Shown here: positions 1-64,000 of the stretch, one piece after another
How positions within the stretch are numbered: the first letter of the stretch is position 1
How the letters are laid out: every line of letters starts with the position of its first letter
DNA from: Streptomyces sp. 846.5
GTDB taxonomy: Bacteria > Actinomycetota > Actinomycetes > Streptomycetales > Streptomycetaceae
Assembly (NCBI RefSeq): GCF_004365705.1
Contig: NZ_SOBN01000002.1
Span: 1,550,001 to 1,614,000 of the forward strand
Reading direction: 5' to 3'
Length of the DNA: 64,000 nucleotides
The notes under the pieces: model-generated
Told to the model about the DNA's origin: nothing
What the model saw: the letters and a program-made list of their open reading frames with translations, nothing else
Databases searched by the model: none
Position numbers and translations under genes: made by a program

Positions 1-560
1 ACCGAGTTGTCGTTGACGGTGCCGGCCGGGGCGATCTGGTCCGCGATGATGATCGGGATGCCCTTGGTCTTGGCCGCGTCCAGCGCGTTCTGCGCCATGC
101 CGTACTCGATGGCGTCGGTGATGATCCCGGCCGCGTTGGCCCCCTCCGCCTGCTGCACGCAGGCCGCGACCGCGGACGGCTGGCCCTGGCCGTCGCACAC
201 CTGCAGCGACAGCCCGGCCTTGGCCAGCGCCGTCTTCATGGTCGCGGCGGTGACCACAAAGCCGGGGATCTGCTGCACCAGCGGTATGTAGTAGACGGTC
301 CGGCCCTTGAACGTCGCCGTGCCCGAGACCGCCGCCGTCGGCACCGGGTACGTCGCGGTCGTCGCCGACAGCTTCGCCACCTGCTGCTCCGCCATGGCGA
401 GGCCCTGGGCGACCGCGTCGCTCCCGCCGGAGGCACTACCGCTCCCGGAGGAGCCACTGCCGGCGCCGCTACCGCTGCTGGATCCGCATCCCGCCAGTAC
501 CACCGAGGCGGCGACCAACGCCGAGCAGGCCATCAGCCGCCGCTTTCCGTAAAGTCTCAC
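1..560 (-). CDS. Sugar-type ABC substrate-binding lipoprotein (3' end outside window)
   Basis: The gene starts at a GTG preceded by GGAGG eight bases upstream and reads off the left edge. Residues 1-25 form a lipoprotein signal: a basic start (RLYGKRR), a hydrophobic stretch and the lipobox VLAGC. A Gly/Ser-rich linker follows, then a periplasmic-binding-protein fold of the ribose/galactose (Peripla_BP_4) kind, with the segments YYIPLVQQIPGF, GIITDAIEYGMAQNALD and GIPIIIADQ. It should be an extracytoplasmic, membrane-tethered solute receptor for an ABC importer whose permease and ATPase would lie to the left. The substrate cannot be told from the visible 187 codons. Confidence 0.85.
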   Translation of the reverse strand, partial: MRLYGKRRLMACSALVAASVVLAGCGSSSGSGAGSGSSGSGSASGGSDAVAQGLAMAEQQVAKLSATTATYPVPTAAVSGTATFKGRTVYYIPLVQQIPGFVVTAATMKTALAKAGLSLQVCDGQGQPSAVAACVQQAEGANAAGIITDAIEYGMAQNALDAAKTKGIPIIIADQIAPAGTVNDNS

Positions 561-1119
561 TAGACAAGCCTCCGCAGTTCCCGAACAGTTCCCGATCCGC
601 GACCTTCGCGTGAACACTGGGTTTCTACTCCGTTGCTCGGGACACGGCGTGAAGCCTTAGCTTGTGGAATCAGCGGATACCGACCCGTTGCCCAGGTAGG
701 CAGGGGTGCACCGGACCGCGGACCACCATCCCGGAGCCGTTTCCTGACGCCTCTTTGAGCCGAAATCGGCAAGATCACCCCGGCGCCGCGAGATGCCGCA
801 CAACCCTTGACAGACCCGGCCCGCCGTCAGTACAGGCGGACGTCCCGATCCCGCCCGGCAGGTGTGAAGTCCGCCTCCGGAGACCGATCCCGGCTACGCC
901 ATTCGGCCGACCCCGACTGTCCAGTCCGGCGTAGACAGTTCACTCAGTACGTATGCGCCGCATCGGACGCGGACCGCCGGGGCCGCCGCCGCAGCCGGGT
1001 ACCCCCGTTTGACCGTCCCGGCGTGCCCACCGGGTCCGCCGTCCCGAGGATGGGCCCAGGGCCTTTCTGATCTGACGACCCGCCGCCCGGGCCGACCGGC
1101 CGTACCACCGGAGGAACCG
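561..1119. other. Intergenic region with candidate promoter and inverted repeat
   Basis: No convincing gene lies in this divergent gap between the lipoprotein gene and the MMPL exporter. It holds a possible sigma-70 promoter for the rightward gene (TTGACA at 807-812, 18 bases, then TACAGG at 831-836). At 916-939 there is an inverted repeat with perfect arms, ACTGTC and GACAGT, around 12 bases. The repeat could be an operator for a local repressor of the exporter, but no regulator gene is adjacent, so this is inference. Confidence 0.4.
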
Positions 1120-3336
1120 ATGTCGACGTACCTGTTCCGGCTGTCCAGGTTCGCCTTCCGGCGCCGCCGACTGGTGCTGGCCCTGTGGCTGCTGGCCGCC
1201 GTCGGCGCGATCCTGCTGGGGCAGCTCAGCGGCGGTAAGACCAACGACAACTTCACCATCCCCGGCACCGAGTCCCAGCACGTCTCGGACCTGCTGAAGC
1301 AGAAGGTGCCGGTGCTGAGCGGGGGTCAGACCCAGGTCGTCTTCGCCGTACCGGCCGGCGCGAAGATCACCGCCGAGCCCTACAAGACCGGCGTCAGCAC
1401 CGCGCTCGCGAACCTGAAGACGGTCCCGCAGGTGGTCTCGGTCTCCGACCCCTACACGCAGAACGCCGTCTCCCCGGACGGCCGGGTGGCCCTGGGCCAG
1501 GTGCAGTACTCGGTCGCCCCGGCGCAGGTGAAGGACGCCTCCCTGGACGACGTGAAAACCGCGGTGAAACCGGCCCAGCAGGCCGGCGTCCAGGTGGAGT
1601 ACTCCGGCAGCGTCTACCCCGGCTGGCGGCTCGTCCCTTCGGAGGCGCCCGAGCTGATCGGCCTGGTCATCGCCTTCGTCATCCTGGTGATCACCTTCGG
1701 CGCGCTGGTCACCGCCGGGCTGCCGATCCTCACCGCGATCATCGGCGTGGTGATCACCCTGATGGGCGTCACCGCGGTCGCCGCGGTGGTCGACATCGCC
1801 TCCGCGTCCACCACCGTCGCCATCATGCTCGGCCTGTCCTGCGGCATCGACTACGGCCTGTTCATCCTCTCCCGGCACCGCAACAACCTGCTCACCGGCC
1901 TCAGTGTGGAGGACTCCGCGGCGCTCGCCGCCGGCACCGCGGGAAGCTCCGTGGTCTTCGCCGCCCTCACCGTGATCATCGCCCTGTGCGGGCTGTCCGT
2001 GGTCGGCATCCCCTTCCTCACCGTGATGGGTCTGAGCGCCGCGGTCGCCGTACTCATGGCGATGCTCATCGCGCTCACCCTGCTGCCCGCCATGCTCGGC
2101 TTCGCCGGACACAAGGTCACCAAGTTCATCAGCACCCCGCTGCGCCGCGGCCACCACGAGAGCGTCGCCACCATCGGCGCCACCGCCCCGCAGCGGACCT
2201 TCGGCGCCCGCTGGGCGCGCTTCGTGGTGCGCTTCCGGTTCCCCATGCTGATCGCCGGGGTGGCGTTCCTGGTCGTGCTGGCGATTCCGTACTGGAGCAT
2301 GCAGCTGGGGCTCCCCAGCGGTTCCTCCAAGCCCACCTCGGACACCTCGCGCAAGGCCTACGACCTGACCACGGCCAGCTTCGGAGCCGGCTTCAACGGC
2401 CCGCTGCTGGTCGTCGCGGACGGCATCAGCAGCAGCGCCGACGCCCAGCAGATCCTCGGCAACCTGGCCAAGGTCCCCGACGTCAACAGCACCACCGTCG
2501 CGGTGCAGACCCCGACGACCGTCGTCTTCCGGCTGATCCCCAAGACCGGCCCCAACGACACCGCCACCGCCGACCTGGTGCACGGCATCCGCAACGACCG
2601 CGCCGCGATCGAGGGCTCCACCGGCGCGACCGTCCTGGTCGGCGGCACCACCGCCTCCAACATCGACGTGTCCAGCAAGCTCTCCAGCGCGCTGCCGGTG
2701 TTCCTGGTCGTGGTGGTCGGGCTCGCCTTCATCCTGCTGACCTTCGCGTTCCGCACCATCCTGGTCCCGATCAAGTCCATCATCGGCTTCCTGCTCTCGG
2801 TGCTGGCCGCGATCGGCGCCCAGGTGGCGATCTTCCAATGGGGCTGGGGCCGCCACATCTTCGGGATCACCCCGAGCGAGACCATCAGCTTCCTGCCGAT
2901 CCTGATGCTCGCGATCATCTTCGGCCTCTCCAGCGACTACGAGGTCTTCGTGGTCTCCCGGATCAAGGAGGAGTTCAGCAAGAGCGGCGACGCCCGCGGC
3001 GCCGTCGAGAGCGGCACCGGGCTGGCCGCGCGGGTGGTGACCGCCGCCGCGCTGATCATGTTCTCCATCTTCGTGGCCTTCATGTTCACCAAGGACCCCA
3101 CCATCAAGGCCATCGGCTTCAGCTTCGCCGCCGGCGTCCTGCTCGACGCCTTCGTCGTCCGGCTCACCCTGGTACCGGCGGTGATGGCCATCATCCGCTC
3201 CAAGCTCTGGTACCACCCGCAGTGGTTCGCCAAGTACGTCCCCGACCCCGACATCGAGGGCAACCGGCTCCAGGAGACGTTCCACCCAACCGTCGAAGCG
3301 CAACCCGCTCCGGCCCCCGCTCCCCCGGTCGCCTGA
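1120..3336 (+). CDS. MMPL/RND-family membrane transporter
   Basis: A 738-residue polytopic protein with the two-fold repeat of the MMPL family: one helix near residues 18-36, a large external domain to about 175, five helices to about 350, then a second helix-loop-five-helix unit. Both halves keep the Asp-Tyr motif thought to carry protons: GIDYGLFILSRHR (Asp244-Tyr245) and SSDYEVFVVSRIK (Asp606-Tyr607). These proteins export lipids, lipopeptides or hydrophobic toxins using the proton gradient. The ATG at 1120 is chosen over upstream in-frame starts because GGAGG sits just before it. It stands alone, with no lipid-synthesis gene beside it, so the substrate is unknown. Confidence 0.93.
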   Translation: MSTYLFRLSRFAFRRRRLVLALWLLAAVGAILLGQLSGGKTNDNFTIPGTESQHVSDLLKQKVPVLSGGQTQVVFAVPAGAKITAEPYKTGVSTALANLKTVPQVVSVSDPYTQNAVSPDGRVALGQVQYSVAPAQVKDASLDDVKTAVKPAQQAGVQVEYSGSVYPGWRLVPSEAPELIGLVIAFVILVITFGALVTAGLPILTAIIGVVITLMGVTAVAAVVDIASASTTVAIMLGLSCGIDYGLFILSRHRNNLLTGLSVEDSAALAAGTAGSSVVFAALTVIIALCGLSVVGIPFLTVMGLSAAVAVLMAMLIALTLLPAMLGFAGHKVTKFISTPLRRGHHESVATIGATAPQRTFGARWARFVVRFRFPMLIAGVAFLVVLAIPYWSMQLGLPSGSSKPTSDTSRKAYDLTTASFGAGFNGPLLVVADGISSSADAQQILGNLAKVPDVNSTTVAVQTPTTVVFRLIPKTGPNDTATADLVHGIRNDRAAIEGSTGATVLVGGTTASNIDVSSKLSSALPVFLVVVVGLAFILLTFAFRTILVPIKSIIGFLLSVLAAIGAQVAIFQWGWGRHIFGITPSETISFLPILMLAIIFGLSSDYEVFVVSRIKEEFSKSGDARGAVESGTGLAARVVTAAALIMFSIFVAFMFTKDPTIKAIGFSFAAGVLLDAFVVRLTLVPAVMAIIRSKLWYHPQWFAKYVPDPDIEGNRLQETFHPTVEAQPAPAPAPPVA

Positions 3337-3419
3337 CGGGCCGGCAACGGGCAGGCAACCGGGGCGTGCGACAGTACCCGTGTTGATCCCGATCCACGCG
3401 CCATCAACCTGGAGACGCT

Positions 3420-4379
3420 GTGCCGAACGCCGTGCCCGAGGCCGTCATCATCGGAAGCGAACGCAGCGAGGTCGGCCTGCCGACCGGCATCGAGGTGCTC
3501 ACCCGGGGCGGCTCCGCGCTGGACGCGGTCGAGGCCGCGATGCGCTGCTGCGAGGACAACCTCGCCGACCACTACGTCGGCACCGGCGGTCTGCCGAACG
3601 CCCAGGGGGAGGTCGAACTCGACGCCTCGGTGATGCTGGGGTCCAGCCGCAGGTTCGGCGCGGTGGGGGCGCTGCGCGGCTACCCCAACCCGATCTCGGT
3701 GGCCCGGGCCGTGCTGGAGGGGCTGCCGCAGCACTGCATGCTGGTCGGCGCGGGAGCAGCGCTGTTCGCCAAGGAGAACGGCTTCCGTCCGGCCGAGCTG
3801 CTCACCGACGAGTCCAAGGCGATGTGGCGGGAGCAGCTGCTGGACTCCGGCGAGTCGGTCGAGGGCGAGAACACCGCGGCGCTCGACGGCGACCAGCTGT
3901 ACCGGCGCACGGCGCTGGACCTGGTCCGCCGGCTCGCCCCGCACGAGGGGCCCTGGGGCACCATCAACATCATCGCCCTGGACGCGTCCGGCGAGCTGTG
4001 CGTGGGCGTCTCCACCTCCGGCTACCCCTTCAAGTACCCCGGCAGGGTGGGCGATTCGGCCGTCCCCGGCGCGGGCAACTGGTGCGACCTGCGGGCCGGC
4101 GGCGCGGCCTGCACCGGCCGCGGCGAGCTGAGCATGCGCGGCGGCACCGCCCGCACCGTCGTCGACCTCCTCGCCACCGGCGCCGACCCGTCCGAGGCCT
4201 GCCGCACGGCCCTGGCCGAGGCCGCCACCCTCCCCGACGACTTCCGCGCCGAACTGCGCGCCCTGGCCCTCACCCCCGACGGCCGCCACGGCGCCGCCGC
4301 GGGCCAGCCGGGCAGCACCTACGCCGTGATGACCGAGCACACCGAGGGGCTGCGGCTGCACCCCCGGCTGACGCTGTGA
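3420..4379 (+). CDS. N(4)-(beta-N-acetylglucosaminyl)-L-asparaginase-like Ntn hydrolase
   Basis: 319 residues of the T2/asparaginase-2 family, which self-cleave to expose an N-terminal threonine and hydrolyse asparagine-linked or isoaspartyl amides. Family signatures are GGSALDAVEAA (30-40), VGTGGLPNAQGEVELDAS (53-70), the probable cleavage site GPWGTINIIAL with Thr181 as nucleophile, and GRVGDSAVPGAG (208-219). The GTG start has GGAG six bases upstream. There is no signal peptide, so it is probably cytosolic. Length and motifs fit glycosylasparaginase better than plant-type asparaginase. The gene stands alone; what it degrades in this cell is unclear. Confidence 0.88.
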   Translation: MPNAVPEAVIIGSERSEVGLPTGIEVLTRGGSALDAVEAAMRCCEDNLADHYVGTGGLPNAQGEVELDASVMLGSSRRFGAVGALRGYPNPISVARAVLEGLPQHCMLVGAGAALFAKENGFRPAELLTDESKAMWREQLLDSGESVEGENTAALDGDQLYRRTALDLVRRLAPHEGPWGTINIIALDASGELCVGVSTSGYPFKYPGRVGDSAVPGAGNWCDLRAGGAACTGRGELSMRGGTARTVVDLLATGADPSEACRTALAEAATLPDDFRAELRALALTPDGRHGAAAGQPGSTYAVMTEHTEGLRLHPRLTL

Positions 4380-4573
4380 ATCTCTCCGTCTCCCCCGACG
4401 GGGTCCGTATCGCCTACCAGCTCCAAGTTGCAGGAGCGCCGCTCGTCCTGCTATTTCGAGGAGTTCCGCACCCTCGCGGGCCCACTCCTCCTGGACTTCC
4501 TCACCACAGCGCGGCACCGGTGACAGGAGCATTCCCGGATCTATGCAGACTCCGGCCGAGCGGCCACCGCTGA
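4376..4573 (+). pseudogene. Remnant of an alpha/beta-hydrolase N-terminus
   Basis: A GTG overlaps the stop of the asparaginase (GTGA). The first 26 codons read VNLSVSPDGVRIAYQLQVAG then APLVLL, which is typical of the first two beta strands of an alpha/beta hydrolase, leading to the expected HG oxyanion motif. The frame then becomes Pro/Arg-rich junk and stops at codon 66, with none of the nucleophile elbow, acid or His present. It therefore looks like a truncated copy; an intact alpha/beta hydrolase lies next door on the other strand but does not share this N-terminus. Confidence 0.5.
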
Positions 4574-4614
4574 CGCGTAGCACCTCGCCGCTGGTCGGCA
4601 CGTACGGTACGGCG

Positions 4615-5322
4615 TCAACCGGCGAGTTCCACCAAGTGCCGGGCGGTGGCGTCGGGGTCGACGATCTGGTGCAGGTGTTCCCCGGGCAGGTGGGTGACCC
4701 GCCAGCCCCGTTCCCTCGCCTCGGCGGCCTCGGCCTCGTAGGCCGGTCCGAACAGCAGGTAGGCGCAGGGGTGGTCGTCCCAGCCGGCCGGGACGGGGAT
4801 GCGCTGTTCGTAGTAGGCCAGGGGCAGTCGCGGCTGCTCGTCGACGACCGTTCGACGGGCAGCGGCATCGGGGAACATCGGCGCAATGTCGGCCTCGTCC
4901 CACCAGTCCGTCCAGCGCGGCAACAGGCCGTCCACAGCCATGGTGCGCAGGAACTCCAGCAGGTCGGGCGGCGCCACCGGCGTCGCCCCGTCCCGGGCGG
5001 GCAGCGCGGCGTCGACGAAGACCGAGGCGACCACCGGACGGGGTTGTCCGTCGGCGTCGTCGAGGCCCGTGCGGATCAGCGGAAGGAACAACCCCGCGTT
5101 GCTGTGTGCCACCAGCACCAGCGGCTGCCCGGCGGGTACCTTCGCCAGGTCCTCACGGACGGCGGTGACGATCCCGGGCCAGTACGGCGGCGGCCCGGCG
5201 CAGACATCCAGCAGGGACGGCACGTGGGTGGCAAAGCCCGCCGCGGCGAGCTGTTCAGCCACCGGGTGCCAGGTCGAGGGGCCCACCGAAGGGCTGTGGA
5301 CGAGTACGAAGAGCGGTCGCAT
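4615..5322 (-). CDS. Alpha/beta hydrolase
   Basis: 235 residues with the compact alpha/beta-hydrolase plan: FVLVHSPSVGPSTWHPVAEQL is the first strand and oxyanion loop, LVLVAHSNAGLFLPL is the nucleophile elbow (Ser in HSNAG, a variant of GHSxG), and GEHLHQIVDP near the C-terminus supplies the likely catalytic His. There is no signal peptide. Such proteins hydrolyse esters, lactones or amides, and the substrate is not predictable here. It is oriented against the preceding remnant and in the same direction as the PhzF gene upstream, separated from it by 67 bases. Confidence 0.85.
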   Translation of the reverse strand: MRPLFVLVHSPSVGPSTWHPVAEQLAAAGFATHVPSLLDVCAGPPPYWPGIVTAVREDLAKVPAGQPLVLVAHSNAGLFLPLIRTGLDDADGQPRPVVASVFVDAALPARDGATPVAPPDLLEFLRTMAVDGLLPRWTDWWDEADIAPMFPDAAARRTVVDEQPRLPLAYYEQRIPVPAGWDDHPCAYLLFGPAYEAEAAEARERGWRVTHLPGEHLHQIVDPDATARHLVELAG

Positions 5323-5389
5323 GCAACGAGCCTGACCCCGCGTCGGCGTACACGCGACCGATTCGGCCGACAGCGGACGACGGGACGGG

Positions 5390-6205
5390 TCAGGGCGCGG
5401 AGAACAGCTCGCCCTCGACCACCGTCACCGCGTCTCCAATGAGCAAAGTGCGCTCGCCACGCAGGCCGGTGCGGACCAGGCCCGAGCGGGCCGACGCCTG
5501 CAGCCCGGTCAGGTCGGGGCGTCCCAGGCGGGCCGACCAGAACGGCGCGAGTGCGGTGTGCGCGCTGCCGGTGACCGGGTCCTCGTCGATGCCGACGTTC
5601 GGGAAGAAGCAGCGCGAGACGAAGTCGTACCCGCGTCCCGGGTTCTCGGCCACGGCGGTGGCGATGACGCCCCGCCTGGACGCCCTGCCCAACGCGCGGA
5701 GGTCCGGGGCCAGGGCTCGTACCGCCTTCTCGTCCTCCAGCTCCACCAGCAGGTCGCCGACGTGGGCCGCAGTCGCGTGGACGGAGAGCACCCGGGCCCC
5801 GAGCGCCCGCGGGAGGTCCTCAGGCGTCTCCTGCAGGGTCAGCGTCGAGGTCGGGAAGTCCAGCGTGATGCTGCCATCAGCGTTCGCCGTCGCCGTGAGC
5901 ACGCCGCAGCGCGCCGCGAAGCGTACGGTTCCGGTCGCACTACCCGTCTCACGCAGGACGTGCGCCGTGGCGAGCGTGGCGTGGCCGCACATGTCCACCT
6001 CCGTGGTGGGAGTGAACCAGCGCAACGCCCAGTCGGCCTCGCGCCCCGGCGGCAGCGGATGCGCGAACGCGGTCTCCGCATGGTTGATCTCCCGGGCCAC
6101 CAGCTGCATCCAACCGTCCTCAGCGAAGTCCCGCAGCAGCACGACCCCTGCGGGATTGCCGGCGAACGGACGATCACTGAACGCGTCCACGATCCACATG
6201 CGCAT
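5390..6205 (-). CDS. PhzF-family isomerase/epimerase-like protein
   Basis: 271 residues. The start WIVDAFSDRPFAGNPAGVVLL is the signature of the PhzF/diaminopimelate-epimerase-like fold, and the second half carries the matching glycine-rich loop EDPVTGSAHTALAPFW. PhzF proteins catalyse proton shifts on small acids; most genomic members are not in phenazine clusters, and no other phenazine gene is present here. The ATG at 6205 is preferred because AGGG lies eight bases upstream; an in-frame GTG at 6214 lacks a site. The gene is divergent from the DUF222-HNH gene. Confidence 0.9.
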   Translation of the reverse strand: MRMWIVDAFSDRPFAGNPAGVVLLRDFAEDGWMQLVAREINHAETAFAHPLPPGREADWALRWFTPTTEVDMCGHATLATAHVLRETGSATGTVRFAARCGVLTATANADGSITLDFPTSTLTLQETPEDLPRALGARVLSVHATAAHVGDLLVELEDEKAVRALAPDLRALGRASRRGVIATAVAENPGRGYDFVSRCFFPNVGIDEDPVTGSAHTALAPFWSARLGRPDLTGLQASARSGLVRTGLRGERTLLIGDAVTVVEGELFSAP

Positions 6206-6397
6206 GCACAGCACCCTAATCGCAATGAGATCGTTTCAGCGGGAATCCCGCGCCGTGAAGTTGTCCTGGTTTTGGAGACAGGTTCGGGGGGCGTGCGAGG
6301 GTTCGGAATGCAACTGTTTATGCAGCTCAGAGGCCATTTTGACGGTAGGTCACGATAGAATCAGGAGTATACGGAGCACCTGGAGGGGGTGGTCGGC

Positions 6398-7663
6398 ATG
6401 GACGCGGCTGATGTGCTGGCGGCGGGGCTGGCGCGGGCGGTGCCGGGGGCGGTGAGCGTGGCCGGGATCGCGAAGCTGGAGGGTGCGGAGTTGTCGGCGG
6501 CCGGGCGGATCGATGCGCTGGTGGCGGTGCAGCGGGCGCGGTGCTGGCTGGAGGCCGTCCAGATCGCCATGCTGGCCGGGCTCACCGAGCAGCCCCTGAC
6601 CTGCATCCCCGGGCACCCCGATGCTCTGGGGGACTTCCTGGAGACCCAGGAACAGGTCGCCTGTGCGCTGCGGGTCTCCCCGGACACCGCCGGTGCCCGC
6701 CTGGTCGAGGCCCAGCAGCTCACCGCACGCTTCCCGGCCGCCCTGGGACTGCTGGCGGCGGGCCGGGTGCAGATCATGCACCTCAAAGCCCTGCTGGAAC
6801 ACACCGCTGTGCTGGAGGACGAGGTTGCAGCACGGGTGGAGGAGCTGGTGCTGGCCAAGCTGCCGACCCAGACCGTGGGCGCGGCCCGCAAAGCCATCAC
6901 CCGCGCCGTCCTCAAGGCCGACCCCGCCGGGGCCGAGCAGCGTCACACCCGCGCCGCCCAGGACCGCCGCACCACCCTGCAGCCCCACCCCGACGGCATG
7001 GCCTGGTACGGCGCCCTGCTCACCGCAGGCAACGCCGCCCTGGTCGACGCCGCCGTCACCGCCCACGCCCACACCCTGAACCCCGACGGCCGCACCCCGC
7101 CCCAACGCCGCGCCGACGCCCTGGTGGAACTTGTCTCCGGAACCGGGACAAGTACCGCCCCAAGCCCCACGATCGTGGTCACCGTCCCTTTCGACACCCT
7201 GATCGGCACCGCCGAACACCCCGCCGACCTGCACGGCCACGGCCCCATCACCGCAGGCCAAGCCCGCGCCCTGGCATCACGTCCCGGCAGCGTCTGGCGG
7301 CGGCTCCTGACCCACCCCACCACCGGCCAGGTCCTCAAGACCGACCCCACCACCTACCGCCCCACCACCGAAGTCACCCGCCACGTCACCGCCCGCGACC
7401 CCCACTGCCGCTTCCCCGGCTGCACCCGCCCCTCCCGCCCCTCCCGCCACTGCGACCTCGACCACGTCACCCCCTTCAACCACACCAACCCCCACACCGG
7501 AGGGCCGACCACCCCCGACAACCTCATCCCCCTGTGCCGACGCCACCACCTCACCAAACACCGCGCCGGCTGGCACATCGGCTACAACACCACCTCCGGC
7601 AACGTCACCTGGACCGCCCCCACCGGCCACACCTACACCGACCAACCCACACTCACGGCATAG
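6398..7663 (+). CDS. DUF222 / 13E12-repeat protein with C-terminal HNH endonuclease domain
   Basis: 421 residues: an alpha-helical DUF222 region (about 10-290) followed by an HNH nuclease module. The module shows CRFPGC, then CDLDHVTPF (His356), Asn375 in PDNLIPLC, and RRHH (His383-His384), so the metal-binding beta-beta-alpha residues are intact. Members are multicopy in actinobacteria and are suspected mobile or defence-linked nucleases, but no function is established. A very rich site, GGAGGGGG, ends eight bases before the ATG; a GTG nine bases earlier is less likely. Codons in the second half are extremely C-rich, with many Pro, Thr and His. Confidence 0.9.
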   Translation: MDAADVLAAGLARAVPGAVSVAGIAKLEGAELSAAGRIDALVAVQRARCWLEAVQIAMLAGLTEQPLTCIPGHPDALGDFLETQEQVACALRVSPDTAGARLVEAQQLTARFPAALGLLAAGRVQIMHLKALLEHTAVLEDEVAARVEELVLAKLPTQTVGAARKAITRAVLKADPAGAEQRHTRAAQDRRTTLQPHPDGMAWYGALLTAGNAALVDAAVTAHAHTLNPDGRTPPQRRADALVELVSGTGTSTAPSPTIVVTVPFDTLIGTAEHPADLHGHGPITAGQARALASRPGSVWRRLLTHPTTGQVLKTDPTTYRPTTEVTRHVTARDPHCRFPGCTRPSRPSRHCDLDHVTPFNHTNPHTGGPTTPDNLIPLCRRHHLTKHRAGWHIGYNTTSGNVTWTAPTGHTYTDQPTLTA

Positions 7664-7853
7664 CCCAGCCCCCAGGGGGCATGTGGCATAGCAGGGAGCC
7701 CGGCGCGAGTCCTGATCACGGGGCAGCCATCGCGAAGCTCCACCAGCCGCGCATTCTCGTGACGGCCCGTCAGTTCACCAGGCGGCCCGTTGCAGTCCTT
7801 TCGGCTGCTGGTGGGCATCAGCTGCCAGAAGGCCAGAAACGGCTGACAGCAGG

Positions 7854-9074
7854 TCACTCGGGCAGCTGAATGATCGCCGCCGGAGGGAGCACGGTGTGCC
7901 GCAGGGACGGGTCGACCGGGTTGTTGTAGGGCGGGTACTTGGGGCCGGTGGCGCCGCGGCGGTAGACCGCGGTGGAGTGCTCCGGGGCGCTGTCGAAGTT
8001 CGGGATGACCTGCTCGCCGAAGAGCTCGATCATCTCCAGGCTCTCCTCGTGCGACAGCCCACCCGTGACGCCGAACACCAGCTGGTCGCAGCCGACCTGC
8101 TGGTACGCGGCCACCTGTTCGCACACCTCGTCGGGGGTCCCGCAGAGCAGGTAACCGCCCGCGATCAGCTCGTCCAGGAACTCCTCGCCGCCCAGCGCGC
8201 CGAGGTGGATCGGCGCATCCGGCCAGGTGATGCCGTCCAGCGACTTGGGCATGGTGTCGTGGTAGAGGTTGACCAGCGTCACCAGGTAGCCCAGGCCCGC
8301 CGACAGTGCTATCTCCCGGGCCCGTCGGCGGTCGCTCAGGCAGATCACGCCGTTGGTCATCATCACGTTGTTGTTCTGGTAGTCGCCGAGGATCTCGACC
8401 GGGTTCTCCGCGGCCTCCTTGTATGCCTCGATCCGGCCCTTGAGGTTGTAGATCGGCTCGAAGTTGAAGGCGATGCCGCCGATGCCCAGCGATCCGGCCT
8501 TGGCGAAGGAGCCGGGGTTCCCGCAGGCCATCCAGATCGGCGGGTGCGAGTGGCCGTAGGGCTTGGGCAGGATGTTGTGCGGGGTGGGCACGGTGAAGTG
8601 CTCGCCCTGGAAGGAGTAGTCGTACTGCTCCCACATCCTGACGACCTCGCGGGAGACCTCGTCCCACTCGGCCCGGGTCGACTCGGTGTCCATGATGCCG
8701 AAGGTGGCCACCTCGTGGCTGCCCGCGCCGCGTCCGGTGCCCCACTCGAAGCGGCCCTCGGTGATGTGGTCCAGCATCGCCGCGCGCTCGGCGTAGCGGA
8801 CCGGGTGCTCCTTGCGCGGCGAGAGGCTGTTGATGCCGGTGCCCAGGTGGATCTGCTCGGTCTTCGCGGCGACGTAGCCCATCGCCACCTCGGGGGCCGA
8901 CATGTGGCTGTACTCGGTGAGGGTGTGGTGCTCGCCGAACCAGACGTACTTCCAGTTGTGCTTGTCCGCCTTGACGGCCAGGTCCAACTCCCGCTTGAGG
9001 GCGAGGTGCTCGGAAGGGCGGTCGTGCGCGGCCGGGCCGGGCACGAATCCATTCAGGAAGATGCCGAACTCCAT
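7854..9074 (-). CDS. LLM-class (luciferase-like) flavin-dependent monooxygenase
   Basis: 406 residues of the bacterial luciferase-like TIM-barrel family. Features are MEFGIFLNGF at the start, WFGEHHTLTEYSHMSAPEVA, the FMN-site segment GTGINSLSPRKEHPVRYAERAAMLDHITEGRFEWGTGRG (broken here only by description) and WMACGNPGSFAKAGSLGIG. It should use reduced FMN from a separate reductase to oxygenate a small organic substrate. AGGAGG lies seven bases before the ATG. A perfect 15-base palindrome about 70 bases upstream suggests repression by a TetR-type protein. Substrate is unknown. Confidence 0.9.
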   Translation of the reverse strand: MEFGIFLNGFVPGPAAHDRPSEHLALKRELDLAVKADKHNWKYVWFGEHHTLTEYSHMSAPEVAMGYVAAKTEQIHLGTGINSLSPRKEHPVRYAERAAMLDHITEGRFEWGTGRGAGSHEVATFGIMDTESTRAEWDEVSREVVRMWEQYDYSFQGEHFTVPTPHNILPKPYGHSHPPIWMACGNPGSFAKAGSLGIGGIAFNFEPIYNLKGRIEAYKEAAENPVEILGDYQNNNVMMTNGVICLSDRRRAREIALSAGLGYLVTLVNLYHDTMPKSLDGITWPDAPIHLGALGGEEFLDELIAGGYLLCGTPDEVCEQVAAYQQVGCDQLVFGVTGGLSHEESLEMIELFGEQVIPNFDSAPEHSTAVYRRGATGPKYPPYNNPVDPSLRHTVLPPAAIIQLPE

Positions 9075-9143
9075 CAGGGGCCTCCTGGGCGGTCAGATCC
9101 TGCGGCGGAAGGGGCGTCGGACGGTCCGGGCCGGCATCTTCAT

Positions 9144-9158
9144 CTGACGGTCCGTCAG
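9144..9158. promoter_or_regulatory. Perfect palindrome, candidate TetR-type operator
   Basis: CTGACGG-T-CCGTCAG is an exact 15-base palindrome 70 bases upstream of the luciferase-like monooxygenase start. TGAC/GTCA arms with an odd centre are common in TetR-family operators. The regulator is not next to it. Confidence 0.5.
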
Positions 9159-9177
9159 TTTCCTTTCCGCATAGCTA

Positions 9178-9486
9178 TCACACCCCGGCCATCAGCCACA
9201 AGGCATCGAGCGCCGATCCATTGCCCCGACCTGCCCCCAACCCACCCCCGGACCACCCTCGCGGCCAGACCCCGCTCCGCTCGGACCGGCCCTGCGGCGG
9301 CACCTCGGGGTACTCGGCGTCCGGGAAGCGCAGCCGGCCCCACCACCGCAGCAGCAGCGTCTCCAGAGGGTGCTCGTCGTCCATGTCCGTACCTACGGCC
9401 GATTCCCCGCCCGGCGCGGCGGCCGACCAGACGCCGGCCTGTGCGACGAGGCGTTGGAGCGCCAGTTCAGCCTCTTCATCACTCAT
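9178..9486 (-). CDS. Small acidic hypothetical protein
   Basis: About 102 residues, beginning MSDEEAELALQRLVAQAG. The first 75 codons have the G/C-rich third positions of real genes; the C-terminal quarter is Gly/Ser/Trp-rich and less convincing. No domain is recognised. No strong ribosome site is visible, and the start could be either ATG at 9492 or 9486. A 13-base palindrome lies 31 bases upstream. It might be a real small protein of unknown role or a degraded one. Confidence 0.42.
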   Translation of the reverse strand: MSDEEAELALQRLVAQAGVWSAAAPGGESAVGTDMDDEHPLETLLLRWWGRLRFPDAEYPEVPPQGRSERSGVWPRGWSGGGLGAGRGNGSALDALWLMAGV

Positions 9487-9492
9487 TGTCAT

Positions 9493-9980
9493 GGGCCGCT
9501 GATTCCCCCGATTCGCTGACGTAACGTCATGAAACGGTCACAGAAGTGTCCTGTTCGGGTCGCGACACGCCGAGGGAGTCGCACTCTTTCGGGCCGCCAA
9601 CCCGGGCCGCGGGGACGGCGGAACCCTCGGCCGGGTCCCGATGGCCGAACGCCTGCCCCCAGGAGCCGACTTCACTCGAACAGACGTGGGCGGGACATCC
9701 GGCAATCGAGTGGCCTACGGACCCGAACCGTCCACGTTCTGGCTGCTCACAGCCTGATACCGAAATGGGCAAAGAATATTTTCCCTGCCGGGCGGCATGA
9801 AGTCCGCCGCACCGCCATCACGATCACCCAGAGTCACCGCCAACCGTTCCGCCCCGCACCGCCGCCCGCGCCGGGCCGTCCGTCCACCGAGAAGACCGGA
9901 TCCCAACGTCGCAATACTGACGGCTGACCGAACAAGTCCCCGCCGCCGTGGCGGGGCGGTCCGCCCGGACGCTCAGTCTC
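9493..9980. other. Intergenic region with a palindrome and hairpin
   Basis: No gene is supported in this stretch. It contains TGACGT-A-ACGTCA, a perfect 13-base palindrome at 9517-9529, an AT-rich patch around 9765-9785 that could hold the promoter for the riboswitch transcript, and a 7-bp GC hairpin (CCCCGCC/GGCGGGG, 9938-9956) just before the riboswitch. Confidence 0.45.
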
Positions 9981-10141
9981 GCCGCCGGTCGGACGTCAGT
10001 TCCGCACCCACCCATCGGCGAGAGCGGGAGACCCGAGTACGGCGGGACGGCCTGGACAGGACCGTCCCTTGGGGTGCAGCCACCGCGGTGGCCGGGCAGC
10101 TTTCGGAGCCCGAACCCGACAGGACACCTTCCGTAGGCGGT
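9981..10141 (+). promoter_or_regulatory. ydaO/yuaA-type c-di-AMP riboswitch
   Basis: The leader of the NlpC/P60 gene carries hallmark ydaO-class sequence. These include GCGGGAGACCCGAGTACG near the 5' side, TTGGGGTGCAGCC in the middle, and the 3' conserved block CCCGAACCCGACAG followed by CGTAGGCGG. The outer helix can be drawn between GCCGCC (9981-9986) and GGCGG (10136-10140). In actinomycetes this class senses c-di-AMP and switches off cell-wall hydrolases. The aptamer ends three bases before the Shine-Dalgarno, so control of ribosome access or of nearby termination is plausible. Confidence 0.85.
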
Positions 10142-10156
10142 TCCGGAGGAACCCGC

Positions 10157-10681
10157 GTGACCGAGTCCTCGAAGTCCTCGAAAACCTCGAAAACCGCAGC
10201 GCGCCCTCATCCAGGGCGCATCCGAGCCGGCCTGGTCACGGTCGTGACCCTGTCGGTACTCGCCGGCACCGGCCTGGCACCGGCGGACGCCGAGGCGGCC
10301 ACACTGCGGGCGAGAGCCCTCAGTGCGGCCGCCTCCAAGCAGGGCGACCCCTACCGCTACGGGGCGGCCGGGCCCGACAACTTCGACTGCTCAGGCCTGA
10401 CCCTCTTCGCCTACCGCCAGGCCGGCGCCCAACTGCCGCGCACCGCCCAGGCCCAGTACGACAGCGCGCACCACATCCCGAGCAGCGACCGGCTCCCCGG
10501 CGACCTGGTCTTCTTCCACGACGGCCGGCGCGTCTACCACGTGGCGATCTACGCCGGGAACGACCAGATCTGGCACGCGCCCCACCCCGGCGCGGAGGTC
10601 CGGCTGGAGCACATCTGGACCGACGCCGTCTGGTACGGCCGCCCGTCAACCGGTCAGCCGTCAACCGGTCAGAAGGTGTAG
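10157..10681 (+). CDS. Secreted NlpC/P60 peptidoglycan hydrolase
   Basis: 174 residues. A basic Ser/Lys-rich start leads to a signal sequence (about 20-48, cleavage near ADAEAA), then one NlpC/P60 papain-like domain: Cys78 in DNFDCSGL, His128 in VYHVAIYAG and His140 in IWHAPHPG form the catalytic set. It should cut stem peptides of peptidoglycan. The GTG start has CGGAGGA six bases upstream; open frame extends further 5' but runs through the riboswitch. The gene is a short version without LysM or coiled-coil domains. It converges on, and overlaps by 13 bases, the metallophosphatase gene; the overlap holds a tandem 15-base duplication. Confidence 0.93.
   Translation: MTESSKSSKTSKTAARPHPGRIRAGLVTVVTLSVLAGTGLAPADAEAATLRARALSAAASKQGDPYRYGAAGPDNFDCSGLTLFAYRQAGAQLPRTAQAQYDSAHHIPSSDRLPGDLVFFHDGRRVYHVAIYAGNDQIWHAPHPGAEVRLEHIWTDAVWYGRPSTGQPSTGQKV
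10643..10672. repeat. Tandem 15-base duplication
   Basis: CCGTCAACCGGTCAG occurs twice in exact tandem. It encodes PSTGQ-PSTGQ at the end of the NlpC/P60 protein and includes the first base positions of the convergent gene's stop region. Confidence 0.8.
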
Positions 10682-12222
10682 GTCTGGACGTCGAAGGTGT
10701 TCCCCAGCGAGTCGGTGGGGGTCACCGTCACGGTGCGGCCGCTGACGGCGACCTTGAGGAAGTGGTACACCTGCGCGTCGGACGTCGGCGCTGTCGCGGC
10801 GCCGCAGGCGTTGCCCTTGTTCTTGGTATAGCTCCAGCCGATGGCGTAGGCGTCGGTGCTGGAGCAGCCCTTCGCGCCGATGGAGGTGGACTTGGCTCCG
10901 CCGCCGCCGGTGACATAGGAGATGACCCCGCCTGCCGGGGCGGTGCTGCGCTGGTAGTCGTGGGCGTGGCCGTTGAACACCAACTGCACGCCGCCGGAGG
11001 CGAGCAGAGACTCCAACGAACCGCTGCCGGCGGTGACGTTGAGGTAGTTGTCGTCGGGTTCGGTGGCGTCGTCCGAGCGCAGCGGGAAGTGGAAGACGGC
11101 GAACTTGAGGCCGCCCGGGTGGGCCGCGAGGTCGGCGGCGAGCCACTGGTACTCGGCGGAGCCGGTGGTCCAGTGGGCGTCGTGGTCCACTTGGTAGATC
11201 GCGCAGTGCGAGCCGCAGGCACCGCCGGTGGCGGTCCCGGTGTTGCTGTTCCCCCAGGAGGCGTCGAGCATGTAGAAGCGGACGCCGCCGGTGCTGAAGG
11301 CGTAGTAGCCGGTGGGGTAGGAGCCGACCGTGCTGCCGTCGATCGACGGGTAGGAGGTCATCGCGTAGAGGCCGTTGGAGGCCGCCGCGGTGGTGCTCTC
11401 GGGCCAGTTGAGCAGATAGGTGCTGTTCTGTCCGTGGTTGCCGCTGACCGCGAAGACCGGCAGCAGCTGGCCGGGTTCGGCCCAGTAGGAGGGGCCGAAG
11501 ACGGCGCTGATGTCGACGCCGGTCTGGATGAGGTCGCCGTAGTTGGTCTGACTGCCGCCAGGGTACGCGGTGTCCCCGGCGGTGAGCGCGAACCTGGCTC
11601 CGCTGGCCGCGAGTTGGGCGTCCAGGTTGGCCTGGTTGGAGTTCAGGCGCCCGTCGTTGACGTTGCTGCTGGTGGTGTCCCCCCAGTCGCCGAAGACCGC
11701 GAAGCTGAAGGTGGAGCTGGCGTCGGCGGGGTCGAGGGTCTCGAACGTCGGGGTGGCGTGGGTGCCGAGCAGGTCCACCGGGGCGGTTCCGCCGGTGCTG
11801 ATGCGATAGCAGTAACTGCCGGACGGGTCCAGGCCGGTGAGGGTGACCGTGTTGCGGTACTCCTTCACGCCGTTGACCGTCATCGGGTAGCCCAGGGTGG
11901 TCGAGGTGGCGGTGTGCGCCGCGCAGTCGTCCGGGTGGCCGTAGCTGACCGTTCCCCGGTTCTGGGCGGTGCTGCCCCAGTTGATCTGGACGCCGGTCGT
12001 GGTGAGGTCGGTGAGGTAGGGGGCGCGGGTCAGTTGGGCACTGTAGACCGGCGTGTCCGCCGCGGCTCCGCCCGGCAGGGCGGCCCCGATCGCGGCGAGC
12101 GCACACAGCGCTCCGGAGGCCGACGCGACGCGGCGCCGGGTACGGGCGGGGTGGGAACTGCGAGATGGTGGTGTTGGCGTTCTCAGTTCATCGGGGTGGC
12201 GGTGGGGAACGGGGGCGGACAT
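10669..12222 (-). CDS. Exported purple-acid-phosphatase-like metallophosphoesterase
   Basis: 517 residues. A long Arg/Pro-rich start and hydrophobic segment (about 30-55, ending PGGAAADT) form an export signal. Residues 60-165 look like a fibronectin-III/PAP N-terminal domain (LTRAPYLTDLTTTGVQINW). The calcineurin-like core follows with FGDWGDTT, LTAGDTAYPGG, VSGNHGQ, FHFPLRS and NGHAHDYQR, giving all five dinuclear-metal motifs. It should release phosphate from esters outside the cell. It is the last gene of the six-gene operon, four bases after the GH99-like gene. An extracellular phosphatase here fits processing of phosphorylated surface glycans or phosphate scavenging. Confidence 0.9.
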   Translation of the reverse strand: MSAPVPHRHPDELRTPTPPSRSSHPARTRRRVASASGALCALAAIGAALPGGAAADTPVYSAQLTRAPYLTDLTTTGVQINWGSTAQNRGTVSYGHPDDCAAHTATSTTLGYPMTVNGVKEYRNTVTLTGLDPSGSYCYRISTGGTAPVDLLGTHATPTFETLDPADASSTFSFAVFGDWGDTTSSNVNDGRLNSNQANLDAQLAASGARFALTAGDTAYPGGSQTNYGDLIQTGVDISAVFGPSYWAEPGQLLPVFAVSGNHGQNSTYLLNWPESTTAAASNGLYAMTSYPSIDGSTVGSYPTGYYAFSTGGVRFYMLDASWGNSNTGTATGGACGSHCAIYQVDHDAHWTTGSAEYQWLAADLAAHPGGLKFAVFHFPLRSDDATEPDDNYLNVTAGSGSLESLLASGGVQLVFNGHAHDYQRSTAPAGGVISYVTGGGGAKSTSIGAKGCSSTDAYAIGWSYTKNKGNACGAATAPTSDAQVYHFLKVAVSGRTVTVTPTDSLGNTFDVQTYTF

Positions 12223-12226
12223 ACGA

Positions 12227-13480
12227 TCACCTGCGGCTCGGTTCGGGGGTCGGCGGGGCGGGACGGGTGAGGCCCTCCGCGCGGTCGGCGCGCCGTCTGC
12301 GGCGGCGTCGGCGGGCGAACGGGATGGCGGTGAGGACGATCAGCAGCGCGGCGAAGCCGCCCAGGCGCACCACATTGGTCCACAGGGTCTGCTGACTGAC
12401 CGTGCTGTGTGCGGGAGTCTGGCTGGAGTCGCGGGCGGCGAGCGACGAGGGCGCCGGGGTGGTCCGCAACTGTCGGAGCGTGTCCAGGAAGAGCGTCCCG
12501 TACTTCTGGGACGGCTCCACATAGGTGTTCTCGCTGAACTCGTTCCAGCTGATGAGTCCGAGGACGTCGGGCGAGGAGTTGACCGCCGCGCTGTACTCGG
12601 TGCGCAGGGTTTGGCCGTTGTCTCTCGCGACGGTCTGGGAGCCGCCGACCAGACGGGCGTCGAAGCCGGGGGCGAACGGTGCGATCCAGTACTTGCCGTC
12701 CTGGTGGATCGCGGTGCTCATGGCACTCAGCTTGGCCGTGTAGGTGGGGTTGCTGCCGGGGTCCACCGAGGACCAGTAGTAAGCGTCGCCGTCGGTGACG
12801 TCGGCGATCCGCCGGTATCCCTTGACGCTCTTCTCGGTGTTGAGGACCAGCATGCTGCCCCGCACGGGTGCGGTGACCTGGGCCACCTCGGTGTGGTTGA
12901 AGGACCAGGTGCCGCTCCAGATGGTGAGCGGCTTGCCGCCCAGGCGCAGGAAGACCGGGTCCGACGCGTACTGGTCCCGGAACAGGGCGAAGTCCTTGGC
13001 GACCTCGGCCACCGGCAGGGCCTTGCGTTTGAAGTCCAGGCCCTGGTAGATCATCGCCAGCTTGAAGTCCAGCTGCCGGGCGACTCCCATCAGCAGTTTC
13101 AGCCGGCGGTCGTCCGTGGGGGTGTCCTTCCAGCTGACGATGAAGCCCTGGATTCCGGCCGACTTCGCCCACTCGATCTGCTGCTTCATGACCGCGACGT
13201 CATCGCTGGAGTAGTGGCCGAGACGAGGGTAGTCGATCTTGGCGCGGCCCCAGGAGGAGGCGTCGAACCACTGGTAGAAGAAGGCCAGCAGCGGCACCGG
13301 CGAGTTGGCCACGGCCGCCGGCCCCGGCGTGACGGTGTGGCTCGCGGTGCTGCCCGCGGTGGCGCCGGCCCTGGGACGGTGGGCGCCGCCGCAGGCGGTG
13401 AGCACGGACAGGCCCAGGGCCAGGACCAGAGCCAGGACACGGAGCAGCAGCCGGCGTCCCAGCGGGGACCGCGGCCTCAT
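12227..13480 (-). CDS. GH99-like glycoside hydrolase, lipoprotein-like, C-terminally anchored
   Basis: 417 residues. The N-terminus (MRPRSPLGRRLLLRVLALVL to LTACGG) is a lipoprotein signal with a Cys. The catalytic region shows LLAFFYQWFDASSWG, YPRLGHYSSDDVAVMKQQI, GIQGFIVSWKD and WNEFSENTYVEPS, as in endo-alpha-mannosidase-like GH99 and GH71-like barrels. The last Glu-rich motif is the likely acid/base pair. A transmembrane helix near residue 375-395 and a run of arginines close the protein, so it may be held at both ends. Its ATG overlaps the upstream stop (ATGA). Glycan specificity is unknown. Confidence 0.8.
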   Translation of the reverse strand: MRPRSPLGRRLLLRVLALVLALGLSVLTACGGAHRPRAGATAGSTASHTVTPGPAAVANSPVPLLAFFYQWFDASSWGRAKIDYPRLGHYSSDDVAVMKQQIEWAKSAGIQGFIVSWKDTPTDDRRLKLLMGVARQLDFKLAMIYQGLDFKRKALPVAEVAKDFALFRDQYASDPVFLRLGGKPLTIWSGTWSFNHTEVAQVTAPVRGSMLVLNTEKSVKGYRRIADVTDGDAYYWSSVDPGSNPTYTAKLSAMSTAIHQDGKYWIAPFAPGFDARLVGGSQTVARDNGQTLRTEYSAAVNSSPDVLGLISWNEFSENTYVEPSQKYGTLFLDTLRQLRTTPAPSSLAARDSSQTPAHSTVSQQTLWTNVVRLGGFAALLIVLTAIPFARRRRRRRRADRAEGLTRPAPPTPEPSRR

Positions 13481-14769
13481 GCCGGCGCCTCCTTGCCGTC
13501 CAGGGGGTTGCCGTCCAGCGGGCGCAGCGGCAGCCGCAGGCCGCGCAGCCGCCCGAGCAGCAGCACCCCTGCGAACAGGACCAGCGCTCCGCCCAGCGTT
13601 CCGAGGTCCTCGGTGCTGATGACGGAGACGTCGGAGGTGTGGTCCTGGGAGAGCTCTATCTCTTGGTTGACGACGATGCCGCCGCCCGCCCGCACCGAGA
13701 CCGTGTAGTGGCCGCGGGGCAGGCCGGTGAGGGTGACCGAGTGGTCGGCCGCCAGCGGCACCTGACGGGTCACCCCGTCGGGCCCGGTGATGTAGGCGGT
13801 GCTGCCGGTTGCCTGGGAGAAGAGCGCGTCGTGCGCGGTGACGGTCAGGTCGTGGAACTGTCCGACCAGGACGACCTGACCGTGCCGGGCCCTGACGGCG
13901 CCGGACGAGGGGCTGATCGCCTGCCTGCCGGCGTCGGCGACCTGGGCCCCGTCCACGGTGAGCTGCTGCAGCGAGTAGGAGACCGGGACCAGGCCCAGGG
14001 TGCCCTTGACCGGCTTCGGGGTCAACCCGGTGAGCCAGACGCTGCCGCTGGTGGGGAGTTGGACCAGTTGGCCGCTGTCCCCGCGCAGCCGGACGCCGGA
14101 GATCCGGGAGGTGCCGATCGGGTTCCCGTGCTGGTCCGTGAACGTGGCCGAGACCGGGTACTGGACCGCGAAGGCCGCGGTGACGGTGTAGGCCTGGCGC
14201 ATGGGCAGTCCGGTGACCTTGGTCAGGTAGGTGTCGTCGGGATTGCGCTGCCCGGCCCAGCGGTCGAACCGCAGATGCTGCTGGGAGGTGTCCAGCGCGG
14301 TGGTCAGCAGGGTCAGGCTGTGCGAGGTCAGGTCGTGTTCGCGGGTGTAGGAGGCGGTGCCGGCGGCGTTGGTCACCAGCCGTTGGCCGTCGAAGGTGAA
14401 CACGATTCCGGGCGTCGCCGGAACGGTCTGCACCGTGACCGTCACCGGCCAGGGCCTGCGCTTGGGGTGCGGGCGCTTGGCCGCGGTGGTGCCCTTGTTC
14501 CCGTGCGGGTGGGCGCGCTTGGCCGGGGTGGTGGTGCGGTTGCCGTGCGGATGGGGCCGTTTCGCCGCGGGCGTGGTCGTCGTCTTGGTCGTCGTTTTGC
14601 TCTTCGTCGTCGTTTTGCTCGTGGCCGTGCTGGAGGCGGTCGGGGTCGGCGACGCCGTGGCGGCCTTCGTCGCACTGACCGACGCGGCGGTGGCCGTGTT
14701 CGTCACGGCGAGGGCGCCGCTGAGCGCCGCGGCGGCCAGCGCGGCTCCGGTCCGGTTGCGGATGCTCAC
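13477..14769 (-). CDS. Exported protein with Pro/His-rich repeats and C-terminal anchor; unknown function
   Basis: 430 residues; not recognised as a named family. Residues 1-28 are a signal peptide (ALAAAALSGALAVTNTATAA). Residues 30-110 are a Thr/Ser/Lys linker ending in imperfect repeats of AKRPHPHGN (three units). Residues 115-390 are beta-rich, with several Ig-like or carboxypeptidase-regulatory-like segments (YPVSATFTDQHGNPIGTSRI; VTLTGLPRGHYTVSVRAGGG). A hydrophobic helix (GALVLFAGVLLLGRL) and an Arg-rich tail end it. It is probably a wall-spanning surface protein. It overlaps its neighbours on both sides by four bases, so it is translated with the phosphoesterase and the GH99-like enzyme. 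Confidence 0.75.
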   Translation of the reverse strand: MSIRNRTGAALAAAALSGALAVTNTATAASVSATKAATASPTPTASSTATSKTTTKSKTTTKTTTTPAAKRPHPHGNRTTTPAKRAHPHGNKGTTAAKRPHPKRRPWPVTVTVQTVPATPGIVFTFDGQRLVTNAAGTASYTREHDLTSHSLTLLTTALDTSQQHLRFDRWAGQRNPDDTYLTKVTGLPMRQAYTVTAAFAVQYPVSATFTDQHGNPIGTSRISGVRLRGDSGQLVQLPTSGSVWLTGLTPKPVKGTLGLVPVSYSLQQLTVDGAQVADAGRQAISPSSGAVRARHGQVVLVGQFHDLTVTAHDALFSQATGSTAYITGPDGVTRQVPLAADHSVTLTGLPRGHYTVSVRAGGGIVVNQEIELSQDHTSDVSVISTEDLGTLGGALVLFAGVLLLGRLRGLRLPLRPLDGNPLDGKEAPA

Positions 14770-16229
14770 TGGTCCACCGCCCCGGAGCCGGAGTCGGAGG
14801 AGGCCGCGGCGAGCTCCCTGGGCTGGTCGAGGTCGGGCTCCGGCACCAGGTCCGGCAGCGCCGCGCGGGACCGCCGGAAGGAGGTGGCGAACGCCACGCC
14901 GAACAACAGCAGCACGAACACGGCAGCACCTCCGTAGAACCAGTAGATGATCGCGGTACGCACCAGCGCCGGCTTGGCCGCCACCGTGCCGTTGGGCACC
15001 AGCGCCGCTCCTCGGGGCGCGGCGCTGAAGTCGAAGGCTCCCCCGGCGCCGGCCAGGCCCGGTGAGGTGCGGTCGCGCGCGGTCAACGGCGCCACGCCCC
15101 AGTTGCGTTCGATGAACGCCAGGGCCGCCGAGGAGTCGAGCACGGTGTGGTCCACAACGCCCTGCCGGACGTAGGGGCTGATCAGCAGCGCCGGTACCCG
15201 CAGCCCGAGTTGGGCGCCGTCGGCCGCCTTGGGCGGGGCGACGTGGTCGTACCAGCCCCCGGAGCCGTCGTAGGACCACATGAACGCCGAGCTGGACCAG
15301 GCGGAACTGAGCTGGAGCTGGGTGACCAGGTTGCGGAGCAGGGCCTGACCGGTCGGCAACGAGCGGCCGGTGCGCTCGGCCCCGGTCGAGCTCGCGATGT
15401 AGGAGACGGCCGGCAGGGTGCCGGCGGCCAGGTCGCGGTAGTACTCGCTGAGGTCGGCCAAGTGCCCACGCAGGGCCGGGTCCTGGACGAACCGGGTGTA
15501 GTCCAGCAGCGGGACCCGTTCGGTCTGGGCGACCTGGTCGTTCTTCTTGATCATCTGATAGGTCTGCGCCGGGTTGTAGTCCTGGATGTAGAACTTCCAG
15601 CTCACGCCCGCCTGTTGGAGCCGGTCGAAGATGGTCGGCTGGTTGCCGTACCCGGTGGCCGGCACCTTCACGCTGGACGGCGCGGCGGCGGCCACCCAGT
15701 AGGAGCGGTTCAGCCGGGTCCCGTAGGGCGCGGCCGCGAAGAAGTGGTCGAACAGGACGTACTGGCTCGCGGCCGCCCAGGAGAACGGCAGGTCACGGGC
15801 GTCGTAGTAGCCCATGGGCAGCGTCCCGGTGCGCCCCTGGCGGGTGAACGCCACCGCGAAGCCGTCCATCCTGCCGTTGTCCCACTGACGGCTGATCAGA
15901 CTGGCGCTGGGAGCGAGCAACGGCACGGACACGCCGTGCAGCTCGTACGGCCTGACGCAGCCGCTCGATTTCACGCCCAGGGCCAGGGGTTGGCAGGCGC
16001 CGGCGGGGATGCCGTCGGCGCCCGGGTAGGTCCCGAAGAAGTTGTCGAAGGAGCGGTCCCCCTGCATCAGGAACACGAAGTGCTTGATGGGCGTGGCCGT
16101 GGCCGACTGCCGCGCGGGGGCGGTCGCGGGGGCGGTCACCGGGGCTGCCGCCGCCGACTGCCATGCGGTCGACAGCGTCAGCAGACCCGTGCACACCAGG
16201 GCGGCGGCGACGCGGCGCAGCTTCCTCAT
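14766..16229 (-). CDS. Phospholipase-C/acid-phosphatase-type phosphoesterase, membrane anchored
   Basis: 487 residues. It has a signal peptide (1-29), then the phosphoesterase (PF04185) fold with KHFVFLMQGDRSFDNFFGTYPG (49-70), YDARDLPFSWAAASQY, WSYDGSGGWYDHVAPP and RVPALLISPYVRQGVVDHT. The usual metal-site motif ENRSFDHYFG is changed to GDRSFDNFFG, replacing the Glu and Asn that normally help bind the metal, so activity may differ from classical phospholipase C. A C-terminal helix (about 425-450) followed by FRRSRA anchors the enzyme outside. Overlap with the upstream gene is ATGA. Confidence 0.85.
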   Translation of the reverse strand: MRKLRRVAAALVCTGLLTLSTAWQSAAAAPVTAPATAPARQSATATPIKHFVFLMQGDRSFDNFFGTYPGADGIPAGACQPLALGVKSSGCVRPYELHGVSVPLLAPSASLISRQWDNGRMDGFAVAFTRQGRTGTLPMGYYDARDLPFSWAAASQYVLFDHFFAAAPYGTRLNRSYWVAAAAPSSVKVPATGYGNQPTIFDRLQQAGVSWKFYIQDYNPAQTYQMIKKNDQVAQTERVPLLDYTRFVQDPALRGHLADLSEYYRDLAAGTLPAVSYIASSTGAERTGRSLPTGQALLRNLVTQLQLSSAWSSSAFMWSYDGSGGWYDHVAPPKAADGAQLGLRVPALLISPYVRQGVVDHTVLDSSAALAFIERNWGVAPLTARDRTSPGLAGAGGAFDFSAAPRGAALVPNGTVAAKPALVRTAIIYWFYGGAAVFVLLLFGVAFATSFRRSRAALPDLVPEPDLDQPRELAAASSDSGSGAVDQ

Positions 16230-17914
16230 GACGCCCTCACCTGATAGATGATGATCACCGGTGCCGGAGTGTCGCCCCCGGCTCCGGTGCTGACGTCCAC
16301 CGTGGCGGTGAACACCGCCACGCCGTGGTACTTCTGCACCAGCGCCCGCAGCTTGGCGGTGTAGAAGGGAGTACGGGCCGCAGTGTAGGAGTCCCACACC
16401 AGGTACTGGAACTGGTCGTTGCGCAGCGCCCGGTCCGGGTTGAGGACCGGGACGTAGGCGGGGTTGCGGTTGCGCGGGTCCGGGCTCACCGACAGCGCGT
16501 AGACCCGGTGCTGTCCGTAGTACTCCAGGACGTTCGCCATCGAGGGCCCGATGGCCAGCAGTTGGGCGCCGTGCGGGGCGTGCCGCTGCACCCACAGCCC
16601 GGCCTCCCGGCCGCCGGGCAGACCGCCGGTGCCCGCCAGGAACGTCCGGTCCGTGGACGGCTGGACCCGCGCCCACGCGGGCAGGGCCAGGCTCGCCGCC
16701 AGCCCCAGCGCCAGCACGGCCACAGCCACCGTTGCGGTCCGGCGCGGAAGCCGGTCCGGCGCCCGCTTCAGCAGCAGGGCGGGCAGGTGGACGATGGTGC
16801 GTCCGGCGAGCAGCACCAGAGCGGGAGTGATCGGCAGCAGGAACTGGTAGCCCTTGACCGGCCACACCGTGAAGAAGACGGCCGGGACGACGATCCACAG
16901 CACCAGCAGGAGTTCGCGCCAGGAGCGGGCCCGCCACAGCAGTGCGAGTCCCAGGGCGGCGGCCGCCAGCACGCCCCAGCCGATGGCGCCGGGCAGTACC
17001 TGCGCATAGAACGCGTAGGGATGGTTCGACCTGCGGAACATCTGGTAAAGCAGGTAGTTCTGACCGGTCTGGGCGCGCCCGGACAGATCGAGCACCAGCG
17101 GGCTGACCGCGATCACCGCGAGCGCCGCGCCGGCTCCGGCCACCAGGTCGCGCCCGCGGACCCGCACCGACCGGCTCAGGGCGAAGAAGGCGTAGCCGGC
17201 ACCCAGCAGCACCGCGCTGGTCTCCTTGGACAGCACCGCCGCTCCGAGCGATCCTCCGGCCGCGAGCATCCAGACCGTGGTGGAGGATTCGGCGTAGCGC
17301 ACCACGCAGTACAGGGCGGCGGTGGTGAACATCGTCATCGGGCCGTCCAGCAGCACCTGTCGGCTGACGACGACGTGGTAGGGCATCACCGCCAGCAGCA
17401 GCGCGGCCACCAGCCCCGCGGTGCTGCCGTACAGCCGTCGCCCCAGCAGGTACACCAGGGCGACGGTCACCATTCCGCACAGGGCCGGCACGGTCCGGGC
17501 GGCAGCGTCGCCGTGGTGGATCTTCATCACCAGGCCGATGAAGAGCTGGACCAGGACAGGATGGGCCCTGAAGATCGGAAAGTAGGACCGCAGCACGCTG
17601 TCGCCGCCGATGGACGCGCCGGTTCCGGCGTAGACCGTCTCGTCGCTGTTCAGGCCCACCGCCCCGAGCTGCCAGAAGCGCAGGAAACCGGCGACGGCGA
17701 GGATCAGCGCCAGCGGCAGCCAGGTCAGGGTCAGCGAGCGCAGGACGGTGTCGCGGCGGCTCCGATCCCTGGATCCGGACGCTGCGGCCGGGGGGTTGGC
17801 CGGGCTCGGATCCAGGGTGCTCTGTGGGCCGCCCGGCAGGGGGGCGCCGTCGACCGGCGCCTCCCTCTCGGGCGCCTCGGCCGAGGTGTCGGCCGCTTCG
17901 GGTGCCGCTGTCAT
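16226..17914 (-). CDS. GT39/ArnT-like membrane glycosyltransferase
   Basis: 562 residues: a Pro/Ala-rich cytosolic tail of about 60 residues, then 10-12 transmembrane helices. The first external loop holds LGAVGLNSDETVYAGTGAS; the Asp-Glu pair is the usual GT-C catalytic motif, and SRQVLLDGPMTMFTTAAL follows as in the PMT_2/ArnT family. Such enzymes move a sugar from polyprenyl phosphate to a protein, lipid or glycan on the outer face. The gene lies immediately after the GT2-GtrA fusion, which would supply and flip a polyprenyl-phosphate sugar, so the two make a plausible donor-and-transferase pair. The start overlaps the upstream stop (ATGA). Confidence 0.88.
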   Translation of the reverse strand: MTAAPEAADTSAEAPEREAPVDGAPLPGGPQSTLDPSPANPPAAASGSRDRSRRDTVLRSLTLTWLPLALILAVAGFLRFWQLGAVGLNSDETVYAGTGASIGGDSVLRSYFPIFRAHPVLVQLFIGLVMKIHHGDAAARTVPALCGMVTVALVYLLGRRLYGSTAGLVAALLLAVMPYHVVVSRQVLLDGPMTMFTTAALYCVVRYAESSTTVWMLAAGGSLGAAVLSKETSAVLLGAGYAFFALSRSVRVRGRDLVAGAGAALAVIAVSPLVLDLSGRAQTGQNYLLYQMFRRSNHPYAFYAQVLPGAIGWGVLAAAALGLALLWRARSWRELLLVLWIVVPAVFFTVWPVKGYQFLLPITPALVLLAGRTIVHLPALLLKRAPDRLPRRTATVAVAVLALGLAASLALPAWARVQPSTDRTFLAGTGGLPGGREAGLWVQRHAPHGAQLLAIGPSMANVLEYYGQHRVYALSVSPDPRNRNPAYVPVLNPDRALRNDQFQYLVWDSYTAARTPFYTAKLRALVQKYHGVAVFTATVDVSTGAGGDTPAPVIIIYQVRAS

Positions 17915-20556
17915 CCCAGGCCGCCATGCGGGTTGCGCGGCGGAGTCGCGATCCGTGCCGCCACCCCGGGCAGGGCGCCCAGCGGACCGGATCCGGCCGA
18001 CCCCCAGCGGGGCCAGGCACTGACCGGGGCCTGCTCCGGGCGCGGAACCGCGGCGTCCCGGCCGGCGGCGTCCTGTGCGTCGGCGCCCTGTGCACCACTG
18101 CCCTCGGTCCCCGACTGCCCGGTCACCTGCTCCGAGCCGTGTTCCTCGCGCAGCAGCCTGGGGATCTCGTCGGCCCAGCCAAAGCTGTCCGAGGCCAGCG
18201 CGCGGACCCGGACGTTGGACAGGAAGCCTTCCAGGATCTCCCGTTCCCTGGACTTGAGCTGGGCGTGGTCCAGGCCGTCGACGGTGATCGCGGGGGCCAG
18301 GTAGCGGTAGGGCGGGAAGCCGTAGGCGTCCTCGGTGTTGGCGAGCATCTGCTCGACCGCGTCGGCGTGGTCGATGTCCGCCAGGCGCGGGGCGCCGCGC
18401 TGGATCACGAACAGTTCCCGGACCCGGGTGGCGCTGCCCAGCCGGCAGGGCACCAGTCGGTCCACCGTGTACTTGGGCGGCGGCACCACGATCTGCGTGA
18501 TCGCGTTGATGCCCATGATCGGCAGGTTGAACCGGGCCAGCCGCAGCGCGATGGAACGGCCGCCCTTGGAGTGCAGTCGGCTCTGGAACTGCAGGCGCCG
18601 CCACTCCCTGGGCGTCAGATCGTCGGCGTGGACCGCGCGCAGGGTGTGCGAGCTGATGGTGAGCGGCTTGGGGAAGCACACGGCGTTGCCCTGGGCGTCC
18701 ACCACGGTCATGTCGTCGGAGAGGAACGTGCCGCCCTGCTCGCGCAGCAGCCGCAGGATGGTGGCGGTCTTGCCGGTGTCGGTCAGCGCGGACAGCATCA
18801 CCCCGGTGCCGTCCAGCTCGATGCAGGCCGAGTGCAGCAGCATCCGCCCGCGCGCGACCAGTACATGGCGCAGCAGCGCCTCGATCACATTGGTATAGAC
18901 CACGTGTGGGGACCGGGCCAGCAGCGGGCCGACCGTGATGGTGATGGTCTTTCCCAGCTGGACCCGGAAGTTGGCGCCCAGCCGGCCCAGGTGCTCCTCG
19001 TAGCGCAGCACCCGGCCACCCGGAGCCGCCGGGTCGGTGCCGCCGTGCTCGGTCATCGCGGCGCGCTTGCGCGGACTGCGGCCGCCGACGTCGCCGACCC
19101 GTACCGCGATGTCCACGTCGCTGTCGGCGATCCACTGGGCCCGGAAGAACTCCAGCTCGGGCAGCCGGATCTGGGACCCGATGGTGACCGCTCCGGCCAC
19201 GTCGTAACGGTACGTCAGGTAGTTGGAGCGCTTGCGCGACGCCGTCACCGGCAGGCCCGCCGCGGCGGGGTCGGCCGGATCGACCAGAAGCAGCACCGGG
19301 TCGCGTCCGCTCTCGGGCCGGGCCGCCCCGTAGATGACCCGGTCGCTGAGCAGGAAGCGCAGCAGAAACAGGGCCACCAGGGTGGCCCCGTTGGCGGCCA
19401 GGACGCCCACGCCCCAGACCACCAGCAGTTCGATGACCGGCAGCCGGCCCAGCATGAGCAGGTTGTTCATGGCGTAGAAGCGCAGCGCCCGCCCGCCGAT
19501 GGTGCCGTTGCCCCGGCCCCGGTAGACCAGGCCTTCGACCAGCAGGAAGTTCCAGGTCGTCGACGCCTGGGTAGCCAGCGCCGCCCCCACCAGGTGGTTC
19601 AGCCCAAGGACGTGGTACAGCAGCCACAGCGCGGCGGTGTTGACGACCACTCCGGACGCGCCGACCGCCCCGAAGGCCAGCAACCGCCACAGCTGGCGTC
19701 CGCGTTCGCCCTCGGACTGCGGACCGCCCTTGAGCTGTCCGATCAGCCGCTGCCGGCGCAGCCGCGCCACCTGGCGCAGGAACACCAGCCCCTCGCGCAA
19801 CCCGGCCTTGGTGTGCCCGGCATGGCGCGGCGCGAAGTCGTACGCGACCTCGGCGACCCGGGCGCCGGGGTTGCGCAGCAGCAGTTCCAGCAGCACCTTG
19901 AAGCCCTCGGGCCGCATCCCGCTCAGGTCCACCGCCTCCGCGCGGAAGACGAACAGCCCGCTCATCGGATCGCTGACGGTGGCCAGCCGTCGCGGGAACA
20001 CCGACTTCACCAGCCGCGTCGACCCGGCCGAGGCCAGCCCGCGGCCGGCGCTGCGCGCCCCGGCGCCGTGGTCCTGGAAAGCGGTACCCGATCCGGCGTA
20101 ACGGGTGCCGACGACGATGTCCACGCTGTGCCGCATCGCGGTCGCCGCGATCAGCGCGGCCGCCTCCGGTGGATGCTGCAGATCGGCGTCCATCACCATC
20201 ACCCAGCCGCCCCGGGCGTACGCGGCCCCCGCCAGCACCGCTCCGCCCAGCCCCCCGACCCGCTCCTCCGGCGGGCGCTGCAGCAGCCGCACCGGTACCG
20301 GGCACTCCTCGGCGGCGAGCTCGATCGCCTGCGCGGTGTCGTCGTCGCTGTCGTCCACGAACAGGATCTCGGCGTCGAGCGGCGCCAGCACCGGCCCGAG
20401 GCGACCCAGCAGCTCGGTGACGTTCTCCTCCTCGTTCCTGGTCGGCACCACGACGGTGAGTCGGACCGGTGCCGGGCAGGTGGTTGTGGCGGTCGTGGTT
20501 CTGGCGGTCGAGGTTGTGGTTTCGTGCGTGCTGGGACCGAACTCCCTTACGTGCAT
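17911..20556 (-). CDS. Three-part fusion: GT2 polyprenyl-phosphate sugar synthase, GtrA-like domain, HprK-like P-loop domain
   Basis: 881 residues. Residues 31-270 are a DPM1/GT2 transferase (VVVPTRNEEENV, DAEILFVDDSDDDT, VMVMDADLQHPPE, DPMSGLFVFR). Residues 287-412 are a four-helix GtrA-like domain, proposed to carry the lipid-linked sugar across the membrane. Residues 440-800 resemble HPr-kinase-related proteins: a beta-rich start, LHSACIELDGTGVMLSA, a Walker-A-like LTDTGKTAT (591-599) and a Walker-B-like FLSDDMTVVD. GT2-GtrA fusions are known; the added kinase-like part is unusual. The tail (820-881) is low complexity. ATG at 20556 follows AGGGGG by eight bases. It is the first gene of the operon. 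Confidence 0.88.
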   Translation of the reverse strand: MHVREFGPSTHETTTSTARTTTATTTCPAPVRLTVVVPTRNEEENVTELLGRLGPVLAPLDAEILFVDDSDDDTAQAIELAAEECPVPVRLLQRPPEERVGGLGGAVLAGAAYARGGWVMVMDADLQHPPEAAALIAATAMRHSVDIVVGTRYAGSGTAFQDHGAGARSAGRGLASAGSTRLVKSVFPRRLATVSDPMSGLFVFRAEAVDLSGMRPEGFKVLLELLLRNPGARVAEVAYDFAPRHAGHTKAGLREGLVFLRQVARLRRQRLIGQLKGGPQSEGERGRQLWRLLAFGAVGASGVVVNTAALWLLYHVLGLNHLVGAALATQASTTWNFLLVEGLVYRGRGNGTIGGRALRFYAMNNLLMLGRLPVIELLVVWGVGVLAANGATLVALFLLRFLLSDRVIYGAARPESGRDPVLLLVDPADPAAAGLPVTASRKRSNYLTYRYDVAGAVTIGSQIRLPELEFFRAQWIADSDVDIAVRVGDVGGRSPRKRAAMTEHGGTDPAAPGGRVLRYEEHLGRLGANFRVQLGKTITITVGPLLARSPHVVYTNVIEALLRHVLVARGRMLLHSACIELDGTGVMLSALTDTGKTATILRLLREQGGTFLSDDMTVVDAQGNAVCFPKPLTISSHTLRAVHADDLTPREWRRLQFQSRLHSKGGRSIALRLARFNLPIMGINAITQIVVPPPKYTVDRLVPCRLGSATRVRELFVIQRGAPRLADIDHADAVEQMLANTEDAYGFPPYRYLAPAITVDGLDHAQLKSREREILEGFLSNVRVRALASDSFGWADEIPRLLREEHGSEQVTGQSGTEGSGAQGADAQDAAGRDAAVPRPEQAPVSAWPRWGSAGSGPLGALPGVAARIATPPRNPHGGLG

Positions 20557-21073
20557 GGTTGAACCCCCTGGATGAACAGCGGAACGCGTCCGCGCATGGC
20601 TGTGGCCTGCCCGAGGGCATGGCCGCCCCCCGAAGGGCATGACAAGGAGGAAGCGCTGTGACTGCGAGCGAAGTAGCCGCGAGGTGCCGGAAGATCGAGG
20701 GCTCGGCGCACACAGGCGTCATTGCCGGCGCGGCCGTCCATGGACCCGTCAACGGACGAGATCTCAACAGATGCAGTTGCCGATCCCGAAGGACCGGGGT
20801 GGGTGAGCGAAACCGATCCGGATCAATGCGGACCGGCCACGTGCACAGTGCGTCTGGTGCTCCGTCACGGCGGCTGTTCGTGGCGGCATAAGGAAGCTAG
20901 CAGAGGAGGAACACCTCTCGGATGCTTTTCATTCATCTTTTCTTCATCTTTGATGCCCCCCCCATTCACCTGTTACCGGGGAGCCGTAGAGCGATGGATG
21001 GGGCGGATCGACAGCCGGCCGCGTCCCGGCCCGGCACGTCCGGCCGGACGGCTCGTCAGGAAACAATGGCCCC
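20557..21073. other. Divergent promoter region with 11-base repeats
   Basis: This gap must carry the promoter of the leftward six-gene operon and of the rightward YoaK-like gene. At 20931-20952 two 11-base units, ATTCATCTTTT and CTTCATCTTTG, resemble the GTTCAYC direct repeats bound by PhoP in streptomycetes; they lie in an AT-rich patch. A 77-codon rightward frame at 20658 has a strong AAGGAGG site but poor codon bias and no recognisable product, so it is not called as a gene. Confidence 0.4.
20931..20952 (+). promoter_or_regulatory. Possible PHO-box-like direct repeats
   Basis: Two 7-base cores, ATTCATC and CTTCATC, are spaced exactly 11 bases apart, each followed by a T-rich 4-mer. This matches the layout of PhoP direct-repeat units, with a non-consensus first base. 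It lies 122 bases before the YoaK-like gene and 375 bases before the phosphoesterase-containing operon. Confidence 0.3.
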
Positions 21074-21748
21074 ATGAGTTCCACCGCCACCACGCCCCCC
21101 GCCACACCCCCTGCCCGGCCCGGCACCGAGGACGAGCCGGTGCACCTGGTGCTGTCCGCAGCCTCCGGGGCCGCCGACGCCTTCGCGTTCCTCTGCCTGG
21201 GCAAGGTCTTCGCCGGGGTGATGACCGGGAACCTGGTCCTGGTCGGAGCCTCGATCGGGTCCGGCGACCACCGGGTGGTGCCCAGGGCCCTGGCCTCGCT
21301 GGCCGGATACGGGCTCGGCGCCGCGGCGGCGGGCCGGGCCCGGCCCCGGGTGGCGGTGCGCACCCTGCTGGCAGCCGGGACCGGGCTGCTCGCGGCGACC
21401 GCGGCGGCCTGGGCGCTGGGGTCCGGCCGGGCACCGCAGGCCCAGCTGGTGCTGATCGTCGCGGTGGCTCTGGCCATGGGCCTGCAGGCGCAGACCTGGG
21501 CGGTGCCCACGACCTACTTCACCGGCACCTACACCGGCCTGCTGGGCCGGGCCGGGCGGCGGCAGCTGCTCCGCCAGGACCGCTGGCCGGCCGTCCGCCT
21601 GGCGGCGGTGGTCGTCGGCGCCACCGCCACCTCGCTGGTCGACTGGTGCTGCCCGTCCGCCGCCGGCGCTGTCACCGCTGCGCTCTCCGCCCTGGCGCTG
21701 GCGCTGGCCCATGCGCGGCAACGCAGCAGGGCCCCGCGCGACATGTGA
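21074..21748 (+). CDS. YoaK/DUF1275-family membrane protein
   Basis: 224 residues with about six transmembrane helices. The N-terminal half has the family signature SGAADAFAFLCLGKVFAGVMTGNLVLVGASIG, and the second half has LAMGLQAQTWAVPTTYFTGTYTGLLG. Members are small integral proteins of unknown function, sometimes suspected of transport. A 20-residue Thr/Pro tail precedes the first helix. The ribosome site is weak (AGGAA, 11 bases). The stop codon lies inside a Crp-like palindrome that probably serves the next gene. Confidence 0.85.
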   Translation: MSSTATTPPATPPARPGTEDEPVHLVLSAASGAADAFAFLCLGKVFAGVMTGNLVLVGASIGSGDHRVVPRALASLAGYGLGAAAAGRARPRVAVRTLLAAGTGLLAATAAAWALGSGRAPQAQLVLIVAVALAMGLQAQTWAVPTTYFTGTYTGLLGRAGRRQLLRQDRWPAVRLAAVVVGATATSLVDWCCPSAAGAVTAALSALALALAHARQRSRAPRDM

Positions 21749-21759
21749 CCTGGATCACA
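21744..21759. promoter_or_regulatory. Crp/FNR-type palindrome TGTGA-N6-TCACA
   Basis: TGTGACCTGGATCACA matches the Crp consensus exactly and sits 74 bases before the NDH-2-like gene, overlapping the stop of the YoaK-like gene. A further CACATGTCAC lies about ten bases downstream. Actinobacterial Crp proteins bind this consensus. Confidence 0.6.
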
Positions 21760-21833
21760 TCATCCACATGTCACGATCGCCACTCCGGCATCCGTCCTGG
21801 GCCTGTCACTGAGATTCAAACAGGGAGACGGAC

Positions 21834-23009
21834 ATGAACAAGATCGTGATTCTCGGCGCCGGGTACGCGGGCATGGCGACCGCGATGAGCCTGGCCGCCC
21901 GCACCCGCAAGCGCGAGGACGTGCACATCACCCTGGTCAACGCGCAGCGCCGGTTCACCGAACGGCTGCGGCTGCACCAGACCGCGTCCGGCCGGGAGTT
22001 GACGAACCTTCAGATCCCGGAGCTGGTCGCCGGCACCGGCATCGAGTTCGTCGAGGGCTGGGTGACCGCCGTCGACGCGGAGGCGCGGACCGTGCGCGTC
22101 GACGACGAACGCTCCCTGCCCTACGACACCCTGGTGTACGCCCTGGGCAGCGTCGCCGACACCGACACGGTGCCCGGCGTCGACGAGCACGCGCACACCC
22201 TCTACGGCGCCGCCGGGGCCGCGTCCCTGGCCGCGACGCTGGGGCGGCTCGGCGCGGGCGCGACCGTGGTCGTCGCCGGCAGCGGGCTGACCGGCGTCGA
22301 GGCCGCCGCTGAGATCGCCGAACAGCACCCGGCGCTCACCGTCCTGCTGCTGGGACGGGCCGAACCCGGGTCGATGATGGGGGCCAAGGCTCGGGCCTAC
22401 CTGCAGGGCGCGCTCCAGCGGCTCGGCGTGCGGGTACGCACCGGCGTGGAGATCGCCAAGGTGCTGCCCGGCGGCGTCGAGCTGGTCGGCGGAGAGCACA
22501 TCGCCGCCGACGCGGTGCTGTGGACCACCGGGATCCGGATGTCGCCGCTGGCGGCGGCCGCCGGGCTGACCGTCGACGGCCAGGGCCGGATCGTGACCGA
22601 CAGCCGGCTGCGCTCGGTCTCCCACCCCACCGTCCACGCCGTCGGCGACGCGGCCGCGATCCGGCAGAACTACGGTGTCATCCACGGCACTTGCCAGAGC
22701 GGCATGCCGACCGGCGCCTACACGGCGGCCGCGATCGCCGACCAACTGAAGGGCCGTCGGACCAAGCCGTTCCGGTTCGGATACCTGCACCAGCCGGTCA
22801 GCCTGGGCCGCCACGACGCGGTGGTCCAGTTCACCCGCGCCGACGACACCCCCGGACGGTTCCTGCTCACCGGCCGGAGCGCGGTGGTCTACAAGGAGAC
22901 CGTGAGCAGCGCCCCTTGGGGCGTCTACGGCCGGATCCGGAAGTACGGCGCGGGCACCGCGGCTCTGTGGCGCAAGGGCGGTCGCAGCACTAAGATCGCC
23001 CAGTCGTGA
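21834..23009 (+). CDS. NDH-2-like FAD/NAD(P)-dependent oxidoreductase
   Basis: 391 residues of the pyridine nucleotide-disulphide/NDH-2 superfamily. The FAD site is IVILGAGYAGMATAMSLA (4-21), the second nucleotide site is VVVAGSGLTGVEAAAEIA, and the FAD ribityl motif is HPTVHAVGDAAAI. No CxxxxC redox pair is seen, which favours an NADH:quinone or similar reductase over a disulphide enzyme. AGGGAG precedes the ATG. The stop overlaps the ECF41 sigma factor start by four bases, so the oxidoreductase is the linked partner gene of the sigma factor, as is common for ECF41. Confidence 0.88.
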   Translation: MNKIVILGAGYAGMATAMSLAARTRKREDVHITLVNAQRRFTERLRLHQTASGRELTNLQIPELVAGTGIEFVEGWVTAVDAEARTVRVDDERSLPYDTLVYALGSVADTDTVPGVDEHAHTLYGAAGAASLAATLGRLGAGATVVVAGSGLTGVEAAAEIAEQHPALTVLLLGRAEPGSMMGAKARAYLQGALQRLGVRVRTGVEIAKVLPGGVELVGGEHIAADAVLWTTGIRMSPLAAAAGLTVDGQGRIVTDSRLRSVSHPTVHAVGDAAAIRQNYGVIHGTCQSGMPTGAYTAAAIADQLKGRRTKPFRFGYLHQPVSLGRHDAVVQFTRADDTPGRFLLTGRSAVVYKETVSSAPWGVYGRIRKYGAGTAALWRKGGRSTKIAQS

Positions 23010-23935
23010 CCACCACCGACGACCAGCAGATCTTCGCCGACCACCGGAACCTCCTGTTCTCGGTCGCCTACCGGCTCCTCGGCACCGCCATGGACGCCGA
23101 GGACGTGGTCCAGGACGCCTGGTTCAAGTGGTCGGCGGCGGACCGCTCGCAGGTCGCCGATCCCAAGGCCTACTTGGCCAGGATCGCCACCAATCTGGCG
23201 ATGGACCGGCTGCGTTCGGTCCAGCGCAAGCGGGAGGCCTACGTCGGCCCGTGGCTTCCGGAGCCGATCCTGACCACGGTGGACACCGGCGCCGCCGACA
23301 CCCTGGAATCCGTGGAACGCGCCGACTCGGTGTCCACGGCGATGCTGGTCGTGCTGGAATCACTCAGCCCGCTGGAACGGGCGGTGTTCGTACTGAAGGA
23401 GGTCTTCGCCTTCAGCTACGCGGAGATCGCCGACATCGTCGAACGGTCCGAGCCGGCCGTGCGCCAGGCCGGGCACCGGGCCCGGGAGCACGTCCAGGCC
23501 CGGCGGCCCAGGTACACCGGGGCCACCGCCGCCAGGCAGGAGGCCACCGAGCGATTCCTGGCCGCGTCCACCGGCGGCGACATCAACGCGCTGATGGAAC
23601 TGCTCGCCCCCGGCGTCACGCTGTGGACCGACGGCGGCGGCAAGGTCCGCCAGGCGCTGCACCCGGTCGAGGGCTCGGCCAAGGTCGCCGCCTGGATGGC
23701 CGGCGTCTCCCGCCGCCGTTCCTACGAGGGCGTCGACATCAGCGACATGACGATCGCCTTCGTCCAGATCAACGGCGGCCCCGGCATCACCTTCACCGGC
23801 GCCGGCCGGGTCATCGCCGTCATGGCCGTCGACCTGGACGCCGACGGCCGGATCCGCACCGTCTACAACATCGCCAACCCGGACAAGCTCCACGCCGTCG
23901 CCGGGGGCAGCCTCCACGACATGGACCCGCGCTGA
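23006..23935 (+). CDS. sigJ: ECF41-type RNA polymerase sigma factor with SnoaL-like tail
   Basis: 309 residues: sigma region 2 (9-75; AEDVVQDAWFKW), a linker with WLPEP at 83-87, sigma region 4 (about 110-165; SYAEIADIVERSEPAVRQAGHRAREHV) and a SnoaL-like C-terminal domain with DGGGK at 209-213 and NPDKL at 291-295. WLPEP, DGGGK and NPDKL are the diagnostic ECF41 motifs; the C-terminal domain replaces a separate anti-sigma factor and tunes activity. It is co-translated with an oxidoreductase, one of the three classic ECF41 partners, and would be expected to drive its own two-gene operon. Confidence 0.92.
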   Translation: MTTTDDQQIFADHRNLLFSVAYRLLGTAMDAEDVVQDAWFKWSAADRSQVADPKAYLARIATNLAMDRLRSVQRKREAYVGPWLPEPILTTVDTGAADTLESVERADSVSTAMLVVLESLSPLERAVFVLKEVFAFSYAEIADIVERSEPAVRQAGHRAREHVQARRPRYTGATAARQEATERFLAASTGGDINALMELLAPGVTLWTDGGGKVRQALHPVEGSAKVAAWMAGVSRRRSYEGVDISDMTIAFVQINGGPGITFTGAGRVIAVMAVDLDADGRIRTVYNIANPDKLHAVAGGSLHDMDPR

Positions 23936-23966
23936 GGCCGCCCCCGTCCCGCTACGCCCCGTCCCG

Positions 23967-25238
23967 CTACACCGCCAGCTGCTGCTCGTACCCGACCACC
24001 CGCACGCAGGCAGTCAGGCCGAGGATCGCCTGCTCCAGCTCCTCCAGGGTCGGATAGCTGGGCGCGATCCGGATCACCGCGTCGCGCGGGTCGTCGCCGT
24101 ACGGGTGGGTGGCGCCGGCCGGGGTGAGCACGATTCCGGCTCCGGCGGCGCGGCGGACGACCTCCTTCGCGCACCCCTCCGCGACCTCAAGGCTGACGAA
24201 GTAGCCGCCCTTGGGGGTCGTCCAGGCAGCCAGGCCGGTGCCGCCCAGCTCGGCCTCCAGGATGCGCTGCACCGCCTCGAACTTCGGCTGCAGCAGGGCC
24301 CGCTGACGCTCCATGTGGGCCCGCACACCGTCCGCGTCCCGCAGGAACAGCACATGCCGCAGCTGGTTGACCTTGTCGGGCCCGATGGACCGCTTGGCGT
24401 TGTTGCCCAGCAGCCACTGCACATTGGCGGCCGAGGCGCCGAAGAAGGCCACACCCGCGCCGGCCACCGTGATCTTGGAGGTCGAGCCGAAGACGAACAC
24501 CCGGTCCGGGTTGCCCGCGGCCTCGCAGGCCGCCAGCAGGTCGGCGATCTCCACCTGCTCGTCGGTGAGGTGGTGCGCGGCGTAGGCGTTGTCCCAGAAG
24601 ACCCGGAAGTCGGGGGCGGCGGTCTGCATCGCGGCCAGCCGGGCCACGGTCTCGTCGCTGTAGCAGGTCCCGTCCGGGTTGCTGTACTTCGGGACGCACC
24701 AGATGCCCTTGACCGACGCGTTCTCGGCGACCAGCGCCTCCACCACGTCCATGTCCGGCCCGGACTCCGTCATCGGCACCGGGACCATGTCGATTCCGAA
24801 GCGCTCGCAGAGCGCGAAGTGGCGGTCGTAGCCGGGGACCGGGCAGAGGAAGGTGATCGGCTCCTGGTCCACCCAGCGGGAGTCGGCCCCGGGCACCTTG
24901 CTGAGCAACGCGTGCACCAGGCAGTCGTGCATCAGCTCCAGGCTGGAGTTCCCCGCCGCGAGCAACTGCGGCACCGGCACCTGCAGCACCCCGGCGAAGA
25001 TCTCCCGGAGCTCGGCCAGCCCCTGCAGCCCGCCGTAGTTGCGAACGTCGGTGCCGTCGGCGGAGGTGTGCCGGCCGCCGGGCAGGCTCAGCAGGTCGTC
25101 GGAGAGGTCGAGCTGCGCCGGGGCCGGCTTGCCCCGGGTGAGGTCCAGCGACAGCCCACGGCCCGCCAGCACCTCGTAGTCCTTGCGAGCGCGGTCGAGG
25201 AGATCATCCAGGGTGGCGGAGCTCAACTCGGTGGTCAT
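23967..25238 (-). CDS. AspB-type (class I, PF12897-like) aminotransferase
   Basis: 423 residues of the PLP fold-type I group represented by the actinobacterial aspartate aminotransferase. LSLDLTRGKPAPAQLDLSDDLL is the family start, and GNSSLELMHDCLVHALL, CPVPGYDRHFALCERFGI, WDNAYAAHH and FGSTSKITVAGAGVAFFG (Schiff-base Lys) line the cofactor site; RIAPSYPTLEEL near the end supplies the substrate-carboxylate Arg. It should exchange amino groups between aspartate or a similar acid and 2-oxoglutarate. ATG at 25238 follows AGAGGA; upstream in-frame codons lack a site and are odd in composition. It stands alone, convergent with the sigma factor. Confidence 0.88.
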   Translation of the reverse strand: MTTELSSATLDDLLDRARKDYEVLAGRGLSLDLTRGKPAPAQLDLSDDLLSLPGGRHTSADGTDVRNYGGLQGLAELREIFAGVLQVPVPQLLAAGNSSLELMHDCLVHALLSKVPGADSRWVDQEPITFLCPVPGYDRHFALCERFGIDMVPVPMTESGPDMDVVEALVAENASVKGIWCVPKYSNPDGTCYSDETVARLAAMQTAAPDFRVFWDNAYAAHHLTDEQVEIADLLAACEAAGNPDRVFVFGSTSKITVAGAGVAFFGASAANVQWLLGNNAKRSIGPDKVNQLRHVLFLRDADGVRAHMERQRALLQPKFEAVQRILEAELGGTGLAAWTTPKGGYFVSLEVAEGCAKEVVRRAAGAGIVLTPAGATHPYGDDPRDAVIRIAPSYPTLEELEQAILGLTACVRVVGYEQQLAV

Positions 25239-25375
25239 CGTTTTCCTCTCGCAGGGCCCGCACGCGCGCGGGTGACACCTGCCGAGCATACAAAGCGGCG
25301 GACGCGGCCGAACCGCAGGGCGTCCCGGCTAAAACCACTGGCTTCGCCACCAGCCCCTTTGCTTGGATTGCCGGC

Positions 25376-25807
25376 ATGACCAACGACCTGCCCGACGGCT
25401 ACGAGATCTCCACCGACCCCGCCCGGCTGGACCCCGGCCTGATCCATCAGTGGCTGTCGCAGGACGCCTACTGGGCCATCGGCCGCGCCCGCGAGAAGCA
25501 GGACACCGCCATCGCGAACTCGCTCAACTTCGGCGTCTACGACCTCGCCTCGGACGCCCAGGTCGGCTACGCCCGCATCGTCACCGACCGCTGCACCTTC
25601 GCCTGGCTCTGCGACGTCTACATGGCCCGCGAGGTCCGCGGCAAGGGCCTGGGCACCGCCCTGGTCGCTGCCGTCCGCGACGAACTGGCCGCTTACGGTC
25701 TGCGCCGGATCATGCTGGCCACCGCGGACGCGCACGCCGTGTACGCCAAGGTCGGCTTCGCCCCGCTGGCCGCGCCGGAGAAGTGGATGACGCTCGGCGA
25801 GCAGTGA
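25376..25807 (+). CDS. GNAT-family N-acetyltransferase
   Basis: 143 residues of a single GNAT domain: YARIVTDRCTFAWLCDVYM is the central sheet, and VRGKGLGTALVAAVRDELAAYGLRRIMLAT is the acetyl-CoA pyrophosphate loop and following helix, closing with AHAVYAKVGFAPL. It acetylates an unknown amine. It is divergent from the aminotransferase, 137 bases apart, with no strong ribosome site. Confidence 0.88.
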   Translation: MTNDLPDGYEISTDPARLDPGLIHQWLSQDAYWAIGRAREKQDTAIANSLNFGVYDLASDAQVGYARIVTDRCTFAWLCDVYMAREVRGKGLGTALVAAVRDELAAYGLRRIMLATADAHAVYAKVGFAPLAAPEKWMTLGEQ

Positions 25808-25853
25808 GCAGGGCGGCTCGAGCGACGGCGCTGCGCATACCCGCAGCGCGGAG

Positions 25854-25982
25854 TCATGCGCTCTGCTTGCCCGTGATCCGGGTGCCCGCGGCGCGCGGGA
25901 CGACGATGGTGCCGCTGCCGGGGGTGAGGCGGCGGAGCGGGGCCTCCCCGGGGCGCTTCGACGCTGCGTTGATGAGGATCAT
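25854..25982 (-). CDS. Putative 42-residue peptide
   Basis: A short minus-strand frame beginning MILINAASKRPGEAPLRRLT and ending RITGKQSA. Forty of 43 codons end in G or C, matching real genes here, and GGGAG lies eight bases before the ATG. The product is basic, with no signal peptide, membrane segment or Cys. No family is recognised and no modifying enzyme is adjacent, so calling it a peptide-product precursor would be speculation. It lies between GNAT and the lacZ terminator. Confidence 0.45.
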   Translation of the reverse strand: MILINAASKRPGEAPLRRLTPGSGTIVVPRAAGTRITGKQSA

Positions 25983-26080
25983 GGTGGGGCTCCCGTCAGC
26001 TGATGCGTTCTGGCTTCCGGTTTGACGCTATTCGCGATGCATGAGAGGGACGTGAGGGTTCCGTCCCAGGTCGGATGAGG

Positions 26081-26114
26081 ACGTCGGCGAACGGGGCGAC
26101 CCGTTCGCCGACGT
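26081..26114. terminator. Strong hairpin terminator of lacZ
   Basis: Perfect 15-bp arms (ACGTCGGCGAACGGG and its complement) enclose a GCGA loop, 15 bases after the lacZ stop. No U-run follows, which is usual for high-GC actinomycete terminators. Confidence 0.75.
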
Positions 26115-26129
26115 GGCGTCAGGACGGCT

Positions 26130-29108
<2,979 letters not shown>

Positions 29109-29161
29109 TCACCCCCGGCCGCGGCACCGGCACCCTCCCGTCTCATCCCCTGACCAGCGGT

Positions 29162-29467
29162 TCAGCCCCCCAGCGGCACCCGCAGGCAGCGGGTCCCGCT
29201 GAGGTCCAGCCAGGCGTCCTCGGGGCCGCGCACCAGCCGCAGCACCACCGCCTCGCACCCGGGGCAGCGGCCCACCAGCGGGCCCGGGGCCTGCCCGTAG
29301 ACGCGCAGCGACGCGAGCGGGCCGTTCAGACCGCAGGCCGCACAGCGGCCGAGCGCGGCGGTGACGTCCACGCTGAAGATCTCCGCGAGCGGCCCGGCCA
29401 ACGCGTTGCCGTCCTGGTGACGGTCCTGATGGCGGTCCTGGTGGCGGTCCTGATGGCGGTCGTCCAT
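29162..29467 (-). CDS. DUF6510-like zinc-ribbon protein with HQDR repeats
   Basis: 101 residues. The N-terminus is four tandem DRHQ units written by a 12-base DNA repeat. The conserved part has CAACG and CPGC, two Cys pairs of a zinc ribbon, with GPLAEIFSVDVTAALGRC before them. These small proteins accompany sulfite-oxidase-like and FNR-like genes in actinobacteria, and the same trio is present here, so it may serve that redox complex. GGAGG five bases before ATG 29467 favours this start over a GTG twelve bases earlier. Confidence 0.75.
   Translation of the reverse strand: MDDRHQDRHQDRHQDRHQDGNALAGPLAEIFSVDVTAALGRCAACGLNGPLASLRVYGQAPGPLVGRCPGCEAVVLRLVRGPEDAWLDLSGTRCLRVPLGG
29409..29456. repeat. 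12-base tandem repeat (four units)
   Basis: Units of CGGTCCTGATGG with single-base changes run in frame through the start of the DUF6510-like gene and encode repeated His-Gln-Asp-Arg. Copy number could vary between strains by slippage. Confidence 0.8.
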
Positions 29468-29468
29468 C

Positions 29469-30200
29469 TCAGCCTCCACTGGGGCCGAAGCGCTCGGTCC
29501 TGACCCGGCGCGGGTCGTGACCGAGCTTGGTCAGCATGTCGGCGGCCGCCTCGACGAAGCCGGTCGGTCCGCACACGTAGCAGGTGGGCTCGAAGTCGGG
29601 TGGCCAGCCGTACCGTTCGACGTCCTCGGTGCTCAGCCTCCTGGATGGCCGCGGCGAGCCCGGCGGTGCGGTCCGGGTGTACAGCAGGGTGGCGTCCGCC
29701 CCGGCGTCACCCGGACCCGGACGGCGCAGCTCCTCGCCGTAGTAGAGGTCGCCGGGCGTCCGCAGCGAGTAGATCAGCCGGAACGGCGTGCGGCTCGCCT
29801 CGGCCCGGCGCGCCCGCACCATGGCCATCAGCGGGACGATACCGGCGCCCCCCGCGAGCAGCAGCACGGGTGCCGGATCGGCGGGCCGCCACACGAACCA
29901 CCCGCCCACCGGGCCGCGGACCTCGATCGGGTCCCCGATGGTGAGCACCTCGGTGAGGTACGGGGAGACCTCCCCGTCGGGGACCCGCTGCACGGTCAGC
30001 TCGATCCGGTCGCCCTTCGCCGGGGCGGCCAGCGAGTAGCTGCGCTGCGCCTGGTATCCGTCCTCGGCGGTGAGCTGCAGGTCGACGTGTTGCCCGCCCA
30101 GGTGGCCGGGCCAGCCAGGGACGTCGAGCACCAGGGTCCGGGCCGTCGCCGTCTCGTCGTGCACCCCCACCAGCCGCGCGACGCGCCATCCCGCAGCCAC
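29469..30200 (-). CDS. Ferredoxin-NADP reductase-type FAD oxidoreductase
   Basis: 243 residues. The FAD domain carries QAQRSYSLAAP (the RxYS motif), and the NAD(P) domain carries LLAGGAGIVPLMAMV and CYVCGPTGFVEAA. No iron-sulphur domain is fused. It should pass electrons between NAD(P)H and a partner. The start is a GTG with GGGGGA seven bases upstream, two bases after the stop of the molybdoenzyme gene, so the two are co-translated. The arrangement suggests it is the electron partner of that molybdoenzyme. Confidence 0.88.
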   Translation of the reverse strand: MAAGWRVARLVGVHDETATARTLVLDVPGWPGHLGGQHVDLQLTAEDGYQAQRSYSLAAPAKGDRIELTVQRVPDGEVSPYLTEVLTIGDPIEVRGPVGGWFVWRPADPAPVLLLAGGAGIVPLMAMVRARRAEASRTPFRLIYSLRTPGDLYYGEELRRPGPGDAGADATLLYTRTAPPGSPRPSRRLSTEDVERYGWPPDFEPTCYVCGPTGFVEAAADMLTKLGHDPRRVRTERFGPSGG

Positions 30201-30202
30201 GT

Positions 30203-30802
30203 TCAGTCCCCCTGGTAGCGCTGCTCGCGCCACGGGTCGCCGTAGTCGTGGTAGCCGGCGCTCTCCCAGAACCCAGGCTCGTCCTGGGTCAGCAGCCGCA
30301 GGCCCCGGACCCACTTCGCCGATTTCCACAGGTACAGATGCGGCACCAGCAGCCGGGCCGGCCCACCGTGCTCGGCGGACAGGTCCTTGCCGTCGTAGCG
30401 GTAGGCGATCCACGCCTGGCCGTTCCTCAGGTCCTGCAACGGCAGATTGGTGGTGTACCCGCCGTAGGAGTCGGCCATGACGAAGTCCGCGGCGGTCTCC
30501 ACCCCGGCGAGCAGGGTGTCCAGGGACACCCCCTGCCACGGCGTTCGAAGTTTGGACCAGCGCGTCACACAGTGCAGGTCCACGGTCATCCGCTCGCTGG
30601 GCAGCGCCAGCAGCTCCGCCCAGGACCAGCGGTGCGTCTCCCCGCTCTCGGTGGTGACACTGAACTCCCACCGGTCCAACGGCACCCGCGGCGTCGGCCC
30701 GGCCGACAGCACCGGAAAGTCCTCCACCAGATACTGCCCCGGCGGCAACTCCACCCCTTTACTGCGCGGCCTGCCCCGGAACCCGGGCGAGACGATCCCC
30801 AC
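30203..30802 (-). CDS. Sulfite-oxidase-like molybdopterin oxidoreductase (cytosolic YedY-type)
   Basis: 199 residues of the oxidoreductase molybdopterin-binding fold. DLHCVTRWSKL holds Cys78, the expected molybdenum ligand, followed by WQGVSLDTLL, YGGYTTNLPLQDL, LSAEHGGPARLLVPHLYLWKSAKWV and FWESAGYHDYGDPW. There is no Tat signal, unlike MsrP/YedY, so it works in the cytosol. The pair with the FNR-like reductase and the DUF6510 zinc ribbon is a recurring actinobacterial set whose substrate is not established. Confidence 0.9.
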   Translation of the reverse strand: MGIVSPGFRGRPRSKGVELPPGQYLVEDFPVLSAGPTPRVPLDRWEFSVTTESGETHRWSWAELLALPSERMTVDLHCVTRWSKLRTPWQGVSLDTLLAGVETAADFVMADSYGGYTTNLPLQDLRNGQAWIAYRYDGKDLSAEHGGPARLLVPHLYLWKSAKWVRGLRLLTQDEPGFWESAGYHDYGDPWREQRYQGD

Positions 30803-31218
30803 GACAGCTCCTCTCCCGATCGGCGCCGCAGCGAGACCACGGCCCCGCCACGGCCTCAGCGCTCCCGTCCGAGGCTACGGCCCAGCGCCCTGACGCGCTC
30901 GGCATACGGCCTTCTCCCGGCGCCACCCTCGCGACAGCCGTGAACGCGCACAGCCTGAGCCCGGCACTGCCTCCGGAACAGTGACGACTTGTGCAGGCAG
31001 GGCTTTCCTGCACCAGGTGGTGACCTGGCCAGATCCGTTAGGTGCCGCGCGAGGCTGCCGGTCGAGTCGGCTCTCCGCATGGCGGCACGAGCGCTGAGGT
31101 CTTCGTGTGCCGCCTGGCGCCCTGCGGCAGAAAGGGATGCCGCACCGATCCGGTCTGCGGTTATGATCACGTGCCGACCTGCGGAAAGTCTGGCTGGGTG
31201 GCGTTTCGGAGGTGCGTG
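30803..31218. other. Intergenic region with an inverted repeat
   Basis: No gene is supported between the divergent molybdoenzyme and DUF4328 genes. An inverted repeat, CCAGGT-GGTG-ACCTGG, lies at 31013-31028. Nothing else stands out. Confidence 0.4.
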
Positions 31219-31908
31219 ATGGCGAGACCCGTCGGGTCGCCCGGGTGGTTGGCGCGGGTGTTGTGCGGGGCGCTGGCGGCGCTTGCGGTGGCGAATGCCG
31301 TGGCGGGGGTGGCGGCTTGGCACAGGTATCAGTTGGTGCTGGCGCTGCCGCCGGAGCAGGCGCCCTTGGGCACCGATGCGCTGCTCAACGACCAGATGTG
31401 GTTCGGCATCCTGATGGGGTGGCGGAGGGCGGCGCTGGTCGTGTCCGTGCTGCTGCTCGTCCTGTGGCTGGACAACATGCGCGGGCTCGCTGACGAGGTC
31501 TGGCCCGAGGGGCAACGGCGGAGCCGGGCGTGGCTGATCTTCGGATGGGTGCTCCCGGTGGGAAACCTGTTCCTACCGAAGATGTTCGTCAATGACCTGT
31601 GGGCCGCCGGCCGGCCCCGGCAGCAGCGTGAACGCGGACACTGGCTGCTCACCCTCTGGTGGCTTTCGATCCTCGTCGCGTTCGGCTCGTCCGGAGGCAT
31701 GCTGAACCATGTGCAGCAGGCGGCCCGCGCAGGCCAGGAGGCCGAGGCGATGCGGCAGCTGATGTTCATCGACGGCCTGCTGATCGCCGTCGCGCTTCTG
31801 ACGATCGCCGTCGTCTGGCGGCTCAGCGGCATGCTGGAGCGCGCAGTGCTGCAGGTGCAGCCTGTTCTCCTGCCGTTCGGTCAGGTCGGCGTCCTCGCGC
31901 CCAGGTAG
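31219..31908 (+). CDS. DUF4328-like membrane protein
   Basis: 229 residues with about six hydrophobic helices. The central stretch WFGILMGWRRAALVVSVLLLVLWL, RAWLIFGWVLPVGNLFLPKMFVNDLW and LTLWWLSILVAFG is typical of DUF4328. Function is unknown. GGAGG lies six bases before the ATG, which itself overlaps a GTG. The 3' end overlaps the convergent BrkB-type gene by 28 bases. Confidence 0.8.
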   Translation: MARPVGSPGWLARVLCGALAALAVANAVAGVAAWHRYQLVLALPPEQAPLGTDALLNDQMWFGILMGWRRAALVVSVLLLVLWLDNMRGLADEVWPEGQRRSRAWLIFGWVLPVGNLFLPKMFVNDLWAAGRPRQQRERGHWLLTLWWLSILVAFGSSGGMLNHVQQAARAGQEAEAMRQLMFIDGLLIAVALLTIAVVWRLSGMLERAVLQVQPVLLPFGQVGVLAPR

Positions 31909-32768
31909 CGGTTGAGCGGGGGTTCCTGGGCGAGGACCGCGCCGATGGTGATGGCGAAGGTGATGGCGGCGCACAGGACGATCAGCCAGGACAGGACCGC
32001 CAGCACCAGTCCGAGGGAGCCGTACGCGGACAGCGAGCGGTTCAGCGCGGACGGCATGTAGATGCGGGCGGTCAGCGCCAGGGCGGACATCGCCGCCGAT
32101 GCCAGCAGCGCTCCCGGCAGCAGTGGCAGCCAGCCGACGCGGGCGGCGAGCAGGAGGTGCTGGGTCCACCACCACACCACCACTCCGACCAGGAAGCTCA
32201 CCGGCACGCCCAGCCAGATCCCGACCCCGAACCCGTCCCGCAGCGGCCCCTGGACGAGAACCATCGCCATCAGCGTGACCACCCACAGCAGCCAGCGCCA
32301 GGCGGCGATCCTGGTCCCGGACTTGGGGAGCTGCCAGGCCCGCTCGCAGACGCGGGCCATCGCCCGGCTGAAGCTGGTCGACGACACCAGGGCCATCAGC
32401 AGGCCGATGGTCCCGGTGGTCTGGCGAAGCTGCTCGTCATCGGTGCCGCCGCCGACCGCCGCGTTCAGTTGCTGGTCCGACGCGCCGGTCAGCCCGAAGA
32501 CCGAGCGCAGCGAGTGGAGCAGCTGATCGCGGACCCCCTGCGGGGCGAACGCCCCCAGCGCGAAGAGCAGCGGTACCGAGGTCAGGAAGGCCTGCGCGGC
32601 CAGCCTGGTCCCGGCGTCGAGCAGGTTGGCGGACAGCAGACGGTCCGTCAGCTCGGTCAGTACCGGCATCCGCCGCTCGGCCACTGCGCGCAGCTCCTCC
32701 GCCCGCGTGCGCAGTCGCTCCACCCGCCGGTGCAACCGGTCCGAAACGCGGCGCCAGGGAACCGCCAA
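31881..32768 (-). CDS. YihY/BrkB-family membrane protein
   Basis: 295 residues. A basic coiled N-terminus of about 45 residues is followed by five or six transmembrane helices, with AAQAFLTSVPLLFALGAFAP and SAYGSLGLVLAVLSWLIVLCAAITF typical of the YihY/BrkB family, whose role is unsettled. The best start is TTG at 32768: GGGGAG lies seven bases before it, and no nearby ATG or GTG has such a site. Confidence 0.82.
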   Translation of the reverse strand: MAVPWRRVSDRLHRRVERLRTRAEELRAVAERRMPVLTELTDRLLSANLLDAGTRLAAQAFLTSVPLLFALGAFAPQGVRDQLLHSLRSVFGLTGASDQQLNAAVGGGTDDEQLRQTTGTIGLLMALVSSTSFSRAMARVCERAWQLPKSGTRIAAWRWLLWVVTLMAMVLVQGPLRDGFGVGIWLGVPVSFLVGVVVWWWTQHLLLAARVGWLPLLPGALLASAAMSALALTARIYMPSALNRSLSAYGSLGLVLAVLSWLIVLCAAITFAITIGAVLAQEPPLNRYLGARTPT

Positions 32769-32893
32769 ACCGCACTCCCCTCACCGCGCCCCGCGTGGGC
32801 GTACGCACCCAGCCTCGGCGACGAGCGGGACGACGGCCATCCGCAGTCCGCCGCCCAGGGAGCGGATCACCCGGACGGACCAGCCACCCAGGG

Positions 32894-33481
32894 CTACGCG
32901 CCGGCGGTCTTCGGCTCGCTCATCCGGCGGGCGGCCTCGACGACCGCCGAGCGGTGCAGGGCAAGCCGCTCCTGCGGCCAGGACTGACTGACCTCCTCCG
33001 GGCCGGCGCCGTCGGCGGCCCAGAACCATGCCTGCGCTGCGGCGAGAACCATGGTCAGGAGATCGGCGGGCGCCATCTCCTGTGCGAGCTCGCCACGCTG
33101 CTGCGCCTCGGCCACCTCGGCGGCCTTGCCTCGGAAGGCATCCTTCTCGAGTCCGGTGGCAGAGGGGCGCTCCAGCAGTTTCCATAGACGCAGGCGCATC
33201 AGGTCCGGCCGGGCGACGAGGTGGTCGAAGATCGCACCGGCGTATCCGGGCAGGTCCTCGACGTCGAACGGCACCGACTCGGCGCCCGCCGTGAGCGCCC
33301 GTTGCAGAACCTCGTCGAACAACTGCTCCTTGTTGCCGAAGTAGACGTAGATCAGCCGCTTGTTCGCCCCCGCGGCCTCGGCGATCCGGTCCACCCGGGC
33401 CCCGGCGATGCCGTAGGCGGCGAATTCGGTGAAGGCGGCGTCGAGCAGCCGGGCCTTGGTGGCACTGGAGTCGCGTGGCAT
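32894..33481 (-). CDS. TetR-family transcriptional repressor
   Basis: 195 residues: an N-terminal helix-turn-helix (TKARLLDAAFTEFAAYGIAG to VDRIAEAAGANKRLIYVYFGNKEQLFDEVL) and an all-helical ligand domain in the TetR_C_17/AefR-like style. It is divergent from the aldo-keto reductase with 98 bases between, and an exact TAACT/AGTTA palindrome lies there, so it probably represses both genes. ATG 33481 is used; a GTG three codons earlier is possible, and no clear ribosome site exists for either. Confidence 0.9.
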   Translation of the reverse strand: MPRDSSATKARLLDAAFTEFAAYGIAGARVDRIAEAAGANKRLIYVYFGNKEQLFDEVLQRALTAGAESVPFDVEDLPGYAGAIFDHLVARPDLMRLRLWKLLERPSATGLEKDAFRGKAAEVAEAQQRGELAQEMAPADLLTMVLAAAQAWFWAADGAGPEEVSQSWPQERLALHRSAVVEAARRMSEPKTAGA

Positions 33482-33499
33482 GCCTGCCACTGTAGCAAG

Positions 33500-33513
33500 T
33501 AACTATCCAGTTA
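33500..33513. promoter_or_regulatory. Palindrome, likely operator of the TetR regulator
   Basis: TAACT-ATCC-AGTTA is a perfect-armed palindrome directly abutting the -35 box of the reductase promoter; its half ATCCAGTTA recurs at 33550-33558 downstream of the -10 box. Binding there would block both divergent promoters. Confidence 0.6.
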
Positions 33514-33542
33514 TTGACATAGGTGGATCGCAGACCTACGTT
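33514..33542 (+). promoter_or_regulatory. Sigma-70-type promoter of the aldo-keto reductase
   Basis: TTGACA (33514-33519), 17 bases, then TACGTT (33537-33542). The spacing is ideal and the -35 is consensus. It lies 38 bases before the reductase ATG and between the two operator halves. Confidence 0.6.
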
Positions 33543-33579
33543 GGTATCCATCCAGTTAGTTACAGATCAGGAGAGCCTC

Positions 33580-34563
<984 letters not shown>

Positions 34564-34690
34564 CCGTGGAGCAGGGCGCCGCGACCTCGGTGCTGCCCGT
34601 CCCTGATGTCGATTCCGGGCTGCCGGTTCCGACTCACGGGTGAAGACTGACCGTCAGACCTCGTGAAGTGAAGTGAAGGGAACCACCGCC

Positions 34691-35071
34691 GTGGACTACC
34701 GCCTCGAACTGATCCCGCTCCCGGTCGCCGACGTCGACCGCGCCAAGGCCTTCTACGCCGACCGGCTCGGCTTCAAGGTCGACCTCGACTTCAGCCCCAA
34801 CGAGTCGTTCCGCGTGGTCCAGCTGACGCCGCCGGGGTCTGCCTGTTCGGTCGCCCTCGGCGTCGGCATCGTCGGCACTCCCCCGGGCTCGGTCCAGGGC
34901 CTGCACCTGGTCGTGGACGACATCCACGCCGCCCGGGCCGAGCTGGTCGGGCGGGGAGTCGAGGTCGCGGCGGTGGAGGACATGAGCGCGCCCGGCAAGC
35001 CGACCGTCTCCTACGCCGCGTTCACCGATCCGGACGGCAACGGCTGGACCCTGCAGCAGCTCCCCCGCTGA
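34691..35071 (+). CDS. VOC-family (glyoxalase-like) protein
   Basis: 126 residues with two beta-alpha-beta-beta-beta units of the vicinal-oxygen-chelate fold: LELIPLPVADVDRAKAFYADRLGFKVDLD and GLHLVVDDIHAARAELVGRGVEV, ending SYAAFTDPDGNGWTLQQL. It could be a dioxygenase, an isomerase or a resistance protein; the metal ligands are not certain. A GTG at 34691 with AGGGA ten bases upstream is used; GTG 34673 is the alternative. Confidence 0.85.
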   Translation: MDYRLELIPLPVADVDRAKAFYADRLGFKVDLDFSPNESFRVVQLTPPGSACSVALGVGIVGTPPGSVQGLHLVVDDIHAARAELVGRGVEVAAVEDMSAPGKPTVSYAAFTDPDGNGWTLQQLPR

Positions 35072-35074
35072 ACC

Positions 35075-35497
35075 TCAGAGCCCGGGGAACATGTAGTCGG
35101 CGGAGATGTGCCCGTCCTCGTCGAGGACCAGGAACTCGACTCCGCCACCGACCGCCTCACCACCGGTGACCGGCACCATCTCCCAGCTGAACTTCACCAC
35201 GTCGTCAAGACGGACGGCATCCTGCCTGGACCGGAAGGTGTACTCCCCGGAAGCGACGAACTCCTCGTAGCTGCGGCCGACCCGCGTCTCGATGGCATCG
35301 TGTCCGCGGGCCCGCAGCGAGCCCGCAGTGAACCCCAGCGAGGCGGCAGCCTCCCGGATCGCCACCGGCGGGTGCAGCACATGGGCCCCGTCCACTGCCC
35401 ACAGGTTCTCGACGGCCTCGCGGCGCAGCGCGTTGTCCGGCTCGATCCACAGGGCGATGTAGCGGTCGGCCAAGTGCTGCGTGTCAACGTCGGTCAT
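35075..35497 (-). CDS. SnoaL-like (NTF2-fold) protein
   Basis: 140 residues. The start LADRYIALWIEPDNALRREAVENLWAVDGAHVLHPPVAI is the usual SnoaL/NTF2-like opening, with a cone-shaped pocket expected. Family members are isomerases, hydrolases or binding proteins, and the pocket residues do not decide which. It is divergent from the PhnZ-like gene and ends three bases from the convergent VOC gene. Confidence 0.8.
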   Translation of the reverse strand: MTDVDTQHLADRYIALWIEPDNALRREAVENLWAVDGAHVLHPPVAIREAAASLGFTAGSLRARGHDAIETRVGRSYEEFVASGEYTFRSRQDAVRLDDVVKFSWEMVPVTGGEAVGGGVEFLVLDEDGHISADYMFPGL

Positions 35498-35617
35498 GCC
35501 CCTGCTCTCCTTCGAGTCTCCTTGGAGGCACGAGCCTGCGGCAAGGAGAACCGAGCGACAATTCCCCGGAGGGAATGGCCGTACAGGTCGTCCGTACAAC
35601 TGCGGAGGAGTGACCAC

Positions 35618-36178
35618 ATGACCCCGGATCGGATCCTCGACCTCCTGTCCGAGCTGTTCGCCGGCCAGGGCGGCGCGGAGTACTTCGGCGAGGAGGTCAC
35701 CCAGGCCCAGCACATGCTGCAGGCCGGTGCGCTGGCCGAGGAGGCCGGTGCGGACCCGGCGCTGGTCGCGGCAGCCCTGCTGCACGACGTGGGCCACTTC
35801 CACGGCGGGACCACCGGCGACGACCTGATGGCCGGCACCGACAACCGGCACAGCCACACCGGCGCCGACTGGCTGGCGCAGTGGTTCAGCCCCGCCGCCA
35901 CCGAACCGGTGCGGCTGCACGTCGCCGCCAAGCGCTACCTCTGCACGGTGGAGCCCGACTACGCCGACCGGCTGTCCCCCGCCTCGGTGCACACCCTCGC
36001 CGTGCAGGGCGGTCCGATGACGCCGACCGAGGCCGCGGCCTTCGCGGACCACCCCTACGGCGCGGACGCGGTGCGGCTGCGCCGCTGGGACGACGCCGCC
36101 AAGGACCCGGACGCCCGCACCCCCGGCTTCGACCACTTCCGCCCGCTGCTCGCGACACTGCTGCCCCGCAACGCCTGA
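35618..36178 (+). CDS. PhnZ-like HD-domain oxygenase candidate
   Basis: 186 residues of the HD group linked to phosphonate breakdown. The dimetal motifs are QHMLQ (His32), LLHDVGHFHG (His56-Asp57), HSHTGADWL, HVAAKRYLC and the distal Asp in LRRWDDAAKDP. YFGEEVT (Tyr22, Glu25) matches the Tyr/Glu gate that leaves to let substrate and oxygen bind in PhnZ-type mixed-valent di-iron oxygenases. No PhnY-type 2-oxoglutarate enzyme or phosphonate transporter is nearby, so the substrate could be another C-H bond next to a charged group. GGAGGAG precedes the ATG; CCGTACA repeats at 35579 and 35592 precede it. Confidence 0.82.
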   Translation: MTPDRILDLLSELFAGQGGAEYFGEEVTQAQHMLQAGALAEEAGADPALVAAALLHDVGHFHGGTTGDDLMAGTDNRHSHTGADWLAQWFSPAATEPVRLHVAAKRYLCTVEPDYADRLSPASVHTLAVQGGPMTPTEAAAFADHPYGADAVRLRRWDDAAKDPDARTPGFDHFRPLLATLLPRNA

Positions 36179-36258
36179 CAGCGGGTGCGGCTACGCTCCG
36201 ACGGAACGCCCGCCGTCGGAGGGGGCCGATCCGCCTCGAAGTGTCAGGAGCTCATCGC

Positions 36259-37986
36259 GTGCTGCCCCTCGCCGGAGTGACCGTCGTCTCGCTGGAGCAG
36301 GCTGTCGCCGCGCCCTACGCCACCCGGCAGCTCGCCGACCTCGGGGCCCGGGTGATCAAGGTGGAGCGCCCCGGCGGCGACTTCGCCCGTGACTACGACC
36401 GGACGGTCAAGGGCATGTCCGCCTACTTCGTGTGGTGCAACCGGGGCAAGGAGAGCGTCGTCCTGGACCTCAAGGAGGAGGGCGACCGGGCGCTGCTGGA
36501 CCGCATCCTGGAGCAGGCCGACGTGTTCGTGCAGAACCTCGCCCCGGGTGCGGCGGAGCGCCTGGGCCTGGGCGCCGGGCAGCTGCGCGAGCGCTGGCCG
36601 CGGCTGATCGTCTGCGGGATCTCCGGCTACGGCGACCGGGGCCCCTACCGCGACAAGAAGGCCTTCGACCTGCTGGTCCAGTGCGAGGCGGGGCTGGTCT
36701 CGCTCACCGGCACTCCCGAGGCCCCGGCCCGGGCCGGGGCCTCGCTGGCCGACGTCGCCTCGGCGATGTACGCGTACAGCGGCATCCTCACCGCGCTGTA
36801 CGAGCGCGAGCGGACCGGCCTCGGCAGCTCGTTCGATGTCTCGATGCTGGACGCCCTGGGCGAGTGGCTGGGCCAGCCCCTCTACACCGCCCTGTACGGG
36901 GACGCGCCGCTGGCCCGCTCCGGCGCCCGGCACCCCTCCATCGCCCCCTACGGCCACTACCGGGCCGGGGACGGCGGCGAGGTCTTCCTGTCGGTGCAGA
37001 GCGACCGCGACTGGATCGCCCTGTGCGAGCAGGTGCTGCGGCAGCCCGGGCTGGTCCGCGACCCGCGCTTCGCCGACAACCCCGCGCGCTACCGCCACGA
37101 CGCCGAGCTCACCCCGATCCTGGAGGAGTCCTTCGCCGACTGCGGCACCGCGGAGCTGATGGAGCGGCTGGAGGCCGCGGGGATCGCCAACGCCCGGCTC
37201 CGCAGCATGACCGAGTTCGCCGACCATCCCCAGCACCTGGCCCGGGACCGCTGGCGCGAGTTCGACTCCCCGGCGGGCCCGCTGCGCGGACTGCTGCCCC
37301 CGGTCACCGTCCACGGCCGGGAGACCCCGCTCCGTCCGGTGCCCGCGCTCGGGCAGCACACCGACGCGATCCGGGCCGAGTTCGGCGACGGGGCCGGCAT
37401 GCCGATGGTGCAGCGCACCGAGACCGTCACCACCTGGCACCTGGAGCAGCGCTCCGCCGAGGAGGTCCGCGCCGTCCCGGCCCCCGGCGAGCTGGATCTG
37501 CGGGTCGTCCGGGCGGAGCAGGCCGGCCCGGAGTTCGCCCGCTTCCTCTACACGGCGGTGGGCGGCGCCTGGTCCTGGACGGACCGGCTGCCGTGGACCT
37601 ACGCGCAGTGGGAGCAGTACCTGGCCAAGCCGGGCGTGGAGCTCTGGGTGGCGTGGGTGGGCGGCACCCCCGCCGGGTACGTGGAGCTGGAGCCGCACGA
37701 CGGGGGCGTCGTGGAGATCGCCTACTTCGGGCTGCTGCCGGCCTTCATCGGCCGACGCATCGGCGGCCACCTGCTCGGCGAGGGCCTGCGGCGCGCCTGG
37801 GACCTGGCCGAGCGCCACCCGTCGCTGCCGGGCACGCAGCGGGTGACCGTGCACACCTGCTCCCTGGACGGCCCGGCCGCGCTGCGCAACTACGAGGCCC
37901 GGGGGCTGCGGGTGTGCCGCACCGAGACGGCCGAACAGCCGGTCGCGGTCGCACCTGGTCCCTGGCCGGGAGCGCTGTCCGGCTGA
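36259..37986 (+). CDS. Fusion of CaiB/BaiF CoA-transferase and GNAT acetyltransferase
   Basis: 575 residues with no stop between two families. Residues 1-385 are a family III CoA-transferase: LEQAVAAPYATRQLADLGARVIKVE, then GYGDRGPYRDKKAFDLLVQ with Asp137 as the catalytic acyl-CoA Asp. Residues about 395-570 are a GNAT: YVELEPHDGGVVEIAYFGLLPAFIGRRIGGHLL is the CoA loop region and VHTCSLDGPAALRNYEARGL the end. The linker includes GAGMPMVQRTETVTTWHLEQ, which looks like the natural start of a separate GNAT, so the genes may have merged recently or be read both ways. GTG follows AGGAG. Confidence 0.88.
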   Translation: MLPLAGVTVVSLEQAVAAPYATRQLADLGARVIKVERPGGDFARDYDRTVKGMSAYFVWCNRGKESVVLDLKEEGDRALLDRILEQADVFVQNLAPGAAERLGLGAGQLRERWPRLIVCGISGYGDRGPYRDKKAFDLLVQCEAGLVSLTGTPEAPARAGASLADVASAMYAYSGILTALYERERTGLGSSFDVSMLDALGEWLGQPLYTALYGDAPLARSGARHPSIAPYGHYRAGDGGEVFLSVQSDRDWIALCEQVLRQPGLVRDPRFADNPARYRHDAELTPILEESFADCGTAELMERLEAAGIANARLRSMTEFADHPQHLARDRWREFDSPAGPLRGLLPPVTVHGRETPLRPVPALGQHTDAIRAEFGDGAGMPMVQRTETVTTWHLEQRSAEEVRAVPAPGELDLRVVRAEQAGPEFARFLYTAVGGAWSWTDRLPWTYAQWEQYLAKPGVELWVAWVGGTPAGYVELEPHDGGVVEIAYFGLLPAFIGRRIGGHLLGEGLRRAWDLAERHPSLPGTQRVTVHTCSLDGPAALRNYEARGLRVCRTETAEQPVAVAPGPWPGALSG

Positions 37987-38057
37987 CCGGCGGTGTTCCG
38001 TCCGGCGGGGCCGGGTAGGGGACCTGGAGAGTCCGGGCGGAGTCCTGGGAGGTTCCC

Positions 38058-38387
38058 GTGCGACACATCGGCGGCCACTGGTTCGACCACAGCCCGCGCC
38101 TGACCCGCGGGGAGCTGCGGCGCTTCGCCAACGACGGTTCGGAGCCGCTGACCGCACGCAGCGACCTCCCCGCCCGGCGGATGCTGGCCCGGGCCTTCGG
38201 CGCGTTGTTCCTGGCCGGGACGGTCGTCTTCTGCCTGCTGGCGGCGGCCGCCCGGCCGGGCAGCAGCCCAGGTCGCGAGTTCTTCGTGGTGTACGCGGCG
38301 ATCTGCGCGGGCTTCGTGGTGATCGCCCTGATCGACCTCGCCGTGGTCCGCCGACGTATGGAGGAGCAGCGCCGCTGGGGCCGCTGA
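38058..38387 (+). CDS. Small DUF6343-like membrane protein
   Basis: 109 residues. EPLTARSDLPARRMLARAFG leads into two transmembrane helices (about 45-63 and 75-95), then a basic tail RRRMEEQRRWGR. The TARSDL motif before the first helix fits the DUF6343 family; function is unknown. GGGAGG sits six bases before the GTG start. Confidence 0.72.
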   Translation: MRHIGGHWFDHSPRLTRGELRRFANDGSEPLTARSDLPARRMLARAFGALFLAGTVVFCLLAAAARPGSSPGREFFVVYAAICAGFVVIALIDLAVVRRRMEEQRRWGR

Positions 38388-38429
38388 GCCGAGCCGACCC
38401 CGAGCCGACGACCAGCCGGCCCGACGCCG

Positions 38430-39404
38430 CTACCCCAGCGCCTTGCGCACGGTGTCCGCGATCCGGTCGACGGAGGGCCGGGCCAGGTCCTCCAGGGTGT
38501 CGGCGGCGGGCAGGGGGATGTGCGGTGTGGTGATCCGGACGATCGGCCCGGTGAGCGCGCCGAACGCCTCCTCGGCGACGATCGAGGCGATCTCCGCACC
38601 CCAGCCGCACAGCCGCGGGTTCTCCTCCACGGTGAACAGCCGGCCGGTCACGGCCACGGCGTCCAGCAGGGTGCGGACGTCCAGCGGGACCAGCGAGCGC
38701 AGGTCGACCACGGTGCATTCGATGCCCTCCACCGCGAGCCGCTCGGCCGCCACGACCGCGCGCGGGACCATCGCCCCCACCGCGACCAGGGTGGCGTCGC
38801 CGCCGGCCCGCAGCACCCGTGCGGTGCCGAGGGTGTCCAGCAGGTCGCCGTCCGGGACTTCGCCGCGGACCGGGTACAGCGCCTTGGGCTCGAAGATCAG
38901 TACCGGGTCCGGATCCCGCACGGCCGCGGCCAGCAGCCCGATCAGGTCCGCCGGTGTTGCCGGGACCAGGACCTTCAGCCCCGGCACCGCCATCGCCCAG
39001 TTCTCCACGCTCTGCGAGTGCTGCCCGCCGAAGCGCAGTCCGCCGCCGTTGGCAGTGCGGATCACCAGTGGCAGCGAGACCTGACCGTCCGTCATATAGC
39101 GGGTCTTGGCTATCTCGTTGGCCACCATGTCCCAGCAGACCGCGAGGAAGTCGCTGAACATGATCTCCGCGATGGGCCGCAGTCCGGTCATCGCCGCGCC
39201 CATGGCCGCGCCGAGGATGGCCTGTTCGCTGATCGGCGCGTCGAGCACCCGGCGCGGGCCGAACTCCTCCAGCAGCCCGGGGGTGGTCTTGAAGACCCCG
39301 CCGGCCGCGGCGACGTCCTCGCCGATCAGCACCACGCGCTCGTCCCGCCGCATCTCCTGGGCGATGCCCCGGCGTACGGCGTCACGGTAGGTCAGTTGCG
39401 CCAT
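38430..39404 (-). CDS. E1 beta subunit of a 2-oxoacid/acetoin dehydrogenase
   Basis: 324 residues of the transketolase-like beta chain: MAQLTYRDAVRRGIAQEMRR, VLIGEDVAAAGGVFKTTPGL, VLDAPISEQAILGAAMGAAM, GGGLRFGGQHSQS and the C-terminal RITTPHIPLP. With the alpha chain it forms a thiamine-diphosphate enzyme that decarboxylates a 2-oxoacid or cleaves acetoin and feeds a lipoyl E2. No E2 or E3 gene is present in the window. Its start lies inside the end of the alpha gene (13-base overlap), with GGAGG seven bases upstream. Confidence 0.92.
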   Translation of the reverse strand: MAQLTYRDAVRRGIAQEMRRDERVVLIGEDVAAAGGVFKTTPGLLEEFGPRRVLDAPISEQAILGAAMGAAMTGLRPIAEIMFSDFLAVCWDMVANEIAKTRYMTDGQVSLPLVIRTANGGGLRFGGQHSQSVENWAMAVPGLKVLVPATPADLIGLLAAAVRDPDPVLIFEPKALYPVRGEVPDGDLLDTLGTARVLRAGGDATLVAVGAMVPRAVVAAERLAVEGIECTVVDLRSLVPLDVRTLLDAVAVTGRLFTVEENPRLCGWGAEIASIVAEEAFGALTGPIVRITTPHIPLPAADTLEDLARPSVDRIADTVRKALG

Positions 39405-40399
39405 GAGGAGCCTCCGTCGGTCCAGACCTGGCTGAGTAGTCGTTCCGGCGCGGGCGCCGACGCGGACTTGGCCGCCTCGGTGGCGGCGTCGACGGCGGCC
39501 CGCACCTCCGTGTCGATGTCGTCGAGGATCTTCGCCGGGATGCCGCGTCCGAGCAGCCGCTCGCGGTAGCCGGTGACCGGGTCCCGGGCCAGCCACTCCT
39601 CGACCTCCGCCGCCGGCCGGTACTTGCCCGGATCGGCCCGGGAGTGGCCGCCGTGACGGTACGTCAGCGCCTCGACCAGGCTGGGTCCGGCCCCGGCGCG
39701 GGCCCGTTCCAGCGCGGTGCGGGCCACCCCGTACACGGCCTCGACGTCGTTGCCGTCCACCACCAGCGGCTCCAGGCCGTAGGCTGCGGCCCGGTCGGCG
39801 GCCGGGCGAGGGACGGCGGTGACCGCGGCGATCGGCGTGTACTCCATGTAGAGGTTGTTCTCGCAGACGAAGACCACCGGCAGCCGCCACACCGCCGCCA
39901 GGTTGAGCGCCTCGTGGAAGGCGCCGATGTTGGTGGCGCCGTCGCCGAAGAAGCACACCGCCGCCTGTCCGCTCTCCCGGTACTGGGCGCTCCAGGCCGC
40001 GCCGACCGCGATCGGCAGGTGCGCGCCGACGATGGCGTAGGAGCCCATCACCCCGTGCTCGACGCTGGTGAGGTGCATGGAGCCGCCCTTGCCCGCCATC
40101 AGTCCGCTTTCCCGGCCCAGGAGTTCGCCCATCACCGCGGCCATCGGCACGCCCCGGACCAGGGTGTGGGCGTGGCCGCGGTAGGTGGCGAAGGTGTAGT
40201 CGTCGCCGCGCATGGCGGTGCCGAAGCCGGCCGCGATGGCCTCCTGGCCGAGGGAGAGGTGGCTGGTGCCCTTGACCAGGTTCTGCAGGAAGAGGTCATA
40301 GGCGCGCTTCTCGAAGACCCGGACCTCGGCCTGCCTGCGGTAGAGGTCCAGCTGGACGTCCTGGTTGAGGTGCTGTTCCGTGGGCTTTTCCTGGGTCAT
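39392..40399 (-). CDS. E1 alpha subunit of a 2-oxoacid/acetoin dehydrogenase
   Basis: 335 residues. The thiamine-diphosphate motif runs from GDGATNIGAFHEALNLAAVW (152-171) to the closing NN at 181-182. KGTSHLSLGQEAIAAGFG and LMAGKGGSMHL are typical of AcoA/PDH-alpha. The overall look is nearest to acetoin dehydrogenase alpha chains. The ATG follows AGGAAGG. It is 24 bases after the M24 gene and translationally overlaps the beta subunit, so it is part of the catabolic operon downstream of the Liv transporter. Confidence 0.92.
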   Translation of the reverse strand: MTQEKPTEQHLNQDVQLDLYRRQAEVRVFEKRAYDLFLQNLVKGTSHLSLGQEAIAAGFGTAMRGDDYTFATYRGHAHTLVRGVPMAAVMGELLGRESGLMAGKGGSMHLTSVEHGVMGSYAIVGAHLPIAVGAAWSAQYRESGQAAVCFFGDGATNIGAFHEALNLAAVWRLPVVFVCENNLYMEYTPIAAVTAVPRPAADRAAAYGLEPLVVDGNDVEAVYGVARTALERARAGAGPSLVEALTYRHGGHSRADPGKYRPAAEVEEWLARDPVTGYRERLLGRGIPAKILDDIDTEVRAAVDAATEAAKSASAPAPERLLSQVWTDGGSSWRN

Positions 40400-40423
40400 G
40401 GGTTGCGCCTTCCTGACACTGCG

Positions 40424-41671
40424 TCAGTACGGGTTGGCGACGAACAGTTCCTGGGCCGGGAAGCGCGTCAGCACCCGCGGTCCGTCGGCGGTGACCAGGA
40501 TCTCCTCCTCGATCCGGGCCGCCGAGTAGCCGTCGGTGGCGGGGCAGTAGGTCTCCAGCGCGAAGACCATCCCCTCGGTGATCTCCACGGGGTGGGTCAG
40601 CGAGTTGAGCCGGCTGATGATCGGCCGCTCGTGCAGGCCGAGCCCCAGCCCGTGGCCGAACTGCAGGCCGAAGGCGGCCATCTCGTCGGCGAAGCCGAAC
40701 TCGGTGGCGGCCGGCCACACCCGGGCGATCCGGTCGGTGCCGACGCCCGGCTTGACCAGCTCGATCGCGGCGTCGATCCACTCCCGCGCCCGGGTGTAGG
40801 CGTCGCGCTGGGAAGGGGTGGCGCTGCCGACCGCGAAGGTGCGGTAGTAGCAGGTGCGGTAGCCGTTGAAGGACTGGATGACGTCGAAGAAGGCCTGGTC
40901 GCCGGGGCGGATCAGGCGGTCCGAGAAGTTGTGCGGATGCGGGTTGCAGCGCTCCCCGGAGACCGCGTTGATGGCCTCCACGTCGTCGGAACCCATCTCG
41001 TAGAGCCGCTTGTTGGCGAGGGCGACGATCTCGTTCTCGCGGATGCCGGGGCGCAGCGCCTCGGCGATGTCCTGGTAGACGCCGTCGACCATGGCGGCGG
41101 CGGTGGAGAGCAGCAGGATCTCGTCCTCGGACTTGAGCTGCCGGGCGTCCAGCATCACCTGCTGGGCGTCGGCCAGCAGCACGCCCTGCGCCGCGAGTTC
41201 GAAGACCATGGGCAGTTCGGCGACGTCCACCCCGAGCGGCATCCCGGCCACGCCCTCGGCCGCGAGCAGGTCCTTGATCTCGTGGACGGCGGAGTTGAAC
41301 AGCCCGGCCTCGGCGCCGATGGCGCCGCGCAGCCCGAGCATCCCGGCCCGGCTGTGGCCGGGGGCGAGCCAGGGCGCGTACAGCTCGTGGTGACGGGCGG
41401 CGGAGCCGAAGTCCCAGACGTGCGGCTCGCCGGTGCGGGTGAGCAGGCAGTAGCGGGTGAACTTGTCGCGGGCCCATTCGCCGATGACGGTGGAGCTGAG
41501 GTAGCGGATGTTGTTGGTGTCGAAGACCAGCAGCGCGCCCAGCTCCGAGGCGTCCAACGCGGCGCGGGCGCGGGCGAGCCGGTAGTCGCGCAGCCGGGCG
41601 AAGTCGACCCGCTGCTCGAAGTCCACCGCGGTGCGGCCCGGCGCCGGGGTGAGCTGACCGTTCGTCAGCAT
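40424..41671 (-). CDS. M24-family (creatinase/prolidase-fold) protein with altered metal site
   Basis: 415 residues. Residues 20-170 are the creatinase N-terminal domain; 180-410 are the pita-bread fold. Of the five M24 metal ligands, Asp263 (AFFDVIQ), His340 (FGHGLGLG), Glu373 (ALETY) and a Glu near 388-390 (ARIEEEI) are present, but the second Asp is Cys274 (GYRTCYYRTF). His245/His247 (NPHPHNF) lie where creatinase has its catalytic His. It may therefore hydrolyse or cleave a small compound, as creatinase, ectoine hydrolase or DddP do, and not a peptide. It sits between the dehydrogenase-like gene and the E1 genes. Confidence 0.85.
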   Translation of the reverse strand: MLTNGQLTPAPGRTAVDFEQRVDFARLRDYRLARARAALDASELGALLVFDTNNIRYLSSTVIGEWARDKFTRYCLLTRTGEPHVWDFGSAARHHELYAPWLAPGHSRAGMLGLRGAIGAEAGLFNSAVHEIKDLLAAEGVAGMPLGVDVAELPMVFELAAQGVLLADAQQVMLDARQLKSEDEILLLSTAAAMVDGVYQDIAEALRPGIRENEIVALANKRLYEMGSDDVEAINAVSGERCNPHPHNFSDRLIRPGDQAFFDVIQSFNGYRTCYYRTFAVGSATPSQRDAYTRAREWIDAAIELVKPGVGTDRIARVWPAATEFGFADEMAAFGLQFGHGLGLGLHERPIISRLNSLTHPVEITEGMVFALETYCPATDGYSAARIEEEILVTADGPRVLTRFPAQELFVANPY

Positions 41672-41690
41672 GGCTGGCTCCTCTCGGTGT

Positions 41691-42650
41691 TCACAGGCCC
41701 GAGTCGACCTCGGTGGACTCGGGGACGAGCGTGAGCGCCGCCGCTCTGGCCTGTTCCAGCAGCAGCGCGGCGAAGTCCTGCTCGCCGTGGCCGGCCCCGA
41801 CGGCGACCTGCACCAGCTGGTGCACGGCGGCGGCGATCGGCATGGGGACCTCGGCGCCGCGGGCGGCGGCGAGGCCGAGGTCGAGGTCCTTGCGCAGCAG
41901 CGTGGTGGTGAAGGTGGGGGTGAAGTCCAGGTGGACCAGGGCCGGGGCCTTGTAGCGGGTGAAGGCCGAGGCCAGTACCGAGGAGTTGAGGAACTCCAGG
42001 AAGGCCGCCCGCGGCACGCCGTGCTTCTCGGCCAGGACGGTGACCTCGACCAGGGACTGGGCCAGCACGCCGAGCAGGATGTTGTGGCAGAGCTTGACCA
42101 GCCGCGCGGCCTCACCCTCGCCGACATAGGTCACCGCCGTTCCGAGCGCGGCCAGCAGCGGCCGGACCTCGTGGTACGCCTGCTCGGGCCCGGAGACGGC
42201 GAGACTGGCCCGGCCTGCGGCGACGACGCCGGGGTTGCCGCTGATCGGCGCGGCCAGCAGCACGGTCCCCTTTCGGTCCGCGGCAGCACGGACCCGGGCC
42301 GAGACCTCGGCGTCGACGGTGGAGCAGTCGATCAGCACCCGGGGGGCGGTCCCGCCGTTGAGCAGGCCGTGCTCGCCCAGGGTGACCTCGGCGAAGTCCG
42401 GGGAGGACGCGACCATGGTGAAGACGGTCTCGCAGCCGGCGAGATCGGTGATCCGGTCGGCGATCACCGCTCCGCGCGCGGCCAGCGGCTCGGCCCTGGA
42501 CCGGGTGCGGTTGTGCACCAGGAGCGGATGCCCGGCGTCGAGCAGCCGTCCGGCCAGGGCGAAGCCCATCCGTCCGGTGCCGATCCAGCCGGTGCCGGGG
42601 AGACCGGCGTCGTGTCGTTCGGAGTCGGGTGGCGGGTTCGTGGTGTTCAT
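41691..42650 (-). CDS. NAD(P)-dependent beta-hydroxyacid dehydrogenase-like protein
   Basis: 319 residues of the 3-hydroxyisobutyrate/6-phosphogluconate dehydrogenase family. The Rossmann motif is TGWIGTGRMGFALAGRLLDAG, the family substrate loop is APISGNPGVVAAGRASL, and the catalytic Lys is in AARLVKLCHNILLG. The N-terminal 20 residues before the motif are longer than usual. It should oxidise a 2- or 3-hydroxyacid, or reduce the matching semialdehyde. The ATG overlaps the stop of the ATPase gene. Confidence 0.87.
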   Translation of the reverse strand: MNTTNPPPDSERHDAGLPGTGWIGTGRMGFALAGRLLDAGHPLLVHNRTRSRAEPLAARGAVIADRITDLAGCETVFTMVASSPDFAEVTLGEHGLLNGGTAPRVLIDCSTVDAEVSARVRAAADRKGTVLLAAPISGNPGVVAAGRASLAVSGPEQAYHEVRPLLAALGTAVTYVGEGEAARLVKLCHNILLGVLAQSLVEVTVLAEKHGVPRAAFLEFLNSSVLASAFTRYKAPALVHLDFTPTFTTTLLRKDLDLGLAAARGAEVPMPIAAAVHQLVQVAVGAGHGEQDFAALLLEQARAAALTLVPESTEVDSGL

Positions 42651-43411
42651 CGGCTCACCTCCTTCTGCTGTGCGGGCGGGTCCCCGCCCGCCCCCAGGTA
42701 GAGCCGGGCCACCCGGGGGTCGGCCAGCAGCTCGGCGCCGCTGCCGGTCAGCCGGACCCGGCCGCTCTCCAGGACGGCGCCGCGGTCGGCGGCGGCCAGC
42801 CCGGAGCGGGCGTTCTGCTCCACCAGGAGGATGGTGCGGCCGTCGGCGGCCATAGCCCCGACAGTCTCGAAGACCGCCCTGCGGGCCCGGGGTTCGAGCC
42901 CGATGGAGGGCTCGTCCAGCAGCATCAGGGCGGGTTCCAGCAGCAGCGCGCGGGCCAGTTCGACCTGCTTCTGCTCGCCCCCGGACAGCGATCCCGCGTT
43001 GGCCCGGCGCCGCCTGGCCAACAGCGGGAAGCGTTCGGCGAGGGCGTCGGCGCGCCGGCGGACCTCGCGCCGGCCGCCGCGGGTGCCGTCCAGCAGGTAG
43101 CCGCCCATCAGCAGGTTGTCCCAGACGGTCATCGCCGGAAAGAGGCTGCGCTCCTGCGGCACCTGGACGATGCCGCGCAGCAGCCGTTCGCGCGGTGAGA
43201 GCCGGTCGACCGGTTCGCCGTGCAGCAGCACCTGGCCCCGGCCGGTCCGCAGCAGTCCGCTGACGACCCTGAGCACGGTGGACTTGCCCGCGCCGTTGGG
43301 CCCGATCAGGCACAGCACCTCGCCCTGCTCCAGCGTCAGGTCGACGCCGCGCAGCACGTCCCCGGCGCCGTAGCCGGCCGTCACGCCCCGCAGTTCGAGC
43401 AGCACCGACAC
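42647..43411 (-). CDS. livF: ABC transporter ATP-binding protein, LivF type
   Basis: 254 residues with Walker A GPNGAGKST, Q-loop VPQERSLFP, signature LSGGEQKQVELARAL, Walker B LMLLDEP and switch His replaced by Gln in LLVEQNARS, the usual LivF feature. It is one of two ATPases energising import of branched-chain amino acids, amides or related solutes. GTG 43411 follows GGGGAG; an in-frame ATG at 43435 would overlap the upstream gene. Confidence 0.9.
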   Translation of the reverse strand: MSVLLELRGVTAGYGAGDVLRGVDLTLEQGEVLCLIGPNGAGKSTVLRVVSGLLRTGRGQVLLHGEPVDRLSPRERLLRGIVQVPQERSLFPAMTVWDNLLMGGYLLDGTRGGRREVRRRADALAERFPLLARRRRANAGSLSGGEQKQVELARALLLEPALMLLDEPSIGLEPRARRAVFETVGAMAADGRTILLVEQNARSGLAAADRGAVLESGRVRLTGSGAELLADPRVARLYLGAGGDPPAQQKEVSR

Positions 43412-43415
43412 CGCG

Positions 43416-44150
43416 TCAGCTCCCCAGGTAGGCATCGAGGACCTGCGGATCGGTCTGCACCGAGCCGGGCGGGCCCTGGGCGATGACGCGCCCGCCGTCC
43501 ATCACCACGACCGGGTCGCAGAGCCGCATCACCAGGCCCATGTCGTGCTCGACCACCAGGAACGTGGTCCCGGCGGCGTGCCGGGCCCGGATGTGCCGTT
43601 CCATGGTGCGGACCATGGTCGGGTTGACCCCGGCGGTGGGCTCGTCGAGCAGGACCAGCAGCGGTGAGCTCATCAGCAGCGCGGCGAACTCCAGCAGTTT
43701 GCGCTGGCCGTAGGAGAGTTCCTCGGCGGGGTCGTCGGCCAGGCCGGCCAGCGAGAACTCGGCCAGCAGCGCCTCGCCCCGGGCCCGGTCGTCCGCGCGG
43801 GCCCGGGGACCGGCCAGGGCGGGCCAGGGGTGGCCGGAGGCGATCAGCAGGTTCTCCAGCACGGTGAGGTCGGGGAAGACCCGGGGCTGCTGGAAGGTGC
43901 GGCACAGGCCGCGCCGGTACAGCCGGGACGGGTCGGGGCGGGCGATCCGGCGTCCGTCCAGCAGCACGTCGCCGCCGTCGGCGCGGAGGTAGCCGGTGAC
44001 CAGGTTGAACAGGGTGGTCTTGCCCGATCCGTTGGGACCGATCAGTCCGGTGACCGTGCCCCGTTCCACGGTGAGGGAGCAGCCGTCGACGGCGGCGACC
44101 CCGCCGAAGCGCTTGTCCAGCCCGCGGACCTCCAGCAGCGGCGCGGTCAT
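43416..44150 (-). CDS. livG: ABC transporter ATP-binding protein, LivG type
   Basis: 244 residues with Walker A GPNGSGKTT, TFQQPRVFPDLTVLENLL, signature LSYGQRKLLEFA, Walker B LLVLLDEP and TAGVNPTMV, and the switch EHDMGLVM. These are LivG traits. ATGA overlap with the LivM gene and four bases to LivF mark one translational unit. Confidence 0.92.
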   Translation of the reverse strand: MTAPLLEVRGLDKRFGGVAAVDGCSLTVERGTVTGLIGPNGSGKTTLFNLVTGYLRADGGDVLLDGRRIARPDPSRLYRRGLCRTFQQPRVFPDLTVLENLLIASGHPWPALAGPRARADDRARGEALLAEFSLAGLADDPAEELSYGQRKLLEFAALLMSSPLLVLLDEPTAGVNPTMVRTMERHIRARHAAGTTFLVVEHDMGLVMRLCDPVVVMDGGRVIAQGPPGSVQTDPQVLDAYLGS

Positions 44151-45178
44151 GGCGCCTCCCCGGCGACGTCGGCGGGCAGGCGGAGCCGCCGTCTGCGCCA
44201 CCGCTCCCCCAGGGTCGGCAGGATGCCGCGCGGCAGCACCAGGATGATCACGACGAACAGCGCGGCGTACCCGATCAGGTAGAGCTGGTTGGCCCCGTAC
44301 TGGTAGGCGAGGTACTGCTGGGCCGGGGCGACGATGAACGCCCCCAGGACCGGCCCCCAGAGCGTGCCGCGCCCGCCGAGGAAGACCATCAGCACCATGG
44401 CGATGGTCACCAGCGGGTCCACCGCGAACTGCGGGTAGATGAAGGAGAGGTAGTACGCCCACACTCCCCCGGCCATGCCGGTGATCCCCACCGACAGCGC
44501 GAAGGCGCCGAGTTTGGCGGTGCCCACCGGCACGCCCACCCCGCGCGCCTTGTCCTCGTCCGCGCGGATCGCCAGCAGCGCCAGCCCCAGCCGGCTGCGC
44601 AGCACGGCGTGGGAGAGCACCAGCGCGAACACCAGCAGGGCCAGCATCGCGTAGTAGAAGGGCCGTTCGAAGGTGGCCGGGGCGAAGTTCGGCACCGGCA
44701 TGGCCATCCCCTGGGCGCCGTGGGTGATCCCGCGCAGGTTGTAGGCGAGGGTCTGGGCGACGAACAGCAGGGTGATGGTGACGATGGCGAACACGTCGGA
44801 ACGGGTCCGCATGGCGATCCAGGCGACCGGCAGACCGGCGGCGGCGACCACCAGACCGACCAGCGGCAGCACCGCGAAGGGGGTGAGTCCGGAGCCGATG
44901 CCGTGGTGCTCGAACCAGATCGCCTCGGTGTAGGCGCCAAGCCCGAAGAACGCGGCATGGCCCAGCGAGGGGTAGCCGGCATAGCCGCCGACCAGGTTCC
45001 AGGCGCTGGCCAGCACCGCGTACATCAGCGTGAACAACGCGATGGTCAGCACCCAGGGCGCGGTCACCAGGAAGGGGAACACGGCGAGCACGGCGAGGAA
45101 GGCGGCGATCGCCACGGCCGTCCTCGCGCTGCCGCTGCTCAGGACGCCTCTGAGCGCACCCCTCACCGCCTCGCTCAC
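44147..45178 (-). CDS. livM: ABC transporter permease, LivM type
   Basis: 343 residues with eight to ten transmembrane helices and the family core NLVGGYAGYPSLGHAAFFGLGAY and IRADEDKARGVGVPVGTAKLGAFALSVGITG, which is the coupling loop. The Arg-rich C-terminus faces the cytosol. The GTG start overlaps the LivH stop (GTGA). It forms the channel with LivH. Confidence 0.92.
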   Translation of the reverse strand: MSEAVRGALRGVLSSGSARTAVAIAAFLAVLAVFPFLVTAPWVLTIALFTLMYAVLASAWNLVGGYAGYPSLGHAAFFGLGAYTEAIWFEHHGIGSGLTPFAVLPLVGLVVAAAGLPVAWIAMRTRSDVFAIVTITLLFVAQTLAYNLRGITHGAQGMAMPVPNFAPATFERPFYYAMLALLVFALVLSHAVLRSRLGLALLAIRADEDKARGVGVPVGTAKLGAFALSVGITGMAGGVWAYYLSFIYPQFAVDPLVTIAMVLMVFLGGRGTLWGPVLGAFIVAPAQQYLAYQYGANQLYLIGYAALFVVIILVLPRGILPTLGERWRRRRLRLPADVAGEAP

Positions 45179-46053
45179 AGCGCCCCCCGCAGCCGCGCAC
45201 CGAACAGCCCGCGCGGACGCACCAGCAGGACCGCGAGCAGGACCACGAAGAAGCTGAAGTCCGACCACACCGGTGAGACCAGCGCACCGACCAGCGCCGA
45301 GAGCACGCCCATGGCGAGCGCAGCGACGACGGTGCCGCCCAGGCTGCCGAGTCCGCCGAGGATGACGATGGACAGCAGCCGGGAGATCAGGTCGTAGTGG
45401 CTGTTGGGGTTGAACGAGTACACCATCCCGTAGACCGCGCCGGCGGCGGCCGCGGTCGCCGCCCCCAGGCCGAAGCCGAGCGCGGCCACCCGGGTGCTCT
45501 CGACGCCCAGCAGCCGCGCCGCGGTCGGGTTCTGCACGGTGGCGCGGACCGCGCGGCCGAAGCGGGTGCGGTTCAGCAGCAGGGCCAGCGCGCCCAGGGT
45601 GGCCAGCGAGAGCAGGCAGGCGGCCAGCCGCACCTCGCCGATCTGGTACCCGGCCACGGTCCAGGAGTCGTTCGCGTAACTCGGCTGCATGGTGCGGTAG
45701 TCGGACTTGTAGACCAGGGCGAGCAGGCCCTCGATCCCGAGCGCCACCGCGAAGGTCACCAGCAGCGACAGCTGCGAGGCGTCCGAGCGGTGCAGCGGCC
45801 GCAGCAGGCACCACTGCACGGCCACGCCGAGCAGGAACATCGCCGGGGCCACGATCGGCACGGTCAGGAACGGGTCGATGCCGAAGGAGGCGAAGAGGCT
45901 GGAGCTGAGGTAGGCCGCCAGGATCACCAGCGCCCCCTGCGCCAGGTTCACCACCTTCAGCACCCCGAAGATCAGCGTCTGGCCACTCGCCATCAGCGCG
46001 TAGACGCCGCCGGTGAGCAGCCCGAGGATGATCGCCTGGATGGTCTCGTGCAC
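45175..46053 (-). CDS. livH: ABC transporter permease, LivH type
   Basis: 292 residues: GLLTGGVYALMASGQTLIFGVLKVVNLAQGALVIL is the LivH signature, and VRATVQNPTAARLLGVESTRVAALGFGLG is the EAA-like coupling loop. Eight membrane helices are expected. GTG 46053 is seven bases after the binding-protein stop, with only a weak ribosome site. Confidence 0.92.
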   Translation of the reverse strand: MHETIQAIILGLLTGGVYALMASGQTLIFGVLKVVNLAQGALVILAAYLSSSLFASFGIDPFLTVPIVAPAMFLLGVAVQWCLLRPLHRSDASQLSLLVTFAVALGIEGLLALVYKSDYRTMQPSYANDSWTVAGYQIGEVRLAACLLSLATLGALALLLNRTRFGRAVRATVQNPTAARLLGVESTRVAALGFGLGAATAAAAGAVYGMVYSFNPNSHYDLISRLLSIVILGGLGSLGGTVVAALAMGVLSALVGALVSPVWSDFSFFVVLLAVLLVRPRGLFGARLRGAL

Positions 46054-46060
46054 GCCGCGA

Positions 46061-47338
46061 TCACCCGCCCCAGGGCAGTTTGCCCAGCACCGGCGTGGAC
46101 TGCGCCCGGTTGGCCGGGAAGACCGGGAGCAGCTTTCCGCCGATCCACTGGACCAGCACGTACGAGGAGTTCGCCGCGCCGGCCGAGTTCCAGCTCAGGT
46201 CGCCCTCCAGGGTGGGCCAACTGCCCGAGTGCAGCGTGCTGATCAGCGTGGCGTTGTCGACCTTGCCGGTCTTGGCGGCGACCTCCTGGACCAGCTGGCC
46301 GCAGGAGTACGCCTCGGCGGAGGTGCTGTCGATGCTGGTGCCCGTGCCGCCGTAGGTCGCCGTGTAGGCGGCCACGAAAGCGGCGTTCCCGCTGGTGGTG
46401 GCGGTGGGGAACCAGTCGCCCGAGGAGAAGATCCCGTTGACGTGGCCGGCGCCGACGTTGGTGGGGAAGTTGAGCGGGTCGTTGGCGCCGTTGGACAGGT
46501 AGAGCATCTTCGGCGCCCATTTGAGCAGCACCATGGCCTTGACCAGGGCGTAGGCGTCGGCCGACTGGGTTCCGGCGACCACCAGGTCCGGCTTCTTCGC
46601 CGCCATGGCGCTGACCACCGAGGTCAGGTCGGTCGCCTCGGCGGGGTAGATCTGCTGGTAGACCGTGCGGATCCCGGCCGCCTCCAGCCGGGTGCGCACC
46701 TCGGCGGCGATCGGCGAGGCGAACGGGTCGTCCAGGGCCGGGTAGGCGGCGGTGGTCGGACGCTCGGCCGCCGGCAGCGAGAGGATGTAGTCGGCGAAGA
46801 CGTCGCCCTGCTGGACCACCGGCGCCGGCTGCACGAAGAACAGGTTGTGCAGGGCCTGGCTGAACACCGCCGGGCCGCCGCCCGCGGGTTCCAGGAACGC
46901 GTACCCGTAGCGCTTGGCGACCTGCGAGGCGGGGACGGTCAGCAGGCTGGAGAAGGGACCGAAGACCAGGTCCACATGGTTCTTGGTGATCAGGTTCTGA
47001 TAGTTCGTCACCACCTGGGTGGGGCTGGAGGTGTCGTCGACGATGTCCAGGACCACATGGCGGCCCAGAACCCCGCCGGCGGCGTTCACCGTCTGGGCCC
47101 AGAGCTTGTAGCCGCGCTGCGCGGCCTTGCCGGAGTCGGAGAAGTCGCCGGTGAGCGACAACGAGATGCCGATGGTCAGCGGCCCTTGGACGCTGGAGGA
47201 TGCGGCGGGCTTGGCCGCCGAACTGCTGCTGCAACCCGCCAGTGCCAGCCCCGCCGCCACCACGGCCGCGGCGGCGGTTCTGACGCCGCTTCTGCCGCTG
47301 CCGGCGCCTCTGCTCGTGCCTGTGCTGGGATTGCTCAT
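46061..47338 (-). CDS. ABC transporter substrate-binding lipoprotein, LivJ/Peripla_BP_6 type
   Basis: 425 residues. The lipoprotein signal ends at LALAGC (Cys36), followed by a Ser/Ala linker and GPLTIGISLSLTGDFSDSGKAAQRGY, the first strand and ligand loop of the Leu/Ile/Val-binding fold; KNHVDLVFGPFSSLLTVPAS and DLVVAGTQSADAYALVKAM follow. It captures the solute for LivHMGF. The family binds amino acids, amides, aromatic acids and others, and the enzymes in this operon suggest a non-peptide compound. ATG 47338 is first gene of the operon and is divergent from the LacI gene. Confidence 0.92.
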   Translation of the reverse strand: MSNPSTGTSRGAGSGRSGVRTAAAAVVAAGLALAGCSSSSAAKPAASSSVQGPLTIGISLSLTGDFSDSGKAAQRGYKLWAQTVNAAGGVLGRHVVLDIVDDTSSPTQVVTNYQNLITKNHVDLVFGPFSSLLTVPASQVAKRYGYAFLEPAGGGPAVFSQALHNLFFVQPAPVVQQGDVFADYILSLPAAERPTTAAYPALDDPFASPIAAEVRTRLEAAGIRTVYQQIYPAEATDLTSVVSAMAAKKPDLVVAGTQSADAYALVKAMVLLKWAPKMLYLSNGANDPLNFPTNVGAGHVNGIFSSGDWFPTATTSGNAAFVAAYTATYGGTGTSIDSTSAEAYSCGQLVQEVAAKTGKVDNATLISTLHSGSWPTLEGDLSWNSAGAANSSYVLVQWIGGKLLPVFPANRAQSTPVLGKLPWGG

Positions 47339-47373
47339 GGTCCGCCGTCCTTCCATGACGCGGCGAGAACACT

Positions 47374-47452
47374 GCGAACGATTGCGGTGGAGTCTCCCGC
47401 TCGCCTGATGGAGTGTCAATATCGTTGGGGCATCCGTAGTGCAAAGGATTGC
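47374..47452. promoter_or_regulatory. Two copies of a candidate LacI operator
   Basis: GCGAACGATTGCGG (from 47374) and GCAAAGGATTGCGG (from 47441) match the pattern GCRAASGATTGCGG, 67 bases apart, in the gap between the binding-protein and LacI genes. The first is an imperfect palindrome around a central CG, as LacI operators are. Confidence 0.55.
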
Positions 47453-47483
47453 GGCGGTTCCCGGCCACGCCTACGGTGACGCC

Positions 47484-48491
47484 ATGGCCGGCCGACGCCC
47501 CACCCTCGATGACGTGGCACGCGCTGCCGGCGTGCACAAGGCGACGGCCTCCCGCGCCCTGAATCCGGAGACCAGGAACCAGGTCAAGTTCGAGACCGCG
47601 CGCAGGATCGCGGTCGCCGCCCGACGCCTCGGCTATGTGCCCAACACGCTGGCGCGCGGACTGCGCACCAGCCGGTCCACCGCGGTCGGGGTGCTGGTAC
47701 CGGATCTGATGAACCCGCTGTTCCCGCCGATCGTGCGCGGCATCCAGGACCGGCTGGACACCCACGGCTACACGGCGCTGCTGGTGAACACCGACAACGA
47801 CGAGGCGCGCGAGCGGGCCCAGTTCGCCGAGCTGGCCAGCCGCCGGGTGGACGGCTTCATCGTCGCCACCGCCCGCCGGGAGCACCCGCTGCTGGCCGAG
47901 GCCGCGGAACTGGGCACCGCCCTGGTGACGGTGAACCGCACCGTGGACCTCCCCGGCACCCCCGCGGTGGTCAGCGACGACGCCGACGGCATGGCCCAGG
48001 CCGTGGCCCACCTGCGCCGGCTCGGCCACACCCGCCTGGCCCATCTGGCCGGACCGCAGTCGGTCTCCACCGGCGCGGTCCGGCTGCGGGCCTTCCAGCA
48101 GGAGGCGGGCCCGTCCCGGGGAGCCGTGGTGGAGTGCACCGGCTACACCGAGCCGGCCGGCCGCGCGGCGGCCCGGCAGCTGCTGGACGCGTACCCGGAG
48201 ACGACGGCCATTGTGGCCGGAAACGACCTGATCGCGCTGGGGGCCCTGGCCGAGCTCGCCGCCCAGGGCCGCTCCTGCCCCCGGGACGTGTCCGTGGTGG
48301 GCTTCAACGACATGCCCTTCGCCGACCGCTTCCGGCCCCCGCTCACCACCGTGCGGGTCCCGCACCACGAGATGGGCATGCAGGCCGCCCAGCTGCTGGT
48401 GGAGCTGCTGACTCAGCCGCAGGCCGTGGCCCGGACCGTGGTCCTGCCCGCCCGGCTGGTCATCCGCGGCTCCACGGCCCCGCCGGACTGA
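47484..48491 (+). CDS. LacI-family transcriptional regulator of the Liv-type operon
   Basis: 335 residues. The helix-turn-helix and hinge (PTLDDVARAAGVHKATASRA to YVPNTLARGLR) are intact, and a periplasmic-binding-like effector domain follows (VGVLVPDLMNPLFPPIVRGI; VVSDDADGMAQAVAHL; SVVGFNDMPFADRFRPPLTTV). Most LacI proteins sense sugars, but this one is divergent from an amino-acid-type importer, so its effector is probably that importer's substrate or a breakdown product. ATG 47484 has only a weak GGTGA site. Confidence 0.92.
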   Translation: MAGRRPTLDDVARAAGVHKATASRALNPETRNQVKFETARRIAVAARRLGYVPNTLARGLRTSRSTAVGVLVPDLMNPLFPPIVRGIQDRLDTHGYTALLVNTDNDEARERAQFAELASRRVDGFIVATARREHPLLAEAAELGTALVTVNRTVDLPGTPAVVSDDADGMAQAVAHLRRLGHTRLAHLAGPQSVSTGAVRLRAFQQEAGPSRGAVVECTGYTEPAGRAAARQLLDAYPETTAIVAGNDLIALGALAELAAQGRSCPRDVSVVGFNDMPFADRFRPPLTTVRVPHHEMGMQAAQLLVELLTQPQAVARTVVLPARLVIRGSTAPPD

Positions 48492-48518
48492 CGGACACGC
48501 CGGGCCTGCCGCCCGGGT

Positions 48519-49367
48519 TCAGCGGTCCGAGCCCGCCTTGCTGCGCACCGCGCGCTGGGGAGCCGGTGCGGGAGCCTGCCTGATCCGGCGGTGCAGCGGC
48601 AGCCGCACCCGGGCGGCCCGGCGCAGATGCGACCGCCGGGCCTGCGCGCACCGGGACGGTGCGGGGACGGTGACCGGGTGCTGCGCGGCCGGCCTGGGTC
48701 CGGGCAGGTCGGGGCCGAGGCCGCCCTCGTACAGGGTGAACTCGACACCGGCCCCGGTCCCCGCACCGACCGCAGAGCTGCGGAGACCCGTGCGCCGACG
48801 CACGGCCGGGACGACGAGGAGGGCGGTCAGCATCACGCCGACGAGGACGGCCGCGCCGACGACGCCCACCGTGCGCACCAGCTGCTCGACGGAGGGTCCC
48901 AGGTAGTAGCCGCCGGCGACGGAGCCCACACCCCAGATCACGGCGGCCGACGCGCTGTAGGCGAGGAAGCGGCGGTAGGGCAGCCCGGAGCCGCCCGCGG
49001 CGAAGGGCACGAAGGAGCGGACGAAGCCGATGAAGCGTCCGGCGAAGACCGCCGGACCGCCGCGCCGCTGCAGGAAGTCACGGGCCCGCGCGGTCCGCCG
49101 ACGCATCCCCTCGGCGCCGGGGCGCCGCTCGAACCAGCGGCCCAGCAGGTACCCGATGCTGTCGCCGATGACGGCGGCACTCACCACCACGGCAGCCAGC
49201 GCCACCGGGTCGAGAGCGCCCTTGGCTGCCAGCGCACCGCCGACCAGCACCAACGACTCCCCCGGCATGAGGATGCCGAAGAAGGCGCTGGTCTCCGCGG
49301 CTGTCAGCAGGAAGACGACGGCGTAGGACCAGAAACCCGCAGCGTCGACGATCGCGGTGGGGTTCAT
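48519..49367 (-). CDS. DedA-family membrane protein
   Basis: 282 residues. FFGILMPGESLVLVGGALAAKG and GDSIGYLLGRWFERRPG to FAGRFIGFVRSFVPFAAGGSGLPYRRFLAYSA are the DedA/VTT signatures; these proteins are linked to lipid-carrier flipping (undecaprenyl phosphate, phosphatidylethanolamine). The C-terminal 75 residues after the last helix are Arg/Pro/Ala-rich and unusual in length. ATG 49367 follows GAGGGG; a GTG at 49376 overlapping the preceding stop is possible. Confidence 0.88.
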   Translation of the reverse strand: MNPTAIVDAAGFWSYAVVFLLTAAETSAFFGILMPGESLVLVGGALAAKGALDPVALAAVVVSAAVIGDSIGYLLGRWFERRPGAEGMRRRTARARDFLQRRGGPAVFAGRFIGFVRSFVPFAAGGSGLPYRRFLAYSASAAVIWGVGSVAGGYYLGPSVEQLVRTVGVVGAAVLVGVMLTALLVVPAVRRRTGLRSSAVGAGTGAGVEFTLYEGGLGPDLPGPRPAAQHPVTVPAPSRCAQARRSHLRRAARVRLPLHRRIRQAPAPAPQRAVRSKAGSDR

Positions 49368-49372
49368 CCCGC

Positions 49373-49615
49373 TCACCCCTCGGTCGAGGCGCCGGGCCTC
49401 CGGGGCTGGGAGCGTCGCTCGGTGAGCCGCTGCAGGGCGTACCAGGCCAGCACCGCGAGCGAGACACTGGCGACGGCGACCGGCAACCGGTGGTTGGTGA
49501 TCAGGACGGTCGCGGCCGCGTCCCCCAGCAGGGCGACGGCCCCCGCCACCACCCGGATCCAGGCGCTGGACGGCAGCGCACGCGGACGGTGGGTGCCGTG
49601 CGTCATGATGCTCAT
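49373..49615 (-). CDS. Small hypothetical membrane protein
   Basis: 80 residues with two hydrophobic helices (VVAGAVALLGDAAATVLI and VAVASVSLAVLAWYAL) and a basic tail. No family is recognised. GGAGG lies seven bases before ATG 49615. It overlaps or abuts the DedA gene and is likely co-transcribed with it. Confidence 0.65.
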   Translation of the reverse strand: MSIMTHGTHRPRALPSSAWIRVVAGAVALLGDAAATVLITNHRLPVAVASVSLAVLAWYALQRLTERRSQPRRPGASTEG

Positions 49616-49644
49616 CGATTCGCCTCCAGTGCCGGCCCGGCGCG

Positions 49645-49670
49645 TCCGGCTGTGCGGTGGCACAGCCGGA
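49645..49670. terminator. Hairpin with 11-bp perfect arms
   Basis: TCCGGCTGTGC and its complement enclose GGTG. It lies 114 bases past the arabinofuranosidase stop and 30 bases before the small membrane protein start, so it probably terminates the former. Confidence 0.65.
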
Positions 49671-49783
49671 CTACAGCCTTGTCTTATGGGTCAACCGGAG
49701 GACTTCCTCCACCTATTCCCGAAATCTTGGATCAGGTGGGCGATTCTTTATCGGGCACAGTCGGCCGCTCTGGGCCCCGGGCG

Positions 49784-51232
49784 CTACCCGAGCGTCCACT
49801 GCTGGTTGCTGCCGCCGTTGCAGGTCCACAGCTCCGCCAGGGCGCCGTTGCTGGTGCTCGCCCCGGTCACGTCGAGGCACAGGCCCGACTGGACGCCGGT
49901 GATGGTGCCGTTGGAGTTCAGCGTCCACAGCTGGTTGGTCCCGCCGTTGCAGGTCCAGGTCTCCACCTTGGTGCCGGCCGTGGTCTTCGCGCCGGCGGCG
50001 TCCAGGCAGAGGGTCGAGCTGCCGCTGTAGACGGTCAGCTGACCGGCGGAGGTGTGCGTCCAGGCCTGGTTGGTTCCGCCGCTGCAGGTGTAGATCTGCA
50101 GCTGGACCCCGGCGGTGGTGCTGGAGCCCGGCACGTCCAGGCACTTGCTCGCGCCGACCGCGTGCACCGCGCCGCTCGCGGACGCCGGGGTGGCGTAGCC
50201 GACCGCGACGATGTTGGCCTGGACCGCGTTGTCGGCCGCGTCGGTCGGGTAGCCGGTGGTCATCACGCCCTCGAAGAAGGAGCCGGCCGAGGAGTTGCTG
50301 TTGTCGCCGCCGGTGCCCAGGATGATGGCGCCCTCCTGGCTCATGGGGATGTACCCGCCGGTGGTGGGCAGCGAGCCGTTGTACCAGGTGGCGAGGGAGC
50401 CGGACTGGGAGTTGCCGCCCTTGATGGCGTAGGTGCTGGTGCCGTTGTTCTTCAGCAGGGCGGTGACGAAGGCGCTGGAGTTGCCCAGGTTGCTGGTGTT
50501 GGAGCCGTTGCCGCCGGCGAACAGGCCGTTCTCCAGGTCCGCCTGGACCCAGGGGCCGGAGCCGGTGCAGGGCGAGAACCAGCACTCGGTACCGAAGTTG
50601 ATCGCGTCCATGTGACCGTTGCCGGTGTCGGTGCCGGAGGTCTCGGCGTTGCCGTAGTCGAAGCAGCAGCCGCTGTTGACGTGGGTGCCGGAGGCGACCA
50701 TGTAGGCGCCCTGGGCGGTGCTGCCGGTGGGCACCCCGGTGGTGCTGTTGTTGCGGTAGCCGACCCCGGGCGCCACATAGACGCCGTAGACGGAGTGGCC
50801 GCCGGCCGTCACCGGCAGCGCGTTGGCGGCGGCGCCGACGTCCTGGCCGCCGTTGCCGCCGGGACCCTGGATGGTGAGGTTGTTGTGCTCGGAGGTCTGG
50901 TCGTAGATCTCGGTGATGATGCAGGTGGTGTTGGCGCAGAAGGTGTCCTGGGCGGCGGCGTTGGCGTAGCCGCCGGCGGCGAGCGTGCCGATGTTGGTGG
51001 TGGTGGAGTCCGAGGCCCGCTTGACCTGGTAGAGCGAGCCGCTGTAGGCGGCGAAGAGCGCGCGCACGGTGCTGTGCGCGGCGACGCAAGGCGTCCCCGC
51101 GGCGGCGTAGATGTCACAGGGCAGGGAGGTCGCGGCCTGCGACGTCCCGGCCGTGCCGATCAGGAGGGCGGCGACGAGCGTGACGATCGTGCCCGCGGCC
51201 AGGAGTGCCTTTCTCAGGTGCCGGAGAATCAC
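49784..51232 (-). CDS. Secreted GH54 alpha-L-arabinofuranosidase with ricin-B/CBM13 domain
   Basis: 482 residues. A signal peptide (1-34) precedes an AbfB-type GH54 catalytic domain (37-350) opening LPCDIYAAAGTPCVAAHSTV, with paired Cys and YGNAETSGTDTGNGHMDAI. Glu234 (ADLENGLF) aligns with the known nucleophile and Asp310 (GTGGDNSNS) with the acid/base. Fungal AbfB has its own CBM42; here residues 356-482 are instead a beta-trefoil with three QxW repeats (NQAW, NQLW, NQQW) for xylan or galactan binding. It releases arabinose from plant polymers outside the cell. Two perfect LacI-type palindromes upstream imply sugar induction. Confidence 0.93.
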   Translation of the reverse strand: MILRHLRKALLAAGTIVTLVAALLIGTAGTSQAATSLPCDIYAAAGTPCVAAHSTVRALFAAYSGSLYQVKRASDSTTTNIGTLAAGGYANAAAQDTFCANTTCIITEIYDQTSEHNNLTIQGPGGNGGQDVGAAANALPVTAGGHSVYGVYVAPGVGYRNNSTTGVPTGSTAQGAYMVASGTHVNSGCCFDYGNAETSGTDTGNGHMDAINFGTECWFSPCTGSGPWVQADLENGLFAGGNGSNTSNLGNSSAFVTALLKNNGTSTYAIKGGNSQSGSLATWYNGSLPTTGGYIPMSQEGAIILGTGGDNSNSSAGSFFEGVMTTGYPTDAADNAVQANIVAVGYATPASASGAVHAVGASKCLDVPGSSTTAGVQLQIYTCSGGTNQAWTHTSAGQLTVYSGSSTLCLDAAGAKTTAGTKVETWTCNGGTNQLWTLNSNGTITGVQSGLCLDVTGASTSNGALAELWTCNGGSNQQWTLG

Positions 51233-51266
51233 TGCGAACCTCTCATCCAGAGCGTGAAGGACCGTT

Positions 51267-51282
51267 GTGTTAGCGCTAACAC
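51267..51282. promoter_or_regulatory. LacI-type operator, proximal copy
   Basis: GTGTTAGCGCTAACAC is a perfect 16-base palindrome with a central CG, 35 bases upstream of the arabinofuranosidase start. Confidence 0.8.
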
Positions 51283-51366
51283 GACGTCAGGGACGGTCAC
51301 GGCATGCAAAACCCGCTGATCGGAGGCATCACGAACACGCCCAGCCGGTCCGGCGGCGGCGGAATC

Positions 51367-51382
51367 TTGTTAGCGCTAACAA
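51367..51382. promoter_or_regulatory. LacI-type operator, distal copy
   Basis: TTGTTAGCGCTAACAA is a second perfect palindrome sharing the core GTTAGCGCTAAC, exactly 100 bases from the first. Confidence 0.8.
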
Positions 51383-51687
51383 TCGCGACACTCAGATAGC
51401 GCCCAACAACCAGGCCTCCGTGGGGTGTTGCGCCGATTGCCGACATGGGCATGTCGGGCAGCTGGGGTGACCCCACATTGTTTACGCCTTGATCTCGAAC
51501 AGGTCAACGGTTTGGAAACTATCTATACATGACGACTCGTAAGAAAGCCCTCACCTCCGGACCGTGAAACCGACCACCATCGATCAGGTTCCACCGTTAG
51601 CATGCACAGCACGACTTGCTACCACTGGAGTTGGTGTCAGCTCTCAGCAGGCAGAGTTCTCGTCAGGCAGACGGAAGAGGCGAATTG

Positions 51688-52533
51688 ATGTCAGGCATGG
51701 ACCCGGTGGAGCAGAAGCCGCAGGACGACAGCTCGCCCGGCGTCGACCTGCGCATGGACGTCCCGCACTCGGCCCGGGTCTACGACTACCTCATCGGCGG
51801 GAAGACCAACTTCGAGGCCGACCGGGTCGCCGCCGAGGCGTCGGTGAAGGCCTGGCCGGCCCTGCCGATCTCGATGCGCACCACCCGCACCTTCATGCAG
51901 CGGGTGATCAAGCACCTGGCCGAGGAGCACGGCGTCCGCCAGTTCCTGGACATCGGCACCGGCATCCCCACCTCGCCCAACGTGCACGAGATAGCCCAGG
52001 GCATCGCCCCCGAGTCGCGGATCGCCTACGTCGACAACGACCCGATCGTGCTGACCCACGCCCGGGCCCTGATGTCGAGCACCACCGAGGGCAGCACCTG
52101 CTACATCGACGCCGACCTGCGCGACGCCGACTCGATCATCGGAGCCCCGCGGCTGCGCGAGGTGCTGGACCTGAAGCAGCCGGTGGCCCTGTCCCTGATC
52201 GCGATCGTGCACTTCATCCTGGACGAGGACGACCCGCAGGGCATCGTGCGGCGGATCATGGACGAGCTGGCCCCGGGCAGCTTCCTGGCGCTGACCGTCT
52301 TCACCGGCGACACCGACCCGGTGGGCGTCGGCGGCGTCGGCCGCGAGTACAACGCCCGCGGCATCCCGCTGCAGATCCGGGACCGGGCGGAGTCGCTGGC
52401 CTTCTTCGACGGCTACGACCTGCTCGACCCCGGGGTCACCCTGGTCCACCACTGGCGGCCGGACCAGGACGCCCCGCAGATCCGCGACCAGGACATCGCC
52501 ATGTACGGCGGAGTGGCCGTCAAGCGGGGCTGA
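51688..52533 (+). CDS. DUF574-type SAM-dependent methyltransferase
   Basis: 281 residues of the Methyltransf_19 family abundant in streptomycetes. HSARVYDYLIGGKTNFEADR is the family start; FLDIGTGIPTSPNVHEIAQ is the SAM glycine loop, AYVDNDPIVLTHARALM the ribose-binding strand, and YIDADLRD the adenine site. Substrates are unknown. A close relative lies at 57090-57950. ATG 51688 follows AAGAGG; an upstream in-frame ATG adds 24 atypical residues. Confidence 0.9.
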   Translation: MSGMDPVEQKPQDDSSPGVDLRMDVPHSARVYDYLIGGKTNFEADRVAAEASVKAWPALPISMRTTRTFMQRVIKHLAEEHGVRQFLDIGTGIPTSPNVHEIAQGIAPESRIAYVDNDPIVLTHARALMSSTTEGSTCYIDADLRDADSIIGAPRLREVLDLKQPVALSLIAIVHFILDEDDPQGIVRRIMDELAPGSFLALTVFTGDTDPVGVGGVGREYNARGIPLQIRDRAESLAFFDGYDLLDPGVTLVHHWRPDQDAPQIRDQDIAMYGGVAVKRG

Positions 52534-52550
52534 CCGGGGGCCCGCGCGGC

Positions 52551-53315
52551 CTACCCCTCGACCAGCGCCGTCCGCAGGGCGCGCAGCTCCGCCTCGGCCA
52601 GCCCCTGGCGGAGCAGCCAGCCCGCACCGCCCCCCGAGTCCGCTTGCAGGATCTCCAGGAACCGGTGCATCACCTCGGGGTCCGCGGACATCAGTCCGTG
52701 CTCCACCGAGGGTAGTTGGCGGTACGAGGGCAGCCGTGCCAGCCGCTCGCCGATGCGGGCGGTCCGGGAGCCGCTGAGGGCGTAGTCGTCGGCGATCGAA
52801 TCGGCGGGCACCCCGACCGCGTCGAGCAGCACCGCCGCGAGCAGCCCGGTGCGGTCCTTGCCGACGGCGCAGTGGAACAGCACGGCGTGCTGCTCCGGGT
52901 CTGCGACGATCCGGGCGGCGGCCAGCAGGGAAGGGCCGCTGCCGGCGAGCATGGCGAGGTAGAAGTCGGTCAGCCGGCTGCCGCTGACGTCCGGCACCGC
53001 GTCGGCGGGCACCCCCTTGGCCTGCCGGACCGGCAGGTTGACTCGGCGCACCGCGGCCGCCTCCAACAGCCCGTGGCCCTCACGCTCCGACTCGCGCGGA
53101 CCGCGCAGATCGACGACGGTGCGCAGCCCGAGCCGGTCGAGCAGCACCTCGACATCGGCGGGCGTCGCCTCCTGCGGGGTGCTCGCCCGGAACAGCACCC
53201 CGCGGCGGGTGGAGCCGCCGCCCTGCACCGGCAGGCCGCCGAGATCCCTGACGTTGTCGACCTCGGCCAGCTCGACCCAGCGGGTCGTGTCGGTGTTGCG
53301 GGCGGTGCCGGTCAC
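52551..53315 (-). CDS. Protein-tyrosine/serine phosphatase
   Basis: 254 residues with the P-loop HCAVGKDRTGLL (Cys-x5-Arg) and NVRDLGGLPVQGG, the start motif of the PF13350/MptpB-like family, plus RTVVDLRGPRESE. Cytosolic. Such enzymes act on phosphotyrosine, phosphoserine or phosphoinositides. The GTG start overlaps the DoxX stop (GTGA). Confidence 0.9.
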   Translation of the reverse strand: MTGTARNTDTTRWVELAEVDNVRDLGGLPVQGGGSTRRGVLFRASTPQEATPADVEVLLDRLGLRTVVDLRGPRESEREGHGLLEAAAVRRVNLPVRQAKGVPADAVPDVSGSRLTDFYLAMLAGSGPSLLAAARIVADPEQHAVLFHCAVGKDRTGLLAAVLLDAVGVPADSIADDYALSGSRTARIGERLARLPSYRQLPSVEHGLMSADPEVMHRFLEILQADSGGGAGWLLRQGLAEAELRALRTALVEG

Positions 53316-53890
53316 TCCGCGTCCGCTTCGGCGGATTCCGCGGGCTTGAGGTCTTCCGGCTTGAGGTCCTCCGGCTCTGGCTTCTCGGCCTCCGGCCGGT
53401 AGGAAAGCGCCAGCAGCCCTGCGGCCGCGGCGGCGCCGAGACCGGCCGCCAGCAGGGCCGGCACCGGTCCCTCGCTGCGTCGCTTCAGCAGGCCGTCGAC
53501 CGAGTAGCGGCCGTGGCCCAGGGCGGCCAGGGCCACCGCGGCGCCGGCGACCACTCCGGTGTACTCCCAGCCGCCCTTGAAGACGAAGAAGCCCTTGCCC
53601 CGGTGGTCGGTCCGGGCCGCCACCGCCATCAGCCCGACGGCCGCCGCGGCGGGCAGCGGATTGGCCAGGCCCACCGTGAGCGCGGCCCCGGCCGCCATCT
53701 CGGTCCCGGCCGCCATCCGGGCGTGCACCGCGGCGGGCCTGAGCCCGAGCGACTCGAACCACCCCGTCGTGCCCTTCAGGCCGCCGGGCCCGGAGACCTT
53801 GTTCCAGCCGTGGACGAAGAGCATCGGTCCGAGCGTGGCCCGCAGCGCGAGCGCGGCGGTGTCCCTGGCATGGTGCTGGGATCCGGTCAT
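53312..53890 (-). CDS. DoxX-family membrane protein
   Basis: 192 residues with four helices. LALRATLGPMLFVHGWNKVSGPGG and MAAGTEMAAGAALTVGLANPL are DoxX signatures; the family is tied to redox and thiol balance, without a settled function. The C-terminal tail EPEDLKPEDLKPAESAEADA comes from a 15-base tandem duplication (53343-53372). ATG follows GGAGG by eight bases. Confidence 0.85.
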   Translation of the reverse strand: MTGSQHHARDTAALALRATLGPMLFVHGWNKVSGPGGLKGTTGWFESLGLRPAAVHARMAAGTEMAAGAALTVGLANPLPAAAAVGLMAVAARTDHRGKGFFVFKGGWEYTGVVAGAAVALAALGHGRYSVDGLLKRRSEGPVPALLAAGLGAAAAAGLLALSYRPEAEKPEPEDLKPEDLKPAESAEADAE

Positions 53891-54010
53891 CTGAGATTCC
53901 TCCGAGGTGCGGTGACAGTACGTCAGTGGACTGGCGGGCATCGGGGTGCTGCACAACAGGTTTCCGCTTCTCGGCCCCGTCCGCCACAGTCCGTCCTGGT
54001 GATCCACGCC

Positions 54011-55117
54011 TCAGCCGAGCCGCCTGCCGAGCGGCTGATCCACCCGCTCGGCCGGCTCGACCCGCTCCAGGCTGTCGACCAGCCCCCAGTCCAGCGCCCG
54101 GTCCGCCGCGATCGGGGTGCCGGACAGCACCAGGTGGAGGGTGCGCCAGCGGCCGATGCGGCGGGGGATGCTGACCGTGCCGCCGGCGCCCGGGATCAGG
54201 CCCATGCCCAGCTCGGGCAGGAGGAACCAGATCCCGGGGTCTGCGACGATCCGGGCGGCGAAGGCGGGGAGTTCGATGCCGGCGCCGACGCAGCTGCCGT
54301 GCACCCGCACCGTGATCCGGTCCCGGAGCCGGTGCAGCGGGGCGGCCGCACCGGCCCGGGTCCGCACCAGGTGCGCCGTCGCCAGGTCCGGGGCCGTCCC
54401 GAACTCGGCGAGGTCGCCGCCGGAGCAGAAGCTGGGACCGTTGCCGTCCAGGATGACCTCGGCCACCGTGGGGTCCGCCTCCGCGATCGCGAGCGCGTAG
54501 ACCAGCGCGTCGCGCAGTTCGCGGCCGTGGGCGTTGCGCCGCTCGGGCCGGTTCAGGGTGAGCCGCAGGGTGTCCGCGTCCCGCCGCACCAGTACGGTCC
54601 CGGCGGGCGCCGGGGGCGGGGCCGGCCTGTCTGCCCGCGCCGCCAGCCAGCGGGCGAACTCCTGGCCGCCCAGCAGGGTGGAGTAGGCCAGCGACTCGGC
54701 GTCCAGGGCCTCGCCCACGGTCAGCCGCGGACCGACCCTGAGCAGTCGGCCCAGCACCAGGGCGGCCTGCGGATGAGCGAGCACGTTGGCGTACAGCGCA
54801 CGGGCCTCGGCCCCGGGGTCGTCGACGGCGACCGTGCGTACGTCACCGTCGTCACGGGTGGCGAGGGTCAGGTCCAGCGCCTCGACCAGCGGACCCGGCG
54901 CGGACGACGGCGACCCCTCGGTGATGCCGACCAGCAGCCGATCGCACTCCCCCGCCCGCTCGACGGCACGCCGCAGCACCGCCCCGTCGCCGCCCGGGCC
55001 GGGACGGCCGTCGAGGTCGACGAGCACGAACGGGTCCACCACGGCGCCGTCCCCGGCCAGCAGCGGGGCGTGGGCCGCACCGGCGGCCAGGTCCTCGACG
55101 GAGATCGCAACGGGCAT
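54011..55117 (-). CDS. Enoyl-CoA hydratase/isomerase-family protein with N-terminal extension
   Basis: 368 residues. Residues about 185-368 are crotonase-like: RLTLNRPERRNAHGRELRDAL, GPSFCSGGDLAEFG (oxyanion hole), VHGSCVGAGIELPAFAARIV and FLLPELGMGLIPGAGGTVSI, with Glu as candidate acid/base. The first 180 residues are a degenerate crotonase-like or unknown domain, giving a double-length protein. Acyl-CoA substrate unknown. Start choice among clustered ATGs is uncertain; 55117 follows AGGGG by eight bases. Confidence 0.82.
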   Translation of the reverse strand: MPVAISVEDLAAGAAHAPLLAGDGAVVDPFVLVDLDGRPGPGGDGAVLRRAVERAGECDRLLVGITEGSPSSAPGPLVEALDLTLATRDDGDVRTVAVDDPGAEARALYANVLAHPQAALVLGRLLRVGPRLTVGEALDAESLAYSTLLGGQEFARWLAARADRPAPPPAPAGTVLVRRDADTLRLTLNRPERRNAHGRELRDALVYALAIAEADPTVAEVILDGNGPSFCSGGDLAEFGTAPDLATAHLVRTRAGAAAPLHRLRDRITVRVHGSCVGAGIELPAFAARIVADPGIWFLLPELGMGLIPGAGGTVSIPRRIGRWRTLHLVLSGTPIAADRALDWGLVDSLERVEPAERVDQPLGRRLG

Positions 55118-55206
55118 CGGCATAGCCCCTGGCATAGCATCCCACGACCGTCCCTGGCGAGCGCGCCGGACTTGCACGGCGGATTCCGCTGGACGATCGT
55201 TGGCGG

Positions 55207-55617
55207 GTGCCCGAAAACCCCGCGACTCCGCTGACCCGCAAGCTCGGCATCAAGCCGGAGACCAGGGTCGCCCTGCTTGCCGCCCCGGCCCGCTTCGAGG
55301 CGCTCCTCGACCCGCTGCCCGGCGGCGTGAGCCTGTCCACCGGCCTGCACGGGACCGAGCCCTTCGACGTCGTCGTCGCCTTCACCCTGCTCCGCGCCGA
55401 GGTGGCCGACGCCGTCAGGTCGGCACGCCCGCTGATGACACCGGCCGCCGGCCTCTGGATCGCCTGGCCCAAGCGCAGCTCGAAGGTGCCCACCGAGGTC
55501 ACCGAGGACGTGGTGCGGGAGATCGCGCTGCCGACCGGCCTGGTCGACAACAAGGTGTGCGCCATCGACGCGACCTGGACCGGCCTCCGCCTGGTGGTCC
55601 GCCGCGAGCTGCGGTAG
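55207..55617 (+). CDS. DUF3052-family protein
   Basis: 136 residues. TPLTRKLGIKPETRVALLAAP and FDVVVAFTLLRAEVADAVRSARPLMTPAAGLWIAWPKRSSKV are hallmarks of DUF3052, a small cytosolic family of unknown function in actinobacteria. The GTG start has no strong ribosome site. Confidence 0.82.
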   Translation: MPENPATPLTRKLGIKPETRVALLAAPARFEALLDPLPGGVSLSTGLHGTEPFDVVVAFTLLRAEVADAVRSARPLMTPAAGLWIAWPKRSSKVPTEVTEDVVREIALPTGLVDNKVCAIDATWTGLRLVVRRELR

Positions 55618-55639
55618 CGCGTGACCTGATCCTCCCGGA

Positions 55640-56260
55640 TCACTCCGGGGCTTCGGGCGCGCTCTTCGGGGCGGGCGGGACGGCCGGACTGCGCTCACGG
55701 CCCGTGAGCACCGCGATCGAGGCGATGATGCCGGTGTCCCGGTCGCCGATGAGTTCCCACGCCCGGGCGATACCGATGATCAGCAGTCCCACCAGGAGGT
55801 TGCCCAGGGTCTCGGCGGCCGCGACGCTCTCGGGGTTCCGGACCAGTTCGATGCCGCTGACGAGCTCGAACCCGAAAGTGAGCAGGAGCAGGAAGACCAA
55901 CCCGAACTGACGCCGTATCCGCCACAGCGAGCGGGATTCGGACATCATCGACCGAACACCCGCGGCGGTGAAGAAGATGCCGCCGCAGGCGACCACGATG
56001 GCCGGATACCCGACATGGTTCCCGGGCACCAGGCCGAACAGCGAGACCGCGAGCGCATTGGTGAACGCCGCGAGCGAAGCGGCGGCGCGCACCTGCTGGA
56101 TGACCACCGGATGCTCGGGCGTGACGTTCCGCGGCGCAACGGACATGGCCACAAAGAGCAGCCCGGTGAGCCCGGCCGCGGAACCAGCGATCGCCGTGTA
56201 CAGCGCCTGGTAGTTTTCACTGATCACCGCACCGACAATAGCGTGACGCGGGCCCGCCAT
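55640..56260 (-). CDS. Hypothetical membrane protein
   Basis: 206 residues with five hydrophobic helices (GSAAGLTGLLFVAMSVAP; NALAVSLFGLVPG; AIVVACGGIFFTAAGV; FGLVFLLLLTFGFEL; GNLLVGLLIIGIA) and a Pro/Ala-rich tail. No named family. It follows the SHOCT gene by seven bases and is probably in its operon. GTG 56227 is an alternative start. Confidence 0.72.
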   Translation of the reverse strand: MAGPRHAIVGAVISENYQALYTAIAGSAAGLTGLLFVAMSVAPRNVTPEHPVVIQQVRAAASLAAFTNALAVSLFGLVPGNHVGYPAIVVACGGIFFTAAGVRSMMSESRSLWRIRRQFGLVFLLLLTFGFELVSGIELVRNPESVAAAETLGNLLVGLLIIGIARAWELIGDRDTGIIASIAVLTGRERSPAVPPAPKSAPEAPE

Positions 56261-56267
56261 TGGGAGA

Positions 56268-56576
56268 TCAGGGTGCCAGGACGCGCTGCTTCGCGGCGGC
56301 GAACTCGGCTTCGGAGAGCATGCCCTTGGCGTAGAGGCTGCCGAGCCGCTCCAGGTTGGACAGCGCCTGGTCGTCGAGGGCCGGCGAGGTCGCCTCAGCC
56401 GGAGCGGGTTCCGGTTCGGCGGCGGCTGCCGGAGCCTGGTGGACCGCCGCCTGCTGTTGCTGGCGTGCTGCGACGCGCCCGCTCACCGAGGAGGCCGTTC
56501 CGGCCACGACCGCGGTGCGGGCCGCCACGCCGATGAGTCCGGGGCGACCGCCCCGGCCGCCGCGTCGACCGATCAT
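56268..56576 (-). CDS. SHOCT-domain protein
   Basis: 102 residues: a Gly/Arg-rich start, a hydrophobic stretch, a Gln/Ala/Pro linker and a C-terminal SHOCT helix pair (LSNLERLGSLYAKGMLSEAEFAAAKQRVL). It overlaps the DUF6325-like gene by ATGA; the two families regularly occur together. Function unknown. Confidence 0.85.
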   Translation of the reverse strand: MIGRRGGRGGRPGLIGVAARTAVVAGTASSVSGRVAARQQQQAAVHQAPAAAAEPEPAPAEATSPALDDQALSNLERLGSLYAKGMLSEAEFAAAKQRVLAP

Positions 56577-57010
56577 GACAGCGCCCCTTCCCGGGCGATC
56601 GCCTGCAGATCCAGTTCCACCAGCGCCTCGGGGACCCGCTCATGGGCCACCAGCACTCCGCCCGCCGCCCGGATCGCTTCAGTCAGCGGAGCGGCCCAGG
56701 TGTTCTCCCACACCAACAGCGCGGCCGAGGATCCCGCCGGGATCTCCTCGGCCATCACCACCAGGTCCTCCTCGCTCAGCAACCCGCCGACCTCGCCGTC
56801 GAGGTGGTCGAACATCGCCGCCTCGTCCGCCTCCAGCGAGTCGAGCTCCAGGAAGCTCACCACACCGTCGTCGTCGCGCTTGACGAAGGTCAGGTCGAGG
56901 ATGTGGATGACACCCCCGTCGACCAGTCTCTTCAGCTCCGGCAGCAGATCACCCCGGAACCGGGATCCCGGGAACGCGACCACCAGGTACTCCACAGGTC
57001 CGACAGCCAT
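56573..57010 (-). CDS. DUF6325-like protein
   Basis: 145 residues starting VGPVEYLVVAFPGSRFRGDLLPEL, with ILDLTFVKRDDDGVVSFLEL and SSAALLVWENTWAAPLTEAI. This ferredoxin-like small-protein pattern matches DUF6325 (once annotated DUF1269-like). Acidic and cytosolic. AGAGG lies upstream of the ATG. It probably works with the SHOCT protein. Confidence 0.8.
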   Translation of the reverse strand: MAVGPVEYLVVAFPGSRFRGDLLPELKRLVDGGVIHILDLTFVKRDDDGVVSFLELDSLEADEAAMFDHLDGEVGGLLSEEDLVVMAEEIPAGSSAALLVWENTWAAPLTEAIRAAGGVLVAHERVPEALVELDLQAIAREGALS

Positions 57011-57089
57011 GGCGGACACCTCTCCAGGTCGAAGCTCGGTCACCTCGATCCTGCTCCCGTCGGCACCCCTCGGCCACTCGACAGGTCCG

Positions 57090-57950
57090 TCAGGCCGGTC
57101 CCGGCTTGCGGCCGACCGCGCCGTAGGAGGAGATCTCGGCGTCGGTGAGGGTGGCGAAGGGGCTGTCGGCGGGTTCCGGCCACCAGCGGGAGATGAGGTC
57201 GACGCCGGGCGCGGGGACCTCCAGGCCGTCGAAGAACTTGGCGACCTCGGCGTGGTTGCGGATCTTCGTGCGGATTCCGGCGGCGGCGTAGGTCGCCTCG
57301 ACCGCGCCCCATTCGTCGGGGGCGTAGTCATGGGTGACCTGCGAGAGCGCCAGGAAGCTTCCGGCCGGGAGGGCCTGCAGCAGCTCGTCGACCAGGCCGT
57401 ACGGGTTCTGGTCGTCGGGGATGAAGTGCATGATCGCGATCAGCATCAGCGCCACCGGCCGGTCCAGGTCCAGCGTTTCGAGGAGCTGCGGCGAGGACAG
57501 GATGGCGGCGGGGTCGCGCAGGTCGGCGTCGATGTAGGCGGTGCGGCCCGGCTTGGCGGTGGTGAGCAGGGCGCGCGCATGGGCCAGCACCATCGGGTCG
57601 TTGTCGACGTAGACCACCCGCGCGGCCGGATCCACCGCCTGGGCGATCTCATGCGTGTTGGGGGAGGTCGGTATGCCGGTGCCGATGTCCAGGAACTGGC
57701 GGATCCCGTGCTCGGCGGCCAACTGGCGGACGGCGCGGTGCAGGAAGCGGCGGTTGGCCCGGGCCGCGTGGGTCACGAACGGCGCGTTCTGGATGACCTT
57801 GTCGCCCGCCTCGCGGTCGGCGGGGAAGTTGTCCTTGCCGCCGATGAAGTAGTCGTACATCCGGGCCGTGTGCGCCACGTCCGTGCGCAGGTCGATCCTG
57901 GGCGGCGGCCCGTCCGGACCGGCTTTCATCCACTCCGTCGAATCCGCCAT
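57090..57950 (-). CDS. DUF574-type SAM-dependent methyltransferase (second copy)
   Basis: 286 residues closely resembling the protein at 51688-52533: VAHTARMYDYFIGGKDNFPADR, FLDIGTGIPTSPNTHEIAQ, VYVDNDPMVLAHARALL and YIDADLRD. ATG 57950 follows GGGAG by five bases. It differs from the first copy mainly in the C-terminal lid region, suggesting a different acceptor. Confidence 0.9.
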   Translation of the reverse strand: MADSTEWMKAGPDGPPPRIDLRTDVAHTARMYDYFIGGKDNFPADREAGDKVIQNAPFVTHAARANRRFLHRAVRQLAAEHGIRQFLDIGTGIPTSPNTHEIAQAVDPAARVVYVDNDPMVLAHARALLTTAKPGRTAYIDADLRDPAAILSSPQLLETLDLDRPVALMLIAIMHFIPDDQNPYGLVDELLQALPAGSFLALSQVTHDYAPDEWGAVEATYAAAGIRTKIRNHAEVAKFFDGLEVPAPGVDLISRWWPEPADSPFATLTDAEISSYGAVGRKPGPA

Positions 57951-58067
57951 GTTCGCTCCCGGAGCGTCGTTCTGATGAATGATCAACGACTTTATCAGGC
58001 CCGCCTGTGCCCCGCGGGTCCCCCCGCCCTCACGTACCAGCCACCCGGGAAAATGGCGCGATCCCTA

Positions 58068-58400
58068 TCACCCCTGCTCGGGATCGGCGAGCGAGCGCCA
58101 CACCTCCGCACAGTCCAGCAGCCGGTGCAGCGGCGGACGCACCCGCACCAGACGCAGGCAGACCCCGAAGTTCGCGGCCCGCAACTTGGCCCGGAACAGC
58201 GCCGCCACACCGCAGGCGTCGACATACGCCAGCCCGGCGACGTCCACCTCGATCCGCAGGACCTGCGGGTCGATCAGGATCCCGGCCACGACCTCCGCCA
58301 GTACACCGTCCGCAGTCGCGTCCAGATCACCCCAGAGCAGGATCTCCGCCGTGGGGCAGTCGTCCAGAACCAGCACCTTCAGCGCCGGGCTTACTGTCAT
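58068..58400 (-). CDS. STAS-domain protein with non-phosphorylatable site
   Basis: 110 residues of a single STAS (anti-sigma antagonist) domain: EILLWGDLDATADGVL, RIEVDVAGLAYVDACGVAALFRA. The phospho-acceptor loop, usually Asp-Ser-Ser-Gly, is Asp61-Ala-Cys63-Gly, so the kinase target Ser is absent. It may be a constitutively active partner of a sigma regulator, or a STAS protein of another type. No anti-sigma kinase is adjacent. Confidence 0.83.
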   Translation of the reverse strand: MTVSPALKVLVLDDCPTAEILLWGDLDATADGVLAEVVAGILIDPQVLRIEVDVAGLAYVDACGVAALFRAKLRAANFGVCLRLVRVRPPLHRLLDCAEVWRSLADPEQG

Positions 58401-58501
58401 CGAGACCCCCGTTGTCCCAACAATGAAGGGCCCCAAGGTAGTTGCCGGACTTCGATGCGAACACAAGTTCTTCACGATCCACGCCAACCGTGTCCATCCC
58501 G

Positions 58502-59092
58502 TTACGACAGGCCCCCTGCTTTCCTGGCCTCCTGCTCCAGGCGGCCCCGGTACTCCTCCCAGGAGGCACCGTGCGGTGCCAGGTTGTGGCTGTCCTCGCG
58601 GAGGCCGGCAGAGCCGTCGATGAACTCCCGGACGATGTCGGCGTGGCCGGCGTGCCGGTGGGTCTCGGCGATCATGTGGATCAGGATCCGGTGCAGCGTC
58701 GCCTCGCTCCGCTCGGCGGGCCACCACGGCACCTGGCCGACACCGTCCAGCGGCAGCGCGGCGAACGTCGCCTCCGCATGCTTCCACGCCTGGTGGTAGA
58801 GGCCGACGATCTCCTCGCGCGACTCGTCGGCACTGGCCCACATGTCGGCATTGGGTTCCGCATCGTCATCGGACCAGGGCGGCTGCGTCTCGAAAGGACG
58901 GCCGAACGTATCGCCGAAGTAGCCCAGCTCCAGCCAGGCGACATGTTTGACCAGCCCCAGGAGGTTGGTGCCGGTCGGCGTCATCGGGCGCCGGACGTCG
59001 TACTCGGAGAGCCCGTCCAGCTTCCACAGCAGGGCGTCGCGGGCGGTCTGGAGATAGCGGATCAGGTCGGCCTTGGCCTTGTCTTCGTCCAT
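58502..59092 (-). CDS. DinB/DUF664-family protein
   Basis: 196 residues of the four-helix DinB fold. Likely metal His residues are in LVKHVAWLELGYFGD and ETHRHAGHADIVREF. Such proteins include thiol-dependent S-transferases (mycothiol or bacillithiol). ATG 59092 begins inside the preceding membrane-protein frame, with a 227-base out-of-phase overlap. Confidence 0.87.
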   Translation of the reverse strand: MDEDKAKADLIRYLQTARDALLWKLDGLSEYDVRRPMTPTGTNLLGLVKHVAWLELGYFGDTFGRPFETQPPWSDDDAEPNADMWASADESREEIVGLYHQAWKHAEATFAALPLDGVGQVPWWPAERSEATLHRILIHMIAETHRHAGHADIVREFIDGSAGLREDSHNLAPHGASWEEYRGRLEQEARKAGGLS

Positions 59093-60371
59093 GCCCGAGA
59101 GTGTTCCACCCGGCACTGACAACGGGCCGCGTCCGGTCCATCCACAGCAGCGGCAGTCCGACCACGGGGAGGAACCAGGTGAGCACCATCAACCGCAGCC
59201 CTTCCCCGACCAGCGGATGGCCCGCCTGGTTGAGCAGCCCGGCAGCGGCCACCGTGAACACGACCGTCGCGACGACGCGCCCTCCGCGCCACACGCCCCA
59301 CACCCCGGCGAGCAGCAGCACCGTGGTGAGCGGGTCGGTGAACTGCCGCCGCATCCAGTCCATCCAGAAGCTGCGGTCCAGCAGCAGCAGACCGCGCCAG
59401 GGCGAGGCTACGTCCGGAACCGTGAAGTGCGAGGTCAGCAGATCCTGCATGCTCTCCCGCCCCGACGGCAGATGGAGTGCCTGCACCGCCAACTGCACCC
59501 CGACCACGACCACCGCCCCCACCAGGATCAGCAAGGGGACACCTCGCGGGACCGGGTCCCGGCGCAGCCGTCGCCGGAGCAGGAGCGCCAGCAGCACCGT
59601 CATCAGGCAGCCGGCCAGCAACAACGCCTGCGAGTACTTGGTGACGGCGGTGAGCGCGAACCCTGCGAGCACGCACCACACCCAGCGCAGCGACCGCGCA
59701 TCGTCGTGCAGCACCCGCACACAGCCCAGCGCGACCGCGGCCACCCCGACGAGCATCAGGCCCTCGGAGAGCGGGCGCATGGCCTGTCCGCCGATCGGCG
59801 TCAGGAAGTACAGGACCTCCCCCGCCAGCGCGACCGGAACCGTCGCGCCCACAGTCCGCAGCAGCGCCACCACCAGGGCGGCGGCGGCCACGGTCACCGT
59901 CACCGCTGCCGCCCAGAGCCCCCAGGCGATCCCGAGGGCGGCGAGGTAGGGCATGAGGAAGACGGCGTAGCCGGGACGTCCGACGTAGATCGCCGACATG
60001 CGGGGGCTGGAGAACAGCGACATATAGCCGCTGACACCGCCCCGGCGTTCGACGGCCCGTACGGTGGCCTGCTGCTGGGCCAGGCACTGCGCGTACACCC
60101 GGCCGTTGTGCTGCGGCACGTCGAACTCCCTGACGTCCAGCCGTGCCGCCTCCGCCGCCTGGGCCTCGCGGCTGGCGCAGAAGAACCTCATCGTGTCGGC
60201 CGCCGCCTGCTCGCGGCTCTCGCCCGACAGCATCAGGCTGTACGACACATACTGTGTGGTGTCGGGCGATGCCCTCGCGGTGACCTGGGAGAGCTGGATC
60301 AGGGTGAAGGCCGCCGCGATGAGGCAGAACCACAGCGGGAGCCGTGCGCGACCGGCCAACGCGGATTGCAT
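58866..60371 (-). CDS. Large GT-C-like membrane protein, 3' end doubtful
   Basis: 501 residues as read. About ten transmembrane helices run to residue 418 (GLPLLWMDRTRPVV). The first external loop has SPDTTQYVSYSLM, a possible GT-C Asp motif, and residues 90-130 are a soluble loop. The last 75 residues are Arg/Pro-rich and coincide with the start of DinB in another frame, so they are probably not native: a frameshift or lost stop is suspected. ATG 60371, GTG 60380 and TTG 60392 are possible starts. Confidence 0.7.
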   Translation of the reverse strand: MQSALAGRARLPLWFCLIAAAFTLIQLSQVTARASPDTTQYVSYSLMLSGESREQAAADTMRFFCASREAQAAEAARLDVREFDVPQHNGRVYAQCLAQQQATVRAVERRGGVSGYMSLFSSPRMSAIYVGRPGYAVFLMPYLAALGIAWGLWAAAVTVTVAAAALVVALLRTVGATVPVALAGEVLYFLTPIGGQAMRPLSEGLMLVGVAAVALGCVRVLHDDARSLRWVWCVLAGFALTAVTKYSQALLLAGCLMTVLLALLLRRRLRRDPVPRGVPLLILVGAVVVVGVQLAVQALHLPSGRESMQDLLTSHFTVPDVASPWRGLLLLDRSFWMDWMRRQFTDPLTTVLLLAGVWGVWRGGRVVATVVFTVAAAGLLNQAGHPLVGEGLRLMVLTWFLPVVGLPLLWMDRTRPVVSAGWNTLGHGRRQGQGRPDPLSPDRPRRPAVEAGRALRVRRPAPDDADRHQPPGAGQTCRLAGAGLLRRYVRPSFRDAAALVR

Positions 60372-60439
60372 TCGTTGCACGGAATTGTGCAACCCCGCCG
60401 TCGGCCCAAAGGTTACGACCCGTCCCCGTCAACCACCCT

Positions 60440-61453
60440 TCAGGGCACGGCCGTCTCGCCGGAGCCGCGCGCGATCAGCCGGGTCGTGAGGCGGACGGTC
60501 CTGGGCGGGCCGGTGTCGCCGTCGAGGCGGCGGAAGAGCAGGTCGGCGGCGGTGTGGCCCAGGGCGGCAGGGTCCTGGGCGACCACGGTGAGGCCGGGGA
60601 CCAGCAGCTCGGCCAGTTCCAGGTCGTCGAAACCGACCAGGGCCGGACGGTACGTCAGGAGTGGTAGCCGCCGCAGTACTTCGAGGGTGATCCGGTTGTT
60701 GCCGGTGAGCAGGGCGGTGACCGGCCGTGGCCCCGAGGTCAGCCGGTCCAGCGCGGCGGCGACGGTCGCCGGGTCGGTGGGCCCCATCGCCACCTGGTCG
60801 GGGTCCAGCGGCAGTCCGGCCGCGGCCATGGCCCCCCGGTAGCCGCGCAGCCGTTCGGCCGCCGTGTGGATCTGCGGCTGGTCGCCGAGGAAGCCGATCC
60901 GACGGTGGCCCTGACGGATCAGGTGCCAGGTGCCCTCCCGGGCGCCGCCGGCGTTGTCGCTGAGCACGGCGTCGGCCTCGATCCGCTCGGCCGGCCGGTC
61001 CACGAAGACGGCTGCCGTCCCGGCTTCCAGCTCCGGCAGCAGATAGCGGTGGTCGTCCCCGGCCGGCACGATGACCAGTCCGTCCACCCGGCGGGCGCAG
61101 AAGGCCAGGGCCAACTCCCGCTCGCGCTGCGGGTGTTCCGAGCTGGAGCCGGTGAACAGCAGCGACCCGTGCGATCGGGCGACCGCCTCCACCGCCCGGC
61201 TGAGCACCGAGTAGAAGGGGTCGCCGATGTCCTCCAGCAGCAGTCCCACGCTGGCGGTGCGGCCCTTGCGGAGCATCCGGGCACTGTCGTTGCGGCGGAA
61301 GCCCAGCTCGGTGATGGCGCTGCGGACCCGGGCCGCGGTCTCCGGGGTGACGCCGGGCTCGTCGTTGACCACCCTGGAGACGGTCTTCAGTCCGACCCGT
61401 GCCCTGGCCGCGACGTCCTTCATGGTGGGACGGGTGCCGTACTGGGTGGTCAT
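60440..61453 (-). CDS. LacI-family regulator of the ribose-type transporter
   Basis: 337 residues: helix-turn-helix PTMKDVAARARVGLKTVSRVVNDEPGVTPETAARV, hinge FRRNDSARMLR and a sugar-binding-like effector domain (VGLLLEDIGDPFYSVLSRAV; VALVGFDDLELAEL style ending). It lies 55 bases after the binding-protein gene on the same strand, so it is probably the last gene of the importer operon and its repressor. Confidence 0.92.
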   Translation of the reverse strand: MTTQYGTRPTMKDVAARARVGLKTVSRVVNDEPGVTPETAARVRSAITELGFRRNDSARMLRKGRTASVGLLLEDIGDPFYSVLSRAVEAVARSHGSLLFTGSSSEHPQRERELALAFCARRVDGLVIVPAGDDHRYLLPELEAGTAAVFVDRPAERIEADAVLSDNAGGAREGTWHLIRQGHRRIGFLGDQPQIHTAAERLRGYRGAMAAAGLPLDPDQVAMGPTDPATVAAALDRLTSGPRPVTALLTGNNRITLEVLRRLPLLTYRPALVGFDDLELAELLVPGLTVVAQDPAALGHTAADLLFRRLDGDTGPPRTVRLTTRLIARGSGETAVP

Positions 61454-61508
61454 GCCAGGGAGCATACGACGACCACCCAGGACGTCGGGTGAACTATGTC
61501 TCCGCCGA

Positions 61509-62498
61509 TCAGCAGGCGGCCTTGTAGAAGTACTTGCTGACGGCCGGGTCGTTCATGTTCTGCTGGGTGATGGCCACCATGGTGGTGCCGATGGAGGCGG
61601 TCACCGGCTTGCCGTTGAAGGAGTCGACAAGCTGGTCGACGGCCTGGGTGCCGATGGCCGCCGGGTCCTGGGCGACCAGCACCTGGATGGTGTTGGCCTT
61701 CAGCGCGGTGACCTCGTCCGGTTCGGCGTCGAAGGCGACGACCTTCACCGTGCCCTGCTTGCCGGCCTGCTTGAGCCCGGTGGCGATGCCCTGGGCGGTG
61801 TTGGTGTTGCCGGCGAACACCCCGCCGAGGTCGGGGTGGGCGGCGAGGGTGGACTGGATCTGCGAGGCGGCGGTGGCCGGGAGGTCGTTGTCGTAGAGGG
61901 TGGGGATCACTGAAATGCCGGGGTACTTGGCCATCTCCTGGGTGAAGCCCTTGATCCGGTCGTCGGTGGTGGAGACGCCCGGCTTGACGCTGATCACGAT
62001 CACCGAGCCCTTCTCCCCCATCTGCTTGGCCAGCGCGTCCGCCGCGACCTGGCCGCCCTTGACGTTGTCCGAGGAGATCCGGGTGATGCCGATGGAGGGG
62101 TCGGTCACCGAGGTGTCCACCAGGGCGACCTTCGTCCCGGCGTTCTGGATCTGCTTGAGCGAGGGGGTCAGCGCGGTGGTGTCCACCGGTGACACCAGCA
62201 GCCCGGCGGGCTTGGCCGCCGCCACCGAGTCGATCAGCGGGCGCTGCACCGAGACGTCCCACTGTGCGGAGCCGTCGGCGGTGAAGCCGACGCCCTTGGC
62301 CTTGGCCTCGGCCTGGGCCGCGCAGGTCATGGTGATGTAGAAGGGGTCGCTCTTCACGCCGGTGATCAGGGTGATGCTCTTGGAGCCGCCGCCCGAGCCG
62401 CCGGAGCCCGAGCTGCAGCTCGACAGGGTCAGGGCGAGTGCGGCCGCGGCGCCCAGCGCCAGCAGGGTTCTTGTGTTGTCTCGTGCCGTCGTTCCCAT
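61509..62498 (-). CDS. Ribose-type ABC substrate-binding lipoprotein
   Basis: 329 residues. Lipobox LTLSSC after a 27-residue signal; Gly/Ser linker; Peripla_BP_4 domain with ITLITGVKSDPFYITMTCAAQ, GLLVSPVDTTALTPSLKQI, VALVDTSVTDPS, GVFAGNTNTAQGIATGL and VVAFDAEPDEV. It delivers a sugar or sugar-like solute to the permease upstream. AAGGAG lies upstream of the ATG. Confidence 0.93.
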   Translation of the reverse strand: MGTTARDNTRTLLALGAAAALALTLSSCSSGSGGSGGGSKSITLITGVKSDPFYITMTCAAQAEAKAKGVGFTADGSAQWDVSVQRPLIDSVAAAKPAGLLVSPVDTTALTPSLKQIQNAGTKVALVDTSVTDPSIGITRISSDNVKGGQVAADALAKQMGEKGSVIVISVKPGVSTTDDRIKGFTQEMAKYPGISVIPTLYDNDLPATAASQIQSTLAAHPDLGGVFAGNTNTAQGIATGLKQAGKQGTVKVVAFDAEPDEVTALKANTIQVLVAQDPAAIGTQAVDQLVDSFNGKPVTASIGTTMVAITQQNMNDPAVSKYFYKAAC

Positions 62499-62555
62499 CG
62501 CGTCCGATCTCCTTCTGCCGAGGGGTTGTGACTGCTGAGGTCCGCTCGGATCCGC

Positions 62556-63550
<995 letters not shown>

Positions 63551-63554
<4 letters not shown>

Positions 63555-64000
63555 TTCTCTGCGCCCCCATCGCCGTTGCCGCCGTTGCCGCCGTCCGGTT
63601 CGTCCAGCGATCCGGTCATCGCGCCGACCAGCTCCTCGATCGAGCTGTCCGCCGCCCGGAACGAGGCCACCCTGCGGCCCAGCCGCAGCACCTCGACCCG
63701 GTCCGCGACCGACAGCACCTCCGGCATGTTGTGGCTGATCAGCACCACGCCCACGCCGCGGTCACGGACCCGGCGGACGGTGTCCAGGACCCGTCCGCGC
63801 TGCACCACGCCCAGTGCGGCGGTGGGTTCGTCCATGAAGATGACCTTGCGGGCGAAGGCCACCGCGCGGGCGACGGCCACCGACTGCCGCTGCCCGCCCG
63901 AGAGTTCGCCCACCGGCGCGCCGACGTCCAGCAGGGTCACCCCCAGTTCGGAGAACGCCTGGACGGCCGCGCGACGCATCGCGGGCCGGTCCAGCGCCTT
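63551..64000 (-). CDS. Sugar ABC transporter ATP-binding protein, 5' end outside window
   Basis: The last 150 codons of an ATPase: signature LSGGQRQSVAVARAVAF, Walker B KVIFMDEPTAALG and switch SHNMPEV. One ATPase domain is visible, and the short tail after it suggests a single-domain (FrcA-like) protein, but the start is cut off. The end is a Gly/Asn run (GGNGGNGDGG). Confidence 0.9.

Follow-up and report, generated by a model that had tools for sequence, protein, structure and literature searches.

Lipid-linked sugars supply much of the sugar transfer that takes place on the outer face of the membrane, and what governs or powers their production and passage is still an open question. One of the closest described systems is the protein O-mannosylation performed in Streptomyces coelicolor by Ppm1 (SCO1423) and Pmt (SCO3154), as presented in PMC5882110. 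In this group of bacteria, the loss of polyprenol-phosphate-mannose is described as altering both phage entry and antibiotic sensitivity (PMC5882110, PMC5982138). A further point of reference is the dolichyl-phosphate-mannose synthase (DPMS) of Pyrococcus furiosus, whose characteristic motif is 89-DADLQH-94 (PMC5526996).

The window analysed here, i.e., the whole stretch of 64,000 nucleotides from Streptomyces sp. 846.5 (contig NZ_SOBN01000002.1), contains a six-gene locus that resembles these systems in part. No published description of this cassette was found in the open-licence literature. It is rare but conserved in soil-type actinobacteria, where it probably builds or trims a cell-surface sugar structure.

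Organization of the operon

According to the open reading frames of the window and their coordinates, six collinear open genes occupy positions 10669-20556 of the minus strand, with 4-base stop/start overlaps at four junctions and a 4-base gap between genes 5 and 6, which bears out the original prediction of a six-gene operon. An alternative start of gene 1 is possible at 20640, and a G-rich stretch lies immediately 5' of the start at 20556. The families originally assigned to the genes proved broadly correct, apart from the weakness of the HprK match in gene 1 and the Pro/His repeat of gene 4, which is a non-conserved linker.

The Pfam matches of the six genes include no nucleotide-sugar gene and no polymerase gene, so the description of the locus as a complete pathway was overstated. 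A teichoic or teichuronic acid locus was rejected, given that no such family is named among the listed Pfam and NCBIfam matches of the six genes. No RNA element reached the Rfam gathering scores in the window, and a defence system was rejected since PADLOC gave no match up to E 0.001.

A predicted sugar-lipid synthase fused to a kinase-fold domain

Gene 1 (17911..20556, minus strand, 881 aa) is the key part of the cassette, and joins a GT2 domain of DPMS type to a membrane domain of the GtrA family and to a diverged kinase domain with the HprK/PEPCK fold. The GT2 catalytic domain (19807..20466, minus strand, aa ~31-250) carries DADLQH, the donor/metal motif, at aa 123-128, and is followed by the GtrA/DPMS membrane domain (19333..19674, minus strand, aa ~295-408; PF04138, E 6.4e-12), so that both of the features expected of a DPMS are present. 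In phmmer, aa 31-408 match the Pyrococcus furiosus DPMS structure 5mlz with an E of 2e-39. The GtrA portion forms the membrane part of a synthase of DPMS type, so the earlier mention of a flippase was overstated as well.

The kinase domain (18142..19239, minus strand, aa ~440-805) is recognizable by His575, a Walker A motif ending in GKT (Lys596), Asp614-Asp615, QSRLHSK at 658, and PPPKY at 692. The Pfam HprK match of the whole protein is weak (E 0.0076, under the cut-off), and the domain falls short of the thresholds for HPr kinase/phosphorylase, with 18.3 of 240 bits for TIGR00679 and 17.6 of 33.3 bits for PF07475. The predicted structure, which is moderately confident (pLDDT 63.8), supports the weak match and the HprK/PEPCK fold. 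The His, the Walker A Lys, and the Asp-Asp pair, which we take to be the catalytic residues in HprK, do not vary in any of 15 copies, nor in a second set of 13 that includes the distant copy of genome G182. No sequence relatives of the domain were found in the PDB up to E 1, nor did tblastn return any match to it in the plasmid collection, and carriage on a plasmid was rejected on this basis.

The three-part fusion is kept in the Streptomyces and Micromonospora loci, and the kinase is the best-conserved stretch of the operon, with 71-79% identity to the Streptomyces, Micromonospora, and type II copies, versus 44-60% for gene 2 in the Streptomyces and Micromonospora groups. PF04185 or metallophosphatase genes accompany the kinase in 17 of 18 kinase-bearing loci and occur in none of 10 loci of kinase-less paralogues, a comparison that is confounded by phylogeny. 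The kinase-less set was obtained after the removal of L067 (no anchor found) and L057 (a 5-kb contig), and three of its 10 loci (L058, L063, and L064) are short or lie at contig ends.

The putative transferase and outer enzymes

Gene 2 (16226..17914, minus strand, 562 aa) encodes a GT-C transferase similar to PMT_2/GT39 (PF13231, E 4.5e-28), with a conserved NSDE at aa 89-92. It scores only 18.7 bits against the 800-bit cut-off of the Pmt family (NF058602), and the best Pmt match of the genome, likewise under this cut-off at 265.7 bits, is located elsewhere; a canonical Ppm1/Pmt locus was rejected on these grounds.

Genes 3, 4, and 5 seem to encode exported proteins with a C-terminal membrane anchor, the anchors being called by hydropathy. 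At the threshold used, no signal segment was flagged in genes 3 and 4 of the window, the starts of which are signal-like by eye.

Gene 3 (14766..16229, minus strand, 487 aa) has a phosphoesterase fold of family PF04185 (E 5.9e-62; 210.3 versus 23 bits) and a C-terminal membrane helix. In an alignment that left out L027 and L038, the window has G-D and D-G at the E-N and D-D/E positions, which are presumably metal ligands, while E-N and D-D are retained in L021, L022, L030, L031, and L051. The metal ligands of gene 3 have thus probably been replaced in this lineage, which makes the presence of two phosphate-ester enzymes, as once proposed, doubtful, because the window's copy is without E-N and the second D of the probable metal site.

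Gene 4 (13477..14769, minus strand, 430 aa, GTG start) comprises a linker rich in Pro, His, Thr, and Lys (14449..14661, minus strand, aa ~37-107), a CnaB-like beta-sandwich stalk, and a C-terminal membrane helix. The conserved part is the beta-sandwich ectodomain, a predicted fold, and the Pro/His repeat is not conserved across copies, so that its weight had been overstated. The stalk is fused to gene 5 in all four Micromonosporaceae loci.

Gene 5 (12227..13480, minus strand, 417 aa) encodes a GH99-like enzyme with a C-terminal membrane helix (PF16317, E 3.9e-15; 56.3 versus 33 bits), and matches the GH99 structure 4acy with an E of 7.6e-12. Both active-site glutamates, Glu314 and Glu317 in ISWNEFSEN, align with 4acy and are invariant in 13 other copies. 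An alpha-glucan substrate is also possible, given that GH71 scores nearly the same as GH99 (53.9 versus 56.3 bits).

Gene 6 (10669..12222, minus strand, 517 aa; PF16656, PF00149) encodes a metallophosphatase of the purple acid phosphatase type with an N-terminal signal-like segment, and matches 6gja with an E of 3.1e-8. It contains GD, GD, GNH, H, and GHxH, which we take to be the motif set of purple acid phosphatases, at positions kept in seven other copies.

Conservation and probable spread

The other loci were gathered with gene 1 alone as the query, which yielded 18 besides the window. Excluded from the counts were L033-L035, which match solely the GT2/GtrA part, the partial kinase matches in G077 (5.5e-11) and G833 (8.4e-12), and L053 and L054, taken to be the same genomes as L028 and L025 because their contigs have equal lengths. 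Thirteen of the 18, from Streptomyces, Micromonospora, and one genome of another class, preserve the order of genes 1-5, which exceeds chance, and the unit is therefore conserved beyond close strains, as anticipated. The remaining five include two cut by contig ends, two with a variant cassette, and one with gene 1 alone.

S. antibioticus and S. griseosporeus carry the complete set of six genes; other loci are without gene 6. No gene 6 was found (E up to 1e-20) in G013 and G007, both of which have genes 1-5, nor in G182 and G044; the Micromonospora loci are without an orthologue, and some carry a different metallophosphatase. Gene 6 adjoins a different GT39-like gene elsewhere. At L055, gene 1 has none of genes 2-6 as neighbours; a glycerophosphodiesterase-family gene, outside the two phosphoesterase families counted, lies beside it on the opposite strand.

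The cassette was seen in 7 of the 394 family genomes and in 3 of the 396 phylum genomes, with its own genome counted, and on account of this rarity it looks like a horizontally shared accessory unit. The rarity and the fixed gene order suggest that the cassette has probably spread horizontally, to which the kinase identities add weakly, with 71-75% to Micromonosporaceae versus 70% to the genus-mate G013. The trees of the kinase and of gene 2 (the latter without L051, omitted by a length filter) are mostly unresolved, and the window falls in no supported set.

Proposed function and rival explanations

The reading that we favour, and hold to be rather probable, is that of a dedicated, probably horizontally spread cassette for extracytoplasmic glycosylation and trimming that uses a polyprenyl-phosphate-sugar and differs from the canonical Ppm1/Pmt system. 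It is based on the operon, its conservation, the domains and motifs, the predicted folds of the kinase and stalk, the hydropathy-called anchors, and the fusion of genes 4 and 5, from which we infer the reactions, the sugar, their direction, and the spread. Gene 1 would charge polyprenyl phosphate with a sugar, most likely mannose, on the inner side of the membrane, with the kinase hanging from its membrane domain on the cytoplasmic side, and the GT-C enzyme of gene 2 would then move the sugar from the lipid onto an acceptor outside. The GH99-like glycosidase, held in the membrane beside the stalk, may trim the product, and gene 6 may strip phosphate outside, as may gene 3 in lineages that have kept its metal site. 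These enzymes are consistent with the lipid-linked glycan originally proposed, placed outside the cytoplasm, and the finding that gene 2 is no Pmt also supports that proposal. Several observations weigh against the favoured reading: the six genes include none for GDP-mannose, the metal site of gene 3 is altered in the window, gene 6 is missing from some loci that have genes 1-5, gene 1 occurs apart from genes 2-6 and gene 6 next to a different GT39-like gene, GH71 scores close to GH99, signal segments were not flagged in genes 3 and 4, the kinase-less comparison is confounded, and confidence in the kinase model is only moderate.

More speculatively, the kinase may act on the carrier lipid or on the sugar attached to it, adding a phosphate that the outer phosphatases would take off again. 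That gene 1 is bifunctional in this way, and that the placement of phosphate inside and its removal outside by gene 6 (and gene 3 in other lineages) drives or gates the export of the donor, is an unlikely proposal. The kinase may instead be a regulator that, like HprK, senses ATP or Pi and switches sugar loading, or that phosphorylates a protein such as the cytoplasmic part of gene 2, with no phosphosugar involved and the rest as in the favoured reading. This is a serious possibility, short of being probable, given the precedents of classical HprK, which phosphorylates protein in response to metabolites, and of the HprK-like kinases that modify lasso peptides, but the high conservation of the kinase and its association with phosphoesterases, which regulation alone does not foresee, count against it without being decisive.

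A route of protein O-glycosylation that runs alongside Ppm1/Pmt, with the Thr/Pro-rich stalk of gene 4 or further exported proteins as its targets, appears rather unlikely. The pairing of a DPMS with a PMT_2 enzyme implies similar chemistry, the linker of gene 4 is rich in Thr, Lys, Pro, and His, and PMC5882110 describes another pair of this kind in S. coelicolor, SCO4022-SCO4023, whose role is not known. However, the low Pmt score of gene 2, the location of the best Pmt match elsewhere in the genome, and the lack of conservation of the linker argue against it, and it would render the GH99-like enzyme and the phosphatases superfluous. Least of all do we expect scavenging, in which the outer phosphatases and the GH99-like enzyme free sugars and phosphate from environmental mannans or phospholipids, the transferases being unrelated in role. 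PF04185 enzymes and purple acid phosphatases are frequently secreted scavengers, and the ectoenzymes here look membrane-anchored, but the six genes include no transporter or sugar-use genes, and genes for synthesis and hydrolysis keep one order across classes. Control through a PHO box was also rejected, since 10 upstream regions (the window and nine loci) contain no tandem PHO-box-like repeats, and only single 7-mers in seven, a result that speaks against scavenging too.

The cassette may also point to a surface glycan of Streptomyces and Micromonospora that has yet to be described. A kinase covalently joined to the synthase, and kept with outer phosphatases across actinobacterial classes, makes a kinase-coupled step directly testable.

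Comparison with known systems

The cassette shares with Ppm1/Pmt, as described in PMC5882110, the combination of a polyprenyl-phosphate-sugar synthase and an extracytoplasmic GT-C transferase. It differs in that the synthase carries GtrA and kinase domains, gene 2 lies outside the Pmt family, and genes for a stalk, a GH99-like enzyme, and phosphoesterases are attached. The Pyrococcus furiosus DPMS (5mlz) shares the GT2 and four-helix membrane domains over aa 31-408 of gene 1, with DADLQH kept, and has no kinase domain, given that the alignment reaches residue 371 of its 374-residue chain.

HprK and the HprK-related kinases A and B share the HprK/PEPCK fold, the P-loop, and the Asp-Asp motifs, whereas the domain of the window is far under the family cut-offs and fused to a membrane sugar-lipid synthase, with no HPr among the six genes. 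The synthase of the kinase-less DPMS-GtrA clusters is a paralogue, in most cases with a PMT-type transferase next to it, and the clusters carry a BcsA-like GT2, a PMT, and often a protein similar to galactose/glyoxal oxidases. In these clusters, however, the similarity to gene 1 stops before the kinase, and genes 3-6 have no match among the neighbours in blastp or phmmer searches. Finally, gene 5 resembles the GH99 endo-alpha-1,2-mannosidases in its family match and in both glutamates at the catalytic positions, but differs from them in being membrane-anchored, placed beside or fused with a stalk, and located inside a synthesis operon.

Operon Layout and Conservation

The six-gene minus-strand operon of the original prediction (10669..20556) has all of its genes present as claimed: gene 1 (17911..20556), a fusion of a DPMS-type GT2 synthase, GtrA, and an HprK/PEPCK-fold kinase; the PMT_2/GT39-like gene 2; the phosphoesterase gene 3; gene 4, with a Pro/His linker and a beta-sandwich stalk; the GH99-like gene 5; and gene 6 (10669..12222), a purple-acid-phosphatase-type metallophosphatase. 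All six were recovered by a simple GC3-weighted gene caller, with a shorter start for gene 1, and four junctions are 4-base overlaps, while a 4-base gap separates genes 5 and 6. Given that such overlaps are frequent in high-GC actinobacteria, conservation is the stronger test. A convergent plus-strand NlpC/P60 hydrolase gene (9797-10681) shares 13 bases (10669-10681) with the 3' end of gene 6, and the window also encodes a DUF222-HNH endonuclease (6413-7663, plus strand) and a small DUF6510 protein (29162-29467, minus strand) with HQDR repeated at its start.

Loci were searched with gene 1 as the only bait, and the neighbours were read afterwards, which yielded 18 loci besides the window: 12 from genome contigs (L021-L032, the relatives spanning GT2, GtrA, and kinase, out of 15) and six from genomes G080, G013, G007, G044, G182, and G651. 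Genes 1 to 5 have identical order and strand in 13/18 (L021, L022, L023, L025, L026, L028, L029, L030, L031, L032, L037, L038, and L051), including L032 and L038, whose reading frames are disturbed. L027 matches the order up to gene 3 and L036 carries genes 1, 6, 2, 3, and 4, in that order, both then reaching the contig end. In two of the 18 (L024 and L039), a "type II" variant brings together gene 1, a BcsA-like GT2, a GT39-like gene that weakly resembles gene 2, a GH5 enzyme, and a CBM96-metallophosphatase, and one (L055) has gene 1 without genes 2-6 alongside. These loci come from Streptomyces and Micromonospora, from two metagenome bins, one of them Micromonosporaceae, and from members of the window's own genus and family, together with the more distant G080 (same class, other order) and G182 (another class, locus L051), so that the collinear unit is conserved beyond close strains. 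Gene 6 lies within the locus in 7/18.

Matches to the kinase domain were found in 3/396 genomes phylum-wide (the window's own, G182, and one partial match) and in 7/394 of the window's family, its own included, with few candidates scored per genome in both searches, and in 2/66 within the class to which G182 belongs (that genome and one partial match). The window kinase shares 71-75% identity with the Micromonosporaceae copies versus 70% with its counterpart in the genus-mate G013, in poorly resolved trees. Occurrence is thus rare and patchy, yet the gene order is fixed, and the cassette looks accessory and probably spreads horizontally.

Association of the Kinase with Phosphatases

A PF04185 or metallophosphatase gene is found nearby in 17/18 kinase-bearing loci, the exception being L055. 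Kinase-less DPMS-GtrA paralogues served as the control. Of the 95 genes that lie within 8 kb of them at 10 loci, none resembled gene 3, gene 6, or the other query metallophosphatases (phmmer, E up to 0.01); the PF04185 and metallophosphatase families were not among the 25 commonest Pfam families of this set, a ranking that one or two proteins could escape. BcsA-like GT2 (8/95 proteins), PMT (7), and galactose/glyoxal-oxidase-like genes (7) were the usual companions there.

The window's own genome has a second DPMS-GtrA gene, this one kinase-less (L056, contig C2 1640779-1641969, ~27 kb past the window end), whose cluster also contains a PMT gene, a BcsA-like GT2, and a lectin/Ig-like surface protein of 1320 aa. 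In L058, L062, L064, L065, L066, L068, and L069, the kinase-less DPMS-GtrA gene likewise clusters with BcsA-like GT2, PMT-type genes, and a similar large surface protein, the latter being galactose/glyoxal-oxidase-like in L062 and L068, which were singly scanned, and some of these clusters contain SCO1/SenC. They appear to be another, little described surface-polysaccharide cassette. Genome G077 (L052/L077) encodes a distantly related HprK-like protein (5.5e-11 by profile, without a Pfam match) and a second one recognized by eye, near GT2-like genes, a CBM96 gene, and a metallophosphatase, which echoes the same association.

Gene 3 has the fold of PF04185. G182 and all four loci from Micromonosporaceae retain the QEN and YDD motifs, whose residues are presumably metal ligands, and two solved relatives have QEN with YDD or YDE. 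The first motif is gone in the window and seven other aligned Streptomycetaceae copies (QGD or QGP, except that it is unreadable in the disturbed frame of L032, one of the seven); the second is D-G in the window and the aligned Streptomycetaceae copies, except for YEQ in L037, and G080 has QDQ and YDS. As both motifs are changed, the window copy may have lost its activity or be altered.

Gene 6 follows gene 5 on the same strand in L023, L025, and L028, lies on the opposite strand in L026, L029, and L032, and comes after gene 1 in L036; its metallophosphatase motifs are retained in seven other copies. The type is rare, with the window's own genome (G000) the only one of 150 family genomes to carry it (E up to 1e-60). 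It is present in 4/7 gene 1-bearing genomes of the family (G000, G576, G748, and G651) and absent from G013, G007, and G044, for which Fisher's test gives 1.6e-6, ignoring kinship and linkage and with 147 comparison genomes that may include gene 1 carriers. In G651, the lone gene 1 and gene 6 are on separate contigs; at L087 8965-13614, the gene 6 relative (62% identity) adjoins another GT39-like gene, which weakly resembles gene 2. Gene 6 occurs in 8/9 loci with altered gene 3 motifs (window included; exception L037) and in 0/5 with intact motifs, three of which (L021, L022, and L031) have another metallophosphatase. The phosphatase role may have been handed over, in a comparison that phylogeny confounds.

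Predicted Surface Proteins and Membrane Anchoring

In its predicted structure (pLDDT 86.1), the gene 4 ectodomain resembles Gram-positive pilins and adhesins, matching, for instance, 4oq1 (3.7e-9) and the CnaB domain 8bdw (TM-score 0.57 by target); the Pro/His repeat lacks conservation. Both GH99 glutamates of gene 5 are present in 13/13 other copies, and in all four Micromonosporaceae loci (L021, L022, L030, and L031) genes 4 and 5 are fused into a single open protein. Hydropathy indicates a C-terminal helix in gene 3 (10/10), gene 4 (8/8), gene 5 (6/6), and the fused copies (3/3), and an N-terminal hydrophobic segment in 10/10, 6/8, 5/6, and 3/3, respectively, some starts having been trimmed by the gene caller. 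In the window, genes 3, 4, and 5 have the helix, and the N-terminal segment is flagged at threshold in gene 5 only. CBM96 and right-handed beta-helix proteins, which may bind or cut the cassette product, are encoded downstream of gene 5 in three Micromonosporaceae loci (L022, L030, and L031) and in L051 of G182.

Proposed Mechanism and Relation to Known Systems

Gene 1 would most likely make a polyprenyl-phosphate-hexose, which gene 2 would use on the outside, with gene 5 trimming the product beside the gene 4 stalk. The hexose is probably mannose, given the DPMS match and the fit of alpha-mannosides to GH99, and glucose is a possible choice from the profile scores, as GH71 scores almost as well as GH99. 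Gene 2, a PMT_2-like protein in which the NSDE motif is invariant, is not Pmt; a better Pmt match exists elsewhere in the genome, itself also below the cut-off.

The putative kinase substrates are the lipid carrier, the lipid-bound sugar, or a protein. The association with phosphatases is the reason for keeping the first two, at low confidence, and a regulatory role of the kinase is no less likely. In both types of cassette, divergent ANTAR-domain genes upstream of gene 1 (L023 9262-9543, L024 8825-9184, L025 9075-9392, and L028 9155-9409; E about 1e-19 to 1e-20) hint that antitermination may control the cassette; at this position in the window, no such gene was recovered by the gene caller.

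Open-licence literature searches returned no description of the cassette. The related synthase/transferase pair SCO4022-SCO4023 of S. coelicolor has no assigned role (PMC5882110). The chemistry is known, and what is new, relative to the literature searched, is the gene 1 fusion and the cassette built around it.
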